A stretch of 55,698 bases of DNA from Alistipes sp. (GTDB lineage Bacteria > Bacteroidota > Bacteroidia > Bacteroidales > Rikenellaceae): positions 1-55,698 of the forward strand of contig JAFVRC010000048.1 in the NCBI GenBank assembly GCA_017504485.1, in the 5' to 3' direction. Shown here piece by piece: positions 1 through 55,698 of this stretch. A program made the translations under genes and the position numbers. The notes under the pieces were generated by a model. The model searched no databases and was not told the origin of the DNA. It worked only from the letters and a program-made list of their open reading frames with translations. Position 1 is the first letter of the stretch; every line of letters starts with the position of its first letter.

Positions 1-930
1 CTCGCGGATGATATCCTCGATAATACGGTAGTTGCTCTCCTTTGCTGTGCACCAGGCGTTTCGCAGATCACGACCACCCCACTGCTCCTTGTCGGGGGTG
101 TAGTTGCAGAGGATGTCGGGACGGATCTGCCCTAACGCTCGGCTGTGGCCCGGCATATCAATCTCGGGAATAACCTCTATGTTACGCTCGGCGGCATAGG
201 CTACGATGTCGCGCAGCTCCTCCTGCGTGTAGTAGCCACCCCACGCCTCGTCGAACTTGCTGTATCGAGGCCAAATCTTCGCATCGCCACCACGAAAACC
301 AGCCTCACGGGCGAACTCCGGATGCGACTTAATCTCGATGCGCCACCCCTCGTCGTCGGTGAGGTGGAAGTGGAACTTGTTGAGCTTGTGGTAGGCCATA
401 AGGTCGATATATCGCTTGACGTGCTCGGTCGGAACGAAGGTGCGTGCCACGTCGAGGTGCAGACCTCGGTAGTCGAAGCGAGGCTCGTCGCTAATTGTGA
501 CACAGCCCACCTGCAACGGCAACTTTGCCTCTTGGGTATAGACGGCGGGTATCATCTGCAAGAGTGACTGCACGCCGTTGAACACGCCGCCATAGCCGTC
601 GCCCGTGATGGTTATGCCATCAATCGTGATGGAGAGCTTGTACGCATCCTTTTTGAGCGACTTATCGACTTCGAGGCGCAGAAAGTTGTGCTCGGCCGCG
701 CCGCGCCGCATGAGCGGAATGTATCTTTGCAGATAGGTGGCCACGCCCTCAACCTGCGAGGAACAGAGAAGCGCGGTTTGCGGGTTTATCTCGAATGTGC
801 CCTCGGCAGCAACTACTTCGAGCGGTCGTGGGATAATCGTGTCGGCGCACAGCGGTTGCGTGAAGTGCGACTTGTTGCAGCAGGAGCTGACCAACAGCAG
901 TGCTGCAAGGGCAATTAGTTGGTTTTTCAT
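1..930 (-). CDS. Beta-N-acetylhexosaminidase, GH20, lipoprotein (partial, C-terminus outside window)
   Basis: Reading the minus strand from an ATG at 930 gives 310 open codons running off the window edge. The start MKNQLIALAALLLVSSC is a lipoprotein signal with a Cys after LVSS. An N-terminal GH20b-like domain follows (IIPRPLEV near residue 37). The catalytic barrel opens with RGLHLDVARTF, then HKLNKFHFHLTDDEGWRIEI and EIDMPGHSRA, all GH20 signatures. The catalytic Asp-Glu pair lies beyond the window. The family removes terminal GlcNAc or GalNAc from glycans, so a surface or periplasmic role on host glycans is likely. It is the last visible gene of a minus-strand run, 28 bp after a glycosyltransferase. 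Family call is firm; substrate is inference. Confidence 0.93.
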   Translation of the reverse strand, partial: MKNQLIALAALLLVSSCCNKSHFTQPLCADTIIPRPLEVVAAEGTFEINPQTALLCSSQVEGVATYLQRYIPLMRRGAAEHNFLRLEVDKSLKKDAYKLSITIDGITITGDGYGGVFNGVQSLLQMIPAVYTQEAKLPLQVGCVTISDEPRFDYRGLHLDVARTFVPTEHVKRYIDLMAYHKLNKFHFHLTDDEGWRIEIKSHPEFAREAGFRGGDAKIWPRYSKFDEAWGGYYTQEELRDIVAYAAERNIEVIPEIDMPGHSRALGQIRPDILCNYTPDKEQWGGRDLRNAWCTAKESNYRIIEDIIRE

Positions 931-958
931 CACTATTTAGGTTGGGTTGTTGGAGCAA

Positions 959-1681
959 TTATCGGTTTTGGGCCGCGCGAATCTTTCTAAATGGCAGCTT
1001 CAGCACGCCGAAGAAGGCCTCGCCGAATATGCCGCTCGACATCTTCGAGGTGCCCTCCTCGCGGTCGATGAATATTATCGACTCCTCGATGATGCGGTAG
1101 CCGAGTCGCCACGCCGTATATTTCATCTCTATCTGAAAGCCGTAGCCTACCATTCGCACGCCATCGAGCTCTATGCCGCGCAGCACGTCGGCACGATAGC
1201 CCACAAATCCTGCCGTAGCATCGCACACTGGCATTCGCGTTACGAGGCGCACATACACCGATGCAAAGTAGGACATCAGCAGACGACCGAGAGGCCAATT
1301 CACCACGTTTACTCCCTTGACATAGCGTGAGCCTACGGCGACGTCGGCATCGTTCTCCAAGCGGCGCGACAAACGCAACAAATCGTCGGGGTTGTGCGAG
1401 AAGTCGCAGTCCATCTCGAAGATAAGGTCGTAACCGTGCTCTAAAGCCCACTTGAAGCCCGCGATATAGGCGGAGCCGAGCCCCAATTTGCCGCTGCGTT
1501 TGAGGATATGTATGCGCCCCTCGCAGGTGGGGATACGCTCCTCGATAATAGCGGCAGTGCCGTCGGGCGAGCCGTCATCGACAAAGAGCACATCGAAGAT
1601 GCCGAGCGAGAGCACCTTGTCGATCATGCGCGACACGTTCTCGCGCTCGTTGTAGGTCGGAATGATAACTAATCGTCTCAT
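959..1681 (-). CDS. Polyprenol monophosphomannose synthase-like glycosyltransferase (GT2)
   Basis: 240 aa. The GT-A fold is clear: IPTYNERENVSRMI at the N-terminus, FVDDGSPDGT near residue 35, KLGLGSAYIAGF near 65 and the metal-binding EMDCDFSHNPDDL near 90. This set matches DPM1-type enzymes that move a sugar, usually mannose, from a nucleotide sugar to polyprenyl phosphate at the cytoplasmic face of the inner membrane. The length fits the short DPM1 form without C-terminal membrane helices. It starts 2 bp after the stop of the preceding GT2 gene, so the two are probably cotranslated. Donor sugar cannot be read from the sequence. Confidence 0.9.
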   Translation of the reverse strand: MRRLVIIPTYNERENVSRMIDKVLSLGIFDVLFVDDGSPDGTAAIIEERIPTCEGRIHILKRSGKLGLGSAYIAGFKWALEHGYDLIFEMDCDFSHNPDDLLRLSRRLENDADVAVGSRYVKGVNVVNWPLGRLLMSYFASVYVRLVTRMPVCDATAGFVGYRADVLRGIELDGVRMVGYGFQIEMKYTAWRLGYRIIEESIIFIDREEGTSKMSSGIFGEAFFGVLKLPFRKIRAAQNR

Positions 1682-1683
1682 CG

Positions 1684-2688
1684 TTATATGAGTTTTCCAA
1701 ATTTACGGGATGCGAAGATATATCGTACCACAATCGAGCCACGATATATGCCTCGGGCCTCGTGTTGTACATTTTGTCGTATGGTGCGACGCTCGGTGGC
1801 GAGGCGGCCGTGCCACTTTGCAAAGTCGATATACGCCCGTATAACGGCTTTGAAGTGGTCGATATTGCCCTTTGCCAGGTGGCCCAATGCGGCAAGTATA
1901 TCGAGTGGCGGTCGCACGATGGCGACCACTGCGCGTTGCAGCGGCGAGGCGCAACGGAAGAGCATTGCGAGGTTGTTGCGGTGGTTGAGCATCGTCTTGC
2001 GGGGCGAACCCGTGGCGAGTGTCCCTCCGCCGAGATGATAGACCACCGACGACGGCTCGACAACTACCCTGTGGCCTGCAAGCTGCGCTCGCCAACAGAG
2101 GTCGATCTCCTCCATATGGGCAAAGAACTCCGCCGAGAAGCCTCCTAATTGGCGAAAGACTTCCGCTCGGCAACATAGTGCTGCACCGCTAACCCACATC
2201 ACATCGCGAGAGTCGTCGTACTGCCCTTCGTCGCGCTCCGTGGTGCCAAGGATGCGGCCACGGCAAAATGGGTACCCGAGATAGTCGATATATCCGCCTG
2301 CGGCACCGGCATACTCGAAGTGCTCGCGCTGCTCGAAGGAGAGTATCTTCGGGCCGACAAACCCCACACGCTCGTCCTCGAAGACGGCGACAAGTGGCGC
2401 AAGCCACCCCTCGGTAGGCTCTACGTCGGAGTTTAGAAGTACGAAGAGGTCGTAGCCCTCTAACTGTGCGAGGGCGCGGTTGTAGCCCTCGGCAAAGCCA
2501 TAGTTGCGGTCGAGGTGCACGATGCGCACCGTTGGGAAAGCATCGGCAACCCACTCTGCGGAGCCGTCGGTCGAGCCATTGTCGGCCACCACGATGTCGG
2601 CCTCCGCACTACGCCGAACGACGTAGTGCAGAAAGCGCTCGAGGTGCTGCCTGCCATTCCAATTGAGTATTACGACCGCCGTTTTCAT
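1684..2688 (-). CDS. Glycosyltransferase family 2 (rhamnosyltransferase-like)
   Basis: 334 aa. GT2 motifs are VVILNWNGRQHLERFL at the N-terminus, VVADNGSTDGSAEW near residue 35, RNYGFAEGYNRAL near 62 and LLNSDVEPTEGWL near 85. A later MEEIDLCWRAQLAGH corresponds to the ED..D.dW acceptor/base region of the wcaE/rhamnosyltransferase group. It lies 3 bp downstream of the LpxL-like acyltransferase and 2 bp upstream of the polyprenol-phosphate transferase, so a role in lipid-linked surface glycan or lipooligosaccharide assembly is likely. Specific sugar and acceptor are unknown. Confidence 0.9.
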   Translation of the reverse strand: MKTAVVILNWNGRQHLERFLHYVVRRSAEADIVVADNGSTDGSAEWVADAFPTVRIVHLDRNYGFAEGYNRALAQLEGYDLFVLLNSDVEPTEGWLAPLVAVFEDERVGFVGPKILSFEQREHFEYAGAAGGYIDYLGYPFCRGRILGTTERDEGQYDDSRDVMWVSGAALCCRAEVFRQLGGFSAEFFAHMEEIDLCWRAQLAGHRVVVEPSSVVYHLGGGTLATGSPRKTMLNHRNNLAMLFRCASPLQRAVVAIVRPPLDILAALGHLAKGNIDHFKAVIRAYIDFAKWHGRLATERRTIRQNVQHEARGIYRGSIVVRYIFASRKFGKLI

Positions 2689-2691
2689 TCT

Positions 2692-3642
2692 CTATTCCTG
2701 CGTTGCGTTATCTTGGGGAGTATATAACGGACTACCCTCCCAGCGTGTGAACTTCCAGCGGTTATGCGACCACATCCAATACTCGGGTTGTGCGACGATG
2801 CTCTGCTCGAGGAGTCGCGCATAGCGGCTCATAATCTCGCCACTCGGAACGCTCTCCTTGCCGTCGTAAATCTGCACGAAGCGGCAACGATAGCGGCCTC
2901 GCTTCAGAGGCTCCATAGCCAGGTAGAATACCGGCATATTGTATTTCAAGGCCAACTGCTCGCCTCCGTCGTAGAAGAGTGTGTCGTGGTTCAGGAAGCG
3001 GTGCCAATGACAGCCGTTTGTGGGTGGGCAGTTCTGGTCGGCGATAAGACCGAGTATGAGGTTGTGGCCGTCGATGCCGCTACGGTTGTTCATAAATGTT
3101 CGTACAAACATCTTGCTCGACACGGGCTCGACGCGCTCCATCTTGCGGATGCGGTAGTAGAAGTTGTTCCACGCTCTGTTTTTCAGCGGGTGGTAGGCCA
3201 CGAGTAGATGGTGTTCCGTGAAACGCATATAGGCAAACGAGGCGTACTCCCAGAAGCCGAAGTGCGAGGTTAGTACCACGACGTTCTGCCCCTTGAAAAT
3301 CTCGTTCATACCGTCCGAGTAGTCGAACTCAACACGCTCGGCACGCTGCTTGTCGTCGAGGCCTGCGAGCGTAAGCGTATTTACGACCATCTCGGCCAAC
3401 GTGCGGTAGTACTTGCCGCATATAAGCTCCACCTCGTGGAAACTCTTGTCGGGGAATGCCGAACATAGTTGGTTGATAATCAGGTGGCGACGATATCGCG
3501 CGAGATAGCGGAAGATGAAATATATCAGCTCCTGCAAAACGTAGTACTGAAACCAATACGGCAGAATGGTTATCGTGCGGCACAGCAGCCACATAGCCAT
3601 CTCCTGCAGGCGCTCAAGGCTACTCTTCAAACGGCTCTTCAT
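2692..3642 (-). CDS. LpxL/HtrB-type lipid A acyltransferase
   Basis: 316 aa from the ATG at 3642, chosen over the upstream ATG at 3699 because a GGAGGAG sequence sits just 5' of it and the product then begins MKSRLKSSLERLQEM, as the family does. VVVLTSHFGFWEYASF near residue 110 holds the HX4E catalytic motif of lysophospholipid/lipid A acyltransferases. The hydrophobic stretch near residues 17-45 is the usual membrane anchor. The family adds a secondary acyl chain to the lipid A precursor on the cytoplasmic face of the inner membrane. The 5' end overlaps rsmI by 23 bp, which suggests translational coupling. Confidence 0.9.
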   Translation of the reverse strand: MKSRLKSSLERLQEMAMWLLCRTITILPYWFQYYVLQELIYFIFRYLARYRRHLIINQLCSAFPDKSFHEVELICGKYYRTLAEMVVNTLTLAGLDDKQRAERVEFDYSDGMNEIFKGQNVVVLTSHFGFWEYASFAYMRFTEHHLLVAYHPLKNRAWNNFYYRIRKMERVEPVSSKMFVRTFMNNRSGIDGHNLILGLIADQNCPPTNGCHWHRFLNHDTLFYDGGEQLALKYNMPVFYLAMEPLKRGRYRCRFVQIYDGKESVPSGEIMSRYARLLEQSIVAQPEYWMWSHNRWKFTRWEGSPLYTPQDNATQE

Positions 3643-4348
3643 CCTGCTCCTCCCTTTTTCTGTCGGCACGGCGCATAGCGGCACGTCCTGCCACGACAAT
3701 TACAAATTCGCCCTTGGGTGCATGTTGGCGGAAGTGCTCCGTCACCTCGGCAAGCGTGCCGCGTATGGTCTGCTCGTAGAGTTTCGTGAGCTCGCGCGAC
3801 ACAGCAACCTCGCGCTCCTCGCCGAAAATCTCGGCAAGCTGTTCGAGGCACTTCACCACGCGATATGGCGACTCGTAGAGGATGACTGTACGCTCCTCGG
3901 CGGCAAGCTCCTCGAGGCGCTTCTTGCGCCCCTTCTTCTGCGGTAGAAAGCCCTCGAAGCAGAAGCGGTCACACGGAAAGCCGCTCTGCACGAGTGCCGG
4001 AATGCAGGCCGTAGCTCCGGGAAGCGTGACTACCTCGATGCCGTTCTCTACGCAGGTGCGCACAAGCAGAAAGCCCGGGTCGGAGATGCCCGGTGTGCCG
4101 GCATCCGATACGAGTGCGACGTTTTGGCCCGAGGCGATAGCCTCGGCAACGACCGCAACGGTGGCGTGCTCGTTGAACTTATGGTGCGAGCGCAGAGGCT
4201 TCTGGATGTTGAGGTGGTGCAGCAAGACAGATGTCGTGCGCGTATCCTCAGCGAGGATAAAATCGACCTCCTGCAACACCCTGACGGCTCGCATTGTGAT
4301 ATCCTCGAGATTGCCTATTGGCGTAGGTACGATATATAGTTTCGCCAT
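3620..4348 (-). CDS. rsmI: 16S rRNA (cytidine1402-2'-O)-methyltransferase RsmI
   Basis: 242 aa. The tetrapyrrole-methylase fold is recognisable from KLYIVPTPIGNLEDITMRA at the N-terminus, LAEDTRTTSVLL near residue 33, LVSDAGTPGISDPGF near 79 and LPGATACIPALVQSGF near 108. RsmI uses SAM to methylate the ribose of C1402 in the 30S decoding centre. The length is slightly short of the E. coli enzyme and the tail (RADRKREEQDEEPFEE) is highly charged. The gene begins 4 bp after the acidic protein and overlaps the acyltransferase gene. Confidence 0.96.
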   Translation of the reverse strand: MAKLYIVPTPIGNLEDITMRAVRVLQEVDFILAEDTRTTSVLLHHLNIQKPLRSHHKFNEHATVAVVAEAIASGQNVALVSDAGTPGISDPGFLLVRTCVENGIEVVTLPGATACIPALVQSGFPCDRFCFEGFLPQKKGRKKRLEELAAEERTVILYESPYRVVKCLEQLAEIFGEEREVAVSRELTKLYEQTIRGTLAEVTEHFRQHAPKGEFVIVVAGRAAMRRADRKREEQDEEPFEE

Positions 4349-4352
4349 TGCT

Positions 4353-5249
4353 CTATAGTTGGTGTTTGCGTTGCAGAATCTGCATCAACATCTTGGCACC
4401 CTCGCTGTTGGCTGTCCAAGTGTAGTTCTCGGCGATGTGGATGAGTGCCTCGTCGAGCGATGTGAAGCTGTCGAGGCGCTCGATGGCGGCATCGAAGGCC
4501 GCCTCGTCGCCCGCAAAGAGGTCACGAATCATCATAAATCGGTCGGCCACGCCGATAGCCTGCCTCAATGACTCAATGGGAGTACCCTCCGAGATACCCT
4601 TCGGGCGCGAAATGCTGTCGCCAACGGTTGGGGTATCGTGGTGGAAGATTTCGCCTATGACGCGCTCCGTGTCGCACTGCTTGGCTGCAAGAGGTTTGTC
4701 GGTTGCATTAGCGGCAGGGCTCTCGCCATAGAGAGCATTCAGAGAGCTGCTGCGCGAAGGGCGCAGGATGGTAATCTCACTCTCTACCCTCTCGGCCGCA
4801 GGGACTTTCTCTTCGCTTGCTATATCCTCGGCAGCGGCAGGGGTGGTAATGGGCTCGGTAACGGGCTCCTCGAAGAGGCTCTCCAATGCCGGAAGTGGTG
4901 CTTCGGTAGGTGTTAGAGTTTCGGAGAGTAGCTTCTCTTCGCTCTCATTGTCGCTCTCGGGGAGTGGCTCCTCCTCGCTCTCGTCGGCCATAATAAGCTC
5001 GACCTCAATCTCCGGCTCATCCTCGCACTCTTCGGTAGGCTCTGGAGTGACAGGGGTGGCTACGGGTTTGGCCTGCGGTGCGTGGGATAGCTCGGGGGTT
5101 TCGCTTTGGTCGAAGCGCACAATCTCGTATGCGCGACGTAGGTTTTGCAGTATCAGGTCGCGCTCGAGCGACGAGGGTTCGCTCGCCTCGGCATCCTCGA
5201 CAAGGGCGAGGGTTTGCCTCAAAATATCTTTGATATTTGTCAAATTCAT
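4353..5249 (-). CDS. Conserved acidic protein of unknown function with alpha-helical C-terminal domain
   Basis: 298 aa from the ATG at 5249. The longer reading frame to 5333 crosses a probable promoter, and its first 28 residues look like translated AT-rich leader. I do not recognise a named family. The N-terminal 50 residues (MNLTNIKDILRQTLALVEDAE) look helical. Residues about 70-195 are low complexity and very rich in Glu, Pro, Ser and Thr. The last 90 residues, from SRPKGISEGTPIESLRQAIG to the end, look folded and resemble the conserved tail of hypothetical Bacteroidota proteins found near rsmI. No signal peptide or membrane segment is seen, so it is likely cytoplasmic. Confidence 0.8.
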   Translation of the reverse strand: MNLTNIKDILRQTLALVEDAEASEPSSLERDLILQNLRRAYEIVRFDQSETPELSHAPQAKPVATPVTPEPTEECEDEPEIEVELIMADESEEEPLPESDNESEEKLLSETLTPTEAPLPALESLFEEPVTEPITTPAAAEDIASEEKVPAAERVESEITILRPSRSSSLNALYGESPAANATDKPLAAKQCDTERVIGEIFHHDTPTVGDSISRPKGISEGTPIESLRQAIGVADRFMMIRDLFAGDEAAFDAAIERLDSFTSLDEALIHIAENYTWTANSEGAKMLMQILQRKHQL

Positions 5250-5257
5250 AGCTTTAT

Positions 5258-5268
5258 GGTTTACCAAT
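5258..5268 (-). promoter_or_regulatory. Possible -7 promoter region upstream of the acidic-protein gene
   Basis: Just upstream of the ATG at 5249 the minus strand reads TATTTTTGTAGATTGG, which contains TAnnTTTG, the Bacteroidota -7 element. No convincing TTTG partner is visible at the expected distance. The exact edges are approximate. Its position inside the longer frame to 5333 supports the ATG at 5249. Confidence 0.45.
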
Positions 5269-5313
5269 CTACAAAAATATAAATTTTTGTCGAGAATGCG
5301 AAGCGATTGGCCG

Positions 5314-5358
5314 AAAAAAAAGAGTGTCGCCACCCGAAAAAGGGAAAAAGCGACACTC
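5314..5358 (-). terminator. Rho-independent terminator after the small lipoprotein gene
   Basis: On the minus strand GAGTGTCGC (5358-5350) pairs with GCGACACTC (5330-5322), with an inner CCC/GGG pairing, and is followed by a run of eight T. It lies between the lipoprotein stop at 5382 and the promoter region of the acidic-protein gene, so it separates the two minus-strand transcripts. Confidence 0.9.
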
Positions 5359-5381
5359 GGAGTCCGATATTTGTAGGCCGA

Positions 5382-5954
5382 TTAGTTGGCCGTGACCTCC
5401 ACAATCTCGACTACCCAGCCGAAGAGGTCGTTGGCACACGCGCTCTGCATAGCGCCAATCTGCGACTGCGCGAGCGTGTCGGAGGCGATTACGGCATTTA
5501 CGAAGTCCGTAACATTTGGAAAGGCGGCATTGACCTTCTGTGAGAGGCAGTTGTAGAAGGCGTTCTGCTGCACGCGGTCGAGGCCCGAAGGGAGCACGTT
5601 GTGCTCGACGAGGTAGGGATACGGAAATATGTGACGCATATTTCGCGCATCGGTGTTGAGCTCCTCGACGATGGTCGTGACGATATAGACCTGCACCGTG
5701 TCGTTCACAGCGGGCATCTCGACGAAGGTCGTATATACGGGATAGGCCTCCTCGAGGGCGGCAGCCACGTTGTCCGAGAAGAGCATATACTCCGCATCGG
5801 TAAGGTCGTTCAGATAGACCATCTGACGATACTCGCGCAGCAGGTCGCGCATAGCCTGACGCTCTTCACGATTCCATTTTGCCTGTTGCGAGCAGCCCAC
5901 AAAGCCCATAAGGGCGAGTGTCACTACGGACACCGAAAGTAGAAACTTTTTCAT
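5382..5954 (-). CDS. Small lipoprotein of unknown function
   Basis: 190 aa. The N-terminus MKKFLLSVSVVTLALMGFVGCSQQ is a lipoprotein signal with lipobox FVGC, so the mature protein is anchored to a membrane by Cys21. The mature part is mostly helical with many Asn, Ala and Val and no motif I recognise. Phrases such as VYTTFVEMPAVNDTVQVYIVTT suggest a compact domain. It lies 65 bp downstream of the lipid-kinase gene and before a strong terminator, so it is probably the last gene of the operon that starts near 10165. Confidence 0.8.
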   Translation of the reverse strand: MKKFLLSVSVVTLALMGFVGCSQQAKWNREERQAMRDLLREYRQMVYLNDLTDAEYMLFSDNVAAALEEAYPVYTTFVEMPAVNDTVQVYIVTTIVEELNTDARNMRHIFPYPYLVEHNVLPSGLDRVQQNAFYNCLSQKVNAAFPNVTDFVNAVIASDTLAQSQIGAMQSACANDLFGWVVEIVEVTAN

Positions 5955-6019
5955 TGCACATTAGTTTAGAAGTTTAACCAATGTGGCGAAAAAGCAATCA
6001 TTGTGCCACGACGACTCGG

Positions 6020-6988
6020 CTACTTGCGCTTCTCGATAAATTCGCGTGACACGACAACCTTGATGGCGCGATGCACGACCTCGATCTCGACGGGTGTCTC
6101 GCCCAGTAGCTCGCCGTCGGTCTCGAGCATAACTGGAGGTGAGGAGACAATCTGTACCTTGTGACCTTGCGCGTGCGCGACGTGGCCTATCGAGTAGATG
6201 TCGCCATTCGAGAGTTTATTGACGCGAAAGACGATGTGCCACCAGTGTAGTGGCTTGATGAGCGAGATGTCGAGCAGACCATCATCCACCACCGCCTTGG
6301 GCAGAATCTGCAAGCCACCACCGATATATTTGCATACGCCCACAGCGACGCTGAAGAGCAGGTTGTGGTGAGCCACCTTGCCGTCGATGATTATGCGCAC
6401 ACCCGCTGACTTGTACCTGAAATAGGCGCAGATGATGCTCCACAGGTAGAGCCATCGGCCACGACGACCTTTGGCCTTCATGTGGTTGTAGATGGATATG
6501 GCGTAGGCCTCGAAGCCTAGGCCCGCGACATTGGCCATGTAGCGCGATTGGCGATACTGCGACTCGGTGTAGGTGACACGTCCGACATCCTGCAGCAAGG
6601 TGTGCCCCTCGCAGATGGCGCGAATGGCAGCCGAGTAGTGGTGCGGTATGCCGAAGGTGCGCACCCAATCGTTGCCCGTACCTACGGCGATTACGGCCAA
6701 AAGTATCTCCTTTGGATCGAAGACCTTCTGGATGAAGAGTCCGTTTACCACCTCGTTGAGTGTGCCGTCACCGCCAATAACGATGATGCGTTTGTAGCCG
6801 TTATTGGCAGCTTCGACCGTAAGCTCGGTGGCGTGATGGCGATGCTCGGTGAATACCGGGTCGTGCAGAATGCCGTTGTCGCGCAGCAACTTGGATATCT
6901 TCGGGAAGTCGAGCAGTCCCTTGCCCTCGCCGGCAACGGGATTGACGATGACAAACCAGCGGTTATCACTCTTGAGTGTGTTATCCAT
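6020..6988 (-). CDS. YegS/BmrU-type lipid kinase (diacylglycerol kinase catalytic domain)
   Basis: 322 aa. VIGGDGTLNEVVNGLF near residue 72 is the ATP-binding GGDGT motif of diacylglycerol kinase-like enzymes. VIAVGTGNDWVRTFG near 98 and GGLQILPKAVVDDGLLDI near 222 complete the fold, and the last segment (VEIEVVHRAIKVVV) matches the beta-rich C-terminal lobe. The family phosphorylates diacylglycerol, sphingosine or related lipids at the inner membrane. Bacteroidota make sphingolipids, so a sphingoid substrate is possible but not shown. It starts 7 bp after the pepD stop codon. Confidence 0.92.
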   Translation of the reverse strand: MDNTLKSDNRWFVIVNPVAGEGKGLLDFPKISKLLRDNGILHDPVFTEHRHHATELTVEAANNGYKRIIVIGGDGTLNEVVNGLFIQKVFDPKEILLAVIAVGTGNDWVRTFGIPHHYSAAIRAICEGHTLLQDVGRVTYTESQYRQSRYMANVAGLGFEAYAISIYNHMKAKGRRGRWLYLWSIICAYFRYKSAGVRIIIDGKVAHHNLLFSVAVGVCKYIGGGLQILPKAVVDDGLLDISLIKPLHWWHIVFRVNKLSNGDIYSIGHVAHAQGHKVQIVSSPPVMLETDGELLGETPVEIEVVHRAIKVVVSREFIEKRK

Positions 6989-6995
6989 TGTCGGC

Positions 6996-8453
6996 CTATT
7001 TGCGAGGTGCGTTCTTGAGTGTGTTCGTGAGGAAGTCGTAGAACTTCTCGACCGAAGCTATCTCGACCTTCTCGTCAGGTGAGTGTGGATAACGTATTGT
7101 AGGGCCGAAGGATATCATATCGAGTGTCGGATATGTGCCGCCAATGATACCGCACTCGAGACCTGCGTGAATAGCCCTGACGGCAGGTTTTGCGCCATAG
7201 AGCTGCTCGTAGGAGGCAAGCATAGCATGAAGAATTGGCGACTGCATATTAGGCTTCCAGCCGTCATACGAGCCATCGAGCGACACCGTGGCACCGATAA
7301 GCTCGAAGGTGGCACGGATAGCCTCGCCGAGAGCATCCTTCTCGCTATTCACGGAGCTGCGGATAAGGCTCTGGAGTTTCACGCACTTGCCGTCAGAGAC
7401 TATGCGGGCGAGGTTGTTCGAGGTCTGCACGAGGTTCTCCATCTCGACCGACATCTTGATAACGCCATTTGGAGCGGCCACGACAGCCTTGACGAGCTGC
7501 GAGGCTACGCTCTGCGGGATAATTTCGGCCTCGGCCTTCGAAGGCAGAGCCTTGATGGATATCGACTCCTCGATGTTCTCGAACTCGGCGATAACGGTGC
7601 TCTCGAACTCGGCGACATCCTGCTCGAAACAGGCAGCCTGGGCTTCGGGTACCAAGATGTTGGCAACTGCCTCACGAGGAATAGCGTTACGGAGACCACC
7701 TCCATCAATGCTTGATACGAGATACTCGACTTTCGTGTGGTTGAGAAGACGGCAGAGCAACTTGTTGGCATTGGCACGCTGGGTGATAATCTGGATGCCT
7801 GAGTGGCCGCCCTTCAACCCCTTGATCTCCAGGGTATAAGCCTTGTAGCCCGACTGCGGAGCGGCCTCGGCCGTGTAGTCGAGCGTAATGTTGGCATCGA
7901 GGCCTCCGGCGCAGCCCACATAGAGTTCACCCTCGTCCTCCGAGTCGAGGTTCAGCAGAATGTCGCCTGTCAGCAGACCTCCTTTAAGACCAAAGGCTCC
8001 GTCCATACCCGTCTCCTCGGTTGCCGTGAAGAGGGCTTCGATATTGCCGTGCTCGAGCGTATCATCCTCCAACACAGCGAGTATGGCGGCAACGCCTATG
8101 CCATTGTCGGCACCGAGAGTCGTGCCATTGGCCGTTACCCACTCGCCGTCGATATAGGCCTCGATAGGGTCTTTCTCGAAGTCGAATAGCTTGTCGTTGT
8201 TCTTCTGCGGTACCATATCGAGGTGGGCCTGCATAATCACACCTTTGCGCTCCTCGTAGCCGGCCGTAGCGGCCTTGAAAATATAGACGTTGTTGGCCTC
8301 ATCGATGCTCGCCTCCAGGCCGTGAGCCTTGGCAAAATCTACGACGTACTGGCGTATTGCGGCCTCGTGATGCGACGGGCGCGGAATCCGAGTTATGGCG
8401 TGAAAGTGCTTCCAGAGCAGTGCGGGTTTCAGCTGGTCAAAATTCTTATTCAT
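6996..8453 (-). CDS. pepD: Aminoacyl-histidine dipeptidase (M20, PepD)
   Basis: 485 aa, the usual length of PepD. Metal-ligand motifs of the M20 di-zinc peptidases are visible: VIMQAHLDMVPQK near residue 72 (His and Asp), TTLGADNGIGVAA near 110 and FTATEETGMDGAFG near 140 (general-base and metal Glu). The lid domain lies in between, with KGLKGGHSGIQI near 213, and HAGLECGIIGG near 433 gives the last metal-site residues. PepD cleaves Xaa-His and other dipeptides in the cytoplasm. It begins 26 bp after the PhoH stop codon, in the same minus-strand operon. Confidence 0.95.
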   Translation of the reverse strand: MNKNFDQLKPALLWKHFHAITRIPRPSHHEAAIRQYVVDFAKAHGLEASIDEANNVYIFKAATAGYEERKGVIMQAHLDMVPQKNNDKLFDFEKDPIEAYIDGEWVTANGTTLGADNGIGVAAILAVLEDDTLEHGNIEALFTATEETGMDGAFGLKGGLLTGDILLNLDSEDEGELYVGCAGGLDANITLDYTAEAAPQSGYKAYTLEIKGLKGGHSGIQIITQRANANKLLCRLLNHTKVEYLVSSIDGGGLRNAIPREAVANILVPEAQAACFEQDVAEFESTVIAEFENIEESISIKALPSKAEAEIIPQSVASQLVKAVVAAPNGVIKMSVEMENLVQTSNNLARIVSDGKCVKLQSLIRSSVNSEKDALGEAIRATFELIGATVSLDGSYDGWKPNMQSPILHAMLASYEQLYGAKPAVRAIHAGLECGIIGGTYPTLDMISFGPTIRYPHSPDEKVEIASVEKFYDFLTNTLKNAPRK

Positions 8454-8479
8454 AGTTGGTTGTATTAAGTTATGTAAAT

Positions 8480-9487
8480 CTATTTTTGAGCCTCTTCGCG
8501 GCGATGCTGGCGAAACTCCTCCTCGGCTTTATCGCGGCGGTCGAAGGCCTCGACGATGTGCTTCACAAGCTCGTGGCGTACGATGTCTCCCTTGTCGAAC
8601 TCGACGAAGCCTATGCCCTCGATATCACGCACGGTCTGCATGGCGCGCACGAGGCCGCTGTCGCTGCGGTGCGGCAAATCGACCTGCGTGACATCACCCG
8701 TGAGTATAAACTTGGCATTGCGTCCCATTCGCGTGAGGAACATCTTGATTTGCGACATGGTGGTGTTCTGCGCCTCGTCGAGGATGACGAAGGCGTTGTC
8801 GAGCGTGCGACCGCGCATATAGGCCAGTGGTGCAATCTGCACGGTGCCCTCCTCGATGAACTTCTGCAACTTGGCAGGCGGAATCATATCGTTCAGCGCA
8901 TCGTACAAGGGCTGCAAGTAGGGGTCGAGCTTCTCCTTGAGGTCGCCCGGCAGGAAGCCGAGTTTTTCGCCCGCCTCGACAGCCGGGCGTGTGAGGATGA
9001 TGCGGCGCACCTGCTTGTCGCGCAATGCGCGGACAGCCAGGGCGATAGCTGTGTAGGTCTTGCCCGAGCCTGCAGGGCCCGTGGCGAAGATAAGGTCGCT
9101 CTTGTCGTAGAGTGCGACGAGCTTACGCTGGTTCTCGGTGCGGGCCTTGACGACGATGCCGTTGTTGCCAAAGACGATAGCCTCCTTGTCACCGCTCTTT
9201 GCCACGACATCCGACGAGGCCGAGAGGCCTGCCGAGAAGGACTGCTCGATAACCTCCTTCGAGATATGGCCGTAGCGGTCGTAGTAGGCAATAAGGCCCT
9301 GCATCTGACGCTCGAAACGCTCGGTGTCGCCCTTCGAGCCGAGCACCTTGAGCGACGAGCCGCGAGCCACGATCTTGAGCTTCGGGTGCAATGTCTTAAT
9401 CTGCTCCAAATATACGTTCTTGGCGCCGTACAACTCGCGTGTATCGACGCCCTCGATGAGTATCTCTTTTCCCTCTGTCTGATTCAT
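8480..9487 (-). CDS. PhoH family ATPase
   Basis: 335 aa. Walker A (FATGPAGSGKTYTA near residue 133) and Walker B (NAFVILDEAQNTT near 224) are intact, as is GDVTQVDLPHRSDSGL near 258, typical of PhoH. The N-terminal 100 residues form the KH-like part that precedes the ATPase in PhoH/PhoL proteins (LKIVARGSSLKVLGSKGD). The family is a superfamily-1 helicase-like nucleotidase; PhoL members are linked to ribosome maturation and the RNase YbeY. It lies 9 bp after an outer-membrane barrel gene and before pepD. The exact role in this organism is not known. Confidence 0.93.
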   Translation of the reverse strand: MNQTEGKEILIEGVDTRELYGAKNVYLEQIKTLHPKLKIVARGSSLKVLGSKGDTERFERQMQGLIAYYDRYGHISKEVIEQSFSAGLSASSDVVAKSGDKEAIVFGNNGIVVKARTENQRKLVALYDKSDLIFATGPAGSGKTYTAIALAVRALRDKQVRRIILTRPAVEAGEKLGFLPGDLKEKLDPYLQPLYDALNDMIPPAKLQKFIEEGTVQIAPLAYMRGRTLDNAFVILDEAQNTTMSQIKMFLTRMGRNAKFILTGDVTQVDLPHRSDSGLVRAMQTVRDIEGIGFVEFDKGDIVRHELVKHIVEAFDRRDKAEEEFRQHRREEAQK

Positions 9488-9496
9488 AAAGTGTGG

Positions 9497-10165
9497 TTAA
9501 AAGGCGTAGCCTATGCGCAGTTGCAGGCTGCTGTGCGATGTCTTGAACTCGAAGGCCTGCGGCATATCGAGGTTGTGGATATAGGCGTTGGTGCTCTTGC
9601 GCTCGCCGAACTGGCCGTAGTAGCGCAGGTCGATTACGAGGTGGCGAATGATGCGCACGGCGAGGCCTGCCGTGTATGTCACCGTGGGATAGAGCGCACC
9701 GAAGTAGCTCTTGGTGTTCTGCACCATGTAGTACGGGTCGTCCATCAGCGTAAAAACGGGGCCTGCGCTGATGCGAACCATAGCGATGTTGAGCGATAGC
9801 AGCACGGGGACCTGCACGGTGTTACACTTGACCTTCGACTTGAAGTCTATGTCGTTGTCGATAATCTTGATGGTCGAGTAGTTGTAGGTAATCTCGGGTT
9901 GCATGGCGAAGACCTTGCCTATGTTGAGACGGAACATTAGCGAGGCACCCACCGAGGGCGACACGCGGAAGTCGGCACTCATACCCTCGGGCCTGTGACT
10001 CGTGGTCATCCACGAGTAGGAGGCTCCGCCGAGCAGTCCGAACTCGGTGGTGAGGCGTGGTGGTCGATGTTGCCGGTCTGCGTTGTGCGCCTTAGCCGAG
10101 GTAGAGAGTGCCACCGCGGCGAGGGCGACAAGGGCTATAAGTCGGTTGAATATTCGTCTGTTCAT
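9497..10165 (-). CDS. Outer-membrane beta-barrel protein (PorT-like porin family)
   Basis: 222 aa. The N-terminus is a type I signal peptide (LIALVALAAVALSTSAKA, cleavage likely before HNADR). The mature part alternates aromatic and polar residues in strand-like blocks, for example EFGLLGGASYSW, FAMQPEITYNYS and LVIDLRYYGQFG, and ends in LQLRIGYAF with a terminal Phe. This matches the eight-stranded PorT-like family of Bacteroidota. Substrate or role is unknown. It has its own promoter and is probably the first gene of the operon through PhoH, pepD and the lipid kinase. Confidence 0.8.
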   Translation of the reverse strand: MNRRIFNRLIALVALAAVALSTSAKAHNADRQHRPPRLTTEFGLLGGASYSWMTTSHRPEGMSADFRVSPSVGASLMFRLNIGKVFAMQPEITYNYSTIKIIDNDIDFKSKVKCNTVQVPVLLSLNIAMVRISAGPVFTLMDDPYYMVQNTKSYFGALYPTVTYTAGLAVRIIRHLVIDLRYYGQFGERKSTNAYIHNLDMPQAFEFKTSHSSLQLRIGYAF

Positions 10166-10187
10166 CGTGCGAATCGTTAATAACTCC

Positions 10188-10195
10188 CAAAAATA
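10188..10195 (-). promoter_or_regulatory. -7 element for the barrel-phoH-pepD operon
   Basis: The minus strand carries TATTTTTG here, matching TAnnTTTG, 22 nt before the ATG at 10165. It lies back to back with the der promoter, so this gap holds two divergent promoters. Confidence 0.6.
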
Positions 10196-10222
10196 GTGAT
10201 TATTTTTGAAATATCAATCTCA

Positions 10223-10254
10223 TTTGGCGCAAAACTTTTTTTGCACTATCTTTG
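10223..10254 (+). promoter_or_regulatory. Bacteroidota-type promoter of der
   Basis: TTTG at 10223-10226 and TATCTTTG at 10247-10254 are separated by 20 nt, the expected -33/-7 arrangement for the primary sigma factor of this phylum. Predicted start near 10260, about 20 nt before the der ATG. Confidence 0.8.
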
Positions 10255-10280
10255 CGCCCGAATTTCAAGTATAGAATATT

Positions 10281-11585
10281 ATGAGTTTGGTAGCAATCGT
10301 TGGTCGCCCTAATGTGGGCAAGAGCACTCTCTTCAACCGCTTGGTGGGCAACCGTCAGGCCATAGTCGATGCCACGGCAGGCACGACGCGCGACCGCCAC
10401 TACGGCAAGACAGATTGGAATGGCCGCGAATTTTCGATTATCGATACGGGAGGCTTCTCGGTCAATAGCGACGACGTCTTCGAGGATGAGATACGCCGCC
10501 AGGTGATGCTCGCCATCGAGGAGGCCGACGTGATACTCTTTATGGTTGAGGTGGGCACGGGCATTACGGACCTTGATATGATGATGGCCGAGGTGCTGCG
10601 CCGCGCCAAGAAGCGCACGATACTCGTCTGCAACAAGGTCGATAACTACGAACTCATATACTCGTCTAACGATTTCTACTCGCTGGGCCTCGGCGATCCC
10701 TACTGCATATCGTCGATGTCGGGAAGCGGTACGGGTGACCTGATGGACGAGATACTGCGCCATCTGCCCGAGGATTGTGAGGCCGAGGAGCAGGAGGAAC
10801 TGCCGCGCATAACGATTGTCGGCCGCCCGAATGTCGGCAAGTCGTCGATGACCAACGCACTGCTCGGTCAGGAGCGCAACATCGTGACGAACATCGCAGG
10901 AACGACGCGCGATTCGATACACACGCGTTATAATAAATATGGTATGGACTTCTACCTGGTCGATACGGCGGGTATGCGCAAGAAGGGCAAGACGATGGAG
11001 GACTTGGAGTTCTACTCGGTGATGCGCTCGATACGCGCCATCGAGGCATCGGATGTCTGCGTGCTGATGCTCGATGCACAGCAGGGTTTGGAGTCGCAAG
11101 ACCTTAATATTCACAACCTTATAGTGCGTAACCGAAAGGGGTGTGTCATCGTGGTCAATAAGTGGGACCTTATCGAGAAGGGCAACAATACGATGAAGGA
11201 GTGGCGCGAGGCACTCGAAAAGCGCCTCTCGCCATTCAATGATATACCTATCATCTTCACGTCGGTGCTCAACAAGCAGCGCATCCTCGATGTGTTGCAG
11301 ACGGCCATTCGCGTCTATCAATCGCGCAAGCGCCGCATCTCGACCTCGGAGTTTAACGACTTCGTGCTGCCGATTATCGAGGAGACGCCGCCGCCAACCG
11401 TCAAGGGCAAGTATATCCGCATAAAGTACGCTATGCAGCTGCCTACGCCTACGCCGCAGTTCGTGTTCTTCTGCAACCTGCCGCAGTATATCCGCGAGAA
11501 CTACCGCCGTTTCCTCGAGAATAATATCCGCCAACATTGGGACTTCTCGGGTGTGCCGATACAAATCTATTTTAGGCAGAAATAA
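10281..11585 (+). CDS. der: Ribosome-assembly GTPase Der (EngA)
   Basis: 434 aa with two tandem GTPase domains and a C-terminal KH-like domain, an arrangement unique to Der. Domain 1 has [12 protein letters not shown] near residue 8, DTGGF near 56 and NKVD near 118. Domain 2 has [12 protein letters not shown] near 184, [10 protein letters not shown] near 231 and NKWD near 297. The KH domain begins near 350. Der helps 50S subunit assembly in the cytoplasm and is essential in most bacteria. It has a textbook promoter and stands alone, with a large inverted-repeat element just after its stop codon. Confidence 0.98.
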
Positions 11586-11627
11586 CTTCGGCTGTCATAC
11601 TTGACTGCGCATCGGTTTTGGGTTTCG

Positions 11628-11696
11628 GTAACGCAGTAATGCAGTAACGCAGTAACGTACCCCCCCCGTTACTGCGTTACTGCGTTACTCTGTTAT
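11628..11696. repeat. Inverted-repeat hairpin built from short GTAACGCA-type repeats
   Basis: The left arm (11628-11657) is made of repeated GTAACGCA-like units. The right arm (11667-11696) is its inverted copy, 26 of 30 positions matching by my count. The 9-nt loop is TACCCCCCC, and the C run extends one base into the right arm. It lies between the convergent ends of der and the endonuclease gene, so it may act as a two-way terminator, but there is no T-tract right after the stem. A diverged relative is seen at 13755-13799. Confidence 0.85.
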
Positions 11697-11703
11697 TCGC
11701 GGC

Positions 11704-13413
11704 CTACCACTCCGAGAGGTTGTAGGTGCTCTTCGGAGCATTAGGCACGTTAGGGAAGAAGGTGTGGCCAGTGAGTGCCTCTATCTCGGCGACGCTCTTC
11801 GTTTGGCGCGGAGCATTGGCGGCGTGGTCGAACCAGAAGCCTATGCATTTGAGTTCAGAGGCCAAGCACTCGTTGACGTGCTTGCCCGTAGAGCCGCTCT
11901 TCGTGCGCAGCAGCACCTTCCAATAGTGCGTAGGCACGGGGCAGGCCTTGCCGTGGCCTCTGTCGTCCCACGCATAGTCGTAGGTGACGCCCTTCTCGAA
12001 GTGAGCTCCAGTGACGACATAGAGCGTGTCGGAGCAGCTCCAGCTGCGCACATCCCCCTCGAGGTCTGCCCACGTTTCGCCATTGAGGCTCTGGAGCTGT
12101 GGCGTCATATTCGAGTAGTAGAAGGTCGTGTAGTTGTCCTCGTCGGAGGCCAGACGGTCGGCCGATGGCAGCTGGTGGCCTCGCGAGTGGGTATTCGTGT
12201 TGCCACCCTCGTCGTAGTACGACTTGGCGAGGTACGGCTCGTAATCGTTATCCACGCAGCAAGGGTCGTAGCCCCACTCATCGGTACGGCTTCCTGTGCC
12301 CGTCGTGTAGCAGCTGTGGAGCGGATAGGCTACCCAAAGAGCGCAATACTTCGACTTGTCGAAGCACATCGAGTAGTTGCGCAGGGTGTTGTTCGACGGC
12401 AGCTTCTCGTGAGTCCAATACTCCAAGTTGCTGTCCGACGTAGGCATCGCAGGCAGCTCGGCCCACCCCGTAGCCTTCGACATGTATTCGTAGTCGGAGG
12501 TTGTGGTGGCGGCCTCCTCGCCGATAGTCACCGTAACGTCGTGCACCTTGCCGCGCTCGAAGTTGAAGGCCGTGAGCGAGCCGTTGCGCGAGGCCGAGGC
12601 CCCCGACGAGGTGGCGACATATACCGATAAGTTGCCACTATATTTCATGGGTGCAATGAGCAGCCACGCATCGGCCGTAGCCCCTGCGGCGATTGTGCAA
12701 TTCGAGAGTGACAGCTCTACGGAGTTGCCGTAGCCGCCGTTGTTGAGCGCGATGGTGCCGTCTGCAAAACTCGTGATGCGGTATATGCCTGTCACGTTTG
12801 TGCTGCCGGCAAACGTGGCCGTAACACTTTGTGCTACAACGCTCTTGCTGCTCGCATTGTGCATCTTGACGCGCAGTAGCGAGTAGATATGGCGCATAGT
12901 GAATGTAGGCACGTTGGCCGACTCGCTCGATATGGTGGCGGTTGTCGAGGCTACCATACAGTCATTGCTCGACAGGTGGCCGAGCGACGTGCCGCTTTGC
13001 GACTGCGACGAAGGGAGCTTGTGTGTGCATTGCGCAGCGGTGAAGTAGCTGTACTGCGACGAGGTGGCATACTCGGCAATGAAGGTGTATTCGCCCGCAG
13101 GGAGCGTTGCCGAGCTGTTCTCGAAGAGGCCAGTCGCGGCGTTGTAGGTAAAACGCTTCGTGGTCGAGGCGGTGCTACCCCACGTTCCGTCGGTGGTGGC
13201 TACGCATATTACGTCGCCATCGCTCCACTCGACTGCCACCTCACCCGAGGCCGTAGCTTCGTAGCTTACTCGCGTGCCGTCGATGCGGAACGCTACCCTG
13301 CACTCGCCCTCGCCCGATATTGGTCGTTCAGCGTCGGCAGTCTGCACACACGACACTGCTCCGACAACTGCCGTGGCGCATACGAACATCAGTTTCAACC
13401 ACTTCATCCTCAT
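11704..13413 (-). CDS. Lipoprotein with fimbrillin-like region and DNA/RNA non-specific endonuclease (NUC1) domain
   Basis: 569 aa. The signal MKWLKLMFVCATAVVGAVSCVQ has a lipobox-like AVSC, and a start at 13407 (second ATG) is equally possible. Residues about 35-300 resemble the fimbrillin/Mfa-like fold of Bacteroidota: VEWSDGDVICVAT, then LPAGEYTFIAEY and the MRHIYSLLRVKM and IAPMKYSG blocks. The C-terminal 240 residues are a NUC1 nuclease with SRGHQLPSADR (the DRGH motif with Ser for Asp; the His is the general base), FYYSNMTPQ (metal-binding Asn) and WADLEGDV (Glu). It shares long stretches with the protein at 31048, for example RNYS.C and WVAYPLH. It should cut DNA or RNA outside the cytoplasm. 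The fimbrillin assignment is less certain than the nuclease. Confidence 0.88.
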   Translation of the reverse strand: MRMKWLKLMFVCATAVVGAVSCVQTADAERPISGEGECRVAFRIDGTRVSYEATASGEVAVEWSDGDVICVATTDGTWGSTASTTKRFTYNAATGLFENSSATLPAGEYTFIAEYATSSQYSYFTAAQCTHKLPSSQSQSGTSLGHLSSNDCMVASTTATISSESANVPTFTMRHIYSLLRVKMHNASSKSVVAQSVTATFAGSTNVTGIYRITSFADGTIALNNGGYGNSVELSLSNCTIAAGATADAWLLIAPMKYSGNLSVYVATSSGASASRNGSLTAFNFERGKVHDVTVTIGEEAATTTSDYEYMSKATGWAELPAMPTSDSNLEYWTHEKLPSNNTLRNYSMCFDKSKYCALWVAYPLHSCYTTGTGSRTDEWGYDPCCVDNDYEPYLAKSYYDEGGNTNTHSRGHQLPSADRLASDEDNYTTFYYSNMTPQLQSLNGETWADLEGDVRSWSCSDTLYVVTGAHFEKGVTYDYAWDDRGHGKACPVPTHYWKVLLRTKSGSTGKHVNECLASELKCIGFWFDHAANAPRQTKSVAEIEALTGHTFFPNVPNAPKSTYNLSEW

Positions 13414-13466
13414 AATACTATGTGTTTAATTGTTTGCATCGCGGCCATAAAGAGCCCACGCGACAC

Positions 13467-13497
13467 CAAAGGTAAGAAGAAATTTTGATTTTTCAAA
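13467..13497 (-). promoter_or_regulatory. Promoter of the fimbrillin-nuclease gene
   Basis: On the minus strand TTTG (13497-13494) and TACCTTTG (13474-13467) are 19 nt apart. The predicted transcript would have a leader of roughly 45 nt before the ATG at 13413. The promoter lies downstream of the tRNA terminator, so the gene is transcribed independently of tRNA-Gln. Confidence 0.75.
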
Positions 13498-13521
13498 ACG
13501 AAGTCGTAGGCCATTGGCAAC

Positions 13522-13553
13522 AAAAAAAAGGCAACTTGACCTTGCAAGTTGCC
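13522..13553 (-). terminator. Rho-independent terminator of tRNA-Gln
   Basis: On the minus strand GGCAACTTG (13553-13545) pairs with CAAGTTGCC (13538-13530) and is followed by eight T (13529-13522). It lies 9 nt past the 3' end of the tRNA. Confidence 0.92.
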
Positions 13554-13561
13554 ACTTTGCG

Positions 13562-13632
13562 TTGAGCTGCCGGGACTCGAACCCAGAACGACAGAACCAA
13601 AATCTGCTGTGTTACCATTACACCACAGCTCA
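13562..13632 (-). tRNA. tRNA-Gln (TTG anticodon)
   Basis: The minus strand folds as a complete 71-nt tRNA: acceptor TGAGCTG/CAGCTCA plus discriminator A, a D-arm containing AATGGTA, an anticodon stem GCAGA/TCTGT with loop TTTTGGT (anticodon TTG), and a T-arm containing GGTTCGAGTCC. The 3' CCA is not encoded, as is usual in the phylum. The transcript starts about 15 nt upstream from a good promoter and ends at the terminator just downstream. Confidence 0.97.
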
Positions 13633-13653
13633 AACAGTTGCTCGAAAGCGGTG

Positions 13654-13685
13654 CAAAGATAGTAATTATTTCAATTACTCCCAAA
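13654..13685 (-). promoter_or_regulatory. Promoter of tRNA-Gln
   Basis: Minus-strand TTTG (13685-13682) and TATCTTTG (13661-13654) are 20 nt apart. The predicted start is near 13648, about 15 nt before the mature tRNA 5' end. Confidence 0.85.
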
Positions 13686-13754
13686 TTTTTTTTTGCTGTA
13701 GTGCGCCAATTTTGATGGTGTTGAATGGCAGCGACAAGACAAACACTTCGGCCG

Positions 13755-13799
13755 TTCAGTAACTCAGTAACAAAGCGCGTTGCTGCGTTGCTCGTTACC
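13755..13799. repeat. Degenerate inverted repeat related to the element at 11628
   Basis: CAGTAACTCAGTAAC on the left is followed by GTTGCTGCGTTGCTCGTTAC on the right, an imperfect inverted repeat made of the same GTAAC/GTTAC units as the hairpin at 11628-11696. Both are preceded by ACTTCGGC. It lies just beyond the 3' end of the DUF4294 gene. Confidence 0.55.
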
Positions 13800-13816
13800 A
13801 GCGCGAGTATTTGCCA

Positions 13817-14395
13817 TCACAGCAACCCCTTTTCGTAGTAGGTGACTATCTGCTCCAATAGGCGGTCGCGCTTCTCGGGCTGGTAGTCGAGCTTGAGGTT
13901 GTTGCCGAAGAGCTTGGCCATCGCCTGCCAGAAGCCCGCCACGAAGCCTCCACGAAACTCCTTGATAATCTGAAATGCCGTCTGGTCGGTCTGGCGGTCA
14001 ATGAGCTTAAGCAGCACTTTACCTTCCGAGATCGTCATCTTGAGTATCACGGGTTTATACTGCTTGATAAGCCTTCGCTGCGCCTCCCTCGCATAGCGCT
14101 CCTGCTCCTGCTTGTCGCCTATGGCGAGTATCTCGCGCTCGATGCGGGCCATCTCGGCCTGGGCCTGCTTGGCGAGGGGATATACCTTCTTCACGGCACG
14201 CACGAGACGCGCGTAGCGGCGCATGTCGGGCTTACGGGCGTACTTGCGTATCGGCGTGAGGTGCACAAGCGGCACGGAGTCGCCATTCTCGATTATCCAC
14301 TCCTGATGCCAATATCCGCGATTACGCCGCTGTGCCGTGCTGCAAGGCGCGGCAACGACGAGCATGAGGAGCAATATGATGATGTGATGTTTCAT
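13817..14395 (-). CDS. DUF4294 domain protein
   Basis: 192 aa. A signal peptide (HHIIILLLMLVVAAPCSTAQ) directs export; cleavage after STA is likely. The rest matches the Bacteroidota DUF4294 family: VPLVHLTPIRKYARKPDMRRYARLVRAVKKVYPLAK, a helical charged middle, then TISEGKVLLKLIDRQTDQTAF and GGFVAGFWQAMAKLFGNNLK. No enzymatic motif is evident and the function of the family is not known to me. The promoter is so close that the mRNA leader would be about 5 nt. Confidence 0.88.
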   Translation of the reverse strand: MKHHIIILLLMLVVAAPCSTAQRRNRGYWHQEWIIENGDSVPLVHLTPIRKYARKPDMRRYARLVRAVKKVYPLAKQAQAEMARIEREILAIGDKQEQERYAREAQRRLIKQYKPVILKMTISEGKVLLKLIDRQTDQTAFQIIKEFRGGFVAGFWQAMAKLFGNNLKLDYQPEKRDRLLEQIVTYYEKGLL

Positions 14396-14405
14396 AATTC
14401 TTCTG

Positions 14406-14443
14406 CAAAGATAACGAATAGAACGAAAAAATGAGTATCTTTG
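14406..14443. promoter_or_regulatory. Divergent -7 elements for the DUF4294 gene and the thioesterase gene
   Basis: A minus-strand TATCTTTG (14413-14406) faces left and a plus-strand TATCTTTG (14436-14443) faces right, with 22 nt between. Any -33 elements must overlap the opposing promoter, so the two transcripts may compete. Predicted leaders are only about 5 nt and 12 nt. Confidence 0.75.
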
Positions 14444-14460
14444 CCTATAAAATTCGAATT

Positions 14461-14841
14461 ATGGAGAGAGGAGCATCTTTTACCGCTACTATGCGTGTTG
14501 TGCCGGAGGTGACGGCGGAGTATATAGGTTCGGGCGACTTGGCCGTGCTGGCCACGCCTGCGATGTGTGCGTTGATGGAGAACGCCGCGATGATGGCCGT
14601 TGTGCCCCATCTCGAGTCGGGGCAGACGACCGTCGGCACGGCCCTTAATATCGAACATTCGAGGGCTATGAAGGTGGGTGGTGTAGTCACTGCAACTGCC
14701 GTGTTGACAGAGATTAATGGCCGCGAGCTAAAGTTCAATGTAGCTGCTCGCGACACTGTTGGAATTATCGGCGAGGGCACCCATACGCGCTTTATCGTCA
14801 GCCGCGAAAAGTTTATGAACAAAGTCAATGGCTCAAACTAA
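14461..14841 (+). CDS. Hotdog-fold thioesterase (fluoroacetyl-CoA thioesterase-like)
   Basis: 126 aa from the ATG at 14461. The ATG at 14431 is rejected because the TATCTTTG promoter lies inside the extra codons. The fold is a single hotdog domain: a long helix with MCALMENAAMMAV near residue 37, then TTVGTALNIEHSRAMKVGGVV and FNVAARDTVGIIGEGTHTRFIV. The GTALNIEHSR block and a Glu in the helix match the fluoroacetyl-CoA thioesterase-like group. The natural substrate is probably some acyl-CoA and the site is cytoplasmic. It lies 15 bp before the GH99-like lipoprotein gene. Confidence 0.85.
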   Translation: MERGASFTATMRVVPEVTAEYIGSGDLAVLATPAMCALMENAAMMAVVPHLESGQTTVGTALNIEHSRAMKVGGVVTATAVLTEINGRELKFNVAARDTVGIIGEGTHTRFIVSREKFMNKVNGSN

Positions 14842-14856
14842 ACAAAGACCAAAATA

Positions 14857-16014
14857 ATGAAAAAACTGCTTTTGCTGATTGTGGCGGCTGCGCTTGTCGC
14901 CTGTGGTGAAGAGTGCGCTACGGAGCACGATTACTATGTGGCGGCCTACATCTGGCCGTCGTGCCACGACGATGCTATGGCTCGCGAATACCTATGGCCC
15001 GAGGGTGAGGGCGAGTGGGAGGTTATCAAGCGCGGCAACCCCCGCTTCGAGGGGCACTATCAGCCGCGCCTACCCTATTGGGGCTACGAGATGGACAATG
15101 ACCCTGTGGTAGTCGAGCGATGGATAACGACGGCTCTCGAGTATGGCGTAAATACCTTTGTCTATGATTGGTATTGGTTTGACGGTCAGCCGTTTTTGGA
15201 GAGCGCGATTAATGACGGATTCCTCAAAGCTCCGAGCTGCGAGAAGATGAATTTCTACATCATGTGGGCCAACCACAACGTCAAGAAGAACTATTGGAAT
15301 TACCACCGCTACGGCGACGACGACTCGCTGCTCTGGACGGGTGCGGTCGATATGGAGGAGTTTCGCAAGATTGTGGATCGTGTCGTCAGCCAATACTTTA
15401 CGCGCCCTAACTACCTAAAAATTAACGGCTGTCCGATATTCTCTATTTTCAGCACCTCGGTATTCGTCAAAGGCTTCGGCAGCGAGGTCAAGGCCAACGA
15501 GGCTCTCTCGTATCTGCGCAAGAAGGTGCGCGAGGCGGGCTTTCCGGATGTGCATATACAGGCGATGACGGGTGGTCCGTCGGACCCTTCGGCACAGAAT
15601 ATGGAGAGGATTGTGAAGCGCACCAAGGCTCTGCAATTCGATAGCTTCGCCTTCTATAATATGGGCGGTTTCGATACCGACTACATCACCCACTGCGCCA
15701 ATGCCAAGACTATTCGCGAGAGCATAGATGCCGAACTCGATATACCCGTATTCCCTTGTGTATCTATCGGTTGGGATGACACTCCGCGCTTCCCTCGCAA
15801 GGGTGAGAACGACGTCACGCGACAAAACGGCACGCCCGAGCACTTTGCCGTCGCACTGCGCATCGCTAAGGAGTATGCCGACTCGCACCCCGAGCAATTT
15901 CCGCTCATCACCATCAATGCGTGGAACGAGTGGGTGGAGGGCAGCTACCTCCTGCCCGACAAGGTGAATGGTTTCGGCTATCTCGAGGCCGTGAGGTCGG
16001 TGATGAGGGAGTAG
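14857..16014 (+). CDS. GH99-like (WbsX-type) lipoprotein glycoside hydrolase
   Basis: 385 aa. Signal MKKLLLLIVAAALVACGEE has lipobox LVAC, so the enzyme is membrane anchored. The mature protein follows the GH99-like/WbsX pattern: YYVAAYIWPSCHDD at the start, GEWEVIKRGNPRFEGHYQPRLPYWGYE, GVNTFVYDWYWFDGQPFLE near residue 100, FYIMWANHN near 128 and NAWNEWVEGSYLLPD near 355. GH99 enzymes are endo-acting on mannose-containing glycans; WbsX-type relatives are also found in glycan synthesis loci. The target glycan is unknown. A single gene after the thioesterase; ffh follows with its own promoter. Confidence 0.88.
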   Translation: MKKLLLLIVAAALVACGEECATEHDYYVAAYIWPSCHDDAMAREYLWPEGEGEWEVIKRGNPRFEGHYQPRLPYWGYEMDNDPVVVERWITTALEYGVNTFVYDWYWFDGQPFLESAINDGFLKAPSCEKMNFYIMWANHNVKKNYWNYHRYGDDDSLLWTGAVDMEEFRKIVDRVVSQYFTRPNYLKINGCPIFSIFSTSVFVKGFGSEVKANEALSYLRKKVREAGFPDVHIQAMTGGPSDPSAQNMERIVKRTKALQFDSFAFYNMGGFDTDYITHCANAKTIRESIDAELDIPVFPCVSIGWDDTPRFPRKGENDVTRQNGTPEHFAVALRIAKEYADSHPEQFPLITINAWNEWVEGSYLLPDKVNGFGYLEAVRSVMRE

Positions 16015-16072
16015 ACCTCTGATGACGCTTTTTTTATACCTATTTTTATATGGTTGTTCGCGGAATTTTTCG

Positions 16073-16080
16073 TATCTTCG
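16073..16080 (+). promoter_or_regulatory. -7 element of ffh
   Basis: TATCTTCG, one base off TAnnTTTG, lies 24 nt before the ffh ATG. No clean TTTG at the standard distance, so support is moderate. Confidence 0.5.
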
Positions 16081-16104
16081 CGCCAAAATTTAGAGAATAG
16101 AGAT

Positions 16105-17436
16105 ATGTTCGAAAAACTTACGGACCGACTTGAACGGTCGTTCAAAATCCTGAAAGGCGAGGGCCGTATCACCGAGATAAATGTCGCCGAGACACTCAAG
16201 GAGATACGCCGTGCGCTCATTGATGCCGACGTTAACTACAAGGTAGCCAAGACCTTCACCGATGAGGTGAAGCAGAAGGCTCTGGGTCAAGATGTGCTGA
16301 AGAGCGTCAAGCCCGGGCAGATGATGACCAAGATCGTGCGCGACGAGCTCGCGGCACTGATGGGCGGTGAGGCCACCGACATAAAGCTCGAGGGTACGCC
16401 TGCCGTAATCCTTATTGCCGGTCTGCAGGGCTCGGGTAAGACCACCTTCTCGGGCAAGCTGGCGCAGTTCATCAAGAGCAAGAAGGGCCGTCAGGTGCTG
16501 CTCGTTGCGGGTGATGTCTATCGCCCTGCGGCTATCGACCAGCTGAAGATACTCGGCGAGCAGATTGGCGTGCCGGTATATACCGAGGAGGGCAACCAAA
16601 ACCCTGTCGAGATTGCCGAGAACGCAATTCAATACGCACGCCGCGAGAACTACAATGTCGTGATTGTCGATACGGCAGGCCGTCTGGCTGTCGATGAGGC
16701 TATGATGCAGGAGATTACGGCCATCAAGGCGACCATAAACCCTTGTGAGACGCTCTTCGTTGTCGATTCGATGACGGGCCAGGATGCCGTGAATACGGCT
16801 CGTGAGTTCAACGATCGCCTTGATTTCGATGGCGTAGTTTTGACTAAACTCGATGGCGATACGCGCGGTGGTGCGGCTATCTCTATCCGCTCGGTGGTCA
16901 ATAAGCCGCTGAAGTTCATCTCGAGTGGCGAGAAGATGGATGCCTTGCAGGTCTTCCATCCCGAGCGTATGGCCGACCGAATACTCGGTATGGGCGACGT
17001 GGTGTCGCTTGTCGAGCGTGCGCAGCAGCAGTACGATGAGGAGGAGGCTCGCCGCCTCACGAAGAAGGTGATGACCAACAAGTTCGACTTCAACGACTTC
17101 ATCTCGCAAATCAATCAGGTGAAGAAGCTCGGCAACCTGAAGGATGTAGCCTCGATGATTCCGGGTATGGGTAAGATGTTGCGCGATGTGGAGATTGGCG
17201 ACGACGTGTTCAAGCAGACCGAAGCCATCATCGGCTCGATGACGCCGCTCGAGCGCGAGAACCCCGAGATTATCAACGCTCGCCGTCGTGAGCGCATTGC
17301 CAAGGGCTCGGGTACGACGATGGCCGATGTTAATCGACTGATGAAGCAGTTCGAGGATATGCGCAAGATGATGAAGATGGTGTCGGGCGGTAAGATGCGT
17401 ATGCCGAAGGGCATGCCCGGTATGAGAAGACGATAA
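16105..17436 (+). CDS. ffh: Signal recognition particle protein Ffh
   Basis: 443 aa from the ATG at 16105 (MFEKLTDRLERSFKILKGEG, the conserved Ffh start). The upstream ATG at 16054 would translate the promoter. N domain is followed by the G domain with LIAGLQGSGKTTFSGKLA near residue 105, DTAGRLAVDE near 192 and TKLDGDTRGGAA near 247. The methionine-rich M domain begins near 320 and ends KMRMPKGMPGMRRR. Ffh binds SRP RNA and signal sequences and delivers ribosomes to FtsY at the membrane. Its RNA partner is encoded at 40912-41008 in this window. Confidence 0.98.
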   Translation: MFEKLTDRLERSFKILKGEGRITEINVAETLKEIRRALIDADVNYKVAKTFTDEVKQKALGQDVLKSVKPGQMMTKIVRDELAALMGGEATDIKLEGTPAVILIAGLQGSGKTTFSGKLAQFIKSKKGRQVLLVAGDVYRPAAIDQLKILGEQIGVPVYTEEGNQNPVEIAENAIQYARRENYNVVIVDTAGRLAVDEAMMQEITAIKATINPCETLFVVDSMTGQDAVNTAREFNDRLDFDGVVLTKLDGDTRGGAAISIRSVVNKPLKFISSGEKMDALQVFHPERMADRILGMGDVVSLVERAQQQYDEEEARRLTKKVMTNKFDFNDFISQINQVKKLGNLKDVASMIPGMGKMLRDVEIGDDVFKQTEAIIGSMTPLERENPEIINARRRERIAKGSGTTMADVNRLMKQFEDMRKMMKMVSGGKMRMPKGMPGMRRR

Positions 17437-17459
17437 CAAATCTCTTAAACACGATATAT

Positions 17460-18959
17460 ATGAAAAAGTTGATGTTGCTAACAATCTGTGTTGCAATCTT
17501 GTCGGTGATTATGCCGGCCTCGGCGCAGACGAACAAGTATTTGCTGAAAATTATCCCACAGCCCGTAGAGTGCAACTTGTCGCCGAGCTACTATGTGCCA
17601 TTTACGCAGCTCACTATCTATACCGACGATACCGAGGCCGTTGCGTGGGCCGAGAAGCACCTCGCACAGTGGTACAAGAAGGAGGCCCCCAAGGTGTTCC
17701 AGAAATCATATACAGGAAAATCCACGAAGAGTGGCGCGTACTCTATCAACATCAACAGCAATGGTGTAGTTATCTGCGCCAAAGAACTCGAAGGCGTTCG
17801 CTATGCCCTCTACTCGTTACGCCAAATAGCCATTCCGGAGCGCAATACACTGAAGGTCGAGGGATGGATTGTGCCCGTTGGAGCAATTAACGACTACCCT
17901 ACCATGAAGTTCCGCGGTATGCACATCTGTTGGTTCCCCGAGACCGAGGAGTTCGAAATCGAGCGTATGATACGCATGGCGGCCTACTACAAGCTGAACT
18001 ATGTAGTCTTGGAGCCGTGGGGTACATATCGGAGCAAGGTCGCGCCATGGCTCAATTGGGACGAAGCACCAATCACGAAAAAGAGCATCAAGCGACTCGT
18101 TGCCATCGCGAAGGAGTTGGGTGTGACCATCATCCCGCAGCTCAACATCTTCGGCCACGCCTCGCAGAGCCGCAGTCGCTCGGCCAAGCACTCGGCTATC
18201 GACCAACGCCCTTGCTATCAGCCGCTTTTCGAGCCTATGGCGGGTTGGAATTGGTGCCTCTCGAACCCGAAGGCCAAGGAGGTTATCGAGGCTGTAATGG
18301 TCGAGATGCTCGAGGACTTCGGCAACCCCGAATTCTTCCATATCGGTTGCGATGAGGCGCAGCAGCCAAGCTGCCCGGAGTGCCTAAAGCAGCCATACTC
18401 GAAGCTGTTCGTCGAGCACATAAAGTTCGCACACGACGTGTTGGCCAAGCACGGTGCTCGCGCTATGATGTGGCAGGATATGCTGCTCGAGAAGGGCGAC
18501 AAGCGATGGACCGACTACAAGGCAAATGGTACGGCCGAGACTGCCAAGGCTGCCGAGGAGATGCCTAAAGATATCGTCATCTGCGATTGGCACTACCGCG
18601 CAGGACGCAAGGATTACCCATCCTACAGCTACTTCAAGGAGCTGGGCTACGACCTTCTGGCCTGCCCATGGAAGAATGTCAGCGGCATCGTTGCCGAGGC
18701 TCGAGCCATCGAGAACATCGGTGCTTTCGGAATGCTCGGCACCATTTGGCACCACTACTACGGCTACGATATTGCCTCGATATACACCAATATCGCAGGT
18801 GCTACCTGGAATCCGTCGGCCAACTTTGCGCAGCACAATGGTTTTAATCTATTCAAGACGCATCAGCGGCATATCTCGTGGGATATGAAACTCAAGAAGT
18901 ATTATCAGTTCGGTATCCAGAACTATCAGATACCGGACAATAAAGCAACTTACAAATAA
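17460..18959 (+). CDS. Beta-N-acetylhexosaminidase, GH20, secreted
   Basis: 499 aa. Signal peptide MKKLMLLTICVAILSVIMPASA, cleavage likely before QTNKY; there is no lipobox Cys. The N-terminal GH20b-like domain spans about 23-145 (IIPQPVECNLS, then GVRYALYSLRQI). The catalytic barrel begins KFRGMHICWFPE near 155. NPEFFHIGCDEAQ near 290 holds the catalytic Asp-Glu pair and NIFGHASQSR near 226 the conserved substrate-side His. It releases terminal GlcNAc/GalNAc, probably in the periplasm. It differs in sequence and anchoring from the GH20 at the left edge. It lies 23 bp after ffh and 3 bp before era. Confidence 0.93.
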   Translation: MKKLMLLTICVAILSVIMPASAQTNKYLLKIIPQPVECNLSPSYYVPFTQLTIYTDDTEAVAWAEKHLAQWYKKEAPKVFQKSYTGKSTKSGAYSININSNGVVICAKELEGVRYALYSLRQIAIPERNTLKVEGWIVPVGAINDYPTMKFRGMHICWFPETEEFEIERMIRMAAYYKLNYVVLEPWGTYRSKVAPWLNWDEAPITKKSIKRLVAIAKELGVTIIPQLNIFGHASQSRSRSAKHSAIDQRPCYQPLFEPMAGWNWCLSNPKAKEVIEAVMVEMLEDFGNPEFFHIGCDEAQQPSCPECLKQPYSKLFVEHIKFAHDVLAKHGARAMMWQDMLLEKGDKRWTDYKANGTAETAKAAEEMPKDIVICDWHYRAGRKDYPSYSYFKELGYDLLACPWKNVSGIVAEARAIENIGAFGMLGTIWHHYYGYDIASIYTNIAGATWNPSANFAQHNGFNLFKTHQRHISWDMKLKKYYQFGIQNYQIPDNKATYK

Positions 18960-18962
18960 GCG

Positions 18963-19847
18963 ATGCACAAGAGCGGTTTTGTAAATATAATAGGTAACCC
19001 CAACGTCGGCAAATCGACGCTGATGAATGCTCTCGTTGGCGAGAAGTTGTCTATCATCACCTCGAAGGCGCAGACTACGCGCCATCGCATTATGGGTATC
19101 GTGAATGGCGACGACTTTCAGATCGTCTATTCCGATACGCCCGGCATATTGAAGCCTGCTTACAAGTTGCAGGAGTCGATGATGAAATTCGTGCGCGGTG
19201 CGGTGAGTGATGCCGATGTGGTGCTCTACGTCACCGATACGGTCGAAGAGCAGAGCGAGCGCAATGCCGATATTATCGATAAGATAGCTCTCGGCACTGT
19301 GCCTACGATTGTGGTCATCAACAAGATAGACCTCACAAATCAAGCAAAGCTCGAAGCGCTTGTGGCCTCGTGGCACGAGCGACTCCCCGAGGCGTTAATC
19401 ATACCGGCTTCGGCCAAGGAGCAGTTCAATATCGAGGCCATATTCTCGGCCATCCTCGATAAACTGCCCGAGGGTGAGCCTTACTATCCGAAAGATACAC
19501 TGACCGACAAGACGCTGCGCTTCTTCGCCTCGGAGATTATCCGCGAGAAGATTCTTTTGAACTACGACAAGGAGATACCCTACTGCTGCGAGATTGAGAT
19601 TGACTCCTACAAGGAGGAGCCGACCATCGACCGTATCTCGGCAACGATATATGTCGCGCGTAACTCGCAGAAGGGCATCGTCATAGGTCACAAGGGCGAG
19701 CGGCTCAAAAAGGTGGGCCAGCAGGCTCGTACCGACATCGAGGCCTTCCTGGGCAAGCGTGTGTTTCTGCAACTTTTTGTCAAGGTAAATGACGATTGGC
19801 GCAATAACGACCGCCAGCTCTCTCGTTTTGGCTATAACGATAACTAA
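18963..19847 (+). CDS. era: GTPase Era
   Basis: 294 aa. G1 [21 protein letters not shown] near residue 11, the conserved ITSKAQTTRHRIMG switch I, DTPGI near 60 and NKID near 120 form the GTPase domain. The C-terminal KH type 2 domain carries KGIVIGHKGERLKKVG near 235. Era binds the 3' end of 16S rRNA and promotes 30S maturation. Its start is 3 bp after the GH20 stop, so its expression likely depends on upstream transcription. Confidence 0.98.
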   Translation: MHKSGFVNIIGNPNVGKSTLMNALVGEKLSIITSKAQTTRHRIMGIVNGDDFQIVYSDTPGILKPAYKLQESMMKFVRGAVSDADVVLYVTDTVEEQSERNADIIDKIALGTVPTIVVINKIDLTNQAKLEALVASWHERLPEALIIPASAKEQFNIEAIFSAILDKLPEGEPYYPKDTLTDKTLRFFASEIIREKILLNYDKEIPYCCEIEIDSYKEEPTIDRISATIYVARNSQKGIVIGHKGERLKKVGQQARTDIEAFLGKRVFLQLFVKVNDDWRNNDRQLSRFGYNDN

Positions 19848-19862
19848 ACGGGGGTGAGGCGT

Positions 19863-21848
19863 ATGCGTAGAGTGGTGGTTGTGTTGATTGGGCTCTTTGC
19901 TGTGGCATCTATTGCCGTGGCGCAGTACAATCGTGACTACTTCTTCTATGTCGGGCGTAGGCAGATGATGGATAAGGATTTCCGCGAGGCTATCCGTACG
20001 CTCAATCTTCTGCTGCGATACGACGAGGATGCTTATGAGGGCTATTTTCTGCGCGGTATTGCCAAGTATAACCTCGACGATTTGCTCGGCGCCGAAGCCG
20101 ATTTCACGGAGGCGATAGAGAAGAATCCGGTGTTCACAACCGCCTTTACATACCGTGCTATAACACGCTCACGATTAGGCAACTATGACGATGCGCTCGC
20201 AGACTTTCGCGAGGCCATCGATCTGCGCCCCGACCTCCCGAATCCCTACTATAGCCGCGGTGTTACGCGACTTCTCAATCAGCAATTCGAGGAGGCCATT
20301 GCCGACTTCGACAACTTTATTCGCTACGAGAAGAAGGTGGCCGATGCCTACATCAATCGAGGTGTCTGCCGTCTCTATCTGAAAGACACGGTGCGTGCCT
20401 ACGAGGATTTCGATCTCGGTATCCGCACTAACCGCAATAGCCCTTCGGGCTATAACCGTCGTGGCGTGCTGTTGATGCAGCAGCGTCGCCTCGACGAGGC
20501 GGAGCGCGACTTCGATATGGCCATCAAGTGCGATACGATGTCGCCCATCTCCTACTTCAACCGCGCGTTGGTCTATAGCGAGACCAACCGCCCGATGCAG
20601 TCGCTTGCGGATCTCGATCGTGTGCTGAAGCTCGACTCTACGAGCTCGGTGTCGTACTTCAATCGTGCGATAATACGCAGTCGAATAGGCGATTACAACC
20701 GTGCCCTCGACGACTACAACCGGGTGGCCGAACATTCGCCCAACAACGTATTGGTCTATTACAACCGCGCGCAGCTCTATCAGCAGTTGGGCGAGATTGA
20801 GCGTGCCAAGGAGGACTATACGAAGGCCATCGAACTCTACCCCGACTTTGCGAATGCCTATCTCGGTCGCAGCTATCTGCGCTATCTGTTGCACGATTAC
20901 AAGGGCTCGCGTAGTGACAAGCAGATTGCCGAGCGCAAGATTGCCGAGTACAAGTCGCGCCTGAACGACACGACATACTCAATCTACGCCGACACTACTC
21001 GCCGCTTCGATAAACTCCTCGCCTTTGAAAGCAAGCTCGCCGGTGCCTCTTTCGAGCGTATAGAGTCGCGCCGAGCAAGCAACGATAAGACAGGACTGCT
21101 GTCGCTCTTCCGCTTTGTATTTATGGCCGATACGACCACAGAGAGCATTACTACGCAACGTCTGCACTCGCAGCGAGCCGTCGATTTCGTGAAACGCGTG
21201 GGCAACCCTCTGTTGCGCATTTCGCGCCACGACAGCAATCTCTCGCCCGATACCCTCCTGCTTATCAATCGCGAACTGCGCAAGGGTAAGCATAGTGGCG
21301 AGAGTAGCTACCTGAAGCTCTTCGAGTTGGCTGTCTCGGAGGCCGCAGTAAGGCAATATACCAACTCGGTAAACGACTATACGTCAGCTATAGAGCAAAA
21401 TCCATCTAATCCGTTCCTTTATCTCAATCGTGCCGTTGTGCGTGCCGAGATGATAGACTTTATCTCGTCGATAGACAACGCCTATCAGCGCATATCCATC
21501 GACAATGACCCAGCGCAGCAGCTGCGCAACAGCGGTACGCGCACATACAGCTACGACGAGGCTATTGCCGACCTTACGAAGGCTATAAAGCTCTATCCTG
21601 ACTTTGCGTATGCTCACTACAATCGCGCTAATCTCTTGGCCTTGTCGGGCAGGCTGCCGGAGGCTTTCGACGACTACACAAGGGCTATCGAGCTCAATCC
21701 GTACTTCGCGGAGGCCTACTACAACCGAGGTCTTATACAGATATTTATGAAGGACACGCGCAAGGGGAGCCTCGATATCTCGAAAGCGGGCGAGTTGGGT
21801 GTCGAGGATGCCTACGAGCTGCTGCGGCTCTACTCGCGTGATAAATAG
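19863..21848 (+). CDS. Exported tetratricopeptide repeat protein
   Basis: 661 aa from the ATG at 19863; a GTG at 19854 would add three residues. Signal peptide MRRVVVVLIGLFAVASIAVAQ. The mature protein is built from TPR units of about 34 residues, with repeated signatures such as AYEGYFLRGIAKYNLDDLLGA, PYYSRGVTRLL, AYINRGVCRLYLKD and VYYNRAQLYQQLGEIERAKEDYTKAIEL. A non-TPR stretch of about 130 residues lies near 370-500, then four more TPR units follow. TPR arrays hold together protein complexes; partners are unknown. It sits 15 bp after era, an association I cannot explain. Confidence 0.9.
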   Translation: MRRVVVVLIGLFAVASIAVAQYNRDYFFYVGRRQMMDKDFREAIRTLNLLLRYDEDAYEGYFLRGIAKYNLDDLLGAEADFTEAIEKNPVFTTAFTYRAITRSRLGNYDDALADFREAIDLRPDLPNPYYSRGVTRLLNQQFEEAIADFDNFIRYEKKVADAYINRGVCRLYLKDTVRAYEDFDLGIRTNRNSPSGYNRRGVLLMQQRRLDEAERDFDMAIKCDTMSPISYFNRALVYSETNRPMQSLADLDRVLKLDSTSSVSYFNRAIIRSRIGDYNRALDDYNRVAEHSPNNVLVYYNRAQLYQQLGEIERAKEDYTKAIELYPDFANAYLGRSYLRYLLHDYKGSRSDKQIAERKIAEYKSRLNDTTYSIYADTTRRFDKLLAFESKLAGASFERIESRRASNDKTGLLSLFRFVFMADTTTESITTQRLHSQRAVDFVKRVGNPLLRISRHDSNLSPDTLLLINRELRKGKHSGESSYLKLFELAVSEAAVRQYTNSVNDYTSAIEQNPSNPFLYLNRAVVRAEMIDFISSIDNAYQRISIDNDPAQQLRNSGTRTYSYDEAIADLTKAIKLYPDFAYAHYNRANLLALSGRLPEAFDDYTRAIELNPYFAEAYYNRGLIQIFMKDTRKGSLDISKAGELGVEDAYELLRLYSRDK

Positions 21849-21880
21849 ACTACACACAACAAACTAAAAATAAAGCATTT

Positions 21881-23287
21881 ATGACAGAAATCATTCAAAA
21901 GAAGTTGAACGACTATGCGTGGGCACGTTGGTCGGCAATGGTGCTCATTGCGCTGATGATGCTCTTCGCGCATATGTTCGTTGATGTAATCTCCCCGTTG
22001 CAGGAGATTATTCAAAAGACGCACGGCTGGACTCCCGACGTATTCGGCTCGTTTATGGGTTCGGAGTATCTGCTCAACGTGTTGGGCTTCCTGATTGTTG
22101 CGGGCGTCATCCTCGACAAGATGGGCATACGCTTCACGGGCGAGCTCTCGGCAAGCCTTATGTTTCTCGGTGCGTGCATCAAGTTCTACGCCGTCAGTGA
22201 CCTCTTCGCAGACTCGGCATTCGAGGCGTGGCTCAACTCGTGGTGGGTGGCAATGCCGGGTAGTGCGAAGCTCGCCTCGCTGGGCTTTATGATCTTCGGA
22301 TGCGGCTGCGAGATGGCCGGTATCACCGCTTCGAAAGCTCTGGCAAAGTGGTTCGAGGGCAAGGAGATGGCCTTGGCAATGGGCCTCGAGATGGCTCTCG
22401 CGCGCGTGGGCGTGTTCTTCATATTTACTATCTCGCCTCGCTTGGCCGGCGAAATCGACCCTACGGTTGTCAAGCCGGTGGCCTTCTGCACGGCCCTGCT
22501 GCTTATCGGACTCATCTGCTTTACCATCTTCTGCTTTATGGACAAGAAGCTCGACCGTCAGCTCGGTGCCAATGCTGCACAGGGCGAGAGCGAGGAGGAA
22601 TTCAAGCTCGCCGACGTGGTAAATATCTTCAAGAGCCAGCTCTTCTGGATTGTGGCTATGCTCTGCGTGTTGTACTACTCGGCTATCTTCCCGTTCCAGA
22701 AGTTCGCGGCCAATATGTTGCAGAGCAACCTCAATATCTCGGCTACCACCGCATCGGATATCTTCCGTTGGTTCCCTATCGGTGCTGCCTGCATCACGCC
22801 GCTTCTCGGTTGGTTCCTAGATAAGAAGGGCAAGGGCGCAACGATGCTTATCCTTGGCTCGCTGCTGATGATTGTCTGCCACTTGACCTTTGCGCTTGTG
22901 TTGCCTGCTTATCCGAGCAAGGCGATTGCCTTTGCTGCGATTATTCTGTTGGGCATATCGTTCTCGTTGGTGCCTGCATCGCTCTGGCCTTCAATTCCGA
23001 AGATTATGGACAAGCGCTTCCTGGGTAGTGCCTACTCGCTTATCTTTTGGGTGCAGAACTTCGGTTTGAGCGGTACGCCTATGCTTATTGGTTGGGCATT
23101 GGAGAAGAGTAACCCGGGCGTTGCCGAGCAGATTGCCGCAGGTGTGGAGGGTGTGTCGTACAACTATACGTTACCGATGTTGATGTTCGCCTCGCTGGGT
23201 GTGTTGGCTCTGCTGTTCAGCCTTTGGCTGAAAGCTATGGATAAGCGCAACGGCTACGGCTTGGAGCTGCCAAATATCCGCGCATAG
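21881..23287 (+). CDS. Major facilitator superfamily transporter
   Basis: 468 aa with about 12 predicted membrane segments, for example AMVLIALMMLFAHMFVDVI, LLNVLGFLIVAGVILDKMGI, LFWIVAMLCVLYYSAIF and LPMLMFASLGVLALLFSLWL. The LDKMGIRFTGELSASLMFLG block after helix 2 and LDKKGKGATMLILGSLLM after helix 8 match the two loop 2-3/8-9 MFS motifs. A cytoplasmic loop lies near residues 220-245. Substrate cannot be read from the sequence. It lies 32 bp after the TPR gene and ends at a strong terminator shared with the convergent glycosyltransferase gene. Confidence 0.9.
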   Translation: MTEIIQKKLNDYAWARWSAMVLIALMMLFAHMFVDVISPLQEIIQKTHGWTPDVFGSFMGSEYLLNVLGFLIVAGVILDKMGIRFTGELSASLMFLGACIKFYAVSDLFADSAFEAWLNSWWVAMPGSAKLASLGFMIFGCGCEMAGITASKALAKWFEGKEMALAMGLEMALARVGVFFIFTISPRLAGEIDPTVVKPVAFCTALLLIGLICFTIFCFMDKKLDRQLGANAAQGESEEEFKLADVVNIFKSQLFWIVAMLCVLYYSAIFPFQKFAANMLQSNLNISATTASDIFRWFPIGAACITPLLGWFLDKKGKGATMLILGSLLMIVCHLTFALVLPAYPSKAIAFAAIILLGISFSLVPASLWPSIPKIMDKRFLGSAYSLIFWVQNFGLSGTPMLIGWALEKSNPGVAEQIAAGVEGVSYNYTLPMLMFASLGVLALLFSLWLKAMDKRNGYGLELPNIRA

Positions 23288-23302
23288 AGAGGTGCGTAGA
23301 TG

Positions 23303-23334
23303 AAATAAGGTGGAGTTTTGCTCCACCTTATTTT
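23303..23334. terminator. Two-way terminator between MFS transporter and glycosyltransferase genes
   Basis: AAATAAGGTGGAG (23303-23315) pairs perfectly with CTCCACCTTATTT (23321-23333) around loop TTTTG. The A/T flanks give a T-tract in either direction. The stop codon of the minus-strand glycosyltransferase lies inside the right arm (23328-23330). Confidence 0.93.
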
Positions 23335-24446
23335 GTTTGGTTATAGACCTCCACTAACCTGTTGCACATCGTGGCCCACGAGAAACGCTTGCGCTCCGCA
23401 GGGAAGTTCTCGGTGAGATGCGTGAGCGTATCTTCGTGATAGAGCTGCGAAATGGCCTCCGCAATGCTTGCGGCCGAAGGGTTGCATACAAGGCCTACGC
23501 GGCCGTCGGGCACAATTTCGGGCAGACCTCCCACGCGCGTAACTATCATAGGTACCGAGAAGTTGTAGGCTATCTGTGTCACGCCGCTCTGCGTGGCTGT
23601 GCGATATGGCAGTATGAGTGCATCGGCCACTGAGAAGTAGAGACGTACATCCTCGTCGCGCACAAAGCCTTCGTGCAGCACTACCCTCTTGCCAAGGCGG
23701 TCAAGCGCCGCGCGATACTGCTCCTTGTCATTGTAGAACTCGCCGGCAACGAGCAGTCGTAGGCTGTCATCCTCGATGTGCTCGAATGCCTCCAGGAGCA
23801 TGTCCAAGCCCTTATAGTCGCGTATGAGTCCAAAGAAGAGCAGGTATCTCTTGTCGGCCTCGAGACCAAGTTGTGCGCACGCCTCGCTGCGCTCTACACG
23901 CTCGCCGAAGTTCTCGAACATAGGGTGCGGCGAGAATATTGCAGGGACGGAGGTGTAGGCTCGAAGCTCGCCGCCCACCTGCTCCGACATATATACAAAA
24001 CCATCGACTGCACCGAGGTAGTAGCGGTTGAAGGGTTTATCGATGAGGTGATGCTCGTGGGGCTCCACGTTGTCAATCTGGCAGATGACCTTGCTCTTGC
24101 CGTTGCGCCTTGCAATTCGGGCAATAGTGCCGAAGCATGGGGCCATAAACGGAGTCCAATACTTCATCAGAATCATATCGGGGGCCTCCTTGTGCAGTCG
24201 CTTACCTATCGCTATCCAATTTAGCGGATTGCAGGTGTTTACCACGCGCTCGATATGCAAATCGTGTGGCGCAGGGGTATCGACCGTCTGACTCTTGCCC
24301 GGAAAGAGCAGCGAGGGGTATTGCAGCGAGAAGGTGTAGATTCTAACCTCGTCGCCGCGACTTTGATACTCGCGAGCCATAGTCTCCATTATCGATGCAA
24401 GGCCGCCACGATACGGGTGGGCGGGCCCAAGAACCACTATCTTCAT
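23328..24446 (-). CDS. Glycosyltransferase family 4
   Basis: 372 aa from the ATG at 24446. The ATG at 24464 is rejected because it lies at the predicted transcription start, while CGAGGT precedes 24446. The N-terminal KIVVLGPAHPYRGGLASIMETMA is the GT4 donor-domain start with the usual glycine-rich loop. LLFFGLIRDYKGLDMLLEAFEHI near residue 205 opens the C-terminal Rossmann domain, and ILPYRTATQSGVTQIAYNFSVPMIVTRVGGLPEIV near 293 contains the GT-B nucleotide-sugar-binding block. It is cytoplasmic or peripheral and probably acts in surface glycan synthesis. A lone gene; the sugar is unknown. Confidence 0.92.
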   Translation of the reverse strand: MKIVVLGPAHPYRGGLASIMETMAREYQSRGDEVRIYTFSLQYPSLLFPGKSQTVDTPAPHDLHIERVVNTCNPLNWIAIGKRLHKEAPDMILMKYWTPFMAPCFGTIARIARRNGKSKVICQIDNVEPHEHHLIDKPFNRYYLGAVDGFVYMSEQVGGELRAYTSVPAIFSPHPMFENFGERVERSEACAQLGLEADKRYLLFFGLIRDYKGLDMLLEAFEHIEDDSLRLLVAGEFYNDKEQYRAALDRLGKRVVLHEGFVRDEDVRLYFSVADALILPYRTATQSGVTQIAYNFSVPMIVTRVGGLPEIVPDGRVGLVCNPSAASIAEAISQLYHEDTLTHLTENFPAERKRFSWATMCNRLVEVYNQTK

Positions 24447-24472
24447 ACCTCGATGTATCTGCATTAGCGTAA

Positions 24473-24480
24473 CAAAGATA
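24473..24480 (-). promoter_or_regulatory. -7 element for the family 4 glycosyltransferase gene
   Basis: Minus-strand TATCTTTG, giving a predicted start near 24467 and a leader of about 20 nt before the ATG at 24446. No clear TTTG at the standard distance upstream. Confidence 0.65.
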
Positions 24481-24571
24481 GTAATTTTTGGATAAATATT
24501 GTGCGAACTGCCACAATAAAAGTCTTATGTTTTTCGTAATACGATAAAAAAGGTGCAAAGGGTATGCCATA

Positions 24572-24603
24572 TTTGCATATTTCGCAATTTCGTTGTATTT
24601 TTG
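24572..24603 (+). promoter_or_regulatory. Promoter of the XRE-family regulator gene
   Basis: TTTG at 24572-24575 and TATTTTTG at 24596-24603 are 20 nt apart, an exact -33/-7 match. The predicted leader before the ATG at 24666 is about 57 nt. Confidence 0.8.
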
Positions 24604-24665
24604 CGATTGGTTAATGTGCGCAAATGCACGCTTATAAATATTACAAACACAAACGGATGAGGCGT

Positions 24666-24869
24666 ATGGGTGTAGTGGTTAAACTTGGGTCTGTAATGGA
24701 AAAACGTAGAATATCGTTGGGTGAGCTCTCCGAGCGTGTCGGCATAACGCCGGCAAACCTCTCGATACTGAAAACCGGCAAGGGAAGAGCGATTCGCTTT
24801 TCGACGCTCGAGGCAATATGCCACGAGTTGAAGTGCCAGCCGGGGGATATTTTGGAGTATGTTGAGTAA
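24666..24869 (+). CDS. XRE/Cro-type helix-turn-helix regulator (YozG-like)
   Basis: 67 aa from the ATG at 24666, the start that fits the family best (MGVVVKLGSVMEKRRISLGE); ATGs at 24624 and 24657 remain possible. One HTH_3/HTH_26 domain makes up the whole protein: ISLGELSERVGITPANLSILKTGKGRAIRFSTLEAICHELKCQPGDILEY, with ELSERVG and NLSIL as the helix-turn-helix. It matches the very short Cro/CI-like regulators that lack an effector domain. It often sits beside a DUF2975 membrane protein, but none is seen here. Targets are unknown. Confidence 0.88.
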   Translation: MGVVVKLGSVMEKRRISLGELSERVGITPANLSILKTGKGRAIRFSTLEAICHELKCQPGDILEYVE

Positions 24870-25052
24870 TTTGTGGCAACAATATACAGTATCGCGCAGA
24901 TGCAGCTGCTTGCCTACTACCGAGCCTATTATGGGTGTAAGCCCGTATTGTAGGGGGGGGTACGGCGCAGTGGGTGCGTCCTCCGCCGCAAGGCATAGCA
25001 CCGGCTCGCTCTGTAACGATTTTTATATTATTGCTTTTAATTTTTTTACGCT

Positions 25053-27875
25053 ATGAAACGATTGATTACATCGCTCGCTGCCCTACTCTTGGCAGCGGTA
25101 GTTGTCGCCCAACCGGGCGCACAACAGATTCCTGTGCTGCCTGTCGATAAGCAGGTGCGCGTGGGGGAGTTGGAGAATGGTATGAAATACTACCTTCGCC
25201 ACAACGACAAGCAGAAGAACCTTGCCGATTTCTATATCGTGCACGATGTGGGTGCCATTCAGGAGAATGACGACCAGCAGGGCCTTGCTCACTTCCTCGA
25301 GCACATGGCCTTCAACGGCACGAAGAACTTGCCGGGCAAGATGCTCATCGAGTATCTCGAGACTGTAGGTGTGAAGTTCGGCGCGAACCTCAATGCCGGT
25401 ACCTCGTGGGACTATACGCAGTATCTCTTGAAGGATGTGCCTACGGTGCGCCCTGGCATTGTCGATTCGGCACTGCTCATTCTGCACGATTGGTCGCACT
25501 TCATCGCTCTGCAACCCAAGGAGATTGACTCGGAACGCGGCGTGATTATGGAGGAGCTTCGCACGCGAGATAATGCCCGTTGGCGCTCGCAAATCGAGAT
25601 GCTCAAGGCTCTGACGCGCGGCTCGAAGTACGAGCGCCGCAACCTTATCGGCTACCTCGACGGACTCAAGTCTTTTGACCATACATCGCTCGAGAACTTC
25701 TATAAGACGTGGTATCGTCCGGAGTTGCAGGCTGTGGTTGTCGTGGGTGATATCAATGTCGATGAGGTGGAGGGTAAGCTCAAAAAGCTGATGGCTGACA
25801 TTCCTGCTTCGCCTGCCGATGCTCCGCAGAAAGAGACGATTGTTGTTCCCGAGAATACGGAGCCTATAATCTCGATTTTCGAGGATCCCGAGATGACTCA
25901 GAGCTCCGCCACGCTCTACATCAAGCGCGAGGCTATGCCGAAGCAGCTCTGCAACACGCTTCTCTACGAGCAGATCTCGCTTGTCGATGCATTGGCCGGC
26001 GAGATGGCAAATGCCCGCCTCGAGGAGCTAACGATGAAGCCGGATGCTCCGTTCACGGGCGGATACTTCGCCAATGGTGGTATAGGTCTTTGCCCTACGC
26101 TCGATGTCTATGGCGTGTCGGTCACGACGGCTGATGGTCAGCTCGCCAAGGGCTTCGAGGCTGCCTGCACGGAGCTGGAGCGCATTCGTCGCCATGGCTT
26201 TACGGAGAGCGAGTTGGAGCGTGCCAAGAAGGAGGTTATGCTTGCGCAGGAGCGCAGTTATCGCAACCGCAACGACCGCAAGAATGGTCAGTTCGTAAAT
26301 CGCTACATCAGTGCCTTCCGCCGCAATACCCCGATGATGGATGCCGAGACTGAGTGGCAGATTGATAGTACGCTCATCTCGCAGATTCCGTTGCAGATGG
26401 TAAATCAGGTGGTCAAGCAGTATATCACGCCAAACAATCGCGTAGTGGTGGTTAATTGCCCGAAGAAGGAGGGCGTTATAAATCCTACGGAGGCCGACAT
26501 CAAGACTATCCTTGCGAATGTTGCGGCGGCCGATATCGCCCCTTATGCCGACAATGTGGTCAAGGAACCGCTTATCTCGGAGTCGAAGACGTTGAAGGGT
26601 TCGGCTGTCAAGAAGCAGTCGCAGAACGAGACCTTCGCCACGACCGAGTGGAAGCTCAAGAACGGCATCAAGGTCGTTGTTAAGCCTACTACGTTCAAGG
26701 CAGACGAGGTTGTCGTGCAGGGCATTGCCCACTTCGGACAGTCGTCACTCGCCGACGAGCTCTATTGGACGAGCTACTTCTTTGCCCCTATAATGCAGAA
26801 TCAGGGCTTGTCGAAATTCTCGGCCACCGACCTGCGCAAGCAGCTCTCGGGCAAGAATGCGAGCGTATATGGTGCGGCAGATGACTACGAAACCAATGTT
26901 GTGGGCCACGGCTCGCCACAGGATATGGAGACCATCATGCAGCTCCTATATCTCTTCTTCACCGAGCCACGCTTCAATGAGGATGACTTCAAGACCACGA
27001 TGAAGCAGTACGAGGCTATGTTGGCCAATGCCGCTACCAATCCTGACTTTGTTGCGGCACGCGAGGTGCAGAAGAGTCTCTATGGCAACCACTTCCGCCG
27101 CCAACAGGTGTCACCGGAACAGCTTGCTCTCGTCAAGTTCGAGCACCTGAAGCTTATCCACGAGACTCTCTTCTCGAATGCGGCCGACTATACGTTCTAC
27201 ATCGTTGGTAATGTGGATGTTGCGACGCTCAAGCCGCTTGTCGAGAAGTATCTCGGCTCGCTCCCTGCATCGAAGAAACTCCACAAGAAGCTCGACGATG
27301 GTGTGCGCACAGCCAAGGGTGTTGTCGAGAACGACTTCCGCACGCCTATGCAGCAGCCGAAGGTTACTGTGGCGCGCATCTACACAGGTGCTATCGACTA
27401 CACGTTGAAGAATCGCGTTGTTATGAGTGTGCTCTCGCAGGCTCTGCGCTCGCGCTACACAATCTCCATCCGCGAGGAGAAGGGCGGCACCTATGGTGTA
27501 GGTGTTGGCGGCCGACTCTCGCCCGACTACGACAGCAACTATCAGCTGCGCATACAGTTTGACACCAACGAGAAGATGGCTGACGAGTTGAGCGCAATTG
27601 TTGTCAAGGAACTCGAGAAGATGGCCTCCGAGGGCCCTCTTACGGAGGATATCGAGAAGGCTCGCCAGTATATGCTCAAGGAGTGGAAGAACCAGGTGGA
27701 GCAGAATGGTAATTGGGGTGATTGGCTCGATACCTACTACTCGCGCGGCATCGACCTTGTGAGTGACTACGAAAAGACGGTCAAGGAGTTCACGGCGGCC
27801 GATGTGCAGGCTCTCGTCAAGAAGATTCTTGCCGACAACAATATGACCTATGTGGTTATGCGCCCCGCCAAGTAG
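25053..27875 (+). CDS. M16 family zinc metallopeptidase (insulinase/pitrilysin type)
   Basis: 940 aa. Signal peptide MKRLITSLAALLLAAVVVA, cleavage before QPGAQ. The inverted zinc motif HXXEH is HFLEH at residues 80-84 (GLAHFLEHMAFNGTK), with the third ligand Glu in ERGVIMEELR near 165. The second half (after about 490) repeats the fold without the zinc motif, and RYTISIREEKGGTYGVGVGG near 812 supplies the conserved Arg/Tyr substrate-binding pair of the inactive half. These proteases degrade peptides inside a closed chamber, here in the periplasm. A single gene with a strong terminator after it; role in peptide turnover is likely. Confidence 0.95.
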   Translation: MKRLITSLAALLLAAVVVAQPGAQQIPVLPVDKQVRVGELENGMKYYLRHNDKQKNLADFYIVHDVGAIQENDDQQGLAHFLEHMAFNGTKNLPGKMLIEYLETVGVKFGANLNAGTSWDYTQYLLKDVPTVRPGIVDSALLILHDWSHFIALQPKEIDSERGVIMEELRTRDNARWRSQIEMLKALTRGSKYERRNLIGYLDGLKSFDHTSLENFYKTWYRPELQAVVVVGDINVDEVEGKLKKLMADIPASPADAPQKETIVVPENTEPIISIFEDPEMTQSSATLYIKREAMPKQLCNTLLYEQISLVDALAGEMANARLEELTMKPDAPFTGGYFANGGIGLCPTLDVYGVSVTTADGQLAKGFEAACTELERIRRHGFTESELERAKKEVMLAQERSYRNRNDRKNGQFVNRYISAFRRNTPMMDAETEWQIDSTLISQIPLQMVNQVVKQYITPNNRVVVVNCPKKEGVINPTEADIKTILANVAAADIAPYADNVVKEPLISESKTLKGSAVKKQSQNETFATTEWKLKNGIKVVVKPTTFKADEVVVQGIAHFGQSSLADELYWTSYFFAPIMQNQGLSKFSATDLRKQLSGKNASVYGAADDYETNVVGHGSPQDMETIMQLLYLFFTEPRFNEDDFKTTMKQYEAMLANAATNPDFVAAREVQKSLYGNHFRRQQVSPEQLALVKFEHLKLIHETLFSNAADYTFYIVGNVDVATLKPLVEKYLGSLPASKKLHKKLDDGVRTAKGVVENDFRTPMQQPKVTVARIYTGAIDYTLKNRVVMSVLSQALRSRYTISIREEKGGTYGVGVGGRLSPDYDSNYQLRIQFDTNEKMADELSAIVVKELEKMASEGPLTEDIEKARQYMLKEWKNQVEQNGNWGDWLDTYYSRGIDLVSDYEKTVKEFTAADVQALVKKILADNNMTYVVMRPAK

Positions 27876-27903
27876 TTGCGGCGCACTACCCTAATCTCTC
27901 GAA

Positions 27904-27939
27904 GAGGATGTTCGACGATGTTTCGGACATCCTCTTTTT
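27904..27939 (+). terminator. Rho-independent terminator after the M16 protease gene
   Basis: GAGGATGTTCGA (27904-27915) pairs with TCGGACATCCTC (27923-27934) with one G-U pair, loop CGATGTT, then five T. It lies 28 nt after the stop codon. Confidence 0.92.
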
Positions 27940-28036
27940 CTTCATTGTTAAATGATTACGCGGCTCTATTTTTGTACAGCCGATTTTAGGGTTATATTTT
28001 TTTACAAAAATATTTCGTCGTGATGGATATTTGTTA

Positions 28037-28044
28037 TATCTTTG
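28037..28044 (+). promoter_or_regulatory. -7 element at the head of the nucleic-acid locus, with long A-rich leader
   Basis: TATCTTTG here would start a transcript near 28050, giving a leader of about 250 nt before the ATG at 28304. No exact TTTG lies 20 nt upstream (TTTC is nearest). The stretch 28200-28303 has almost no G and no Shine-Dalgarno site. I see no gene in 27940-28303, on either strand, and no known riboswitch. Confidence 0.6.
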
Positions 28045-28303
28045 GCATCCGGAAAGTGCAAAAGTGATATTTTGTAACAAACGACCGCTATAAACGGGCA
28101 AAGTGTAAGGCTGATGGCGAAAAATACAATATTCTGCAAAAAAGAGCTACGCAGAAGCGATGCCGTTTGATAAATAATTTGTAATTTTAGGCTGAATTAT
28201 TAAAAAATTAATAAACACCAGAGAAACCAACCAATAAAAACTAACACATTTAACATCACAAACAACATTTTTTAACCAATTCATTCTAAACAATCAAACA
28301 ATT

Positions 28304-30949
28304 ATGAAAGCAAGAAAGTTTTTTGCATTTGTAGCCGGAGCAGCAATGCTGTTCGGTGCTGTGGGTTGTACGACCGATGATGCGGAGAAGGCAAATGACA
28401 CCGAGAAGTGTGTCATCACCGTTGCTCCGGAGAGCGTTGCTACAACTTTGGAGGGCGGCGACTGCGCCGTTACGGTTACGACGAATGGCAGCTGGACGGC
28501 AAGCTGCGACGTAGAGGGCGTAGCCGTTACTCCGGCCGAGGGTACGGGCAATGCCGAGGTCGTTATTACGGTGCCTGAGACCGACAAGGCTCGCAACTTC
28601 TCGGTTGTGTTCAATGCCGAGAAGATGGTTACTGTCGAGGGTTACTCTTCGCTGTCGCACGACGATGCTACTGTTACCGTTTATCAGAACGCAAGCGGCG
28701 ACGACAGCGTGGAGACCAATGTTGCCGAGGTTCGCGCACTGTTGGAGGCTCTGAATCCAACGAAGAACGGCGTAGAGGTTACCGCGGAGATCGCTGCTAT
28801 GACCTTGACAGGTGTCGTTATCGCCGAGCCTGACAGCAATATGGGTAACAATAAGACGATTGCTATTCAGGATGACGATAATGCTGCAAATGGCGGTTTG
28901 ACTATCTACTGCACCGACAACGTGAGTGACGACCTTGAGATTGGCAATATCGTAAACATCAATTTGACGGGTGCCAAGGCCGCGCTGTACGGCGGTCAGC
29001 TTCAGGTTTCGAATATCGCATCGACGGCTATCGTTGCCGATGGCTCGGCTAATGTGACGGCTATCGACGTTACGCTCGACAATATCCTCGACTACGAGTC
29101 GCAGTATGTGAAGTTGAGCGGTGTTAGCCCTGTGCAGAGTTTTGTAGGCCAGGCGTGGAACGATACGGGCTCGACTCGCAATGTTACCTTTACGACCGAG
29201 GATGGCAAGACCTTCGATGTACGCGTAAGTGCATACGCCTCGTTCAAGGATGAGATTATCCCCGGCAAGACGGGCAGCCTTTGCGGTTGCGCAGGTGTGT
29301 ATAACGGAGCTGTTCAGTTGTGGCCACAAACTTCGAGCGATATTCAGCTCACTAACGATATTGTCTCTCTCACGGCTGATGATATTGTCGGCGTTTCGGC
29401 AGACGGAGTAGCCGATGCAACAGCGGAGATTAACGCTATGAATATTTCGGGTGCGATTACCGCTACGCCTGATGGTGTTGTCGTAACGAAGGCCGAGGTT
29501 TCGGGCTCGACACTCACCTATACGGTGTCGGCCAATACCACAGCGGATACACGCGAGGGTTCGATTGTTCTCTCGGCTGCGGGCGTAGAGGATGTGACGA
29601 TTAAGGTTTCGCAGCTCGCTGCGGGCAAGACCACTATCGATATCAAGGATGTTATCGCAGATGCAGAAGTTACTATTCGCGGTTTGGTTTCGGCCGTGGG
29701 TAGCAAGGCTGCTGTCTTGACCGATGCTACAGGCTCGATTCTTTTGTATTACAACAAGGTTCCTGCAGTTGCTCTTGGTGACGACGTAGAGGTTAAGGGC
29801 ACAGCTATCCGTTATAAAGGTTTTCCTACCAACTCTTTGCAGATTGATATGACCACGGTTGCCGAGGGCGATGTTGTAGTTCATTCGAGCGGCAATACCG
29901 TAAGCTACAACCCTACCGTACTCGATGGCGCAGCTATCGACGGAATGGTTGGCAAAGATGCCGATTGTATCGAGGTGCAGTTTGAGGGTACCTTGAATAT
30001 CGGTCAATATGCAAATGTTACGATTGAGGGCGGAAACAAGCAGGCTTCGCTCTACTATGTAGATACAAATAACTATGCTGCGTATAATGGCGCAAAGGTT
30101 GTCGTTAAGGGTTATGTGACCGGTACATACAACTACCTCAACGTATTGCCATATTCGGTAACCAGCGAGGCTAAGGTTATTATGTGCGACGATATTGTCG
30201 TGCCTGCTGATGGCGCAACCGATGAGGTTGCCAACTTCACGGCTCTGAACATCACGGGCGCAATTACCGCTACGCCTGACGGTGTTGTCGTAACGAAGGC
30301 CGAGGTTTCGGGCAGTACGGTTATCTACTCGGTAGGCGCAAACACCGGCGAGGCTCGCGAGGGCTCGATTACCCTCTCGGGTGATGGTGTCGTGGTTGTG
30401 GTAAAGGTTTCGCAGGCCAAGAAGCCGGCAGAGGGTGCAGGTTCGTATGAGCTTACTCTCGCAGATATAACCTCCATAACTTACTCCGACAGTTGGTGCG
30501 ATTGGACCAAGACCGCAGCTGATGGCTCGTTGTGGAGCGGCTTTGCCTACAAGCAGACGAAGTACTATCAGTTCAGTTGGAGCGATAAGGATGGTAAGAA
30601 TGCTCCTAGTGCGGATCAGAACAAGGCGTATATGCTCCTCCCTGCTGTTCCTGCGGGTAAGACGATTACCAAGATTACCATTACTCCGTATGTGGAAGGA
30701 AACACTACGACCACTAACGGTCGTAAGTTCGTTGTGTTGCCGGCAGACTTTGCATATACAACAACTATAGATTCGGCCGCTACTGAGGCTGTGAATGCTG
30801 CTTATGCTATTTCGGCCGCAACCGTTAAGAATTCGACGGACCCGATAGTTATCGATTTGAGCGGTGTTGCGAATCTGCCACAGCAGGTGCAGGTTCGTGC
30901 TATTCTGGGTGCTGCGTACATTTCGAGCATAAAGGTTGAGTTCGAGTAA
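28304..30949 (+). CDS. Surface lipoprotein with BACON-like and DUF5689/OB-fold-like modules
   Basis: 881 aa. Signal MKARKFFAFVAGAAMLFGAVGC has lipobox GAVGC; TTDDAEK after the Cys is acidic, like surface-export tags of Bacteroidota lipoproteins. A BACON-like module spans about 36-130 (ITVAPESVATTLEGGDCAVTV). A DUF5689-type domain follows at about 145-350 (VAEVRALLEAL, TGVVIAEPDSNMGNNKTIAIQD). Two near-identical modules with the block NISGAITATPDGVVVTKAEVSGS (about 380 and 650) flank an OB-fold-like region with VTIRGLVSAVGSKAAVLTDATGSILLYY. The C-terminal 160 residues look like a beta-sandwich. OB-fold-like parts suggest nucleic-acid binding, supported by nuclease neighbours. No catalytic motif seen. 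Confidence 0.85.
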   Translation: MKARKFFAFVAGAAMLFGAVGCTTDDAEKANDTEKCVITVAPESVATTLEGGDCAVTVTTNGSWTASCDVEGVAVTPAEGTGNAEVVITVPETDKARNFSVVFNAEKMVTVEGYSSLSHDDATVTVYQNASGDDSVETNVAEVRALLEALNPTKNGVEVTAEIAAMTLTGVVIAEPDSNMGNNKTIAIQDDDNAANGGLTIYCTDNVSDDLEIGNIVNINLTGAKAALYGGQLQVSNIASTAIVADGSANVTAIDVTLDNILDYESQYVKLSGVSPVQSFVGQAWNDTGSTRNVTFTTEDGKTFDVRVSAYASFKDEIIPGKTGSLCGCAGVYNGAVQLWPQTSSDIQLTNDIVSLTADDIVGVSADGVADATAEINAMNISGAITATPDGVVVTKAEVSGSTLTYTVSANTTADTREGSIVLSAAGVEDVTIKVSQLAAGKTTIDIKDVIADAEVTIRGLVSAVGSKAAVLTDATGSILLYYNKVPAVALGDDVEVKGTAIRYKGFPTNSLQIDMTTVAEGDVVVHSSGNTVSYNPTVLDGAAIDGMVGKDADCIEVQFEGTLNIGQYANVTIEGGNKQASLYYVDTNNYAAYNGAKVVVKGYVTGTYNYLNVLPYSVTSEAKVIMCDDIVVPADGATDEVANFTALNITGAITATPDGVVVTKAEVSGSTVIYSVGANTGEAREGSITLSGDGVVVVVKVSQAKKPAEGAGSYELTLADITSITYSDSWCDWTKTAADGSLWSGFAYKQTKYYQFSWSDKDGKNAPSADQNKAYMLLPAVPAGKTITKITITPYVEGNTTTTNGRKFVVLPADFAYTTTIDSAATEAVNAAYAISAATVKNSTDPIVIDLSGVANLPQQVQVRAILGAAYISSIKVEFE
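29453..30313 (+). repeat. Pair of in-frame 54-nt direct repeats within the lipoprotein gene
   Basis: Copies at 29453-29506 and 30260-30313 differ at two positions by my reading. The distance of 807 nt is 269 codons, so recombination between them would delete or duplicate one module without a frameshift. Only the end coordinates of the pair are given here. Confidence 0.85.
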
Positions 30950-30971
30950 TCGAGCTCGACACCCATACAAT

Positions 30972-30998
30972 CCAAGGCAGGCTGACTACCTGCCTTGG
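30972..30998. other. Strong hairpin without T-tract between lipoprotein and NUC1 genes
   Basis: CCAAGGCAGG (30972-30981) and CCTGCCTTGG (30989-30998) form a perfect 10-bp stem with loop CTGACTA. No T run follows, so it is unlikely to be a complete terminator. It may stabilise the 3' end of a processed lipoprotein transcript. Confidence 0.8.
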
Positions 30999-31047
30999 GT
31001 ACTAATTTAGCGGAACGAATAGGATTTTTGTAGAGCCGACACAAAGA

Positions 31048-32319
31048 ATGAGAGATTGGATTAGAGATTTACAGTGCGTACTGAAAGGCATCAACCGCAA
31101 TGTTACGATTGTGTTGGTGCTTATATTCGCTTTTGCGGGGTGCTCCGAGGAGGAACTCCCTTGGTCGCCATACCCTTCGAAGGCTACAATTGCGTACTCC
31201 ACAATCAACTTCGACCAAACGTCGGTGTCGGGCACTACGGTGGGCGATTCGCGCTTCTCGTGGAGCCTTGCGGTGGAGGAGGGCTCGGCGTTCTGCCGAG
31301 CGAAGGCGACAAGTGGGCAGGTGGGCACATCCTTTACCCTGCTCTTCGATCGCAACGACGGCGCAACATCCTCGCGCACGGCAAAGGCAACCATAACCTT
31401 CACGAATGGCTACACGAGAACATTTGTCATCGAGCAGCTTGGCGAGTCGTCGAATGGTGAGTTCGAGCGTGCGTGGGGCGAGCAGCCCGACTACAAGTCG
31501 AATACGGCCTATGCCTATAAGACCTACTTTACGACATTGCGCAACGGACAGCGCGTGCGCAACTACTCGATATGCTACGACACGGAGAAGCTCGTGTCGC
31601 ACTGGGTGGCCTATCCGCTCCACAAGATATACACGGATAGAGGCACCTACAAGGCCGGAAATTCGAATGGCCGCACCGATGCGTGGGCATTCGACGATGC
31701 CGTATGTGAATATATCTCCTCTTCGCCATACTACAGAGTCGTAGAGTATGACTATACCGACCCTGTAATTCCGCAATCGCAACAGTGGTATGCCACCGCA
31801 ACCTACGGAGGTGGCTACGCTCGAGGCCATATGCTTCCATCGGCCTCGCGATATAACACCTTCAACACCAATGCGCAGACCTTCTATTCGACCAACATCA
31901 TGCCGCAGGCCTACGACTTCAACGGCGGCTCGTGGTCAAACCTCGAAATCAAGGTGCGCAGTTGGGCTTGTGCGGATACGCTCTACGTCGTTGTGGGTAC
32001 ACTCTTTGAGGGCACGAAAAAGCTGACGAAGAGTGGCCGCACGACACTTGTGCCGTCGCACGCCTTCAAGCTCGTGTTGCGCACCAAGAGTGGCACGACG
32101 GGCAAGCGCTTACAGGATATAACCTCGGCCTCTGAGCTCAAATGCATAGGTTTCCTCTACGAGAACAGCAACTCCGAGGAGGAAACAACCCCCGCGGAAG
32201 CGGCCATATCGGTAGCCGACATAGAGCGACGCTCGGGCTTTAAGTTCTTCCGCAATCTCAACCCTAAAGTTGCGGATGAGGTGAAGGCGCAGAAGAGCTT
32301 GAGCGATTGGGGTATATAA
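31048..32319 (+). CDS. DNA/RNA non-specific endonuclease lipoprotein (NUC1)
   Basis: 423 aa. The N-terminus has a charged start and then VTIVLVLIFAFAGCSEEE, with lipobox FAGC and acidic residues after the Cys, so surface exposure is plausible. Residues about 40-135 form a BACON-like beta domain (ATIAYSTINFDQTSVSGTTV). The C-terminal nuclease has YARGHMLPSASR (ARGH in place of DRGH; the catalytic His is kept), FYSTNIMPQ (metal-binding Asn) and WSNLEIKVRSW (Glu). It should cleave DNA and RNA endonucleolytically with Mg. Clear paralogue of the protein at 11704. Gap of 36 bp to the next nuclease gene. Confidence 0.92.
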   Translation: MRDWIRDLQCVLKGINRNVTIVLVLIFAFAGCSEEELPWSPYPSKATIAYSTINFDQTSVSGTTVGDSRFSWSLAVEEGSAFCRAKATSGQVGTSFTLLFDRNDGATSSRTAKATITFTNGYTRTFVIEQLGESSNGEFERAWGEQPDYKSNTAYAYKTYFTTLRNGQRVRNYSICYDTEKLVSHWVAYPLHKIYTDRGTYKAGNSNGRTDAWAFDDAVCEYISSSPYYRVVEYDYTDPVIPQSQQWYATATYGGGYARGHMLPSASRYNTFNTNAQTFYSTNIMPQAYDFNGGSWSNLEIKVRSWACADTLYVVVGTLFEGTKKLTKSGRTTLVPSHAFKLVLRTKSGTTGKRLQDITSASELKCIGFLYENSNSEEETTPAEAAISVADIERRSGFKFFRNLNPKVADEVKAQKSLSDWGI

Positions 32320-32355
32320 AGATGAAAGAAGATTAAACAAATAAATAAACCTCTT

Positions 32356-33387
32356 ATGAAAAGAACACTTTTATCCATTTTGTGCGTCTCGGCGATGCTA
32401 CTCGCATTCGCACAAAAGCCCTACAAGGTGATGTTCTACAACTTCGAGAACCTCTTCGACACGCTGAATGACCCTGCGACCTTCGACGAGGAGTTTACGC
32501 CGAAGGGCGGTAAGGCCTGGAACACGACGAAGTACAACAAGAAGCTCGGCAACCTCGAGCGTGTGTTGTTCGATATAGCCCTTATCGACAAGGACTACCC
32601 TGCCGTAATCGGTGTTTCGGAGATCGAGAACCGTATGGTGCTGGAGGATGTCATCGCACAGCCGAAGCTCCGCCCTGCGAACTACCGTATCGTGCATTTC
32701 GACTCGCCCGACCGTCGTGGTGTGGATTGTGCCTTCTTCTATCGTCCCGATGTCTTTAAGTTGGAGGGCAGCAAGGCCGTGAAGTTCAATATGCCGGGTA
32801 TGCCCAACTTTTATACGCGCGACTTCGTGACGATGTGGGGCACGATTGACGGCGAGCCGTTCTACTTTGTGGTGTCGCACTGGCCATCGCGCCTCGGCGG
32901 CAAGGAGGCTTCGTCGCCAAAGCGCGAGGCAGCCGCTGCGCAGTGTCGCGCTCTGGCCGACTCGGTACGCAAGGCAAACCCTGCAACCAAGGTGGTTATT
33001 ATGGGTGACTTGAACGACGATGCAACGGACAAGAGCGTCATGGAGATTCTTGGCGGCAAGGGCAATATCAAGAAACTCGTCGAGGGCGATATGTACAACC
33101 CGTATGTTGATATGTTGCGTGCCGGCTACGGAACGCTCGCCTATCGCGATGCGTGGAACCTCTTCGATAATATCGTAATCTCCGAGAATCTTGCCACTGC
33201 CTCGACCGGCGCACTCAAGATACAGAAGGCCCCGAAGGCCAAGTTCTACGGCAATATCTTCCGCGCCCCGTACCTCTTCCAGCGCGAGGGGCAGTACAAG
33301 GGCTACCCTCTCCGTACCTTCGTGGGCAACAACTTCCAGGGTGGTTTCAGCGACCACCTTCCGGTATATATCTACATCGGCAAATAA
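32356..33387 (+). CDS. Exported endonuclease/exonuclease/phosphatase family nuclease
   Basis: 343 aa. Signal peptide MKRTLLSILCVSAMLLAFA, cleavage before QKPYK. EEP-fold catalytic residues are visible in order: VMFYNFENLFD (Asn), VIGVSEIENRMVLE (metal-binding Glu), VDCAFFYRPD, VVSHWPSRLGG (His-Trp), IMGDLNDD (Asp/Asn) and GFSDHLPVYIYI at the end (Asp-His). This set matches DNase I-like phosphodiesterases. In the periplasm or at the surface it could cut DNA or RNA fragments; a phosphatase role cannot be excluded. It lies between the NUC1 lipoprotein and the TonB receptor, 22 bp from the latter. Confidence 0.93.
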   Translation: MKRTLLSILCVSAMLLAFAQKPYKVMFYNFENLFDTLNDPATFDEEFTPKGGKAWNTTKYNKKLGNLERVLFDIALIDKDYPAVIGVSEIENRMVLEDVIAQPKLRPANYRIVHFDSPDRRGVDCAFFYRPDVFKLEGSKAVKFNMPGMPNFYTRDFVTMWGTIDGEPFYFVVSHWPSRLGGKEASSPKREAAAAQCRALADSVRKANPATKVVIMGDLNDDATDKSVMEILGGKGNIKKLVEGDMYNPYVDMLRAGYGTLAYRDAWNLFDNIVISENLATASTGALKIQKAPKAKFYGNIFRAPYLFQREGQYKGYPLRTFVGNNFQGGFSDHLPVYIYIGK

Positions 33388-33409
33388 GAAACTATATAAA
33401 CAGTAAGAG

Positions 33410-36400
33410 ATGAAACTGAAAATTTTACTTTGGATTGCGGCGGCAGTGGCGGCAGTTATTGCCGGCGTAGCAATCTTTGCTCCGAAGCAGGATAAGGCTG
33501 TCGAGGAGCAACAGACCGTAGTGGCCGAGGAGCCTATTGAGGAGCCCGCCATTGAGCCACAGGCTCCGGTCGTAGAGGAGCCGACGACCACCGAAGCGGA
33601 GGAGGTTGCGGCAAAGGCTGAGGCGGAGCGACTCGCTGCCGAGAAGCGCCAGCAGCAAGCGGCGGCCAAACGTCGTGCGGCCGAGGCAGAGGCAGAGAAG
33701 CGTCGCGCGGCAGCAGCAAAGGCCGAGGTCGAGCGTCTTGCGGCCGAAAAAGCTGAAGCCGAGCGTGTGGCTGCCGAGCAGGCGGCAATTGTAGCCAAGG
33801 CTGAGGCGGAGCGTATAGCCGCCGAAAAGGAGGCTGCGGCAAAGGCTGAGGCAGAGCGACTCGCTGCCGAGAAGCGCCAACAGCAACAGCAGGCTCTGGC
33901 CGCCATTTCGGGCGGTGTGAAGGGCCGCGTAGTGTCGCGCACGAACCGTGCGGCGGTAAATAACGTGAAGGTGACTATCGCGGGAACTGATCGCGGTGTG
34001 GTGACCGATAATAGCGGCAACTTCGTAATCGAGGGTGTGCCGGCCGGCGACTATACGTTGCAGTTTGCTGCTCCGGAGTACGAGAACCTCGATGTCGTGG
34101 TCAAGGTAGGCCCCGAGATGAAGGATATCAACACGGTGGTTGTAGCTCCGACGATGGTCAATGAGGTGATGGACGACTCGATATTTGCCGAGTACGACAA
34201 CGACTCGTCGGCCTCCGATATGCAGGCTCTCCCTTCGTCGCTCTCTGCCTCGAAGGATCTCTACAACAATATCGCCTCGTATCGCTTCAGCGAGATGCGC
34301 TTCAACGTGCGCGGCTACGACTCAAAGTACAGCGATATCTACTTGAACGGCATACGTTTCAACGATGCACTGACGGGTTACGGCCCGTGGTCGCTGTGGA
34401 GCGGTATGAACGACGCTACGCGTAATCAGGAGAGCACGTCGGGAATCACGGCCAGCGACTATGGCATTGGTGGTTTCGGCGGCTCGACAAACATCAATGC
34501 TCGCGCCTCGCAGATGCGCAAGGGCTTCCGCGCAAGCGTGTCGGGTGGTAACCAGATGTATAACTTCCGCGCTATTTTGTCGTATGCTTCGGGTATGCTC
34601 GACAGCGGATGGTCGTATGCCTTCTCGGTATCGACTCGCCAGGGTGGTAACTGCTATGTCGATGGAGTGTACTACAACTCGTATGGCTACTTTGCGGCTG
34701 TCGAGAAGCAGTTCAATCCGCAGCACCGACTCTCGCTTATGGTCCTCGGCACGCCGCAACAGCGCGGTGCGCAGCAGGCTTCGACACAGGAGGCCTACGA
34801 TATGTTCGGCAGCAACTACTACAACCCTAACGTGGGCTTCCAGGATGGTAAGTTGCGCAATACGCGCGTGCGCCGCTCGCATGAACCTATTATTATGCTC
34901 AACTACTTCTACGACATCAACGATAAGACTCGTCTGACGGCCGCCACATCGGTGCGCTTCGGCTTCAACGGCTACTCGGCATTGACGTGGAAGGATGGTG
35001 CTGACCCGCGTCCGGACTACTACCGCTATCTGCCGTCGAACTACACGAGTCAGATTGTGTCGAGTGACTACGGCTCGTTCCTTGCCGACAATATCGGAGG
35101 GCTGATCGAGCGAGGTCTTGTGAGCGAGGCTGTCGGTGCGATGCGCGACAATCGCATAACACCTGCCGTGCCAGGCGTCTTTCAGCCATCCTCGGCCGAC
35201 CAGATTTTCGACTATCTCGATGCCGCAGCCGGCGCACGTAATATCTGGACCGGTCGTATGGATTTCGATAATATGATTAACTCGAATCGCAACGGTATAG
35301 CATCGCCTTATGCCGACGGCCACCGCTCGAACTACATTATCGAGGAGCGTCATACCGACCAGATAGACTATAATTTCGCAGCCAATATCGCGCACGAAAT
35401 CAATAATAATCACCGCATAATCGGTGGTTTGAAGGCGCGTGTAAACCGCACGGAGTACTACGACAAGGTTAAGGATCTGCTGGGTGGCGACTTTTGGATA
35501 GATATCGACAAGTTCGCCGAGCGCGATATGGGTAGCAACGTAACGGCCTACCAGAACGATCTCGACTATTATAACGAGCACGGACATCCGCGTGTAGTGC
35601 GCGAGGGCGACAAGTTCTCGTATGACTACTATGCTCACATCCGTCAGGTGCGGCTCTGGGCTATGTACTCGCTTCGCCTCGGAAGCTTTGCGATGAACCT
35701 GGGTGCCGAGGCCGGCTATGCAGGTATGTGGCGTGAGGGTTTGTGGCGCAAGGGCCTCTTTGCCGAGGGTAACGAGTCGAAGGGCGATTCGAAGCATCTC
35801 AATTACCTGACCTACAAGGCCAAGGCTAACTTCTCATATCGCTTCTCGAATGCGCACGAGTTGGTGCTTAATGCCGCAGCTATTCAGGATGCACCAACCT
35901 TCAACTCGGCATTCGTCTCGCCGCGTACCCGTAACCATACGACGCAAGGCCTGACAACCGAGAAGATTTACAGTGCAGAGCTTACCTATAACCTCAATTT
36001 GCCGTACATTCAGGCTCGCGTGTCGGGTTACTTTACCAAGATGAATGACGGCGCGAAGGTTATCTCGTTCTACGACGATACACAGTCGTCGTTCACTAAC
36101 TTCGCAATGAGTGGCATTGACAAGCGTTATGCGGGTGTCGAGGTGGCTCTGCGAGTGCCAATCTGGGGTGGCATCGCGCTGCAAGGCGCTCTCAACTATG
36201 GCGACTACCGCTATACGTCGAACCCTACGTTTGTGCAGACGGTAGATAACAGCGCCGAGGTAAAGCTCATCGACAAGGTCTATTGGAAGAACTTCTATGT
36301 CGAGAGCACACCGCAGTTTGCGGCCAACGTAGGTCTCGACTTCCGTGGTCCGAAGAACTGGTTTGCATCCATCAACTTCAACTACTATGACAAGCTCTAC

Positions 36401-36796
36401 CTCTCGATGAACCCTGCATATCGCACAAACAACGCTATCGAGCCGTATGTCAAGTTGCTGCTCAACGGCACGTCGGATCAGCAGATTTGGGCTTTGCAGA
36501 GCATCGCGGCCATTCGCGCTCAGGAGGATTTGGGCGATGCGTGGACCCTCGCGGCCAGCGTGGGCAAGAACTGGTACATAGCGCGTAAATACACGCTCGG
36601 ATTTAGTGCCGAGGTGAAGAATATACTCAATAATCAGGGTATCCGCACGGGAGGTTATGAGCAGATGCGTATGCGCCGTGTCCGCGGTTTGGACAACGAT
36701 GGCAACCCTGCAACCAACTACTACTCGCGCTTCGATTCCAAGTACTTCTATATGCTGGGAACCACCTGCTTCGTGAATGTATATTTCCGCTTCTAA
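33410..36796 (+). CDS. TonB-dependent receptor with N-terminal TolA-like anchor and coiled coil
   Basis: 1128 aa. Residues 5-24 are hydrophobic (ILLWIAAAVAAVIAGVAIFA) after MKLK and lack a convincing signal-peptidase site because Pro follows FA. Residues 30-62 are Pro/Glu rich. Residues 63-163 are almost only Ala, Glu, Lys, Arg and Gln with repeated AEAERLAAEKR units, as in TolA. Then come a carboxypeptidase-regulatory-like domain (168-247, KGRVVSRTNRAAVNNVKV), a plug (FNVRGYDSKYSDIYLNGIRFND near 300) and a barrel ending CFVNVYFRF with terminal Phe. It should import a substrate across the outer membrane with TonB energy. Nuclease neighbours suggest oligonucleotides. The N-terminal extension is unusual for this family. 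Confidence 0.93.
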   Translation: MKLKILLWIAAAVAAVIAGVAIFAPKQDKAVEEQQTVVAEEPIEEPAIEPQAPVVEEPTTTEAEEVAAKAEAERLAAEKRQQQAAAKRRAAEAEAEKRRAAAAKAEVERLAAEKAEAERVAAEQAAIVAKAEAERIAAEKEAAAKAEAERLAAEKRQQQQQALAAISGGVKGRVVSRTNRAAVNNVKVTIAGTDRGVVTDNSGNFVIEGVPAGDYTLQFAAPEYENLDVVVKVGPEMKDINTVVVAPTMVNEVMDDSIFAEYDNDSSASDMQALPSSLSASKDLYNNIASYRFSEMRFNVRGYDSKYSDIYLNGIRFNDALTGYGPWSLWSGMNDATRNQESTSGITASDYGIGGFGGSTNINARASQMRKGFRASVSGGNQMYNFRAILSYASGMLDSGWSYAFSVSTRQGGNCYVDGVYYNSYGYFAAVEKQFNPQHRLSLMVLGTPQQRGAQQASTQEAYDMFGSNYYNPNVGFQDGKLRNTRVRRSHEPIIMLNYFYDINDKTRLTAATSVRFGFNGYSALTWKDGADPRPDYYRYLPSNYTSQIVSSDYGSFLADNIGGLIERGLVSEAVGAMRDNRITPAVPGVFQPSSADQIFDYLDAAAGARNIWTGRMDFDNMINSNRNGIASPYADGHRSNYIIEERHTDQIDYNFAANIAHEINNNHRIIGGLKARVNRTEYYDKVKDLLGGDFWIDIDKFAERDMGSNVTAYQNDLDYYNEHGHPRVVREGDKFSYDYYAHIRQVRLWAMYSLRLGSFAMNLGAEAGYAGMWREGLWRKGLFAEGNESKGDSKHLNYLTYKAKANFSYRFSNAHELVLNAAAIQDAPTFNSAFVSPRTRNHTTQGLTTEKIYSAELTYNLNLPYIQARVSGYFTKMNDGAKVISFYDDTQSSFTNFAMSGIDKRYAGVEVALRVPIWGGIALQGALNYGDYRYTSNPTFVQTVDNSAEVKLIDKVYWKNFYVESTPQFAANVGLDFRGPKNWFASINFNYYDKLYLSMNPAYRTNNAIEPYVKLLLNGTSDQQIWALQSIAAIRAQEDLGDAWTLAASVGKNWYIARKYTLGFSAEVKNILNNQGIRTGGYEQMRMRRVRGLDNDGNPATNYYSRFDSKYFYMLGTTCFVNVYFRF
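33608..33886 (+). repeat. Pair of 51-nt direct repeats in the coiled-coil coding region
   Basis: Copies at 33608-33658 and 33836-33886 differ at two positions by my reading and encode AAKAEAERLAAEKRQQQ twice. The 228-nt spacing is 76 codons, so slippage or recombination would change coil length in frame. Confidence 0.85.
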
Positions 36797-36823
36797 TGTA
36801 GCATTTCAAAACAAGAAGAGATT

Positions 36824-38332
36824 ATGAAACAGATAAAGATATTTTTGATTGCCATACTCGGATTGACGCTCACAAGTTGCTACGAGCAGTTCGACGAGCC
36901 GCAGCCTACGCAACTCTATAACGACGAGAGCTTCGAGGCGCAAAATCCGGACTATCAGCAGGTGTCCATCGCCACGATGAAGGGGTGGTTTGGCAATATA
37001 AGCAACACGGGAAACAATACCGACCGTAGCGATACGAAGTATATTCACTTCGTCGTAAATGCCGAGGAGGAGTGCGATGAGTTCACGCTCAAGAAGGGCT
37101 GGTATCGCGAAGGTAAGTACTACATCAAGGGTAAGGTTATCTCCAACGACGAGCAGGGCAACATCTACAAGTCGCTCTACATCTTCGACGGCACGGGAGC
37201 CATCGAGCTTAAACTCACGAATGGCCTCTTCCTTGACTACCCTTGCGACCTCGATTCGAAGCAGTCGATGTGGGTATATGTCAAGATTACGGGCCTATAC
37301 CTTGGCAACTTCCGTATGATGCTCTCGTTGGGCGATATCCCTACGTCGAGCTACAATGCGTGGGGTGCCTACAAGTACTACGCCAACTCGAATATCGTCA
37401 GCCCAATAAAGGTTCGTCAGTACGTCTTCCCGGGCGAGAAGGTCGAGCTTACGGAGGGTACGAACTATACGGACGATATCTACGTCGTGGATAAGAACAG
37501 CTACTCGACCATTTCGGGTAGCAATGCCACCAAGTTCTTCGGTCGTCTTATCCGCTTCAAGGGCTTGAAGGTGCACTATGCCGCAGTGCCTTACCTCGAT
37601 CACGATGGTACGGTGCGCGAAAATCCGGCATTGAAGAATGGTTCCTACAACTATATGTATCCGCAGTGGCTTTGTACGGCAGGCATTCCCGAGAACTTCG
37701 GCGGTGCGCCTACGCAGGTGGTTAATAAGCCGTGGTATCAGTTAGCCTACAGTCGCAATAACGTGGCACTCTATGGCAGCCTCGCTCTGCTCTACAACGA
37801 GTCGGCAACCTACACCTCCGACCACGGAGTATATACCCTGCGCACGAGCGGCTACTCGCGCTTTGCGGGCAAATATGCTCCTCGCCACGGAGAGATGGGC
37901 GACGTGTTGGCTATCTATGCTATCTACTCGAAACAGAGCACCTATGCGGGCGGTAGCCGTGACTATGCCACCTATCAGCTCTCCATTCCGCGATTGAAGG
38001 ATGCTACGTTCAAGATGGAGCCTGTGGATGACGGCTCAGCAATGTGGAATCAGTGGGCCGCACTGCTCAAATATGCCGAGGATAGCTTCCCGAGTTATGC
38101 GCAATATCCGGTTATTTCGGGCCGCACGGGCTCGCAGGAGGAGCGCAACGTTGCCGTAGAGGCGTGGAAGCAGGATTATACGGCTCGTATGAACGCTATT
38201 GCCGACGACGGCACGGAACTTTACGATGAGTGGAAGTCGTGGTTTGAGTGGTGCGTGTGGACAATCGAGAATACCACCGAGGAGTCCTACATGTTGCCGC
38301 AGTTGATCAACGATGACGATGACTTGGAGTAA
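36824..38332 (+). CDS. DUF5689-type lipoprotein (OB-fold-like)
   Basis: 502 aa. Signal MKQIKIFLIAILGLTLTSCYEQ has lipobox LTSC. The region about 45-270 has the DUF5689 look: IATMKGWFGN, then YYIKGKVISNDEQGNIYKSLYIFDGTGAIELKL and SMWVYVKITGLYLGNFRMMLSLG, which read as an OB-fold barrel. A second half from about 300 (WYQLAYSRNNVALYGSLALLY) resembles a beta-sandwich seen in related Bacteroidota lipoproteins. No catalytic motif. It follows the TonB receptor by 27 bp, the place SusD would take in a polysaccharide locus, so a substrate-capture role for nucleic acid is my inference. Confidence 0.85.
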   Translation: MKQIKIFLIAILGLTLTSCYEQFDEPQPTQLYNDESFEAQNPDYQQVSIATMKGWFGNISNTGNNTDRSDTKYIHFVVNAEEECDEFTLKKGWYREGKYYIKGKVISNDEQGNIYKSLYIFDGTGAIELKLTNGLFLDYPCDLDSKQSMWVYVKITGLYLGNFRMMLSLGDIPTSSYNAWGAYKYYANSNIVSPIKVRQYVFPGEKVELTEGTNYTDDIYVVDKNSYSTISGSNATKFFGRLIRFKGLKVHYAAVPYLDHDGTVRENPALKNGSYNYMYPQWLCTAGIPENFGGAPTQVVNKPWYQLAYSRNNVALYGSLALLYNESATYTSDHGVYTLRTSGYSRFAGKYAPRHGEMGDVLAIYAIYSKQSTYAGGSRDYATYQLSIPRLKDATFKMEPVDDGSAMWNQWAALLKYAEDSFPSYAQYPVISGRTGSQEERNVAVEAWKQDYTARMNAIADDGTELYDEWKSWFEWCVWTIENTTEESYMLPQLINDDDDLE

Positions 38333-38348
38333 TATATGAACAACAGAT

Positions 38349-38378
38349 AGCTCGTCTTGTGTGGCGAGCTGTTTTTTT
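38349..38378 (+). terminator. Probable terminator/attenuator within the nucleic-acid locus
   Basis: AGCTCG (38349-38354) pairs with CGAGCT (38365-38370) and is followed by GTTTTTTT. The stem is short, so termination may be partial. It separates the five upstream genes from the two S1/P1 nuclease genes. No promoter is seen between here and 38393. Confidence 0.6.
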
Positions 38379-38392
38379 AGCCTCGAAGAGAT

Positions 38393-39241
38393 ATGAAACG
38401 AATAGTTGTACTGATTGTTATGCTTACGGTGCTTGGCACGACGGCCTTCGCTTGGAGTGTGCGAGAGCATGCCACGGTGGCGCAGATTGCCGAGAATCAC
38501 CTCTCGCCCAAGGCTCGAAAACTCATCTCGAAGTATCTCGATGGCCGTCCGATGGCCTACTACGCCTCGCACGCGGATTACTATCGCAAAGATATGTTGG
38601 TCGATGTGGGCTTTGTGCGCGAGGATGGCTCGCGATTGGTCGTATTTCCTCACACCTTCCACGTCGATAGGAAGTTGAGAGCCTACCGCGATGTGGTAAA
38701 GAACGACGGTAAGATTTTTGGCAATATGCTCTATCACATAGACCGCCTCGCCTCTAACCTCAAAGAGAATCACCGCGCGATGAACGACTCGGTGCGCCTC
38801 ACCCATCTATACCTCATAATTCACGGCATAGGAGATATGCACTGCCCTATGCACATGCGCTTTGCAGAGCATAATGACGAGAAGTATAAGTCGCTCGGCA
38901 CCTATCAAGTGCTCTTTGGCAAGAACAAGAAGTGGCGCAAGATTGGTTACCACGCCATGTGGGATGCGCACATGGTCGGCCCGATACATCCGTGGGGCTA
39001 TGAGGATATGGCTCGCCTTTTCGATATCTACAACAAGCGCGAGGTGGCCCGCATCTGCGAGGGTGACATCTTCGCTTGGGGTGGCGAGGTGGCCAAGGTG
39101 GCCTACCCTATGCGCGAATATGGCCCTAATGCAAAGATTGACGAAATAGAGTATCGCCGCCGATATCAGCAGACGGCCGAGAACCTGTTGGCACAGGCGG
39201 GCTATCGTCTTGCAAAGGTGTTGAACGAGATATTGAAATAA
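38393..39241 (+). CDS. S1/P1-type zinc nuclease (first of tandem pair)
   Basis: 282 aa. Signal peptide MKRIVVLIVMLTVLGTTAFA; cleavage leaves an N-terminal Trp (WSVREH), as S1/P1 enzymes need because Trp1 binds zinc. With mature numbering, His6, Asp42, a His in HTFHVD, HGIGDMHCPMH (His, Asp at +4, His at +10) and YHAMWD (His, Asp at +4) supply all the zinc ligands known in P1. The enzyme should degrade single-stranded DNA and RNA to 5'-nucleotides and remove 3'-phosphates in the periplasm. The next gene, 10 bp on, is a paralogue. Confidence 0.93.
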   Translation: MKRIVVLIVMLTVLGTTAFAWSVREHATVAQIAENHLSPKARKLISKYLDGRPMAYYASHADYYRKDMLVDVGFVREDGSRLVVFPHTFHVDRKLRAYRDVVKNDGKIFGNMLYHIDRLASNLKENHRAMNDSVRLTHLYLIIHGIGDMHCPMHMRFAEHNDEKYKSLGTYQVLFGKNKKWRKIGYHAMWDAHMVGPIHPWGYEDMARLFDIYNKREVARICEGDIFAWGGEVAKVAYPMREYGPNAKIDEIEYRRRYQQTAENLLAQAGYRLAKVLNEILK

Positions 39242-39251
39242 TAAATGTGCT

Positions 39252-40067
39252 ATGAAACGTATAATCATCCTCTCTCTCGCAGCTACAATGCTTTGCACAA
39301 CCAGTTACGGTTGGGGACGACGCGAGCACGCTACGGTGGCTCAGATTGCCGAAAATCATCTTACGCCCAAGGTCAAGAGGCTCGTGACGAAGTATCTCGG
39401 TGGCCGCTCGATGGTCTATTATTCGTGTTATGCCGACGACTATCAACCGCTCTATATCGACCTTGGCTGGGAGCCGTCGAACTACCGCCGTATGGCGATG
39501 TTTCCGCACACCTACTGCGTGGATGGAGATTGCAAGCCGCCGCACCATATTAAGGATGGCGATAGGTATGTGAAAAACACGCTCTACTTTATCGACAAAT
39601 GGTCGCGCGAATTGAAGGAACAGCACGGTGCGATGAACGACTCCACGCGCCTCGTGCACCTCGCTCTTATAATTCACGCTGTGGGTGATATGCACTGTCC
39701 GGTGCATATCCGCTACCCCGACGACGAGACGCTCGGGGTCTATAAGGTAAAACTCGGTAAGCGCGAGGTCAATTACCACCGCCTCTGGGATGCCGATATT
39801 ATCGGCAAATACAATCCGTGGGGCTACAACGAGTTGGCTCGCCAATATGACACTTTCAGCAAGCACCAGGCTGCCGAGGTGGTCGAGGGGGATATCTATC
39901 AGTGGGGCGAGGATGCTGCACGTCGCGGATTGCCGGCTCGTCGCTATAAGAAGGGCGCGAAAATCAACCAACAAGAGTTTATGCGCGAATTTACTCCTGT
40001 GGCCGAGGATTTGATCTGCCGCGCGGGTTATCGCCTCGCTGCGTTGCTGAACGACACGTTCAAGTAG
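39252..40067 (+). CDS. S1/P1-type zinc nuclease (second of tandem pair)
   Basis: 271 aa. Signal peptide MKRIIILSLAATMLCTTSYG; cleavage exposes WGRREH, with Trp1 and His6. HAVGDMHCPVH and YHRLWD supply the central ligands. At the His60-equivalent the first paralogue has HTFHVD but this one has HTYCVD, so a zinc-binding His is replaced by Cys. It is close to its neighbour in the first 35 mature residues (EHATVAQIAENHL), so a tandem duplication is likely, followed by divergence. Substrate range may differ. A two-way terminator follows. Confidence 0.92.
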   Translation: MKRIIILSLAATMLCTTSYGWGRREHATVAQIAENHLTPKVKRLVTKYLGGRSMVYYSCYADDYQPLYIDLGWEPSNYRRMAMFPHTYCVDGDCKPPHHIKDGDRYVKNTLYFIDKWSRELKEQHGAMNDSTRLVHLALIIHAVGDMHCPVHIRYPDDETLGVYKVKLGKREVNYHRLWDADIIGKYNPWGYNELARQYDTFSKHQAAEVVEGDIYQWGEDAARRGLPARRYKKGAKINQQEFMREFTPVAEDLICRAGYRLAALLNDTFK

Positions 40068-40087
40068 GCCGACGCTACGTAGTCAAA

Positions 40088-40125
40088 AAAACGCCTCCAT
40101 TTCCGTATGGGATTGGAGGCGTTTT
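40088..40125. terminator. Two-way terminator between nuclease locus and LMW phosphatase gene
   Basis: AAAACGCCTCCA (40088-40099) pairs perfectly with TGGAGGCGTTTT (40114-40125). T-tracts exist in both directions, fitting the convergent genes on either side. Confidence 0.93.
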
Positions 40126-40127
40126 GG

Positions 40128-40610
40128 TTAATTGTCGCAGCCTTGCAGAATGTCAAGTAGTCGTTCACAAGACTCTTCCAACATGTTTATTACCAGGTGA
40201 AAACCCTCGCGTCCTTCGTAGTATGGGTCGGGCACATAGCTCCAATCGCGGGCGTAGGTTGTGAAGTAGTCGCGCATACGGCTTACGCGGTCGATATACT
40301 TGCGCTCGGGGGCCAAGCGGCAGACGCGCTCGTAGTTGCTGTCGTCCATCACGACGATATGGTCGAACTCGTAGAAATCCTCCTCGCGGAATGGGCGCGA
40401 ACGGTGCGTGAATGAGTAGCCGTGCTCTGCTCCTGCCTGACGCATACGCGGATCGGGCAGCTCGCCCGCGTGTCCCGAATAGGTGCCGGCCGAGTCAATC
40501 TCGAAAAGGTCGTTCAGCCCTCGAGCCTCGACCTTTGCTCTGAAAATATGCTCTGCCGCCGGCGACCGACATATATTTCCGAGGCAGACAAATAATACTC
40601 GCTGTTTCAT
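40128..40610 (-). CDS. Low-molecular-weight protein-tyrosine phosphatase
   Basis: 160 aa. VLFVCLGNICRSPAAEHIF at the N-terminus holds the CX5R catalytic P-loop (Cys, Arg, Ser), and VPDPYYEG near residue 122 holds the general-acid Asp followed by two Tyr, as in the family. These cytoplasmic enzymes remove phosphate from tyrosine; bacterial members often control capsule or exopolysaccharide kinases, but no such kinase is seen nearby. The TATCTTTG promoter element ends just 4 nt before the ATG, so the mRNA is predicted to be leaderless. Convergent with the S1/P1 gene. Confidence 0.95.
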   Translation of the reverse strand: MKQRVLFVCLGNICRSPAAEHIFRAKVEARGLNDLFEIDSAGTYSGHAGELPDPRMRQAGAEHGYSFTHRSRPFREEDFYEFDHIVVMDDSNYERVCRLAPERKYIDRVSRMRDYFTTYARDWSYVPDPYYEGREGFHLVINMLEESCERLLDILQGCDN

Positions 40611-40614
40611 ACCG

Positions 40615-40622
40615 CAAAGATA
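40615..40622 (-). promoter_or_regulatory. -7 element giving a leaderless LMW phosphatase transcript
   Basis: Minus-strand TATCTTTG is followed by CGGT and then the ATG (40610-40608). The expected start, about 6 nt after the element, falls at the ATG. Confidence 0.7.
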
Positions 40623-40652
40623 CGAAAAAAACTCCGGCCTGCAAAGTGCAAC

Positions 40653-40680
40653 AAAAAAGGGGAGATGTATGTCTCTCCCC
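40653..40680 (-). terminator. Rho-independent terminator (minus strand)
   Basis: On the minus strand GGGGAGA (40680-40674) pairs with TCTCCCC (40665-40659), followed by six T. It lies downstream of the barrel-gene remnant and just upstream of the phosphatase promoter. Confidence 0.85.
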
Positions 40681-40705
40681 GATGAAATCTCAACCGTCGC
40701 GATGC

Positions 40706-40810
40706 TTAAAAGGCAACACCCAATTTGAGAGATACGGGGCTGAATGTTCCCGTGTACTCCTCCATCTTTGCAAGCATATCTATATCAAGCTATTCGGCCA
40801 ACTGCGAGTT
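40706..40810 (-). pseudogene. Probable 3' remnant of an outer-membrane barrel gene
   Basis: Read on the minus strand, one frame ends in EEYTGTFSPVSLKLGVAF and then TAA, a typical last beta strand of a PorT-like outer-membrane protein with terminal Phe. Upstream in the same frame, ANSQLAE is followed by TAG at a point where coding sense continues (LDIDMLAKM), so a stop has arisen. No intact gene precedes it. A short peptide from the ATG at 40777 is possible but has no obvious role. The left boundary is approximate. Confidence 0.5.
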
Positions 40811-40911
40811 TGCCAAACGAACTAAATGCTACGTATGCATAAGTGGTGCATACACAAACAAAGCCGAGCCCTGTAGGGCCTATGTTTAGAGGGAAGCTTT
40901 TTGAAAAAAGA

Positions 40912-41008
40912 GGGTAAGCTACTTATATCGCACCGCTACAACCGCATACCCTTGCTCAATTCCTTGCCTGGGGGAGTTCTGCAGGAGCTGGTCGTATAAG
41001 ACTTACCC
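40912..41008 (-). ncRNA. ffs: Signal recognition particle RNA (4.5S-like)
   Basis: The minus strand folds into one long hairpin: 5' GGGTAAG (41008-41002) pairs with 3' CTTACCC (40918-40912), and TCTTATA pairs with TATAAG inside. The apex has CAGG, stem CAA, tetraloop GGAA, stem TTG and AGCA in that order, which is the symmetric loop and GNAR tetraloop of SRP domain IV that binds Ffh. A TCTTTTTT tract follows the stem. The promoter predicts a start at 41008. This is the small SRP RNA without an Alu domain. Confidence 0.9.
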
Positions 41009-41013
41009 GGGTG

Positions 41014-41045
41014 CAAAAGTAGAACTTTTTTTGTATCTTTGCAAA
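41014..41045 (-). promoter_or_regulatory. SRP RNA promoter
   Basis: Minus-strand TTTG (41045-41042) and TACTTTTG (41021-41014) are 20 nt apart. The start is predicted at 41008, exactly the base of the RNA stem. Confidence 0.85.
41034..41041 (+). promoter_or_regulatory. -7 element of mltG, abutting the SRP RNA -33 box
   Basis: TATCTTTG, ending 17 nt before the mltG ATG. It directly adjoins the TTTG of the opposing SRP RNA promoter, so polymerase should not be able to occupy both at once. Confidence 0.7.
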
Positions 41046-41058
41046 AAAAAGATAACAA

Positions 41059-42090
41059 ATGACGAAAAATGTTCTCACGCGGCTATTCCGCACGGCCGTA
41101 ATTGTGGGTGGCGTAATGGCCGCTGCGGCCATTACGCTCTACTCGGCATTCTATGGTCGAGCGGTCGGCAGTGATACTACTATATATATAGGTAAAGCAG
41201 ACAGCTACGAGGAGGTAGTGGAGCAACTGCGCCCTGCGTTGCGCGGAGGTGTCTATCGCCGTGCATTCGACTACTATGCCAAGCGGCTGAAGCTTGCCGA
41301 GCGATTGCATGCGGGCCGCTACTGCTTCGATGAGGACGAAAGTGTAATCCGCGTGGTACGTCGGTTGGTGTTGGGCGAGCAGAGCCCAGTGCATTTGGTT
41401 GTCGGCAGTGTGCGTACCCTGCCACAGTTGGCCGGCAAACTCGCAGCACAGATTGAGGCGGACTCGGCTACCCTGCTGCATGTGATGCGCAACAAGGAGC
41501 TGCGGCGCGAGCTCGGCCTGCAACGCGACAGCACCATAGCGATATTTATCCCCAATACCTACCAGGTGTGGTGGAATATCTCGCCCGAGGAGTTTATGTG
41601 TCGTATGCGCCGCGAGTATGACAGCTTTTGGAATGAGGAGCGCACGGCCAAGTTGAAGCGTTGCCGACTCACGAAGTACGAAGTTATGACACTCGCCTCG
41701 ATAGTCTATGAGGAGACCAAACGCGTGGCCGATATGCCGCGTATCGCAGGCGTTTACATAAACCGTTTGAGGCGCGGAATGCCCCTACAAGCCTGTCCGA
41801 CAGTGAAGTATGCGATGGGGCGTTTCGAACTGCGCCGCATACTGCACGAACACTTGCGCTATCGCTCGCCATTCAACACATATATAAATCGCGGATTGCC
41901 ACCAGCTCCGATATGCGTGCCAAGCATTGCTGCCATAGATGGAGTGTTGAACTACGAGCAGAGCAGCTACCTCTTCTTCTGCGCTTCGCCTGCACTCGAC
42001 GGCTCGCACTGCTTTGCCCGCACCTTGAAGGAGCATAATGCCAATTCGAAACGATATTCGGCCGAATTAAACCGCAGAAATATCAAATAA
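41059..42090 (+). CDS. mltG: Endolytic murein transglycosylase MltG
   Basis: 343 aa. One N-terminal membrane segment (TAVIVGGVMAAAAITLYSAFY) anchors it in the inner membrane. The LysM-like part spans about 40-125, and the YceG catalytic domain contains IFIPNTYQVWWNISPEEF near residue 163 and TLASIVYEETKRVADMPRIAGVYINRL near 213, where the Glu of YEET is the catalytic residue. PTVKYAMG near 249 and YINRGLPPAPICVPSIAAI near 277 complete the signature. MltG cuts nascent glycan strands and sets their length. Own promoter; DUF4199 gene follows. Confidence 0.95.
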   Translation: MTKNVLTRLFRTAVIVGGVMAAAAITLYSAFYGRAVGSDTTIYIGKADSYEEVVEQLRPALRGGVYRRAFDYYAKRLKLAERLHAGRYCFDEDESVIRVVRRLVLGEQSPVHLVVGSVRTLPQLAGKLAAQIEADSATLLHVMRNKELRRELGLQRDSTIAIFIPNTYQVWWNISPEEFMCRMRREYDSFWNEERTAKLKRCRLTKYEVMTLASIVYEETKRVADMPRIAGVYINRLRRGMPLQACPTVKYAMGRFELRRILHEHLRYRSPFNTYINRGLPPAPICVPSIAAIDGVLNYEQSSYLFFCASPALDGSHCFARTLKEHNANSKRYSAELNRRNIK

Positions 42091-42095
42091 TTTCA

Positions 42096-42103
42096 TATAT
42101 TTG
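42096..42103 (+). promoter_or_regulatory. -7 element for the DUF4199 operon
   Basis: TATATTTG, 25 nt before the ATG at 42129. The -33 partner is not clear. Confidence 0.6.
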
Positions 42104-42128
42104 CCGAAGAAAATTAAACCAATTTACG

Positions 42129-42719
42129 ATGAATACTTTTTTGAACCACATGTTGAGCAAGGGTGCAATCCTTGGCATGGTGATGCTCGTGTCGCATATC
42201 GCCGAGCAGCTGATGATGATTTATGGTGGAACGTCGGTGTGGACAACGGTAGCGGGTATCGAGATGTTGGTGTCGCTCGTTGTCTTCATCTGGCTGTTGC
42301 GCAACTTCACGAAGAGCTATGCTGCTCTCGTGCTGGCTGCACGCAAGGATATGCCATATTTCTCGTATATGAATGGATTGAACTACGCGATATCGGTCTC
42401 GATGCTCGCGGGTGTTATTGTCGGCCTCGGAGGTTATATCCTCCACCATTTCGTTATTGGCCACGAAGCCTACATTGCCGGCTATATGAAGATGATGCAG
42501 AACGCTCTGGCTACCACGCAGATCCCTGCTTCGATGGCTTCGACATACGAGCAACTCTTCGCGCAGATTAAGAATATGCCGGAGTCCTCGCTTCTGACCA
42601 TGGTGTTCAACTCGGCGTGGAACTATCTGTTGCTGGGACTTATCGTCGGCCTCTTTGTCGCAAAATCGACCAAGCGCGACGTGCAGCTGTTTGATAAAAA
42701 GCAGGATGACGATGAGTAA
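42129..42719 (+). CDS. DUF4199 membrane protein
   Basis: 196 aa with about four membrane segments: AILGMVMLVSHIAEQLMMIYG, VAGIEMLVSLVVFIWLLRNF, ISVSMLAGVIVGLGGYILHHFV and NYLLLGLIVGLFVA. The pattern and the region MPYFSYMNGLNYAISVSMLAG match DUF4199, a Bacteroidota membrane family of unknown function. The C-terminus is charged (KSTKRDVQLFDKKQDDDE) and probably cytoplasmic. It overlaps the start of the following glycosyltransferase gene by 8 bp, a pairing common in the phylum, which suggests a joint role. Confidence 0.9.
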   Translation: MNTFLNHMLSKGAILGMVMLVSHIAEQLMMIYGGTSVWTTVAGIEMLVSLVVFIWLLRNFTKSYAALVLAARKDMPYFSYMNGLNYAISVSMLAGVIVGLGGYILHHFVIGHEAYIAGYMKMMQNALATTQIPASMASTYEQLFAQIKNMPESSLLTMVFNSAWNYLLLGLIVGLFVAKSTKRDVQLFDKKQDDDE

Positions 42720-43671
42720 GTTGAATGTTTCGGTTGTCGTGCCGCTCTACAACGAGGAGGAGTCGCTTTGCGAATTGGCCGCATGGATTGAGCGTGTATG
42801 CAGCGCAGAGAGGCTTTCATACGAGATTATAATGATCGACGACGGCTCGACCGACTCGTCGTGGAGCGTTGTCGAGAGGCTCAAGGCCGAGTATGGCGAG
42901 AGACTGAAGGCAATTCGTTTCTCGCGCAACTACGGCAAGTCGGCCGCACTCTACTGCGGCTTCGAGGCTGCCGAGGGCGAGGTGGTATTCACGATGGATG
43001 CCGATCTGCAGGATTCGCCCGACGAGATACCTGCAATGCGCCGTATGGTGATTGACGAGGGGTACGATCTCGTGTCGGGCTGGAAGAGGCGTCGTCATGA
43101 CCCTGCCTCGAAGCGTTGGCCGAGTAAGTTCTTCAACTTCACGGCACGTCTCGTGTCGGGTATCAAGCTACACGATTTTAACTGCGGATTGAAGTGCTAT
43201 CGTCGCAACGTCATCAAGTCCATAGAGGTCTATGGCGAGATGCATCGCTATATCCCCATTTTGGCCAAGTACGCAGGCTTTAAGCGTATAGGCGAGAAGG
43301 AGGTGCAGCACTACGCCCGTAAGTACGGACACTCGAAATTCGGCATCGAGCGTATGGTGAAGGGGTATCTCGACCTTATATCGGTGACCTTTATGTCGCA
43401 CTTCGGCCGCTCGCCGATGTACTTCTTCGGCTCGCTCGGTACGCTGATGTTCCTCTTCGGAGGCTTGACGACCGTATGGGTTATCGCCGGCAAAATCTAC
43501 AAGCAGATATTCGAGTTGCCGTTGCGTGCCGTCACCGACCAACCTCTCTTCTATTTGGCTATTCTGGCTATCGTGCTTGGTGTGCAACTTTTCCTTGCCG
43601 GATTCCTCGGCGAGCTGATAAACCGTGCATCAAGCGATCGTAATAAATACTTAATCGATAAAAGACTATGA
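42712..43671 (+). CDS. Membrane-anchored glycosyltransferase family 2 (GtrB/DPM1-like)
   Basis: 319 aa from the ATG at 42712, which overlaps the DUF4199 stop (ATGAGTAA). VSVVVPLYNEEESL at the N-terminus, IIMIDDGSTDSSWSVV near residue 38, NYGKSAALYCGFEAAEGEVVFTMDADLQDSPDEIP near 72-100 and HDFNCGLKCYRRNVI near 150 identify a polyprenyl-phosphate GT2. Two C-terminal membrane helices (MYFFGSLGTLMFLFGGLTTVWVIAG and LFYLAILAIVLGVQLFLAGFL) anchor it. It probably moves glucose or another hexose from UDP-sugar to undecaprenyl phosphate at the inner membrane. Its end overlaps the DUF4293 start. Confidence 0.92.
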   Translation: MSKLNVSVVVPLYNEEESLCELAAWIERVCSAERLSYEIIMIDDGSTDSSWSVVERLKAEYGERLKAIRFSRNYGKSAALYCGFEAAEGEVVFTMDADLQDSPDEIPAMRRMVIDEGYDLVSGWKRRRHDPASKRWPSKFFNFTARLVSGIKLHDFNCGLKCYRRNVIKSIEVYGEMHRYIPILAKYAGFKRIGEKEVQHYARKYGHSKFGIERMVKGYLDLISVTFMSHFGRSPMYFFGSLGTLMFLFGGLTTVWVIAGKIYKQIFELPLRAVTDQPLFYLAILAIVLGVQLFLAGFLGELINRASSDRNKYLIDKRL

Positions 43672-44147
43672 TTCAACGTATTCAAACACTCTATCTGCTC
43701 GCAGCGGTAGTACTTATGTCGCTGACTCTTTTTCTGCCGCTCACAACCTTCGTCTGCGGTGACGAGATGGTTGTTCTCGAGGCCTTTGGTGCGAAGATAG
43801 ATGCCGCAGAGAACGCAAATATGCCGCTCTATCTGGGCGTTCTGCTCGCAATGGCTACGGCGTTACCTCTTGTGACAATCTTCCTCTACAAACGTCGTAT
43901 GCTGCAAATTCGCCTCGGTGGTGCAGAGATTGCACTGCTCGTCGGCTCGATAGCCTTCGAAGCGATATACATCTACCTGACAAACGCCTCGCTCGTAGAA
44001 CTCTATGCTCCGGCAGAAGGCCGCGTGGAGATAAATCTTGGTGTTGCTGCGTTTGCGCCAATCGCCGCTATCGTATTCGTTGCATTGGCTATGCGTGCCA
44101 CGTTGCGCGACGAGTTGTTGGTGCGCTCGCTTGACCGCATACGCTAA
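43668..44147 (+). CDS. DUF4293 membrane protein
   Basis: 159 aa with four membrane segments: TLYLLAAVVLMSLTLFLPLTTF, LYLGVLLAMATALPLVTIFLY, LGGAEIALLVGSIAFEAIYIYL and GVAAFAPIAAIVFVALAMRA. The start MIQRIQTLYLLAAVV and the end RDELLVRSLDRIR match DUF4293, a Bacteroidota family of unknown function. The ATG overlaps the glycosyltransferase stop by 4 bp, so translation is coupled. A terminator follows. Confidence 0.92.
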   Translation: MIQRIQTLYLLAAVVLMSLTLFLPLTTFVCGDEMVVLEAFGAKIDAAENANMPLYLGVLLAMATALPLVTIFLYKRRMLQIRLGGAEIALLVGSIAFEAIYIYLTNASLVELYAPAEGRVEINLGVAAFAPIAAIVFVALAMRATLRDELLVRSLDRIR

Positions 44148-44169
44148 TTTAGATTCGAACAGAGATAGA

Positions 44170-44207
44170 ACAGTCGAGCGAGAAACCTTTTTGCTCGATT
44201 GTTTTGT
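44170..44207 (+). terminator. Rho-independent terminator after the DUF4293 gene
   Basis: ACAGTCGAGC (44170-44179) pairs with GCTCGATTGT (44193-44202) with one G-U pair, followed by TTTTGTTT. Confidence 0.88.
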
Positions 44208-44268
44208 TTGGTCGCCATGCTCAACGGCAACGATAGTTACGCGGAGTTCTATTTTTTCGACTACCCTA

Positions 44269-44299
44269 TTTGAATTTTCGAACAAATGATTTAACTTTG
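44269..44299 (+). promoter_or_regulatory. Promoter of the Ntn-hydrolase gene
   Basis: TTTG at 44269-44272 and TAACTTTG at 44292-44299, spacing 19 nt. Leader of about 50 nt before the ATG at 44356. Confidence 0.75.
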
Positions 44300-44355
44300 T
44301 ATGACAATGTGAATCCCTACTATTAGAGATAGAAAAATTCAAAAAACACGATACA

Positions 44356-45465
44356 ATGAGAAAGATACTCTCTACGTTGCGTTTTGCTGCACTCCTTTTC
44401 TGTGCTGTTGCCTTCTGGCATAACTCTATGGCATGCAGCTCTGCGCTTATATCCGCAAGACTCTCGAAAGAGGGGGTGCCGATACTCTGGAAGCACCGCG
44501 ACCAGAAGTACTACGATACGCGCGTGAAATACATCTGTACTGATGATGCCAAGTATGGTTATACGGCATTGGTCAGCGAGCGCGGTAATGGTGTCTTTGC
44601 CGGCATTAACCAAGTGGGCTTTGGCGTTATAACGACGGCGACGGGCAACCTTCCATACGACAAGAACGATAAATCATCGGCGGGTTTTCTGCCGATATAC
44701 AGGCACACACTAAGTAACTGCCGCACGGTCGATGAATTTGAGGAGGTGATACGCACTAATCCCCGCCCAAAGCGTTTCAAAAGCAACTTTGGCGTAGGCG
44801 ATGCTACGGGTGCAGTGGCCTATTTTGAGATATGGAGCGACGGATATCGCCGCTACGACGTGCATACCTCGGAGCGCGGCTATGATGTGCGCACCAACTT
44901 CAGCTTTGCGGGTGATGACAGCAAGCGAGGGGCGAGCGAGCGACGTTACGACACGGTGATGAAGCAGCTCGAAGGCCGCACGAATATCTCGACACTCGAC
45001 ATGCTTGGCCTCTCGCGCTCTTTCTTCAGTGCTGCCAAGGGCGATGTGCTTGAGGGAGACTCGAAATATCTCGATCGCAATTGGTGTGTGCCGCGCCGCT
45101 CGAGTGTAGCCTCGATAGCCCTTGTGTGCGACAAGGAGAATCCGCGCATGGATATTATTATTGGTAATCCAATTGCCGGAATGGTTGTTCCGATATGGGT
45201 GAAAAACGGCCATCGCATACCACGCTGCGTCGGAGGCCCCGAGGGTATGGAGCTTGGCAGCCGCTACACGGCCAAGGCCTATGTGCGTAACGGCAAGCGC
45301 AGTTGGGCCCTCAATAAACCACTTGTTCGCGAGGTGCTTGCCGCTGAGACGCGCGTGAAAATTCCTGTACGGCCGCCGAAGAATATCAACCGCTTCAATG
45401 CCAAGATTGACGATTTGTTCGACCGCCATTGTGCGAAAATCGATAAAATATTGCTCCGATACTAA
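44356..45465 (+). CDS. Exported Ntn-hydrolase of the choloylglycine hydrolase/C45 type
   Basis: 369 aa. A hydrophobic export signal ends WHNSMA and is followed by CSSALISARLSKEGVPILWKHRD. Cleavage there exposes Cys as the N-terminal nucleophile, as in exported bile salt hydrolases and C45 acyltransferases of this phylum. Further family-like blocks are YTALVSERGNGVFAGINQVGFGVITTATGNL near residue 72, RFKSNFGVGDATGAVAYFEIW near 137 and NWCVPRRSSVASIALV near 240. It likely cleaves an amide bond in the periplasm. Substrate unknown; a bile acid is only one option. Monocistronic. Confidence 0.75.
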   Translation: MRKILSTLRFAALLFCAVAFWHNSMACSSALISARLSKEGVPILWKHRDQKYYDTRVKYICTDDAKYGYTALVSERGNGVFAGINQVGFGVITTATGNLPYDKNDKSSAGFLPIYRHTLSNCRTVDEFEEVIRTNPRPKRFKSNFGVGDATGAVAYFEIWSDGYRRYDVHTSERGYDVRTNFSFAGDDSKRGASERRYDTVMKQLEGRTNISTLDMLGLSRSFFSAAKGDVLEGDSKYLDRNWCVPRRSSVASIALVCDKENPRMDIIIGNPIAGMVVPIWVKNGHRIPRCVGGPEGMELGSRYTAKAYVRNGKRSWALNKPLVREVLAAETRVKIPVRPPKNINRFNAKIDDLFDRHCAKIDKILLRY

Positions 45466-45526
45466 AAAAATCGCGTAAAAATTGAACAGATTGGTGTAGA
45501 ACGAGGTGTGCAATTAAAATTTTTCA

Positions 45527-45534
45527 TATATTTG
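45527..45534 (+). promoter_or_regulatory. -7 element for the barrel-pot operon
   Basis: TATATTTG, giving a leader of about 28 nt before the ATG at 45568. No clean -33 element at the standard distance. Confidence 0.6.
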
Positions 45535-45567
45535 TGCGCATAAACCATCGTTTAGTTTTTATGGGAA

Positions 45568-46647
45568 ATGAAGAGGGGGCTTGTACTGTTGGCGGCAATA
45601 CTTTGCTGCTTCTCTACTTACTCACAGGAGGCGGACTCTAACGCAAACATTCCGGATTTCGTCGTAACGCCGCGTTTCGATGTTAATCCGTATGTTGCTG
45701 TGCGCGGTAATGGATACAAAGGATTCGATTTCAGCAACTCCTCGCTCTACACATTTCTCGATGGCTCGGTAGGTAATTTCTCCTATTCGCTCTGCAACCA
45801 TTGGGTATCGACCGACACCCCCTCACTCTATCAGAACGCTTTTCGCTCGGACGATATCGATTTTATCGATTGGCTCACCTTGTCGTATAGTGTCGGCCGA
45901 TTTAGCTTCACGCTCGGCAAGGATATGCTCTCGATAGGAACGTGGGAACTCGACGATTATGATGTAGATGTACATACGTCGCTCGTCTCGCCATTCTGGC
46001 ATAAAATAGCTATCTATCAGTGGGGCGGCAATGTGGAGTACACGAGCCGGGACGAGGGCACGACACTCCGCTTCCAATTCGGCACATCGCCGTTTGGCGA
46101 ACTGCCATTCGCATCAAATCTATTCGTTTATTCGCTATATTGGACAGGTGAATATGGTTGCTTCTCGCCCATGTGGTCCACGAACTTCGTTGAGTATGAG
46201 CCGGGACGATTCATCAACCTCATTGCATTGGGCAATGCATTCACGGCCGGTGACTTCACGTTCAAGGTGGACTATATGAATCGCGCCTCGTCGTTTGAGA
46301 GCTTCTTCAATCAGGAGTGGAGCATAAGCGGGCAGGTACTCTACAACTACAAAGATAAGGTTGAAGTTTTTGCCAAGGGCGGATATGAGAACTTCAAGAC
46401 AGACCATTTCGGTTACGAGTATGAGAGCGAGGAGGATGTTTGGTTTATACCGACCGACAATTCGCTTTGCCCGAAGTATTGGTACGCAGGTGGCGGCATC
46501 CACTATTTCCCATTGCGCGAAAGCCGTGCATTGCGCCTGCATGCCCTGGCTACATACAACAACTTTGCAAACAGCGTTTCGATAACACTCGGAGCGACCT
46601 ACCATTTCAATCTGACTCAAACTATTCTGAAACATCGTAAAAAGTAA
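45568..46647 (+). CDS. Outer-membrane beta-barrel protein, first gene of the polyamine importer operon
   Basis: 359 aa. Signal peptide MKRGLVLLAAILCCFSTYS, cleavage before QEADS. The mature protein is a series of amphipathic strands rich in Tyr, Phe and Trp, for example FSYSLCNHWVS, SYSVGRFSFTLGKDMLSIGTWELDD, TTLRFQFGTSPF and VSITLGATYHFNL, resembling porins of the phosphate-selective/FmdC type. The end HFNLTQTILKHRKK lacks the terminal Phe usual for barrels. Only 8 bp separate it from potA, so it probably brings the transported molecule across the outer membrane. That role is inference from the operon. Confidence 0.75.
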   Translation: MKRGLVLLAAILCCFSTYSQEADSNANIPDFVVTPRFDVNPYVAVRGNGYKGFDFSNSSLYTFLDGSVGNFSYSLCNHWVSTDTPSLYQNAFRSDDIDFIDWLTLSYSVGRFSFTLGKDMLSIGTWELDDYDVDVHTSLVSPFWHKIAIYQWGGNVEYTSRDEGTTLRFQFGTSPFGELPFASNLFVYSLYWTGEYGCFSPMWSTNFVEYEPGRFINLIALGNAFTAGDFTFKVDYMNRASSFESFFNQEWSISGQVLYNYKDKVEVFAKGGYENFKTDHFGYEYESEEDVWFIPTDNSLCPKYWYAGGGIHYFPLRESRALRLHALATYNNFANSVSITLGATYHFNLTQTILKHRKK

Positions 46648-46655
46648 GGTAATAG

Positions 46656-48041
46656 ATGGCTAAACAGAGCGATACCATTATCAAAATCGAGCATCTCTCC
46701 AAGTCGTTTGGCGAGAAGCGTGTGCTCGATGATATCAATCTCGATATTAAGCGCGGCGAGTTTGTCACGCTGCTCGGCCCATCGGGCTGTGGCAAGACCA
46801 CATTGTTGCGCCTGTTGGCGGGCTTTGCGCGTGCCGATGAGGGTAAAATCTCGATGGAGGGGCGCGATATATCGGATATTCCGCCACACAAGAGACCGCT
46901 CAATACGGTCTTTCAGCGATATGCACTTTTCCCGCATCTCAACGTATTTGACAATATCGCCTTCGGGCTGAAGCTCAACAAGGTGCCTTCGAAGGATATC
47001 GAGAGTCGCGTGCGCCGGGCGTTGAAGATGGTGTCGATGACCGACTATGAGAGTCGCGACGTCAATTCGCTGTCGGGCGGCCAGCAGCAACGTGTGGCCA
47101 TCGCGCGAGCTATTGTCAATCGGCCGCAGGTACTGCTGCTCGACGAGCCGCTTGCCGCGCTCGATTTGAAGATGCGTAAGGATATGCAGATGGAGCTCAA
47201 AGAGATGCATAGCACGCTCGGCATTACATTTATATACGTCACGCACGACCAAGAGGAAGCTCTTACGCTCAGCGATACGGTAGTGGTATTCAGCGAGGGC
47301 CGCATACAACAGATTGGTGCGCCGATTGATATCTACAACGAGCCGGTCAATTCGTTTGTGGCGGACTTTATCGGCGAGAGTAACATCCTGAATGGTACGA
47401 TGATTCGCGATCGCGAGGTGGAGTTTATCGGCCATCGTTTCGAGTGTATCGACGAGGGTTTTGGCCAAAATACGGCCGTCGATGTGGTAATCCGTCCGGA
47501 GGATATCTACCTTATCAATAACCTCGAAAATGCAGCCTTCACGGGAACAATCAAGTCTTGCACCTTCAAGGGTGTGCACTACGAGATGTTCGTCGAGACG
47601 GACAAGGGTTACGAACTTATGATTCAGGACTACAACGCCTTTGAGGTCGGTTCTACGATAGGTATGCTTGTCAAGCCGTCGGATATTCACGTTATGCGCA
47701 AGGAGCGCACATGCAACACCTTCGAGGGCACGATGATAGCTCCGGATAAGGTCGAGATGCTCGGCGCGGAGTTCGAGTGCAACGATACGGGGCTCAAGGC
47801 CGGCGACAAGGTGCGTGTGCGTGTCGATTTTCGCAACGTCTCGCTACTTGACTACAAGGAGGATGGTGCACTCTTCGGCGAGGTGAAGTTTATCCTCTAC
47901 AAGGGTGACCATTACCACCTCACCGTTTTGACCGACAATGGCGACAATATCTATGTCGATACAAACGATATTTGGGACAACAGTGATGTGGTGGGTATTT
48001 CGATTGCTCCGCGTCACCTGCGTATTACCAAGCGTGTTTAA
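46656..48041 (+). CDS. potA: Spermidine/putrescine ABC transporter ATP-binding protein PotA
   Basis: 461 aa, some 90 residues longer than typical PotA. Walker [13 protein letters not shown] near residue 39, signature [15 protein letters not shown] near 138, Walker [13 protein letters not shown] near 158 and the switch His in VTHDQEEAL near 193 are all present. After the ATPase two TOBE-like segments follow, one near 285-350 ([13 protein letters not shown]) and a second near 365-461 ending [15 protein letters not shown], which accounts for the extra length. It powers polyamine uptake on the cytoplasmic side. It leads potB by 30 bp. Confidence 0.94.
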
Positions 48042-48071
48042 CCTTTTAAGTGCGATCCTGTTCTCAAGAAA

Positions 48072-48863
48072 ATGAGCATATTTTCGAAATTGATAAACCG
48101 CCGCTCGAATTGGGCCGTGCCTTACGCGATATTCCTCGCTATATTCGTGGCGTTGCCTCTGCTGCTGATTGTGCTCTATGCCTTTCAGGATGCCGAGGGA
48201 AGTTTCACGCTGCAAAACTTCGTGAAGTTTATCCGACAGCCAGAGGCGGTCAATACGTTCATCTACTCGATAGGCATTGCCATCATTACCACCTTCCTCT
48301 GTATTCTGCTGGGCTACCCTGCTGCCTATATTTTGGCTAATGCCAATCTCAACCGCTCGCATACAACGGTGGTGCTCTTCATTCTGCCCATGTGGATTAA
48401 TATCCTCGTGCGCACGCTTGCTACGGTGGCACTCTTCGACTTTGCGAAGCTGCCTCTCGGCGAGGGAGCTCTGATATTCGGTATGGTCTATAACTTCCTG
48501 CCATTTATGATCTACCCTATCTACAACACACTACAGAAGATGGACCACTCGCTTATCGAGGCTGCCGAGGATTTGGGCGCACGGCCGAGTGTCGTATTCA
48601 CAAAGGTTGTCGTGCCACTTTCGATGCCGGGAGTGATGAGTGGCATTATGATGGTCTTTATGCCGACCATCTCGACCTTCGCTATCGCCGAGTTGCTGAC
48701 AATGAACAACGTCAAACTCTTCGGTACCACTATACAGGAAAACATCAATAACGGGATGTGGAACTACGGCGCAGCACTATCGCTCATTATGTTGATAATC
48801 ATCGGTGTCACATCGCTCTTCTCCGACGGTGACGAGCAGTCAGACAGCGAGAGTCTAATCTAA
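48072..48863 (+). CDS. potB: Spermidine/putrescine ABC transporter permease PotB
   Basis: 263 aa with six membrane segments, the first being AVPYAIFLAIFVALPLLLIVLYAF. The cytoplasmic EAA loop reads LIEAAEDLGARPSVVFTKVVVPLSMPGVMSG near residue 160, the contact site for PotA. NILVRTLATVALF near 115 is typical of PotB. Together with PotC it forms the inner-membrane channel of the importer. The C-terminus is short and acidic (DGDEQSDSESLI). potC starts 15 bp later. Confidence 0.94.
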   Translation: MSIFSKLINRRSNWAVPYAIFLAIFVALPLLLIVLYAFQDAEGSFTLQNFVKFIRQPEAVNTFIYSIGIAIITTFLCILLGYPAAYILANANLNRSHTTVVLFILPMWINILVRTLATVALFDFAKLPLGEGALIFGMVYNFLPFMIYPIYNTLQKMDHSLIEAAEDLGARPSVVFTKVVVPLSMPGVMSGIMMVFMPTISTFAIAELLTMNNVKLFGTTIQENINNGMWNYGAALSLIMLIIIGVTSLFSDGDEQSDSESLI

Positions 48864-48878
48864 ATTGAGGGTTCGGAT

Positions 48879-49679
48879 ATGAAGAGATTTTTTGCACAAC
48901 TCTACCTGTGGCTGCTGCTGGCAATGCTCTACGCGCCGATAGTCATCATAGGCATCTTCTCCTTCACCGAGTCGAAGGTTTTGGGCAACTGGACGGGCTT
49001 CTCTACCGAGCTATATACCTCGCTTTTCAACGGGGGTGCTCACCACTCGCTGCTCGATGCCATCAAGAACACGTTGAGCATAGCACTCATAGCTGCTACG
49101 GCCTCGACCATATTGGGAAGCATTGCGGCTATTGGTATATTTAATATGCGCGGTCGCAAGAAGCAGGTTATCAACTTATTGAATGATATCCCGATGCTCA
49201 ATCCCGATATTATTACGGGTATTTCGCTCTTCTTGCTCTTCGTGAGTCTCGGTATTTCGCAGGGCTACACGACAGTCGTCTTGGCGCATATTGCATTTTG
49301 CACCCCTTATGTGGTGCTGAACGTGATGCCGCGCCTGCAACAGATGAATCCGAATATCTACGAGGCAGCCCTCGATCTCGGAGCTACGCCTATGCAGGCT
49401 CTGCGCAAGGTTATTATTCCGGAGATACGGCCGGGTATGATTTCGGGCTTCATACTCGCCTTTACACTCTCGATTGACGACTTTGCCGTCACGCTCTTCA
49501 CCAAGGGCAATGAGGGCTTGGAGACACTCTCGACATATATCTATGCCGATGCCCGCAAGGGTGGTCTTACTCCCGAATTGCGTCCCCTCTCGACCATAAT
49601 TTTTGCAGTGGTATTGCTATTGCTCATAATCATTAATATCCGCGCAAAGCGTAATGCGAAGCGCAATCAAGCGATGTAG
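48879..49679 (+). CDS. potC: Spermidine/putrescine ABC transporter permease PotC
   Basis: 266 aa, six membrane segments. The N-terminus YLWLLLAMLYAPIVIIGIFSF and GNWTGFSTELYTSLF are PotC-like. The EAA loop is IYEAALDLGATPMQALRKVIIPEIRPGMISGF near residue 164, followed by FTLSIDDFAVTLFTKG, a PotC hallmark. It pairs with PotB in the inner membrane. The basic tail (RAKRNAKRNQAM) faces the cytoplasm. potD starts 9 bp later. Confidence 0.94.
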   Translation: MKRFFAQLYLWLLLAMLYAPIVIIGIFSFTESKVLGNWTGFSTELYTSLFNGGAHHSLLDAIKNTLSIALIAATASTILGSIAAIGIFNMRGRKKQVINLLNDIPMLNPDIITGISLFLLFVSLGISQGYTTVVLAHIAFCTPYVVLNVMPRLQQMNPNIYEAALDLGATPMQALRKVIIPEIRPGMISGFILAFTLSIDDFAVTLFTKGNEGLETLSTYIYADARKGGLTPELRPLSTIIFAVVLLLLIIINIRAKRNAKRNQAM

Positions 49680-49688
49680 AGAAGAGAT

Positions 49689-51023
49689 ATGAGATCTATA
49701 TTTACGAAGATTTTTGCACTTGCCGCGCTGCTGCTCGTCGCTCTGTCGGGCTCGGCGGCGGATCGCGCACATACGCTCAAGGTGTACAATTGGGCGGACT
49801 ACATCGACGAGAGCGTTCTTGCCGACTTCAAAGAGTGGTACAAGGAGCAGACGGGCGAAGAGGTGGAGGTTATCTATCAACTCTTCGATATTAACGAGAT
49901 TATGCTCGCGAAGATTGAGCGCGGCAAGGAGGATTTCGATGTCGTATGTCCGTCGGAGTATATTATAGAGCGAATGTTGCGCAACAATCTGCTGCTGCCT
50001 ATCGACCGAGATTTTGGCTCTACGCCCGACTATACGAAGAATATCTCGCCATATATTATCGACTGCTTCAACCGCATTGATGGCTCCGGCAAAAATGCGA
50101 ATGACTACGCCGTGGGATATATGTGGGGTACGACAGGCCTGCTCTACAACACCAAGTATGTCAGCGAAGAGGAGGCCTCGACGTGGGCTTCGCTTGTGAA
50201 CGAGAAGTTCGCCCACAAGATATTCATCAAGGATGCTTTTCGCGATGTGTATGGCCCGCTATTGCTCTATCTGCGCCGCGATGACCTCGCCAAGGGACTC
50301 ACCACACCCGATAAGTTGATGTACGATGCTTCCGACGAGGCTATCGCCGAGGTCGAAGCGTTCCTCAAGCAGGCCAAGCAGTATGTTGCTGGCTGGGAGG
50401 CCGATTTCGGCAAGGAGATGATGACCAAGGAGAAGGCTTATATCAACCTGACGTGGAGCGGCGATGCGGTGTGGGCTATTGAGGAGGCTGCGGATGTAGG
50501 TGTGTCGCTCGACTATCGAGTGCCCAACGAGGGCAGCAACGTCTGGTTTGATGGTTGGGTAATACCAAAGTATGCCAAGAATATCAAGGCGGCTCGTTAC
50601 TTTATAAATTATATGTGCCGTCCCGATATTGCTATTCGCAATATGGAGGAGATTGGCTATGTGAGCGTTATCGCCACACCGGAGGTTCTCGAGCAAATGA
50701 GCGACGAGTCGATTGGGGCCTCAACCGATGCTTCATACTTCTTTGGTGAGGGTGCCGAGAGCGCCAAACTCGACCCCGTACAGTACCCCGACCGCAAGGT
50801 TGTCGAGCGATGCTCGATGATGCACGACTCGGGTGCTCGTACCGAGCAGATGCTCGAGATGTGGGCGCGTGTTAAGGGCGACAATGTGAGCAGTTGGATA
50901 TTAGCCGTGATAGGTGTAACATTGGTCGGAATGTTCGTATTGGGCATTCGTAAGCGCGTGCTTAAGGCGCGTAGCAAGCGCTATCATCGACTCCCAAAAC
51001 GAGCTAAACGCAAAAATAAATAG
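49689..51023 (+). CDS. potD: Polyamine-binding protein PotD with extra C-terminal membrane anchor
   Basis: 444 aa. Signal peptide MRSIFTKIFALAALLLVALSGSA. The binding domain shows VYNWADYIDESVLADF near residue 32, DVVCPSEYIIERM near 84, YMWGTTGLLYNTKYV near 142 and INLTWSGDAVWAI near 258, matching PotD/PotF. A distinctive feature is the end: SSWILAVIGVTLVGMFVLGI (about 402-421) is a membrane helix followed by a highly basic tail, so the protein is probably tethered to the inner membrane rather than free or lipid-anchored. Substrate is a polyamine by homology; which one is not clear. Confidence 0.92.
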   Translation: MRSIFTKIFALAALLLVALSGSAADRAHTLKVYNWADYIDESVLADFKEWYKEQTGEEVEVIYQLFDINEIMLAKIERGKEDFDVVCPSEYIIERMLRNNLLLPIDRDFGSTPDYTKNISPYIIDCFNRIDGSGKNANDYAVGYMWGTTGLLYNTKYVSEEEASTWASLVNEKFAHKIFIKDAFRDVYGPLLLYLRRDDLAKGLTTPDKLMYDASDEAIAEVEAFLKQAKQYVAGWEADFGKEMMTKEKAYINLTWSGDAVWAIEEAADVGVSLDYRVPNEGSNVWFDGWVIPKYAKNIKAARYFINYMCRPDIAIRNMEEIGYVSVIATPEVLEQMSDESIGASTDASYFFGEGAESAKLDPVQYPDRKVVERCSMMHDSGARTEQMLEMWARVKGDNVSSWILAVIGVTLVGMFVLGIRKRVLKARSKRYHRLPKRAKRKNK

Positions 51024-51066
51024 GCTGCACGTCGCAATAATGGTTATAACCTATCGAGATTTTTAC

Positions 51067-51074
51067 TAATTTTG
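51067..51074 (+). promoter_or_regulatory. -7 element for the aminotransferase gene
   Basis: TAATTTTG, 35 nt before the ATG at 51110, matching TAnnTTTG. The -33 partner is weak. It lies after potD, so the aminotransferase has its own start in addition to possible read-through. Confidence 0.6.
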
Positions 51075-51109
51075 CACCACGAGAGAACGTATAAACACAA
51101 TTATAGACT

Positions 51110-52294
51110 ATGGCAAAGATTAATATCGAGCGCGCAAACCGCATGAGTGGCACGGGCGAGTACTACTTCTCGCGCCGTCTGCGTGAAATTTCGGAAATGG
51201 AGGCCGCTACGGGCCGTCAGGTGATTAAACTTGCAATGGGAAGCCCCGATCTTCCGCCGCACCCTTCGGTTGTTGAGCGACTTTCGAAGGAGGCTCTGCG
51301 TCCGGACGTACACAAGTATATGTCGTTCAAGGGCGAGCCGGTATTGCGCAAGGCTTTTGCTGATTGGTACAAGCGTTGGTATGGCGTAGAGCTCGACTAT
51401 GAGTCGGAGGTACTGCCTCTTATCGGCTCGAAGGAGGGTATTATGCATATCTGTCAGACCTTCATCAACCCGGGTGACAAGGTGTTGGTGCCAAATCCGG
51501 GCTACGCAGCCTACAAGGCGGCGGTGAGCATGACGGGCGGCGTGATGATGCCTTACTCGCTCAATAAACAGACCGACTTTATGCCTGACTTCGAGGCTAT
51601 CGAGGCCGAGGGGGTCGAGGGTGTGAAGATTATGTTCGCCAACTTCCCGGGTATGCCTACGGGCCAAACACCGACGCGTGAGCTGTTCGAGAAGATTGTA
51701 GCCTTCGCCAAGAAGCACAATATCCTTGTCATCCACGACAACCCATATTCGTTCATCCGCAATGCCGACAAGCCTATGAGCATCCTCTCTATCGAGGGCG
51801 CGAAAGATGTATGTATGGAGATGAACTCACTCTCGAAGGGTCACTCGATGGCCGGCTGGCGTGTCGGCGTGATTGTCGGCTGCAAGGAGTGGATTGACTC
51901 GATTCTCACCTTCAAGTCGAACATGGACTCTGGTATGTTCTACCCTATTCAAGCTGCGGCCGAGACGGCTCTTGCGTTGGGCGAGGATTGGTTCAAGGAG
52001 CTCAACGAGATATACTATGAGCGCGAGAAGGAGGGCTATGCTCTGCTCGATGCTCTCGGTTGCAAGTATCGTCCACATCAGGCCGGTCTGTTCATCTGGG
52101 CCGAGATACCTGAATCTTTCGAGGGCGACTGCTACGCCTTCTCGGATGAGGTGCTCGACAAGTGCGACGTATTCCTTACGCCTGGCGGCATCTTCGGCAC
52201 CGAGGGCGAGCGTTATGTCCGTATTACCCTCTGCTGCCCTGCCGAGCTTCTGCGCAAGGCTACCGAGAAGGTTAAGGCTGCATACGCACGCTAA
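51110..52294 (+). CDS. PLP-dependent aminotransferase, class I/II
   Basis: 394 aa. Fold-type I features: MGSPDLPPHPSVVERL near residue 43, YMSFKGEPVLRKAFADWY near 70, IGSKEGIMHICQTFINPGDKVLVPNPGY near 104, NFPGMPTGQTP near 178, HDNPYSFI near 213 and SLSKGHSMAGWRVG near 242, where the Lys binds PLP. VRITLCCPAELL near the end has the carboxylate-binding Arg. It resembles the LL-diaminopimelate/aspartate-type family; the substrate is not certain. It follows the pot operon by 86 bp but has its own promoter, so a link to polyamine metabolism is unproven. Confidence 0.92.
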   Translation: MAKINIERANRMSGTGEYYFSRRLREISEMEAATGRQVIKLAMGSPDLPPHPSVVERLSKEALRPDVHKYMSFKGEPVLRKAFADWYKRWYGVELDYESEVLPLIGSKEGIMHICQTFINPGDKVLVPNPGYAAYKAAVSMTGGVMMPYSLNKQTDFMPDFEAIEAEGVEGVKIMFANFPGMPTGQTPTRELFEKIVAFAKKHNILVIHDNPYSFIRNADKPMSILSIEGAKDVCMEMNSLSKGHSMAGWRVGVIVGCKEWIDSILTFKSNMDSGMFYPIQAAAETALALGEDWFKELNEIYYEREKEGYALLDALGCKYRPHQAGLFIWAEIPESFEGDCYAFSDEVLDKCDVFLTPGGIFGTEGERYVRITLCCPAELLRKATEKVKAAYAR

Positions 52295-52316
52295 TCGTGA
52301 TTTTGCAAATAGACAG

Positions 52317-52353
52317 GTGTCCGATCTTCGTCGTGAGGTCGGACACTTTTTTT
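52317..52353. terminator. Terminator between aminotransferase and ABC-2 permease genes
   Basis: GTGTCCGA (52317-52324) pairs with TCGGACAC (52339-52346) and is followed by seven T on the plus strand. It ends transcription of the aminotransferase; the minus-strand permease gene ends just beyond at 52357. Confidence 0.9.
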
Positions 52354-52356
52354 GCG

Positions 52357-53511
52357 CTATCGACCGCGGCGAATGGCGATATAGGCCGTCGTGCCATAGA
52401 GTACGACAAGTGCGCCGAGCGTGGCTATCTGGGGCGCAACATCCGCAAGCGAGGCTCCTGCGCTCTGAATACGGATGTATCCCTCTACTGCATTGCTGCT
52501 CGGCAATAGGCGACCGAGCATATGGAGCCATTGTGGAAAGGCTTCGTGCGGAAGCGACACTCCGCTCACCAGCAGCGCAGGGATGGAGCTCCAAAAGAGC
52601 AACATCAACGACTCCTCACGACGTGAGTAGAGAGGACTCAACGAGAGTCCGAGTAGTACGGAGGCCGTAATGAACAGTGCAAGAAGCACCACGCACGCCT
52701 CCGTCGAGCCGTTCATCGGGTATTCGAAGAGGCGATAGTGCAATACGAAAATATAGGTAGCCGTCACACTGTAGAGCGCAGCGTAGGCCACCGTGCGGCC
52801 AATGAGTGTGGCAAAAGGTGCGTGTGTGCGTTGTCGCCCGAACTCGTTGCGCGTGCCGCACACAAGACCTATTCCTACGAGAGCCGTCTGTTGCAATATC
52901 AGGATAAGCACGGCCGGCATTACGAACACTCCGTAACCCAACGAAGGGTTGTAGAGGTTATGCGTATGGAGCGAAACGGGGGTTGCCACTATTGCAGCTT
53001 CGCTCGCTGTGCGACCACTTAACTCGAGCCGGCGTTGCACAACCGAAACGCCTTCGCTCTGCACAACCGTCGATACAGCCTCGAGAGTCTGCCTATATAT
53101 CAAAAGGTAGCCTGCATCGCAATAAGCCGCAATTGTTGTCTGTCGTCCTGTGACCAACGAGCGGGCATATTCTGCCGGTATAAGCACTATGCCATAGGCC
53201 CGACGAGCGAAGAATAGGCATTGCGCCTCGGGCATACTCTCTGCCTCGAAGGCGACCTCGATGTTTGGCGAGCTGTCGAGCATGCGGATTAGATGGCGAC
53301 TCTGCGGAGTGCGACTCTCATCGACAACCACAATAGGCACATCGCGCAGAATCTCACCTCCGTAGCCCAATGAATAGAGTGTCGAGTATATCAACACGGC
53401 GAGAAGGAGTATCAACACAGCACCATTGTCGCGAAAGATAAGTCGCCACTCGGTGGTGAGAGTGTGCGACACACGATACACGAAATTACGAAATAGACGT
53501 GTGTGTTTCAT
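52357..53511 (-). CDS. ABC-2 type transporter permease (second of pair)
   Basis: 384 aa. One N-terminal membrane segment (AVLILLLAVLIYSTLYSLGY) is followed by a periplasmic domain of about 150 residues (DVPIVVVDESRTPQSRHLIRML) and five C-terminal membrane segments, the architecture of YhhJ/YbhR-type ABC-2 permeases. FPQWLHMLGRLLPSSNAVEGYIRI near residue 325 is the conserved C-terminal ABC-2 motif. It overlaps the first permease gene by 4 bp, so they are translated together. Probably exports a drug or lipid-like molecule with the HlyD adaptor. No ATPase is encoded beside it in the window. Confidence 0.92.
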   Translation of the reverse strand: MKHTRLFRNFVYRVSHTLTTEWRLIFRDNGAVLILLLAVLIYSTLYSLGYGGEILRDVPIVVVDESRTPQSRHLIRMLDSSPNIEVAFEAESMPEAQCLFFARRAYGIVLIPAEYARSLVTGRQTTIAAYCDAGYLLIYRQTLEAVSTVVQSEGVSVVQRRLELSGRTASEAAIVATPVSLHTHNLYNPSLGYGVFVMPAVLILILQQTALVGIGLVCGTRNEFGRQRTHAPFATLIGRTVAYAALYSVTATYIFVLHYRLFEYPMNGSTEACVVLLALFITASVLLGLSLSPLYSRREESLMLLFWSSIPALLVSGVSLPHEAFPQWLHMLGRLLPSSNAVEGYIRIQSAGASLADVAPQIATLGALVVLYGTTAYIAIRRGR

Positions 53512-54686
53512 AACCGTTTTGTATATTTGCTATTGCGAAAGATTGTCGCACTACGCCCCATCACGGCTATTGGCAACAGCCAGAATAAGGCCATGTATGC
53601 AATTTGTGGCAGCGAGATATCAGCGGACGCGCCCCGCATTGTCTGGTCGATAACGAGACGCATATAGTGCGTGTATGGGAACAGAGGTGAGAGCCATGCC
53701 ACGGAGTCGTACATCGCCATTGTCGGAAAGGTTATGCCCGAGAATGTAAATGCCAAGACCGAGTAGCCGCCGCCCAACGACAGTGCAAGGCGCATATTGG
53801 CCGTTGCGACAAGAGTTGTGAAGGCTACTGCCTCATAGCTGAAAATCAGCACAGCCGTAGCTGCTACGACCATCCATGCACTGCCCTGCAAGGGTACGCC
53901 TACGATATAAAACATCGTGGCGAGCATCACTGCGGCAATGCAACACATCAACAGCGAGACGAAGCTGAGCTTTCCGACTATAGCTGCCGAGAGCGAGCCG
54001 CCGGAACTATTGAACCACTCGACAGCGGTTGCATTGCGCAGTTCGGAACCAAGAGCATAGATGGTGGCCACGACACAGAATATAACAAGCATCATAGACA
54101 TAAAACCTCCGGCAAGGTAGTAGCCGTAGTTGAGCCACGGGTTGAAGAGGGCGTGCTGCGACAAGGCGATAGGTTGCGCCAATGCCATAGCAGCCTCAAT
54201 CGAAGCCCCGCTACGCTCCGCAATAGCTATTGTCGTGCCGGCCGATAGTGTACGGACGGCCATTGTCGCGCCTCTCGACACAAGACCATTGGCCGAGATA
54301 TTCACACCGCTATTGTAGAGCTCGACCGTCGAGCCGCGAAGTGCAAGAATGTCGTTCTCGAAGTTGCGAGGCAGAAATATTACCGCATAAATATCCCCTT
54401 GCCGCAACATTTGCTCAGCCTCGTCGCGGCTCTGCAGCTCGCATAGCACCGCAATCTCCTCTGTGGCATCCAACATTGCGACAGCACGTCGAGAAAGAGG
54501 TGTCGAATCCTCGTCGATAATCGCTACGGGGAGGTTGCGCATCTCTCCTTTAGAGAAGAAGGCCGCGAAGAACACAAATGATACGAGTGGTAGCCACAAC
54601 CCCACCAAGCGATATATGCACGAAGTGGCGAAGCGACCGCACTCGCGGATGAATGCATTGCGCAATGCTCTGAAATAGCGGCTCAT
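53508..54686 (-). CDS. ABC-2 type transporter permease (first of pair)
   Basis: 392 aa from the ATG at 54686 (MSRYFRALRNAFIRECGRF). The longer frame to 54818 overlaps the HlyD gene and its extra residues look non-coding. Membrane segment LVGLWLPLVSFVFFAAFF, then a periplasmic domain (LPVAIIDEDSTPLSRRAVAMLD) and five C-terminal helices, with WLSPLFPYTHYMRLVIDQTMRG near 345. Same architecture as its neighbour, so they likely form a heterodimer. The start lies 2 bp after the HlyD stop. Confidence 0.92.
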   Translation of the reverse strand: MSRYFRALRNAFIRECGRFATSCIYRLVGLWLPLVSFVFFAAFFSKGEMRNLPVAIIDEDSTPLSRRAVAMLDATEEIAVLCELQSRDEAEQMLRQGDIYAVIFLPRNFENDILALRGSTVELYNSGVNISANGLVSRGATMAVRTLSAGTTIAIAERSGASIEAAMALAQPIALSQHALFNPWLNYGYYLAGGFMSMMLVIFCVVATIYALGSELRNATAVEWFNSSGGSLSAAIVGKLSFVSLLMCCIAAVMLATMFYIVGVPLQGSAWMVVAATAVLIFSYEAVAFTTLVATANMRLALSLGGGYSVLAFTFSGITFPTMAMYDSVAWLSPLFPYTHYMRLVIDQTMRGASADISLPQIAYMALFWLLPIAVMGRSATIFRNSKYTKRL

Positions 54687-54688
54687 AG

Positions 54689-55678
54689 TTACTCGAATTG
54701 AGAGTAATCGATCACGACGCTCATTCCGGGCCGCAGATTTGCAATAGGCATGTTGGGGCGTAGTCGCACGGCGAATGTACGCACGTCGAAAGAGCCTCGC
54801 GTGCGTGTGGCATCCCACGTTGCAAACTCCGCCTCAGCGGCGATGTAGTCAATGCACATCTCGACATAGCGGTCGATAGCCGGCACATAGAGCGTGACTA
54901 CACGCCCCTTTGTAAAGGCGGGCAGTAGCGTTTCGGCAATATTGAATTCGGCCCACGCGTCGGCCATATCTATAATCTCGACAACAGGCGTGCCGGTGCC
55001 GACCAACTCGCCTACTTCGGATGTTATGCTCGACACCTCACCCGTAATCGGAGCATAGACCTTCGCATCTTCGATGTAACTCTCGACTTCTGCTACGGCT
55101 CCCTGCGCAGCTTCAACGCGGGCCGCTGCGGCCTGCTTGTCTTCGCGTTGCGCTCCGGCAAGCGCAAGACTATACTGTGCGGCCGCGGCCTGTTTGTCGG
55201 CAAGTGCGGCACGATATGAAGCCTCGGCCTCGTCGAGCTTTTGTGCCGAGATTACCCCCTCGCGGTAGAGATTTTGGGCCCGCTCAAGCCCCTTGGTGGC
55301 GAGTGTAAGTGCAGCCTGTGCCTTGCTCTTCAGACTGCGTGCCGTCTCTATCTGCTGCCGTCGTGCGCCGGCCAACACTTTCGAGTCGAGAGCCATGGCG
55401 GCACTCTCGGCAGCGCGTGCCTCGATGAGTTTGGCATCAAGCTCGGGAGTCGAAAGGCGATAGAGCAATGCTCCCTTTTCGATATTGTCGCCCTCACGCA
55501 CGCGCATCTCGACAATACGGCCTGCAATTTTGGATGATGCGGTGTAGGTGGTACATACTACCCGCCCTTGAAGCAGTATCGGCTTGCGCCTCTGGAAGTA
55601 GCGGGCCAATAGTAGTATGGCCCCTACGATAAGCATAATAATCATAACGGATAGGAGTGTTGTGTAGAGTCGTTTCAT
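54689..55678 (-). CDS. HlyD-family periplasmic adaptor
   Basis: 329 aa. One N-terminal membrane helix (LLSVMIIMLIVGAILLLARYF) anchors it in the inner membrane. A biotinyl-lipoyl half follows (GRVVCTTYTASSKIAGRIVEMRVREGDNIEKGALLYRL). A long Ala/Gln/Glu/Lys-rich helical hairpin spans about 85-195, then the second lipoyl half VYAPITGEVSSITSEVGELVGTGTPVVEI near 205 and a beta-barrel end, NLRPGMSVVIDY. This is the membrane-fusion part of a tripartite exporter linking the two permeases to a TolC-like channel, which would lie upstream outside the window. Likely first visible gene of the operon. Confidence 0.94.
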   Translation of the reverse strand: MKRLYTTLLSVMIIMLIVGAILLLARYFQRRKPILLQGRVVCTTYTASSKIAGRIVEMRVREGDNIEKGALLYRLSTPELDAKLIEARAAESAAMALDSKVLAGARRQQIETARSLKSKAQAALTLATKGLERAQNLYREGVISAQKLDEAEASYRAALADKQAAAAQYSLALAGAQREDKQAAAARVEAAQGAVAEVESYIEDAKVYAPITGEVSSITSEVGELVGTGTPVVEIIDMADAWAEFNIAETLLPAFTKGRVVTLYVPAIDRYVEMCIDYIAAEAEFATWDATRTRGSFDVRTFAVRLRPNMPIANLRPGMSVVIDYSQFE

Positions 55679-55698
55679 TGTCTATCTATTTTCAAAAA

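What the first reader, a model, noticed from the sequence alone, without database searches (positions are those of the whole stretch)
28304..40067. Putative nucleic-acid utilisation locus: two OB-fold-like lipoproteins, four nucleases and a TonB receptor
Seen: seven plus-strand genes with gaps of 10-98 bp encode, in order, a DUF5689/BACON-like lipoprotein, a NUC1 endonuclease lipoprotein, an EEP-family nuclease, a TonB-dependent receptor, a second DUF5689-type lipoprotein and two S1/P1 nucleases. All carry export signals or, in the receptor, an N-terminal anchor. Known: NUC1, EEP and S1/P1 enzymes degrade DNA/RNA, and S1/P1 enzymes also act as 3'-nucleotidases. Inference: a PUL-like system for scavenging extracellular DNA or RNA as a source of phosphate, nitrogen or nucleosides, without SusD; the DUF5689 lipoproteins would capture substrate. 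No sensor or regulator is encoded within it.
Basis: partly seen in the sequence, partly recalled or inferred. Interest (0 to 1): 0.85.

Follow-up and report, generated by a model that had tools for sequence, protein, structure and literature searches.

The report
Nucleic-acid import and digestion locus
A conserved five-gene set in gut bacteria seems to build a gate that pulls DNA or RNA through the outer membrane together with enzymes that cut it, and the gate looks like a relative of one that a distant bacterium needs to take up genes.

Summary
All seven genes are present as described, but they form two units. Five (DUF5689a, NUC1, EEP nuclease, TonB-dependent receptor, DUF5689b; 28304-38332) are a conserved cassette. 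The order NUC1-EEP-receptor-DUF5689b holds in 31 of 31 close loci, with DUF5689a upstream in 27 (contig ends cut the other four). A hairpin plus T-run follows DUF5689b in 27 of 30, against 0 of 31 after NUC1, EEP or the receptor. The two S1/P1 nucleases lie beyond it, and adjoin the cassette in none of 35 fetched loci. They belong to an expansion: 37 S1/P1-type genes were found in this 1.9-Mb genome.

The receptor is widespread in Bacteroidia (77 of 296 genomes), mostly with DUF5689 and EEP genes beside it. This matches the Riemerella pair RA0C_RS04915/RS04920, essential for natural transformation (PMC8459023). Best reading: a TonB-driven nucleic-acid importer with a DUF5689 lid in place of SusD, here serving nucleic-acid feeding. 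No substrate has been assayed.

Unexpected: the receptor carries an anchor and a 145-residue linker, and 11 of 12 degenerate S1/P1 genes sit directly downstream of intact partners.

The parts
27901..27937 (+). terminator-like site after the upstream M16 peptidase gene; left border of the cassette
   Evidence: 15-pair stem followed by a T-rich tail; hairpin plus T-run after M16 in 17 of 18 related loci
28304..30949 (+). DUF5689a: lipoprotein, DUF5689 plus BACON domains, 881 aa
   Evidence: PF18942 E=2e-22, PF13004 E=7e-9; Cys22 followed by TTDDAE; upstream of NUC1 in 27 of 31 close loci, the other four cut by contig ends
30970..31000 (+). 12-bp hairpin between DUF5689a and NUC1 (possible attenuator or RNA-stabilising stem)
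   Evidence: whole gap, z -4.1; hairpin plus T-run at this place in 12 of 27 loci
31048..32319 (+). NUC1-type endonuclease lipoprotein, 423 aa
   Evidence: PF01223 E=2.9e-36; PDB relatives include nuclease 2o3b, EXOG and EndoG; Arg-Gly-His in 32 of 32 relatives, Asp of DRGH in 7 of 32; Ala here
32356..33387 (+). EEP-family (Exo_endo_phos_3) nuclease/phosphodiesterase, cleavable-type signal, 343 aa
   Evidence: PF19580 E=7e-113; SEIEN, SHWPSR, GDLND and SDH present in the window's protein
33410..36796 (+). TonB-dependent receptor, 1128 aa (CarboxypepD_reg, plug, barrel)
33410..33904 (+). N-terminal extension of the receptor: hydrophobic anchor plus Ala/Glu-rich linker of about 145 residues
   Evidence: also in L074 and L084, not in the other 22 of 25 receptors printed; no other copy in the genome at E<=0.01
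36824..38332 (+). DUF5689b: lipoprotein directly downstream of the receptor (proposed lid), 502 aa
   Evidence: PF18942 E=1.7e-19; Cys19 column invariant in the 39-row class-wide alignment
38345..38378 (+). intrinsic terminator that closes the five-gene cassette
   Evidence: 12-bp stem, 6-nt loop, T-run; gap folds at -18.1 kcal/mol, z -2.78, 1 of 200 shuffles as low; hairpin plus T-run at this place in 27 of 30 loci; not listed by the consensus scan
38393..39241 (+). S1/P1 nuclease a (separate unit, lineage-specific neighbour)
   Evidence: PF02265 E=1e-22; 9 of 9 zinc-ligand positions
39252..40067 (+). S1/P1 nuclease b (sister of a)
   Evidence: PF02265 E=4e-29; PDB 8qjl, S1/P1 nuclease, E=1.2e-16; 9 of 9 ligand positions; sister of a, SH-aLRT 99

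Best explanation
A five-gene TonB-driven nucleic-acid acquisition system. Inferred steps: (1) DUF5689a and NUC1, lipoproteins predicted to face outwards, capture and cut DNA or RNA at the surface. (2) DUF5689b, encoded directly behind the receptor, is its lid in place of SusD and feeds polynucleotide into the barrel. (3) The receptor moves it across the outer membrane with TonB energy. (4) The periplasmic EEP nuclease, together with separately encoded S1/P1 enzymes, reduces it to nucleotides and phosphate; a 5'-nucleotidase and a NupG-type symporter encoded elsewhere could finish the job. The receptor-DUF5689 pair belongs to the outer-membrane importer family that Riemerella needs for natural transformation. 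In this lineage the added nucleases point to feeding (phosphorus, nitrogen, nucleosides) rather than gene uptake. Shown here: gene content, order, conservation, terminators, catalytic motifs. Shown elsewhere: the transformation phenotype of the corresponding pair. Not shown: substrate, localisation, lid binding, transport.
For: Order NUC1-EEP-receptor-DUF5689b in 31 of 31 close loci (loci were picked by their receptor, at least two are duplicates). Hairpin plus T-run after DUF5689b in 27 of 30. The receptor is in 77 of 296 Bacteroidia genomes, the window's own included, and 139 of 149 genomes of family f81. In 40 class loci a DUF5689-type gene lies one or two genes downstream in 38, and EEP adjoins in 32, one of them with one ORF between. 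One such gene from each of the 38 loci, plus the window's, was scanned: 39 of 39 match DUF5689 and 10 also match DUF5017, the RS04920 architecture. DUF5689 gives a single match in 10 of 13 f81 genomes, and the best match lies within about 1 kb of the receptor in all 13. Markerless deletions of RA0C_RS04915 and RS04920 abolish transformation (PMC8459023), and deletion of tonBA and tonBB lowers it (PMC8383284). S1/P1 genes co-occur with the cassette in the genus. 5'-nucleotidase and NupG-type genes are present.
Against: No substrate, transcript or localisation data. NUC1 has Ala for the Asp of DRGH in the window, and 25 of 32 relatives also lack that Asp, so its activity is unsure. No concentrative nucleoside transporter was found (genome 82% complete). 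ComEC is present in 45 of 46 genomes searched, cassette or not, so a competence role is not excluded. EEP enzymes as a superfamily also cut other phosphodiesters (recalled). OB-fold support for DUF5689 is weak (2 of 39 proteins). Outside f81 DUF5689 is often multi-copy (1 to 5 matches; single in 6 of the 15 other genomes), so the single-copy argument does not hold everywhere. The Riemerella sequences were not in hand: orthology is inferred from architecture, adjacency and copy number. The paper reports RS04915 homologues only in Flavobacteriaceae, and no ComEC- or RecA-like gene was seen near the receptor in 40 class loci (motif search).
Confidence: 0.55

Rival explanations
1. The receptor-DUF5689 pair is primarily the outer-membrane gate for natural transformation in this genus too. 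The nucleases trim or process incoming DNA, and feeding is a by-product.
For: The corresponding pair is essential for transformation in Riemerella (PMC8459023). ComEC is present in the window's genome and in 45 of 46 genomes searched.
Against: Two nucleases in the same cassette could destroy transforming DNA (inference). Nine of 37 genus genomes lack the cassette's receptor, and the seven of these searched all keep ComEC. F. johnsoniae has the homologues yet was not competent under the conditions tested (PMC8459023 discussion; PMC7965970, start of abstract in a listing).
Confidence: 0.2
2. A phosphorus-scavenging locus for other phosphodiesters (phospholipid head groups, teichoic-type polymers, cyclic or inositol phosphates): the EEP and NUC1-like proteins act on non-nucleic substrates and the receptor imports the product.
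For: EEP is a broad phosphodiesterase superfamily (recalled), and the EEP here found no solved relative by sequence. NUC1 lacks the DRGH Asp. Organophosphorus PUL-like systems with phosphodiesterases exist in Flavobacterium (PMC8115612, passages).
Against: Two unrelated nuclease folds occur together. DUF5689 neighbours carry Lamin Tail (2 of 39) or OB-fold (2 of 39) matches; pf00932 (Lamin Tail) is also listed for two Flavobacterium extracellular nucleases (PMC8115612). The Riemerella transformation phenotype also speaks against it.
Confidence: 0.13
3. Defensive use: surface and periplasmic nucleases destroy phage or foreign DNA, and the receptor is incidental.
For: The 37 S1/P1-type genes found in one genome seem more than feeding needs and are diversifying.
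Against: A conserved receptor-lipoprotein pair sits inside the cassette; the S1/P1 genes lie outside it. No PADLOC scan was run.
Confidence: 0.07

Closest known systems
RA0C_RS04915/RS04920 natural-transformation pair of Riemerella anatipestifer (PMC8459023)
   Same: CarboxypepD_reg outer-membrane protein with an adjacent DUF5689 protein (plus DUF5017 in 10 of 39 class-wide proteins scanned); TonB genes affect the process (PMC8383284).
   Different: Here NUC1, EEP and a second DUF5689 lipoprotein share the cassette; the receptor has an anchored linker; no transformation data were found for this genus.
SusCD polysaccharide utilisation loci and BtuB-BtuG (PMC10404256, abstract and outline seen)
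   Same: TonB-dependent receptor followed by a lipoprotein that can act as a lid, plus enzymes.
   Different: No SusD; DUF5689 lipoprotein instead; nucleases instead of glycosidases; no sensor or regulator among the seven genes.
ExeM/NucH-type extracellular nucleases; DNA-utilisation loci of Ca. Izemoplasma (PMC8289736, passages seen)
   Same: Genes for nucleic-acid breakdown, in Izemoplasma clustered with transport and read as feeding.
   Different: Single multidomain nuclease (ExeM), or nucleases with ABC transporters (Izemoplasma); here a TonB receptor system. The EEP scores far below the ExeM cut-off (21.9 against 300 bits).
Pus phosphate-utilisation systems of Flavobacterium (PMC8115612, passages seen)
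   Same: TonB receptor loci beside phosphodiesterases.
   Different: PusD is SusD-like; the word DUF5689 is not in the main text; the extracellular nucleases there are orphan genes.

Membership tests
Riemerella-type TonB DNA-uptake pair | CarboxypepD_reg barrel adjacent to a DUF5689 protein | tested here: met
Riemerella-type TonB DNA-uptake pair | sequence orthology to RA0C_RS04915/RS04920 | tested here: inconclusive
   Riemerella sequence not available; inferred from copy number, adjacency and the DUF5689+DUF5017 architecture; no ComEC- or RecA-like gene nearby in 40 loci
Riemerella-type TonB DNA-uptake pair | required for transformation or DNA uptake | not testable with these tools
   needs mutants
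SusCD PUL | SusC-type TonB receptor | tested here: inconclusive
   CarboxypepD_reg and sub-threshold Plug (21.2 against 23.9 bits); PDB sequence searches gave no match or only matches over the CarboxypepD_reg part
SusCD PUL | SusD lid lipoprotein | tested here: not met
   the lipoprotein behind the receptor is DUF5689 with no SusD match
SusCD PUL | linked hydrolases | tested here: met
   NUC1 and EEP in the cassette
S1/P1 nuclease | nine residues of the trinuclear zinc site including the mature N-terminal Trp | tested here: met
   both window copies 9 of 9; N-terminal Trp plus His and Asp side chains as ligands in PMC5201275 (passages); the numbered list is recalled
NUC1 (DNA/RNA non-specific endonuclease) | His of the DRGH motif and downstream Asn | tested here: met
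   window: ARGH and NGGSWSNLE; relatives: RGH in 32 of 32, Asn pattern N-x3-W-x2-LE in 19 of 32
NUC1 (DNA/RNA non-specific endonuclease) | Asp of the DRGH motif | tested here: not met
   Ala in the window; Asp in 7 of 32 relatives
EEP (Exo_endo_phos_3) | Glu, His, Asp-x-Asn and Asp-His catalytic motifs | tested here: met
   window; in relatives my patterns were too strict and miss in some rows, e.g. SEIEN and SDH[LF]P in L061 and L080-L082; which residues are catalytic is recalled
DUF5689 as nucleic-acid-binding OB-fold | OB-fold | tested here: inconclusive
   weak PF01336 match in 2 of 39; structure job never returned

The most novel reading that the evidence does not exclude
Bacteroidota have a dedicated TonB-dependent polynucleotide importer, a receptor with a DUF5689 lipoprotein lid, used for gene uptake in some lineages and for eating nucleic acids in others. 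In the window's lineage the receptor is tethered to the inner membrane by its own periplasm-spanning arm (145 to 156 residues in three receptors). The periplasm is stocked with S1/P1 nucleases, many of them as dyads of an active enzyme and a pseudoenzyme that duplicate as a unit and may work as heteromers.
Probability: 0.3. Interest if true: 0.88.

Novelty: new variant of a known kind. Interest (0 to 1): 0.68.

Why it matters
How nucleic acid crosses the outer membrane of Bacteroidota is unsettled: four of the eight genes essential for Riemerella transformation resemble no known machinery (PMC8459023). A receptor-DUF5689-EEP module whose receptor is found in 139 of 149 genomes of one family makes the question testable in laboratory strains and links gene uptake with nucleic-acid feeding. 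If feeding is right, it adds nucleic acids to the polymers that gut Bacteroidales take up by PUL-like loci; the Izemoplasma paper says that, to its authors' knowledge, such multi-gene DNA-degradation loci had not been described in other microorganisms (PMC8289736). The co-duplicating nuclease/pseudonuclease dyads are a separate puzzle.

Tried and rejected
Rejected: the seven-gene operon (terminator; neighbours). Rejected: S1/P1 expansion as assembly error. The array lies on a 140-kb contig beside MurG/MurC-like genes (names recalled from their sequence starts), and nine genus genomes, this one included, have 6 or more PF02265 matches. Rejected: the receptor extension as a frame artefact. It is in frame, and L074 and L084 have one of similar length and different sequence. 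Led nowhere: PDB sequence searches with the receptor, EEP and DUF5689b, which matched only the CarboxypepD_reg part; ComEC or RecA beside the receptor in 40 class loci by motif (none), so the closeness suggested by the Riemerella locus tags was not seen; ComEC presence, too common to discriminate; sigma-70 promoter scan (11 found, 11.2 in shuffles). Paper searches. No listed title or abstract start described this cassette or S1/P1 dyads, but only the listed rows were seen, and the library lacks most subscription journals and all preprints.

Caveats. The consensus terminator scan does not list the 38345-38378 site and finds no clear excess of sites (15 against 11.3, sd 3.7); the claim rests, and the -15 kcal/mol threshold was set after one search had been seen. 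In some searches only 3 and 5 candidates per genome were scored, so one match per genome is not a strict copy number. In one search only 8 of the 37 first-look candidates of the own genome were scored; the statement that no other sampled genome approaches it rests on the first-look counts (6 or fewer) in the rows shown. The 37 S1/P1 genes come from stretches chosen by PF02265 matches; others may exist elsewhere in the genome. In alignment A4 the second gene downstream was used for L119 and L121.
Full report
WHAT IS THERE. The nearest loci in named genomes are MAGs labelled Rikenellaceae bacterium or Alistipes sp. (sheep, goat, yak and water deer hindgut where the isolate name tells).

TWO UNITS, NOT ONE. 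The order NUC1, EEP, receptor, DUF5689b holds in 31 of 31. DUF5689a precedes them in 27; in the other four (L061, L063, L073, L081) the contig ends there. A hairpin followed by a T-run (-15 kcal/mol or better) follows DUF5689b in 27 of 30 loci and follows NUC1, EEP or the receptor in 0 of 31 each; after DUF5689a it is present in 12 of 27 and after M16 in 17 of 18 (threshold set). In the window this is the 12-bp stem and T-run at 38345-38378. The generic consensus scan does not list this site. The S1/P1 pair therefore lies beyond the likely end of the conserved transcript. Of 35 related loci searched with an S1/P1 profile, one (L084) has a copy, about 7.5 kb downstream with four ORFs between; L082 holds no sequence beyond DUF5689b. 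Beside the cassette, the S1/P1 pair was seen only in the window's genome.

THE ANCIENT CORE. With a profile of the receptor (A1), 77 of 296 Bacteroidia genomes have a strong match, usually one per genome (3 candidates per genome scored), and 139 of 149 genomes of family f81 do (5 scored, some with a second, weaker match). In 40 such loci a DUF5689-type gene lies one or two genes downstream in 38, and an EEP gene adjoins upstream in 32 (in L154 with one ORF between). Exceptions for EEP: L122, L125, L128, L133, L136, L142, L143, L156; for DUF5689: L136, L142. One locus of another family of the order, L127, has all five genes in the window's order. One DUF5689 gene from each of the 38 loci plus the window's were scanned: 39 of 39 match PF18942; 10 also match DUF5017, 2 Lamin Tail, 2 the OB-fold model PF01336, 1 Beta_helix, 1 InhA-like_MAM. 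A profile of the same set finds one solved chain, 8jiy (DUF4955 protein), over its C-terminal third. In f81, DUF5689 gives one match in 10 of 13 genomes tested (2 or 3 in the others), and the best match lies within about 1 kb of the receptor in all 13. Outside f81 it has 1 to 5 matches per genome, one in 6 of 15.

LINK TO DNA UPTAKE. Riemerella anatipestifer RA0C_RS04920 (DUF5689 plus DUF5017) and RS04915 (CarboxypepD_reg, predicted outer membrane) are predicted to form an operon. Markerless deletion of either takes transformation below detection, and their homologues are adjacent across Flavobacteriaceae with exceptions: a DUF5017 gene lies between them in F. columnare, and Galbibacter lacks RS04920 (PMC8459023; passages and sections 18, 20 and 21 read). 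The authors suggest, as a speculative model, that RS04915 carries DNA across the outer membrane. Deletion of tonBA and tonBB lowers transformation (PMC8383284, passages). The paper reports RS04915 homologues only in Flavobacteriaceae; the profile search here reaches Bacteroidales.

CATALYSIS AND LOCATION. The window's EEP has SEIEN, SHWPSR, GDLND and SDH; in relatives my patterns miss in some rows, probably from conservative changes. NUC1 has Arg-Gly-His and the downstream Asn, but the Asp of DRGH is Ala; 7 of 32 relatives keep the Asp and 19 of 32 match the Asn pattern. Its PDB relatives are the nuclease of 2o3b/1zm8, EXOG and EndoG. I recall that the 2o3b/1zm8 chains are NucA with a mutation at this Asp, so the activity of NUC1 is open. 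Genes 1, 2 and 5 have lipoboxes by eye, with an acidic stretch after Cys in NUC1 (CSEEE) that resembles surface-export signals (recalled). EEP and both S1/P1 proteins have cleavable-type signals, the latter ending just before the Trp that should be the mature N-terminus (the zinc ions of S1 nuclease are bound by the N-terminal Trp and by His and Asp, PMC5201275, passages). The genome also holds one 5'-nucleotidase C-domain protein and one strong NupG-type symporter match; no concentrative nucleoside transporter was found.

CO-OCCURRENCE. Among 37 genus genomes, S1/P1 genes occur in 25 of 28 with the cassette's receptor and in 2 of 9 without (Fisher p=0.0003, kinship not corrected); six or more copies occur in 9 of 28 and 0 of 9 (G009 was counted as having the receptor from a fragment at a contig end).

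THE RECEPTOR'S ARM. The window's receptor has a hydrophobic stretch without a clear signal-peptidase site, then 145 residues rich in Ala, Glu, Gln, Lys and Arg before the CarboxypepD_reg domain. L074 and L084 have the same arrangement with linkers of 156 and 147 residues, the first of quite different composition. The other 22 of 25 receptors printed show a shorter N-terminus of signal-peptide type and no such linker, by eye. A 145-residue helix is about 22 nm, near the usual width of the periplasm (recalled). Similar length with unlike sequence suggests a tether. This rests on three sequences.

S1/P1 DYADS. A profile search of the fetched own-genome stretches plus the window gives 37 S1/P1-type proteins (Pfam alone gave 32), 18 of them in one array on contig C11 (3069-17554). 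25 keep all nine ligand positions; 12 keep one to six. Each of those 12 lies directly downstream of another S1/P1 gene, 11 of intact ones and one (12661) of a degenerate one. In a quick tree of 76 proteins (own and relatives; SH-aLRT only, midpoint root) the 16 degenerate members of this type form one group (support 100) and the intact genes next to them fall in one group of 15 (99). A second degenerate type in five relatives (G003, G006, G028, G029, G030) falls elsewhere, so it seems to have arisen apart. Distances among 14 dyads agree between the two partners (r=0.76, 0 of 20000 permutations as high; nearest neighbour the same in 8 of 14). An intact and a degenerate gene thus seem to have duplicated together; shared physical position alone could also give this. 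A heteromer or an inhibitor role is a guess. In the sample of 296 class genomes no row shown has more than 6 first-look candidates, against 37 here.

VERDICT. The feeding reading is the most likely one because nucleases are built into the same conserved cassette as the importer. The transformation reading is the main rival. The system works like a SusCD locus but is not one: the SusD test fails. It is best filed as a variant of the Riemerella-type receptor-DUF5689 pair, with orthology still to be confirmed by sequence.

Noticed in passing
G000 contig C11:3069-17554 (L009): Tandem array of 18 S1/P1-type genes, largely alternating intact and degenerate copies; 37 found in the stretches fetched from the genome.
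   Followed up: partly
window 33410-33904; L074:9458 on; L084:9491 on: Receptor N-terminal anchor plus linker of 145 to 156 residues, in three of 25 receptors compared.
   Followed up: partly
G000 contig C20 (L158:7428-8928), G004 (L171:6680-8234); G019 C1:22741-24214: A second pair of small DUF5689 proteins in tandem, with no receptor seen beside them in L158 or L171 by eye; G019 was not looked at beyond the matches.
   Followed up: partly
window 25053-27875: The M16 peptidase gene moves around the cassette: upstream in the window and in L057, L058 and L060, downstream in L072-L079, L083 and L085, and on the other strand in several more.
   Followed up: no
G003, G006, G028, G029, G030 (L159-L163): Four- or five-gene S1/P1 arrays whose second gene is a different degenerate type.
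   Followed up: partly
PF18942 control search: The DUF5689 model also matches Bacillus subtilis above its cut-off; the protein was not shown, YhcR nuclease is my guess from memory.
   Followed up: no

What the first reader, a model, noticed from the sequence alone, without database searches (positions are those of the whole stretch)
28304..40067. Putative nucleic-acid utilisation locus: two OB-fold-like lipoproteins, four nucleases and a TonB receptor
Seen: seven plus-strand genes with gaps of 10-98 bp encode, in order, a DUF5689/BACON-like lipoprotein, a NUC1 endonuclease lipoprotein, an EEP-family nuclease, a TonB-dependent receptor, a second DUF5689-type lipoprotein and two S1/P1 nucleases. 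All carry export signals or, in the receptor, an N-terminal anchor. Known: NUC1, EEP and S1/P1 enzymes degrade DNA/RNA, and S1/P1 enzymes also act as 3'-nucleotidases. Inference: a PUL-like system for scavenging extracellular DNA or RNA as a source of phosphate, nitrogen or nucleosides, without SusD; the DUF5689 lipoproteins would capture substrate. No sensor or regulator is encoded within it.
Basis: partly seen in the sequence, partly recalled or inferred. Interest (0 to 1): 0.85.

Follow-up and report, generated by a model that had tools for sequence, protein, structure and literature searches.

The report
DNA-uptake operon plus added nuclease pair
A gut bacterium carries an outer-membrane gene set related to one that another bacterium needs to take up DNA, and behind it two members of a nuclease family that has multiplied strikingly in its genus, often as an active copy followed by a copy that has lost its metal site.

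Summary
The seven genes are at the stated places, but they are two things. (1) Five genes (DUF5689/BACON lipoprotein, NUC1 lipoprotein, EEP nuclease, TonB-dependent receptor, DUF5689 lipoprotein) form an operon-like block kept in the genus. Its core, receptor plus downstream DUF5689 (60 of 63 loci) with a nearby EEP nuclease (54 of 63), is spread over the class Bacteroidia. The receptor/DUF5689 pair appears homologous, through Flavobacteriaceae, to RA0C_RS04915/RS04920, essential for natural transformation in Riemerella anatipestifer (PMC8459023). I read it as a TonB-driven nucleic-acid importer, not a PUL. (2) The two S1/P1 nucleases are an add-on: none at this place in 17 of 17 genus relatives examined. 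They belong to an expansion of at least 37 S1/P1 genes in this 1.9-Mb genome. Other copies form tandem arrays in which a catalytic gene is followed by a zinc-ligand-poor copy (139 of 150 neighbours alternate), the pair being the unit that duplicates. A DeoD-S1/P1-S1/P1 cluster hints at nucleoside salvage. Substrate, transport and fate (recombination or food) are inferred. The Riemerella proteins themselves were not compared, and the window's DUF5689b fails the Riemerella-named lipoprotein model NF052645.

The parts
28304..30949 (+). DUF5689 + BACON lipoprotein (DUF5689a), probable surface capture protein
   Evidence: Pfam DUF5689 2e-22, BACON 7e-9; lipobox-like VGC by eye; a match at this place in 16 of 17 genus loci, the 17th (L098) cut off by its contig
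31048..32319 (+). NUC1 (Endonuclease_NS) lipoprotein
   Evidence: Pfam 2.9e-36; RGHM motif; NUC1 match upstream of the receptor in 17 of 17 genus loci, near the receptor in 21 of 63 loci overall
32356..33387 (+). EEP-family nuclease with signal peptide
   Evidence: Exo_endo_phos_3 7e-113; EEP within 4 kb of the receptor in 54 of 63 loci, class-wide
33410..36796 (+). TonB-dependent receptor with CarboxypepD_reg domain, no SusD partner; residues about 20-165 are a TolA-like extension not seen in the relatives' receptors
   Evidence: extension:
36824..38332 (+). DUF5689 lipoprotein (DUF5689b) directly behind the receptor
   Evidence: Pfam 1.7e-19; Cys19 invariant in all 17 aligned sequences; DUF5689 directly downstream of the receptor in 60 of 63 loci
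38393..39241 (+). S1/P1 nuclease a, add-on not seen here in the relatives examined
   Evidence: Pfam 1e-22; 9 of 9 zinc ligands; absent from 17 of 17 genus loci
39252..40067 (+). S1/P1 nuclease b, add-on, sister of a
   Evidence: Pfam 4e-29; 9 of 9 zinc ligands; sister support 0.984
27901..27937 (+). terminator-like hairpin (15 pairs) between the M16 peptidase gene and the operon
   Evidence: 15 sites found in the region, 11.3 expected by chance
28037..28044 (+). possible Bacteroidales -7 element TATCTTTG upstream of the operon (motif recalled)
   Evidence: no full -33/-7 match here

Best explanation
The first five genes encode an outer-membrane nucleic-acid uptake machine. DUF5689 lipoproteins on the cell surface bind DNA (or RNA). 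The NUC1 lipoprotein cuts it, as the related EndA does in pneumococcal competence (recalled). The TonB-dependent receptor draws it across the outer membrane. The EEP nuclease processes it in the periplasm. The receptor/DUF5689 pair is related to the pair that R. anatipestifer needs for natural transformation. In this lineage two S1/P1 nucleases with Sec-type N-termini, probably periplasmic, stand behind the block, drawn from a family that has expanded to at least 37 copies, so that much of what enters is probably digested to nucleosides and phosphate; ComEC is present for any strand that reaches the inner membrane. Shown: gene content, class-wide synteny, catalytic motifs and ligands, absence of the S1/P1 pair from the relatives examined, the expansion and the enzyme-pseudoenzyme pairing. 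Inferred: substrate, transport, location, division of labour and fate.
For: DUF5689 directly downstream of the receptor in 60 of 63 loci, EEP within 4 kb in 54 of 63. Receptor family bimodal in the class: 24 of 119 genomes at 709 bits or more, the next at 310, and 55 of 60 genomes of a family that named neighbours show to be Flavobacteriaceae at 350 bits or more. In both Flavobacterium-like genomes checked (G118, G148) the only DUF5689 gene stands beside this receptor, and PMC8459023 reports adjacent Flavobacterium homologues of RS04915/RS04920. RS04920 is described as DUF5689+DUF5017, choice-of-anchor J; 8 of 12 receptor-adjacent DUF5689 proteins of relatives carry choice-of-anchor J above cut-off and L107, L155, L156 DUF5017. 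NCBIfam NF052645, named after R. anatipestifer M949_1556, is met at 753 bits (cut-off 475) by a DUF5689 protein next to the receptor and an EEP gene in G079. tonB mutations lower transformation in R. anatipestifer. S1/P1 side.
Against: The RS04915/RS04920 sequences were not in hand; the link is by architecture, synteny and homology through Flavobacterium (window receptor to G118 receptor 28% identity, E 2e-115). The window's DUF5689b has no DUF5017 or choice-of-anchor J and fails NF052645 (20.6 bits against 475); so do 11 of 12 relatives' proteins tested, the Flavobacterium-like one included (193 bits). F. johnsoniae has the homologues but was not competent under the conditions tested (PMC8459023). 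Deleting M949_1556, the gene NF052645 is named after, is reported to change antigenicity/O-antigen (citing passages and titles), a different phenotype. The authors put the tonBB effect down to iron supply. ComEC is in 60 of 61 genomes, with and without the locus, and so says nothing. No structure supports DNA binding by DUF5689.
Confidence: 0.55

Rival explanations
1. Pure nutrition: a PUL-like system in which all seven genes scavenge extracellular DNA or RNA for phosphate, nitrogen or nucleosides, with no part in transformation.
For: Nuclease-rich operon; S1/P1 expansion; DeoD-S1/P1-S1/P1 cluster in G000, G028 and G003; receptor locus and S1/P1 genes co-occur in the genus sample, 25 of 28 against 2 of 9.
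Against: The S1/P1 pair is not part of the conserved block; related receptor/DUF5689 genes are experimentally tied to transformation (PMC8459023); the co-occurrence is not corrected for relatedness; no regulator or nucleoside transporter lies in the locus.
Confidence: 0.22
2. The system handles another phosphodiester (surface polymer, phospholipid head groups, O-antigen), with EEP and NUC1 as general phosphodiesterases.
For: M949_1556 deletion in R. anatipestifer is reported to affect antigenicity/O-antigen; EEP-family enzymes can cleave non-nucleic phosphodiesters (recalled); the OB-fold of DUF5689 is not demonstrated.
Against: NUC1 and EEP carry nuclease catalytic motifs; related receptor and DUF5689 genes essential for transformation (PMC8459023); a PLD-domain protein with a DUF5689-like stretch stands beside the pair in G119.
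Confidence: 0.13
3. For the S1/P1 expansion: secreted nuclease-immunity (toxin-antitoxin-like) pairs in arrays, the ligand-poor copy protecting against the active one.
For: Active-dead pairing, distance correlation 0.907 for A followed by P against 0.438 for P followed by A; large arrays in several species.
Against: Catalytic copies without a ligand-poor neighbour are common (the window pair, L020, L021, L024-L027, L029-L031); no delivery domain seen; both partners have plain Sec-type N-termini (by eye); S1/P1 next to DeoD.
Confidence: 0.1

Closest known systems
RA0C_RS04915/RS04920 natural-transformation pair of Riemerella anatipestifer (PMC8459023)
   Same: CarboxypepD_reg outer-membrane receptor with a DUF5689 gene directly behind it in an operon; TonB mutations lower transformation there (PMC8383284)
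   Different: The window block adds NUC1, a co-directional EEP and a second DUF5689/BACON lipoprotein; DUF5689b lacks DUF5017/choice-of-anchor J; role in this organism untested; that paper found RS04915 homologues only in Flavobacteriaceae, here related receptors are found across Bacteroidia including Bacteroidales
Polysaccharide utilisation locus (SusC/SusD)
   Same: TonB-dependent receptor, lipoproteins and degradative enzymes in one block
   Different: No SusD, no carbohydrate-active enzyme and no regulator among the seven genes
EndA-type DNA-entry nuclease (NUC1 family, recalled)
   Same: Same Pfam family (PF01223) as the window NUC1, per recall; exported
   Different: Lipoprotein here; link to uptake only by gene neighbourhood
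S1/P1 nucleases (SmNuc1 8qjl, P1, S1)
   Same: Family, and nine zinc ligands in the window pair and in 25 of 37 copies of this genome
   Different: Genus-level expansion; arrays alternate with a conserved clade that has lost most ligands but is predicted to keep the fold (TM about 0.70)

Membership tests
Riemerella-type DNA-uptake pair | CarboxypepD_reg-bearing TonB-receptor-like outer-membrane protein | tested here: met
   PF13715 1.4e-13, PF13620 1.8e-12; Plug 4e-4, below its cut-off
Riemerella-type DNA-uptake pair | DUF5689 gene directly downstream | tested here: met
   27-bp gap; 60 of 63 relatives
Riemerella-type DNA-uptake pair | DUF5689 protein in NCBIfam NF052645 (M949_1556 family lipoprotein), with DUF5017/choice-of-anchor J | tested here: not met
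   window DUF5689b 20.6 bits against 475 and no DUF5017 or choice-of-anchor J; of 12 relatives' proteins 1 (L168) meets NF052645 and 8 carry choice-of-anchor J
Riemerella-type DNA-uptake pair | Direct orthology to RA0C_RS04915/RS04920 | not testable with these tools
   sequences not available; linked through Flavobacterium
Riemerella-type DNA-uptake pair | Required for natural transformation | not testable with these tools
   needs a mutant; the window is from an incomplete genome assembly
PUL | SusC/SusD pair | tested here: not met
   no SusD in the locus
S1/P1 nuclease (PF02265), window pair | Domain above cut-off and nine zinc ligands | tested here: met
S1/P1 nuclease (PF02265), ligand-poor copies | Nine zinc ligands | tested here: not met
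   12 copies of the genome keep 1-6 of 9; 120 of 120 listed homologues of one of them keep 2-5
S1/P1 nuclease (PF02265), ligand-poor copies | Pfam cut-off | tested here: not met
   of 5 array-type ligand-poor copies scanned, 3 match below the cut-off and 2 not at all; others of the 12 did pass it
S1/P1 nuclease (PF02265), ligand-poor copies | Fold | tested here: met
   one model, pLDDT 92.6; first 21 PDB hits all S1/P1 nucleases, TM about 0.70
NUC1 (PF01223) | Domain above cut-off and catalytic RGH motif | tested here: met
   (motif recalled)

The most novel reading that the evidence does not exclude
In one genus of gut Bacteroidales (relatives named Alistipes/Rikenellaceae) a transformation-type DNA importer has been turned into a nucleic-acid feeding system whose periplasmic stage is a modular set of S1/P1 enzyme-pseudoenzyme pairs. 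Each catalytic array nuclease is followed by its own co-evolving, zinc-free sister, which forms a cognate complex with it and sets substrate or activity. Duplication of the pair has built alternating arrays of up to about 30 genes.
Probability: 0.3. Interest if true: 0.87.

Novelty: new variant of a known kind. Interest (0 to 1): 0.72.

Why it matters
How DNA crosses the outer membrane of competent Bacteroidota such as R. anatipestifer, in which no pilus homologues were found (PMC8459023), is open. A class-wide receptor-DUF5689-nuclease module gives a testable candidate in gut bacteria and names candidate nucleases for the step that the Riemerella authors left to an unidentified protein. Separately, arrays of paired active and ligand-poor nucleases, duplicating as units, are an unusual natural experiment in pseudoenzyme function.

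Tried and rejected
PUL reading rejected (no SusD). Seven-gene unit rejected. Co-occurrence of ComEC with the receptor gave nothing, ComEC being in 60 of 61 genomes. ComEC or RecA neighbourhood as a bridge to Riemerella: none found in the 63 loci (ComEC by a one-sequence HMM, RecA by a recalled motif); a RecA-like gene, named by eye, lies next to a weaker, DUF5689-less receptor in G160, set aside. A mid-scoring receptor group (about 220-420 bits) has no DUF5689 beside it except in G001's second locus and was treated as other families. OB-fold test failed: DUF5689b model pLDDT 35 from 8 sequences, no PDB match. PDB sequence search with the profile of ligand-poor S1/P1 copies gave nothing; fold search did. 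Neighbours of the scattered S1/P1 genes are varied, with no common partner seen except DeoD in three genomes. Assembly collapse as the source of the array was rejected: median identity between the genome's copies is 27% and alternating arrays are seen in 14 genomes. Weak point: the genus genomes with large arrays, apart from G005, were not examined at the window's place, so the S1/P1 pair may occur there too. Literature: PMC searches. The slash in 'S1/P1' cannot be searched, so searches do not test whether S1/P1 arrays are in print; the titles and abstract starts of the 10 papers listed (of 13) name no such pairs. That is no proof of absence.
Full report
What is there. The seven ORFs and their short gaps (10-98 bp) are as described. 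Pfam confirms each family above its curated cut-off, the receptor's TonB plug alone falling just below. A terminator-like hairpin of 15 pairs lies between the preceding M16 peptidase gene and the operon, and a Bacteroidales-like TATCTTTG box lies about 260 bp upstream of the first gene (motif recalled; no full -33/-7 match). The next gene behind, a low-molecular-weight phosphatase, is on the other strand. The window is a contig of a 1.92-Mb, 82%-complete genome. The 10 named contigs with related receptors are Alistipes sp. or Rikenellaceae MAGs; the 7 whose title states a source come from ruminant caecum, colon or rectum.

Two parts. Around the receptor in 17 same-genus loci the order DUF5689a - NUC1 - EEP - receptor - DUF5689b recurs, although in some the NUC1-place protein is nearer to a second NUC1 lipoprotein of the window (11704-13413, minus). 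NUC1 and EEP matches are found in 17 of 17; DUF5689a is seen in 16 of 17, the other (L098) being cut off by its contig. No S1/P1 ORF lies in any of the 17 loci (gene calls, every ORF), 15 of which reach at least 4.9 kb behind the operon (L098 1.0 kb, L104 0.4 kb). The closest receptor, that of G005 (77-80% identical), has M16 behind its operon instead. So the S1/P1 pair was most simply added in the window's lineage; I looked at 17 of the 27 relatives that have the receptor, and not at the other genus genomes. By the receptor is absent or only paralogous in 9 of 37 genus genomes (my reading; a contig-end fragment in G009 counted as present).

The core is class-wide. A receptor profile (A1) scores 24 of 119 class genomes at 709 bits or more, the next at 310. 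Counting context with HMMs built from genus and order loci, DUF5689 lies directly downstream of the receptor in 60 of 63 loci, EEP within 4 kb in 54 of 63 and NUC1 within 6 kb in 21 of 63. On the 38 loci outside the training set the numbers are 36 of 38 for DUF5689 and 31 of 38 for EEP. EEP is co-directional in the 17 genus loci and three other Bacteroidales loci (L106, L151, L152) and on the opposite strand elsewhere. The loci without DUF5689 are L071, L157 and L234. The 63 are loci that I fetched because their receptor scored well.

Link to natural transformation. PMC8459023 (I read the abstract, sections 19-21 and passages, not the section with the deletion results) reports from a transposon screen that RA0C_RS04915 (a CarboxypepD_reg outer-membrane protein) and RA0C_RS04920 (DUF5689+DUF5017, choice-of-anchor J), one operon, are essential for natural transformation; the protein making single strands was left unidentified. 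PMC8383284 (abstract and one section) shows that tonBA and tonBB mutations lower transformation, with iron supply given as the reason for tonBB. I could not obtain the Riemerella sequences. The bridge is threefold. (a) A family shown by named neighbours to be Flavobacteriaceae carries the receptor in 55 of 60 sampled genomes at 350 bits or more. In G118 and G148 the only DUF5689 gene stands next to it; in all 11 genomes checked, chosen because they have the receptor, a DUF5689 gene does. The paper reports adjacent Flavobacterium homologues of both genes. (b) Of 12 receptor-adjacent DUF5689 proteins of relatives, 8 carry choice-of-anchor J above cut-off and L107, L155 and L156 carry DUF5017; G118's own protein (L167) carries neither. 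(c) NCBIfam NF052645, named for R. anatipestifer M949_1556 (a CH3 gene), is met at 753 bits, cut-off 475, by the receptor-adjacent DUF5689 protein of G079, which also has EEP beside it. The other 11 relatives' proteins match it below the cut-off (61 to 341 bits), and the window's own DUF5689b barely (20.6 bits). So I say that the window genes work like and are related to the pair, not that DUF5689b is a member of that lipoprotein subfamily. M949_1556 itself is reported to affect antigenicity/O-antigen (passages citing Zou et al. 2015).

The S1/P1 expansion. The window's genome has 32 Pfam S1/P1 matches. With a family HMM on the fetched neighbourhoods and the window there are 37 ORFs, 25 with all nine zinc ligands and 12 with 1 to 6. 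Of 36 genus relatives, 26 have a match, 15 of these exactly one, and the largest count is 12. In a class sample of 295 genomes no other genome among the rows listed has more than 3 matches or 6 first-look candidates (G000, with 37 candidates, is capped at 8 scored there; 82 genomes without a match are not listed). The window pair keeps all nine ligands, forms a sister pair (support 0.984) and belongs to a catalytic clade with L025, L027, L080 and L082 (0.999). Another catalytic pair lies behind a DeoD-type nucleoside phosphorylase gene in G000, G028 and G003, which suggests that S1/P1 products are salvaged as nucleosides.

Enzyme-pseudoenzyme pairs. On contig C11 18 S1/P1 genes stand in a row, nearly alternating between ligand-complete (A) and ligand-poor (P); 11 of the genome's 12 P copies directly follow an A. 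In 17 stretches of 14 genus genomes (16 fetched because a P profile hit them, plus C11), 139 of 150 adjacent pairs switch type, against 84.0 +/- 5.9 in within-array shuffles, maximum 108 of 10,000 (two intermediate genes kept as a class of their own; two copies truncated by a stretch end dropped; arrays share ancestry, so this is not a p-value). The largest, G473, has 30 genes in about 25 kb, one of them split by my stretch boundary. The distances between pairs correlate at 0.907 for A followed by P (74 pairs) against 0.438 for P followed by A (61); in the window's genome 0.757 (8 pairs) against 0.002 (7); the gap is also shorter from A to P (median 8.5 against 21 bp). The unit of duplication is therefore A then P. 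The array P copies in the tree form one clade (support 1.0), array A copies another (0.956). A second set of P copies, in second place of the five-gene arrays of G028, G029, G006 and G003 and of the four-gene array of G030, falls outside the P clade and so looks like an independent loss, though its exact place has low support (0.19). A database search with one P copy finds 125 homologues; all 120 listed keep only 2-5 ligands, H116 becoming N in 116. For the second set, the P copy is under purifying selection in the four five-gene arrays (dN/dS 0.09-0.26), somewhat weaker than in its A neighbours in most comparisons; dN/dS was not measured for the main P clade. A P model has pLDDT 92.6 and its first 21 PDB matches are all S1/P1 nucleases (TM about 0.70). 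So these look like conserved, folded pseudoenzymes, each with its own catalytic partner. What they do is unknown; I favour a cognate complex that tunes the enzyme.

How it most likely works. Surface DUF5689 lipoproteins bind nucleic acid, NUC1 trims it, the receptor imports it with TonB energy, EEP processes it in the periplasm, and S1/P1 enzymes (nuclease and 3'-nucleotidase by family, recalled) finish it to nucleosides and phosphate, while ComEC (present) could take any intact strand. All of this after the gene content is inference. Whether the organism recombines or eats the DNA cannot be told from sequence. Genus genomes with the receptor locus more often have S1/P1 genes (25 of 28 against 2 of 9, Fisher p 3.5e-4; 10 of 10 against 1 of 4 among genomes at least 90% complete, p 0.011, presence read by me), which favours a feeding link but is not corrected for relatedness or for incomplete genomes.

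Noticed in passing
33467-33904: The receptor carries an N-terminal extension (membrane-like segment and KAEAERLAAEK-type repeats, weak TolA similarity, 45-bp DNA repeat) that the relatives' receptors seen lack; their matches begin at residue about 142-183.
   Followed up: partly
11704-13413 (-): A second NUC1 lipoprotein; the protein at the NUC1 place of some relatives' operons is closer to this one than to the operon's NUC1.
   Followed up: partly
L189 (G000:C20:57454-58822), L190 (G001:C56): A second type of locus with two small DUF5689 genes, beside a receptor of about 812 aa in G001, which lacks the window operon.
   Followed up: partly
L074-L078: S1/P1 arrays of four or five genes whose second member is a ligand-poor copy, followed by a gene of 390-391 codons (PHP domain in the two scanned); in four of the five a small ribosomal-protein-like gene, named by eye, stands directly upstream.
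   Followed up: partly
40908-41015 (-): Bacteroidales small SRP RNA.
   Followed up: no
L163:12156-14372: In G119 a PLD-domain protein with a DUF5689-like stretch and a T9SS-type tail stands behind the receptor/DUF5689 pair.
   Followed up: no
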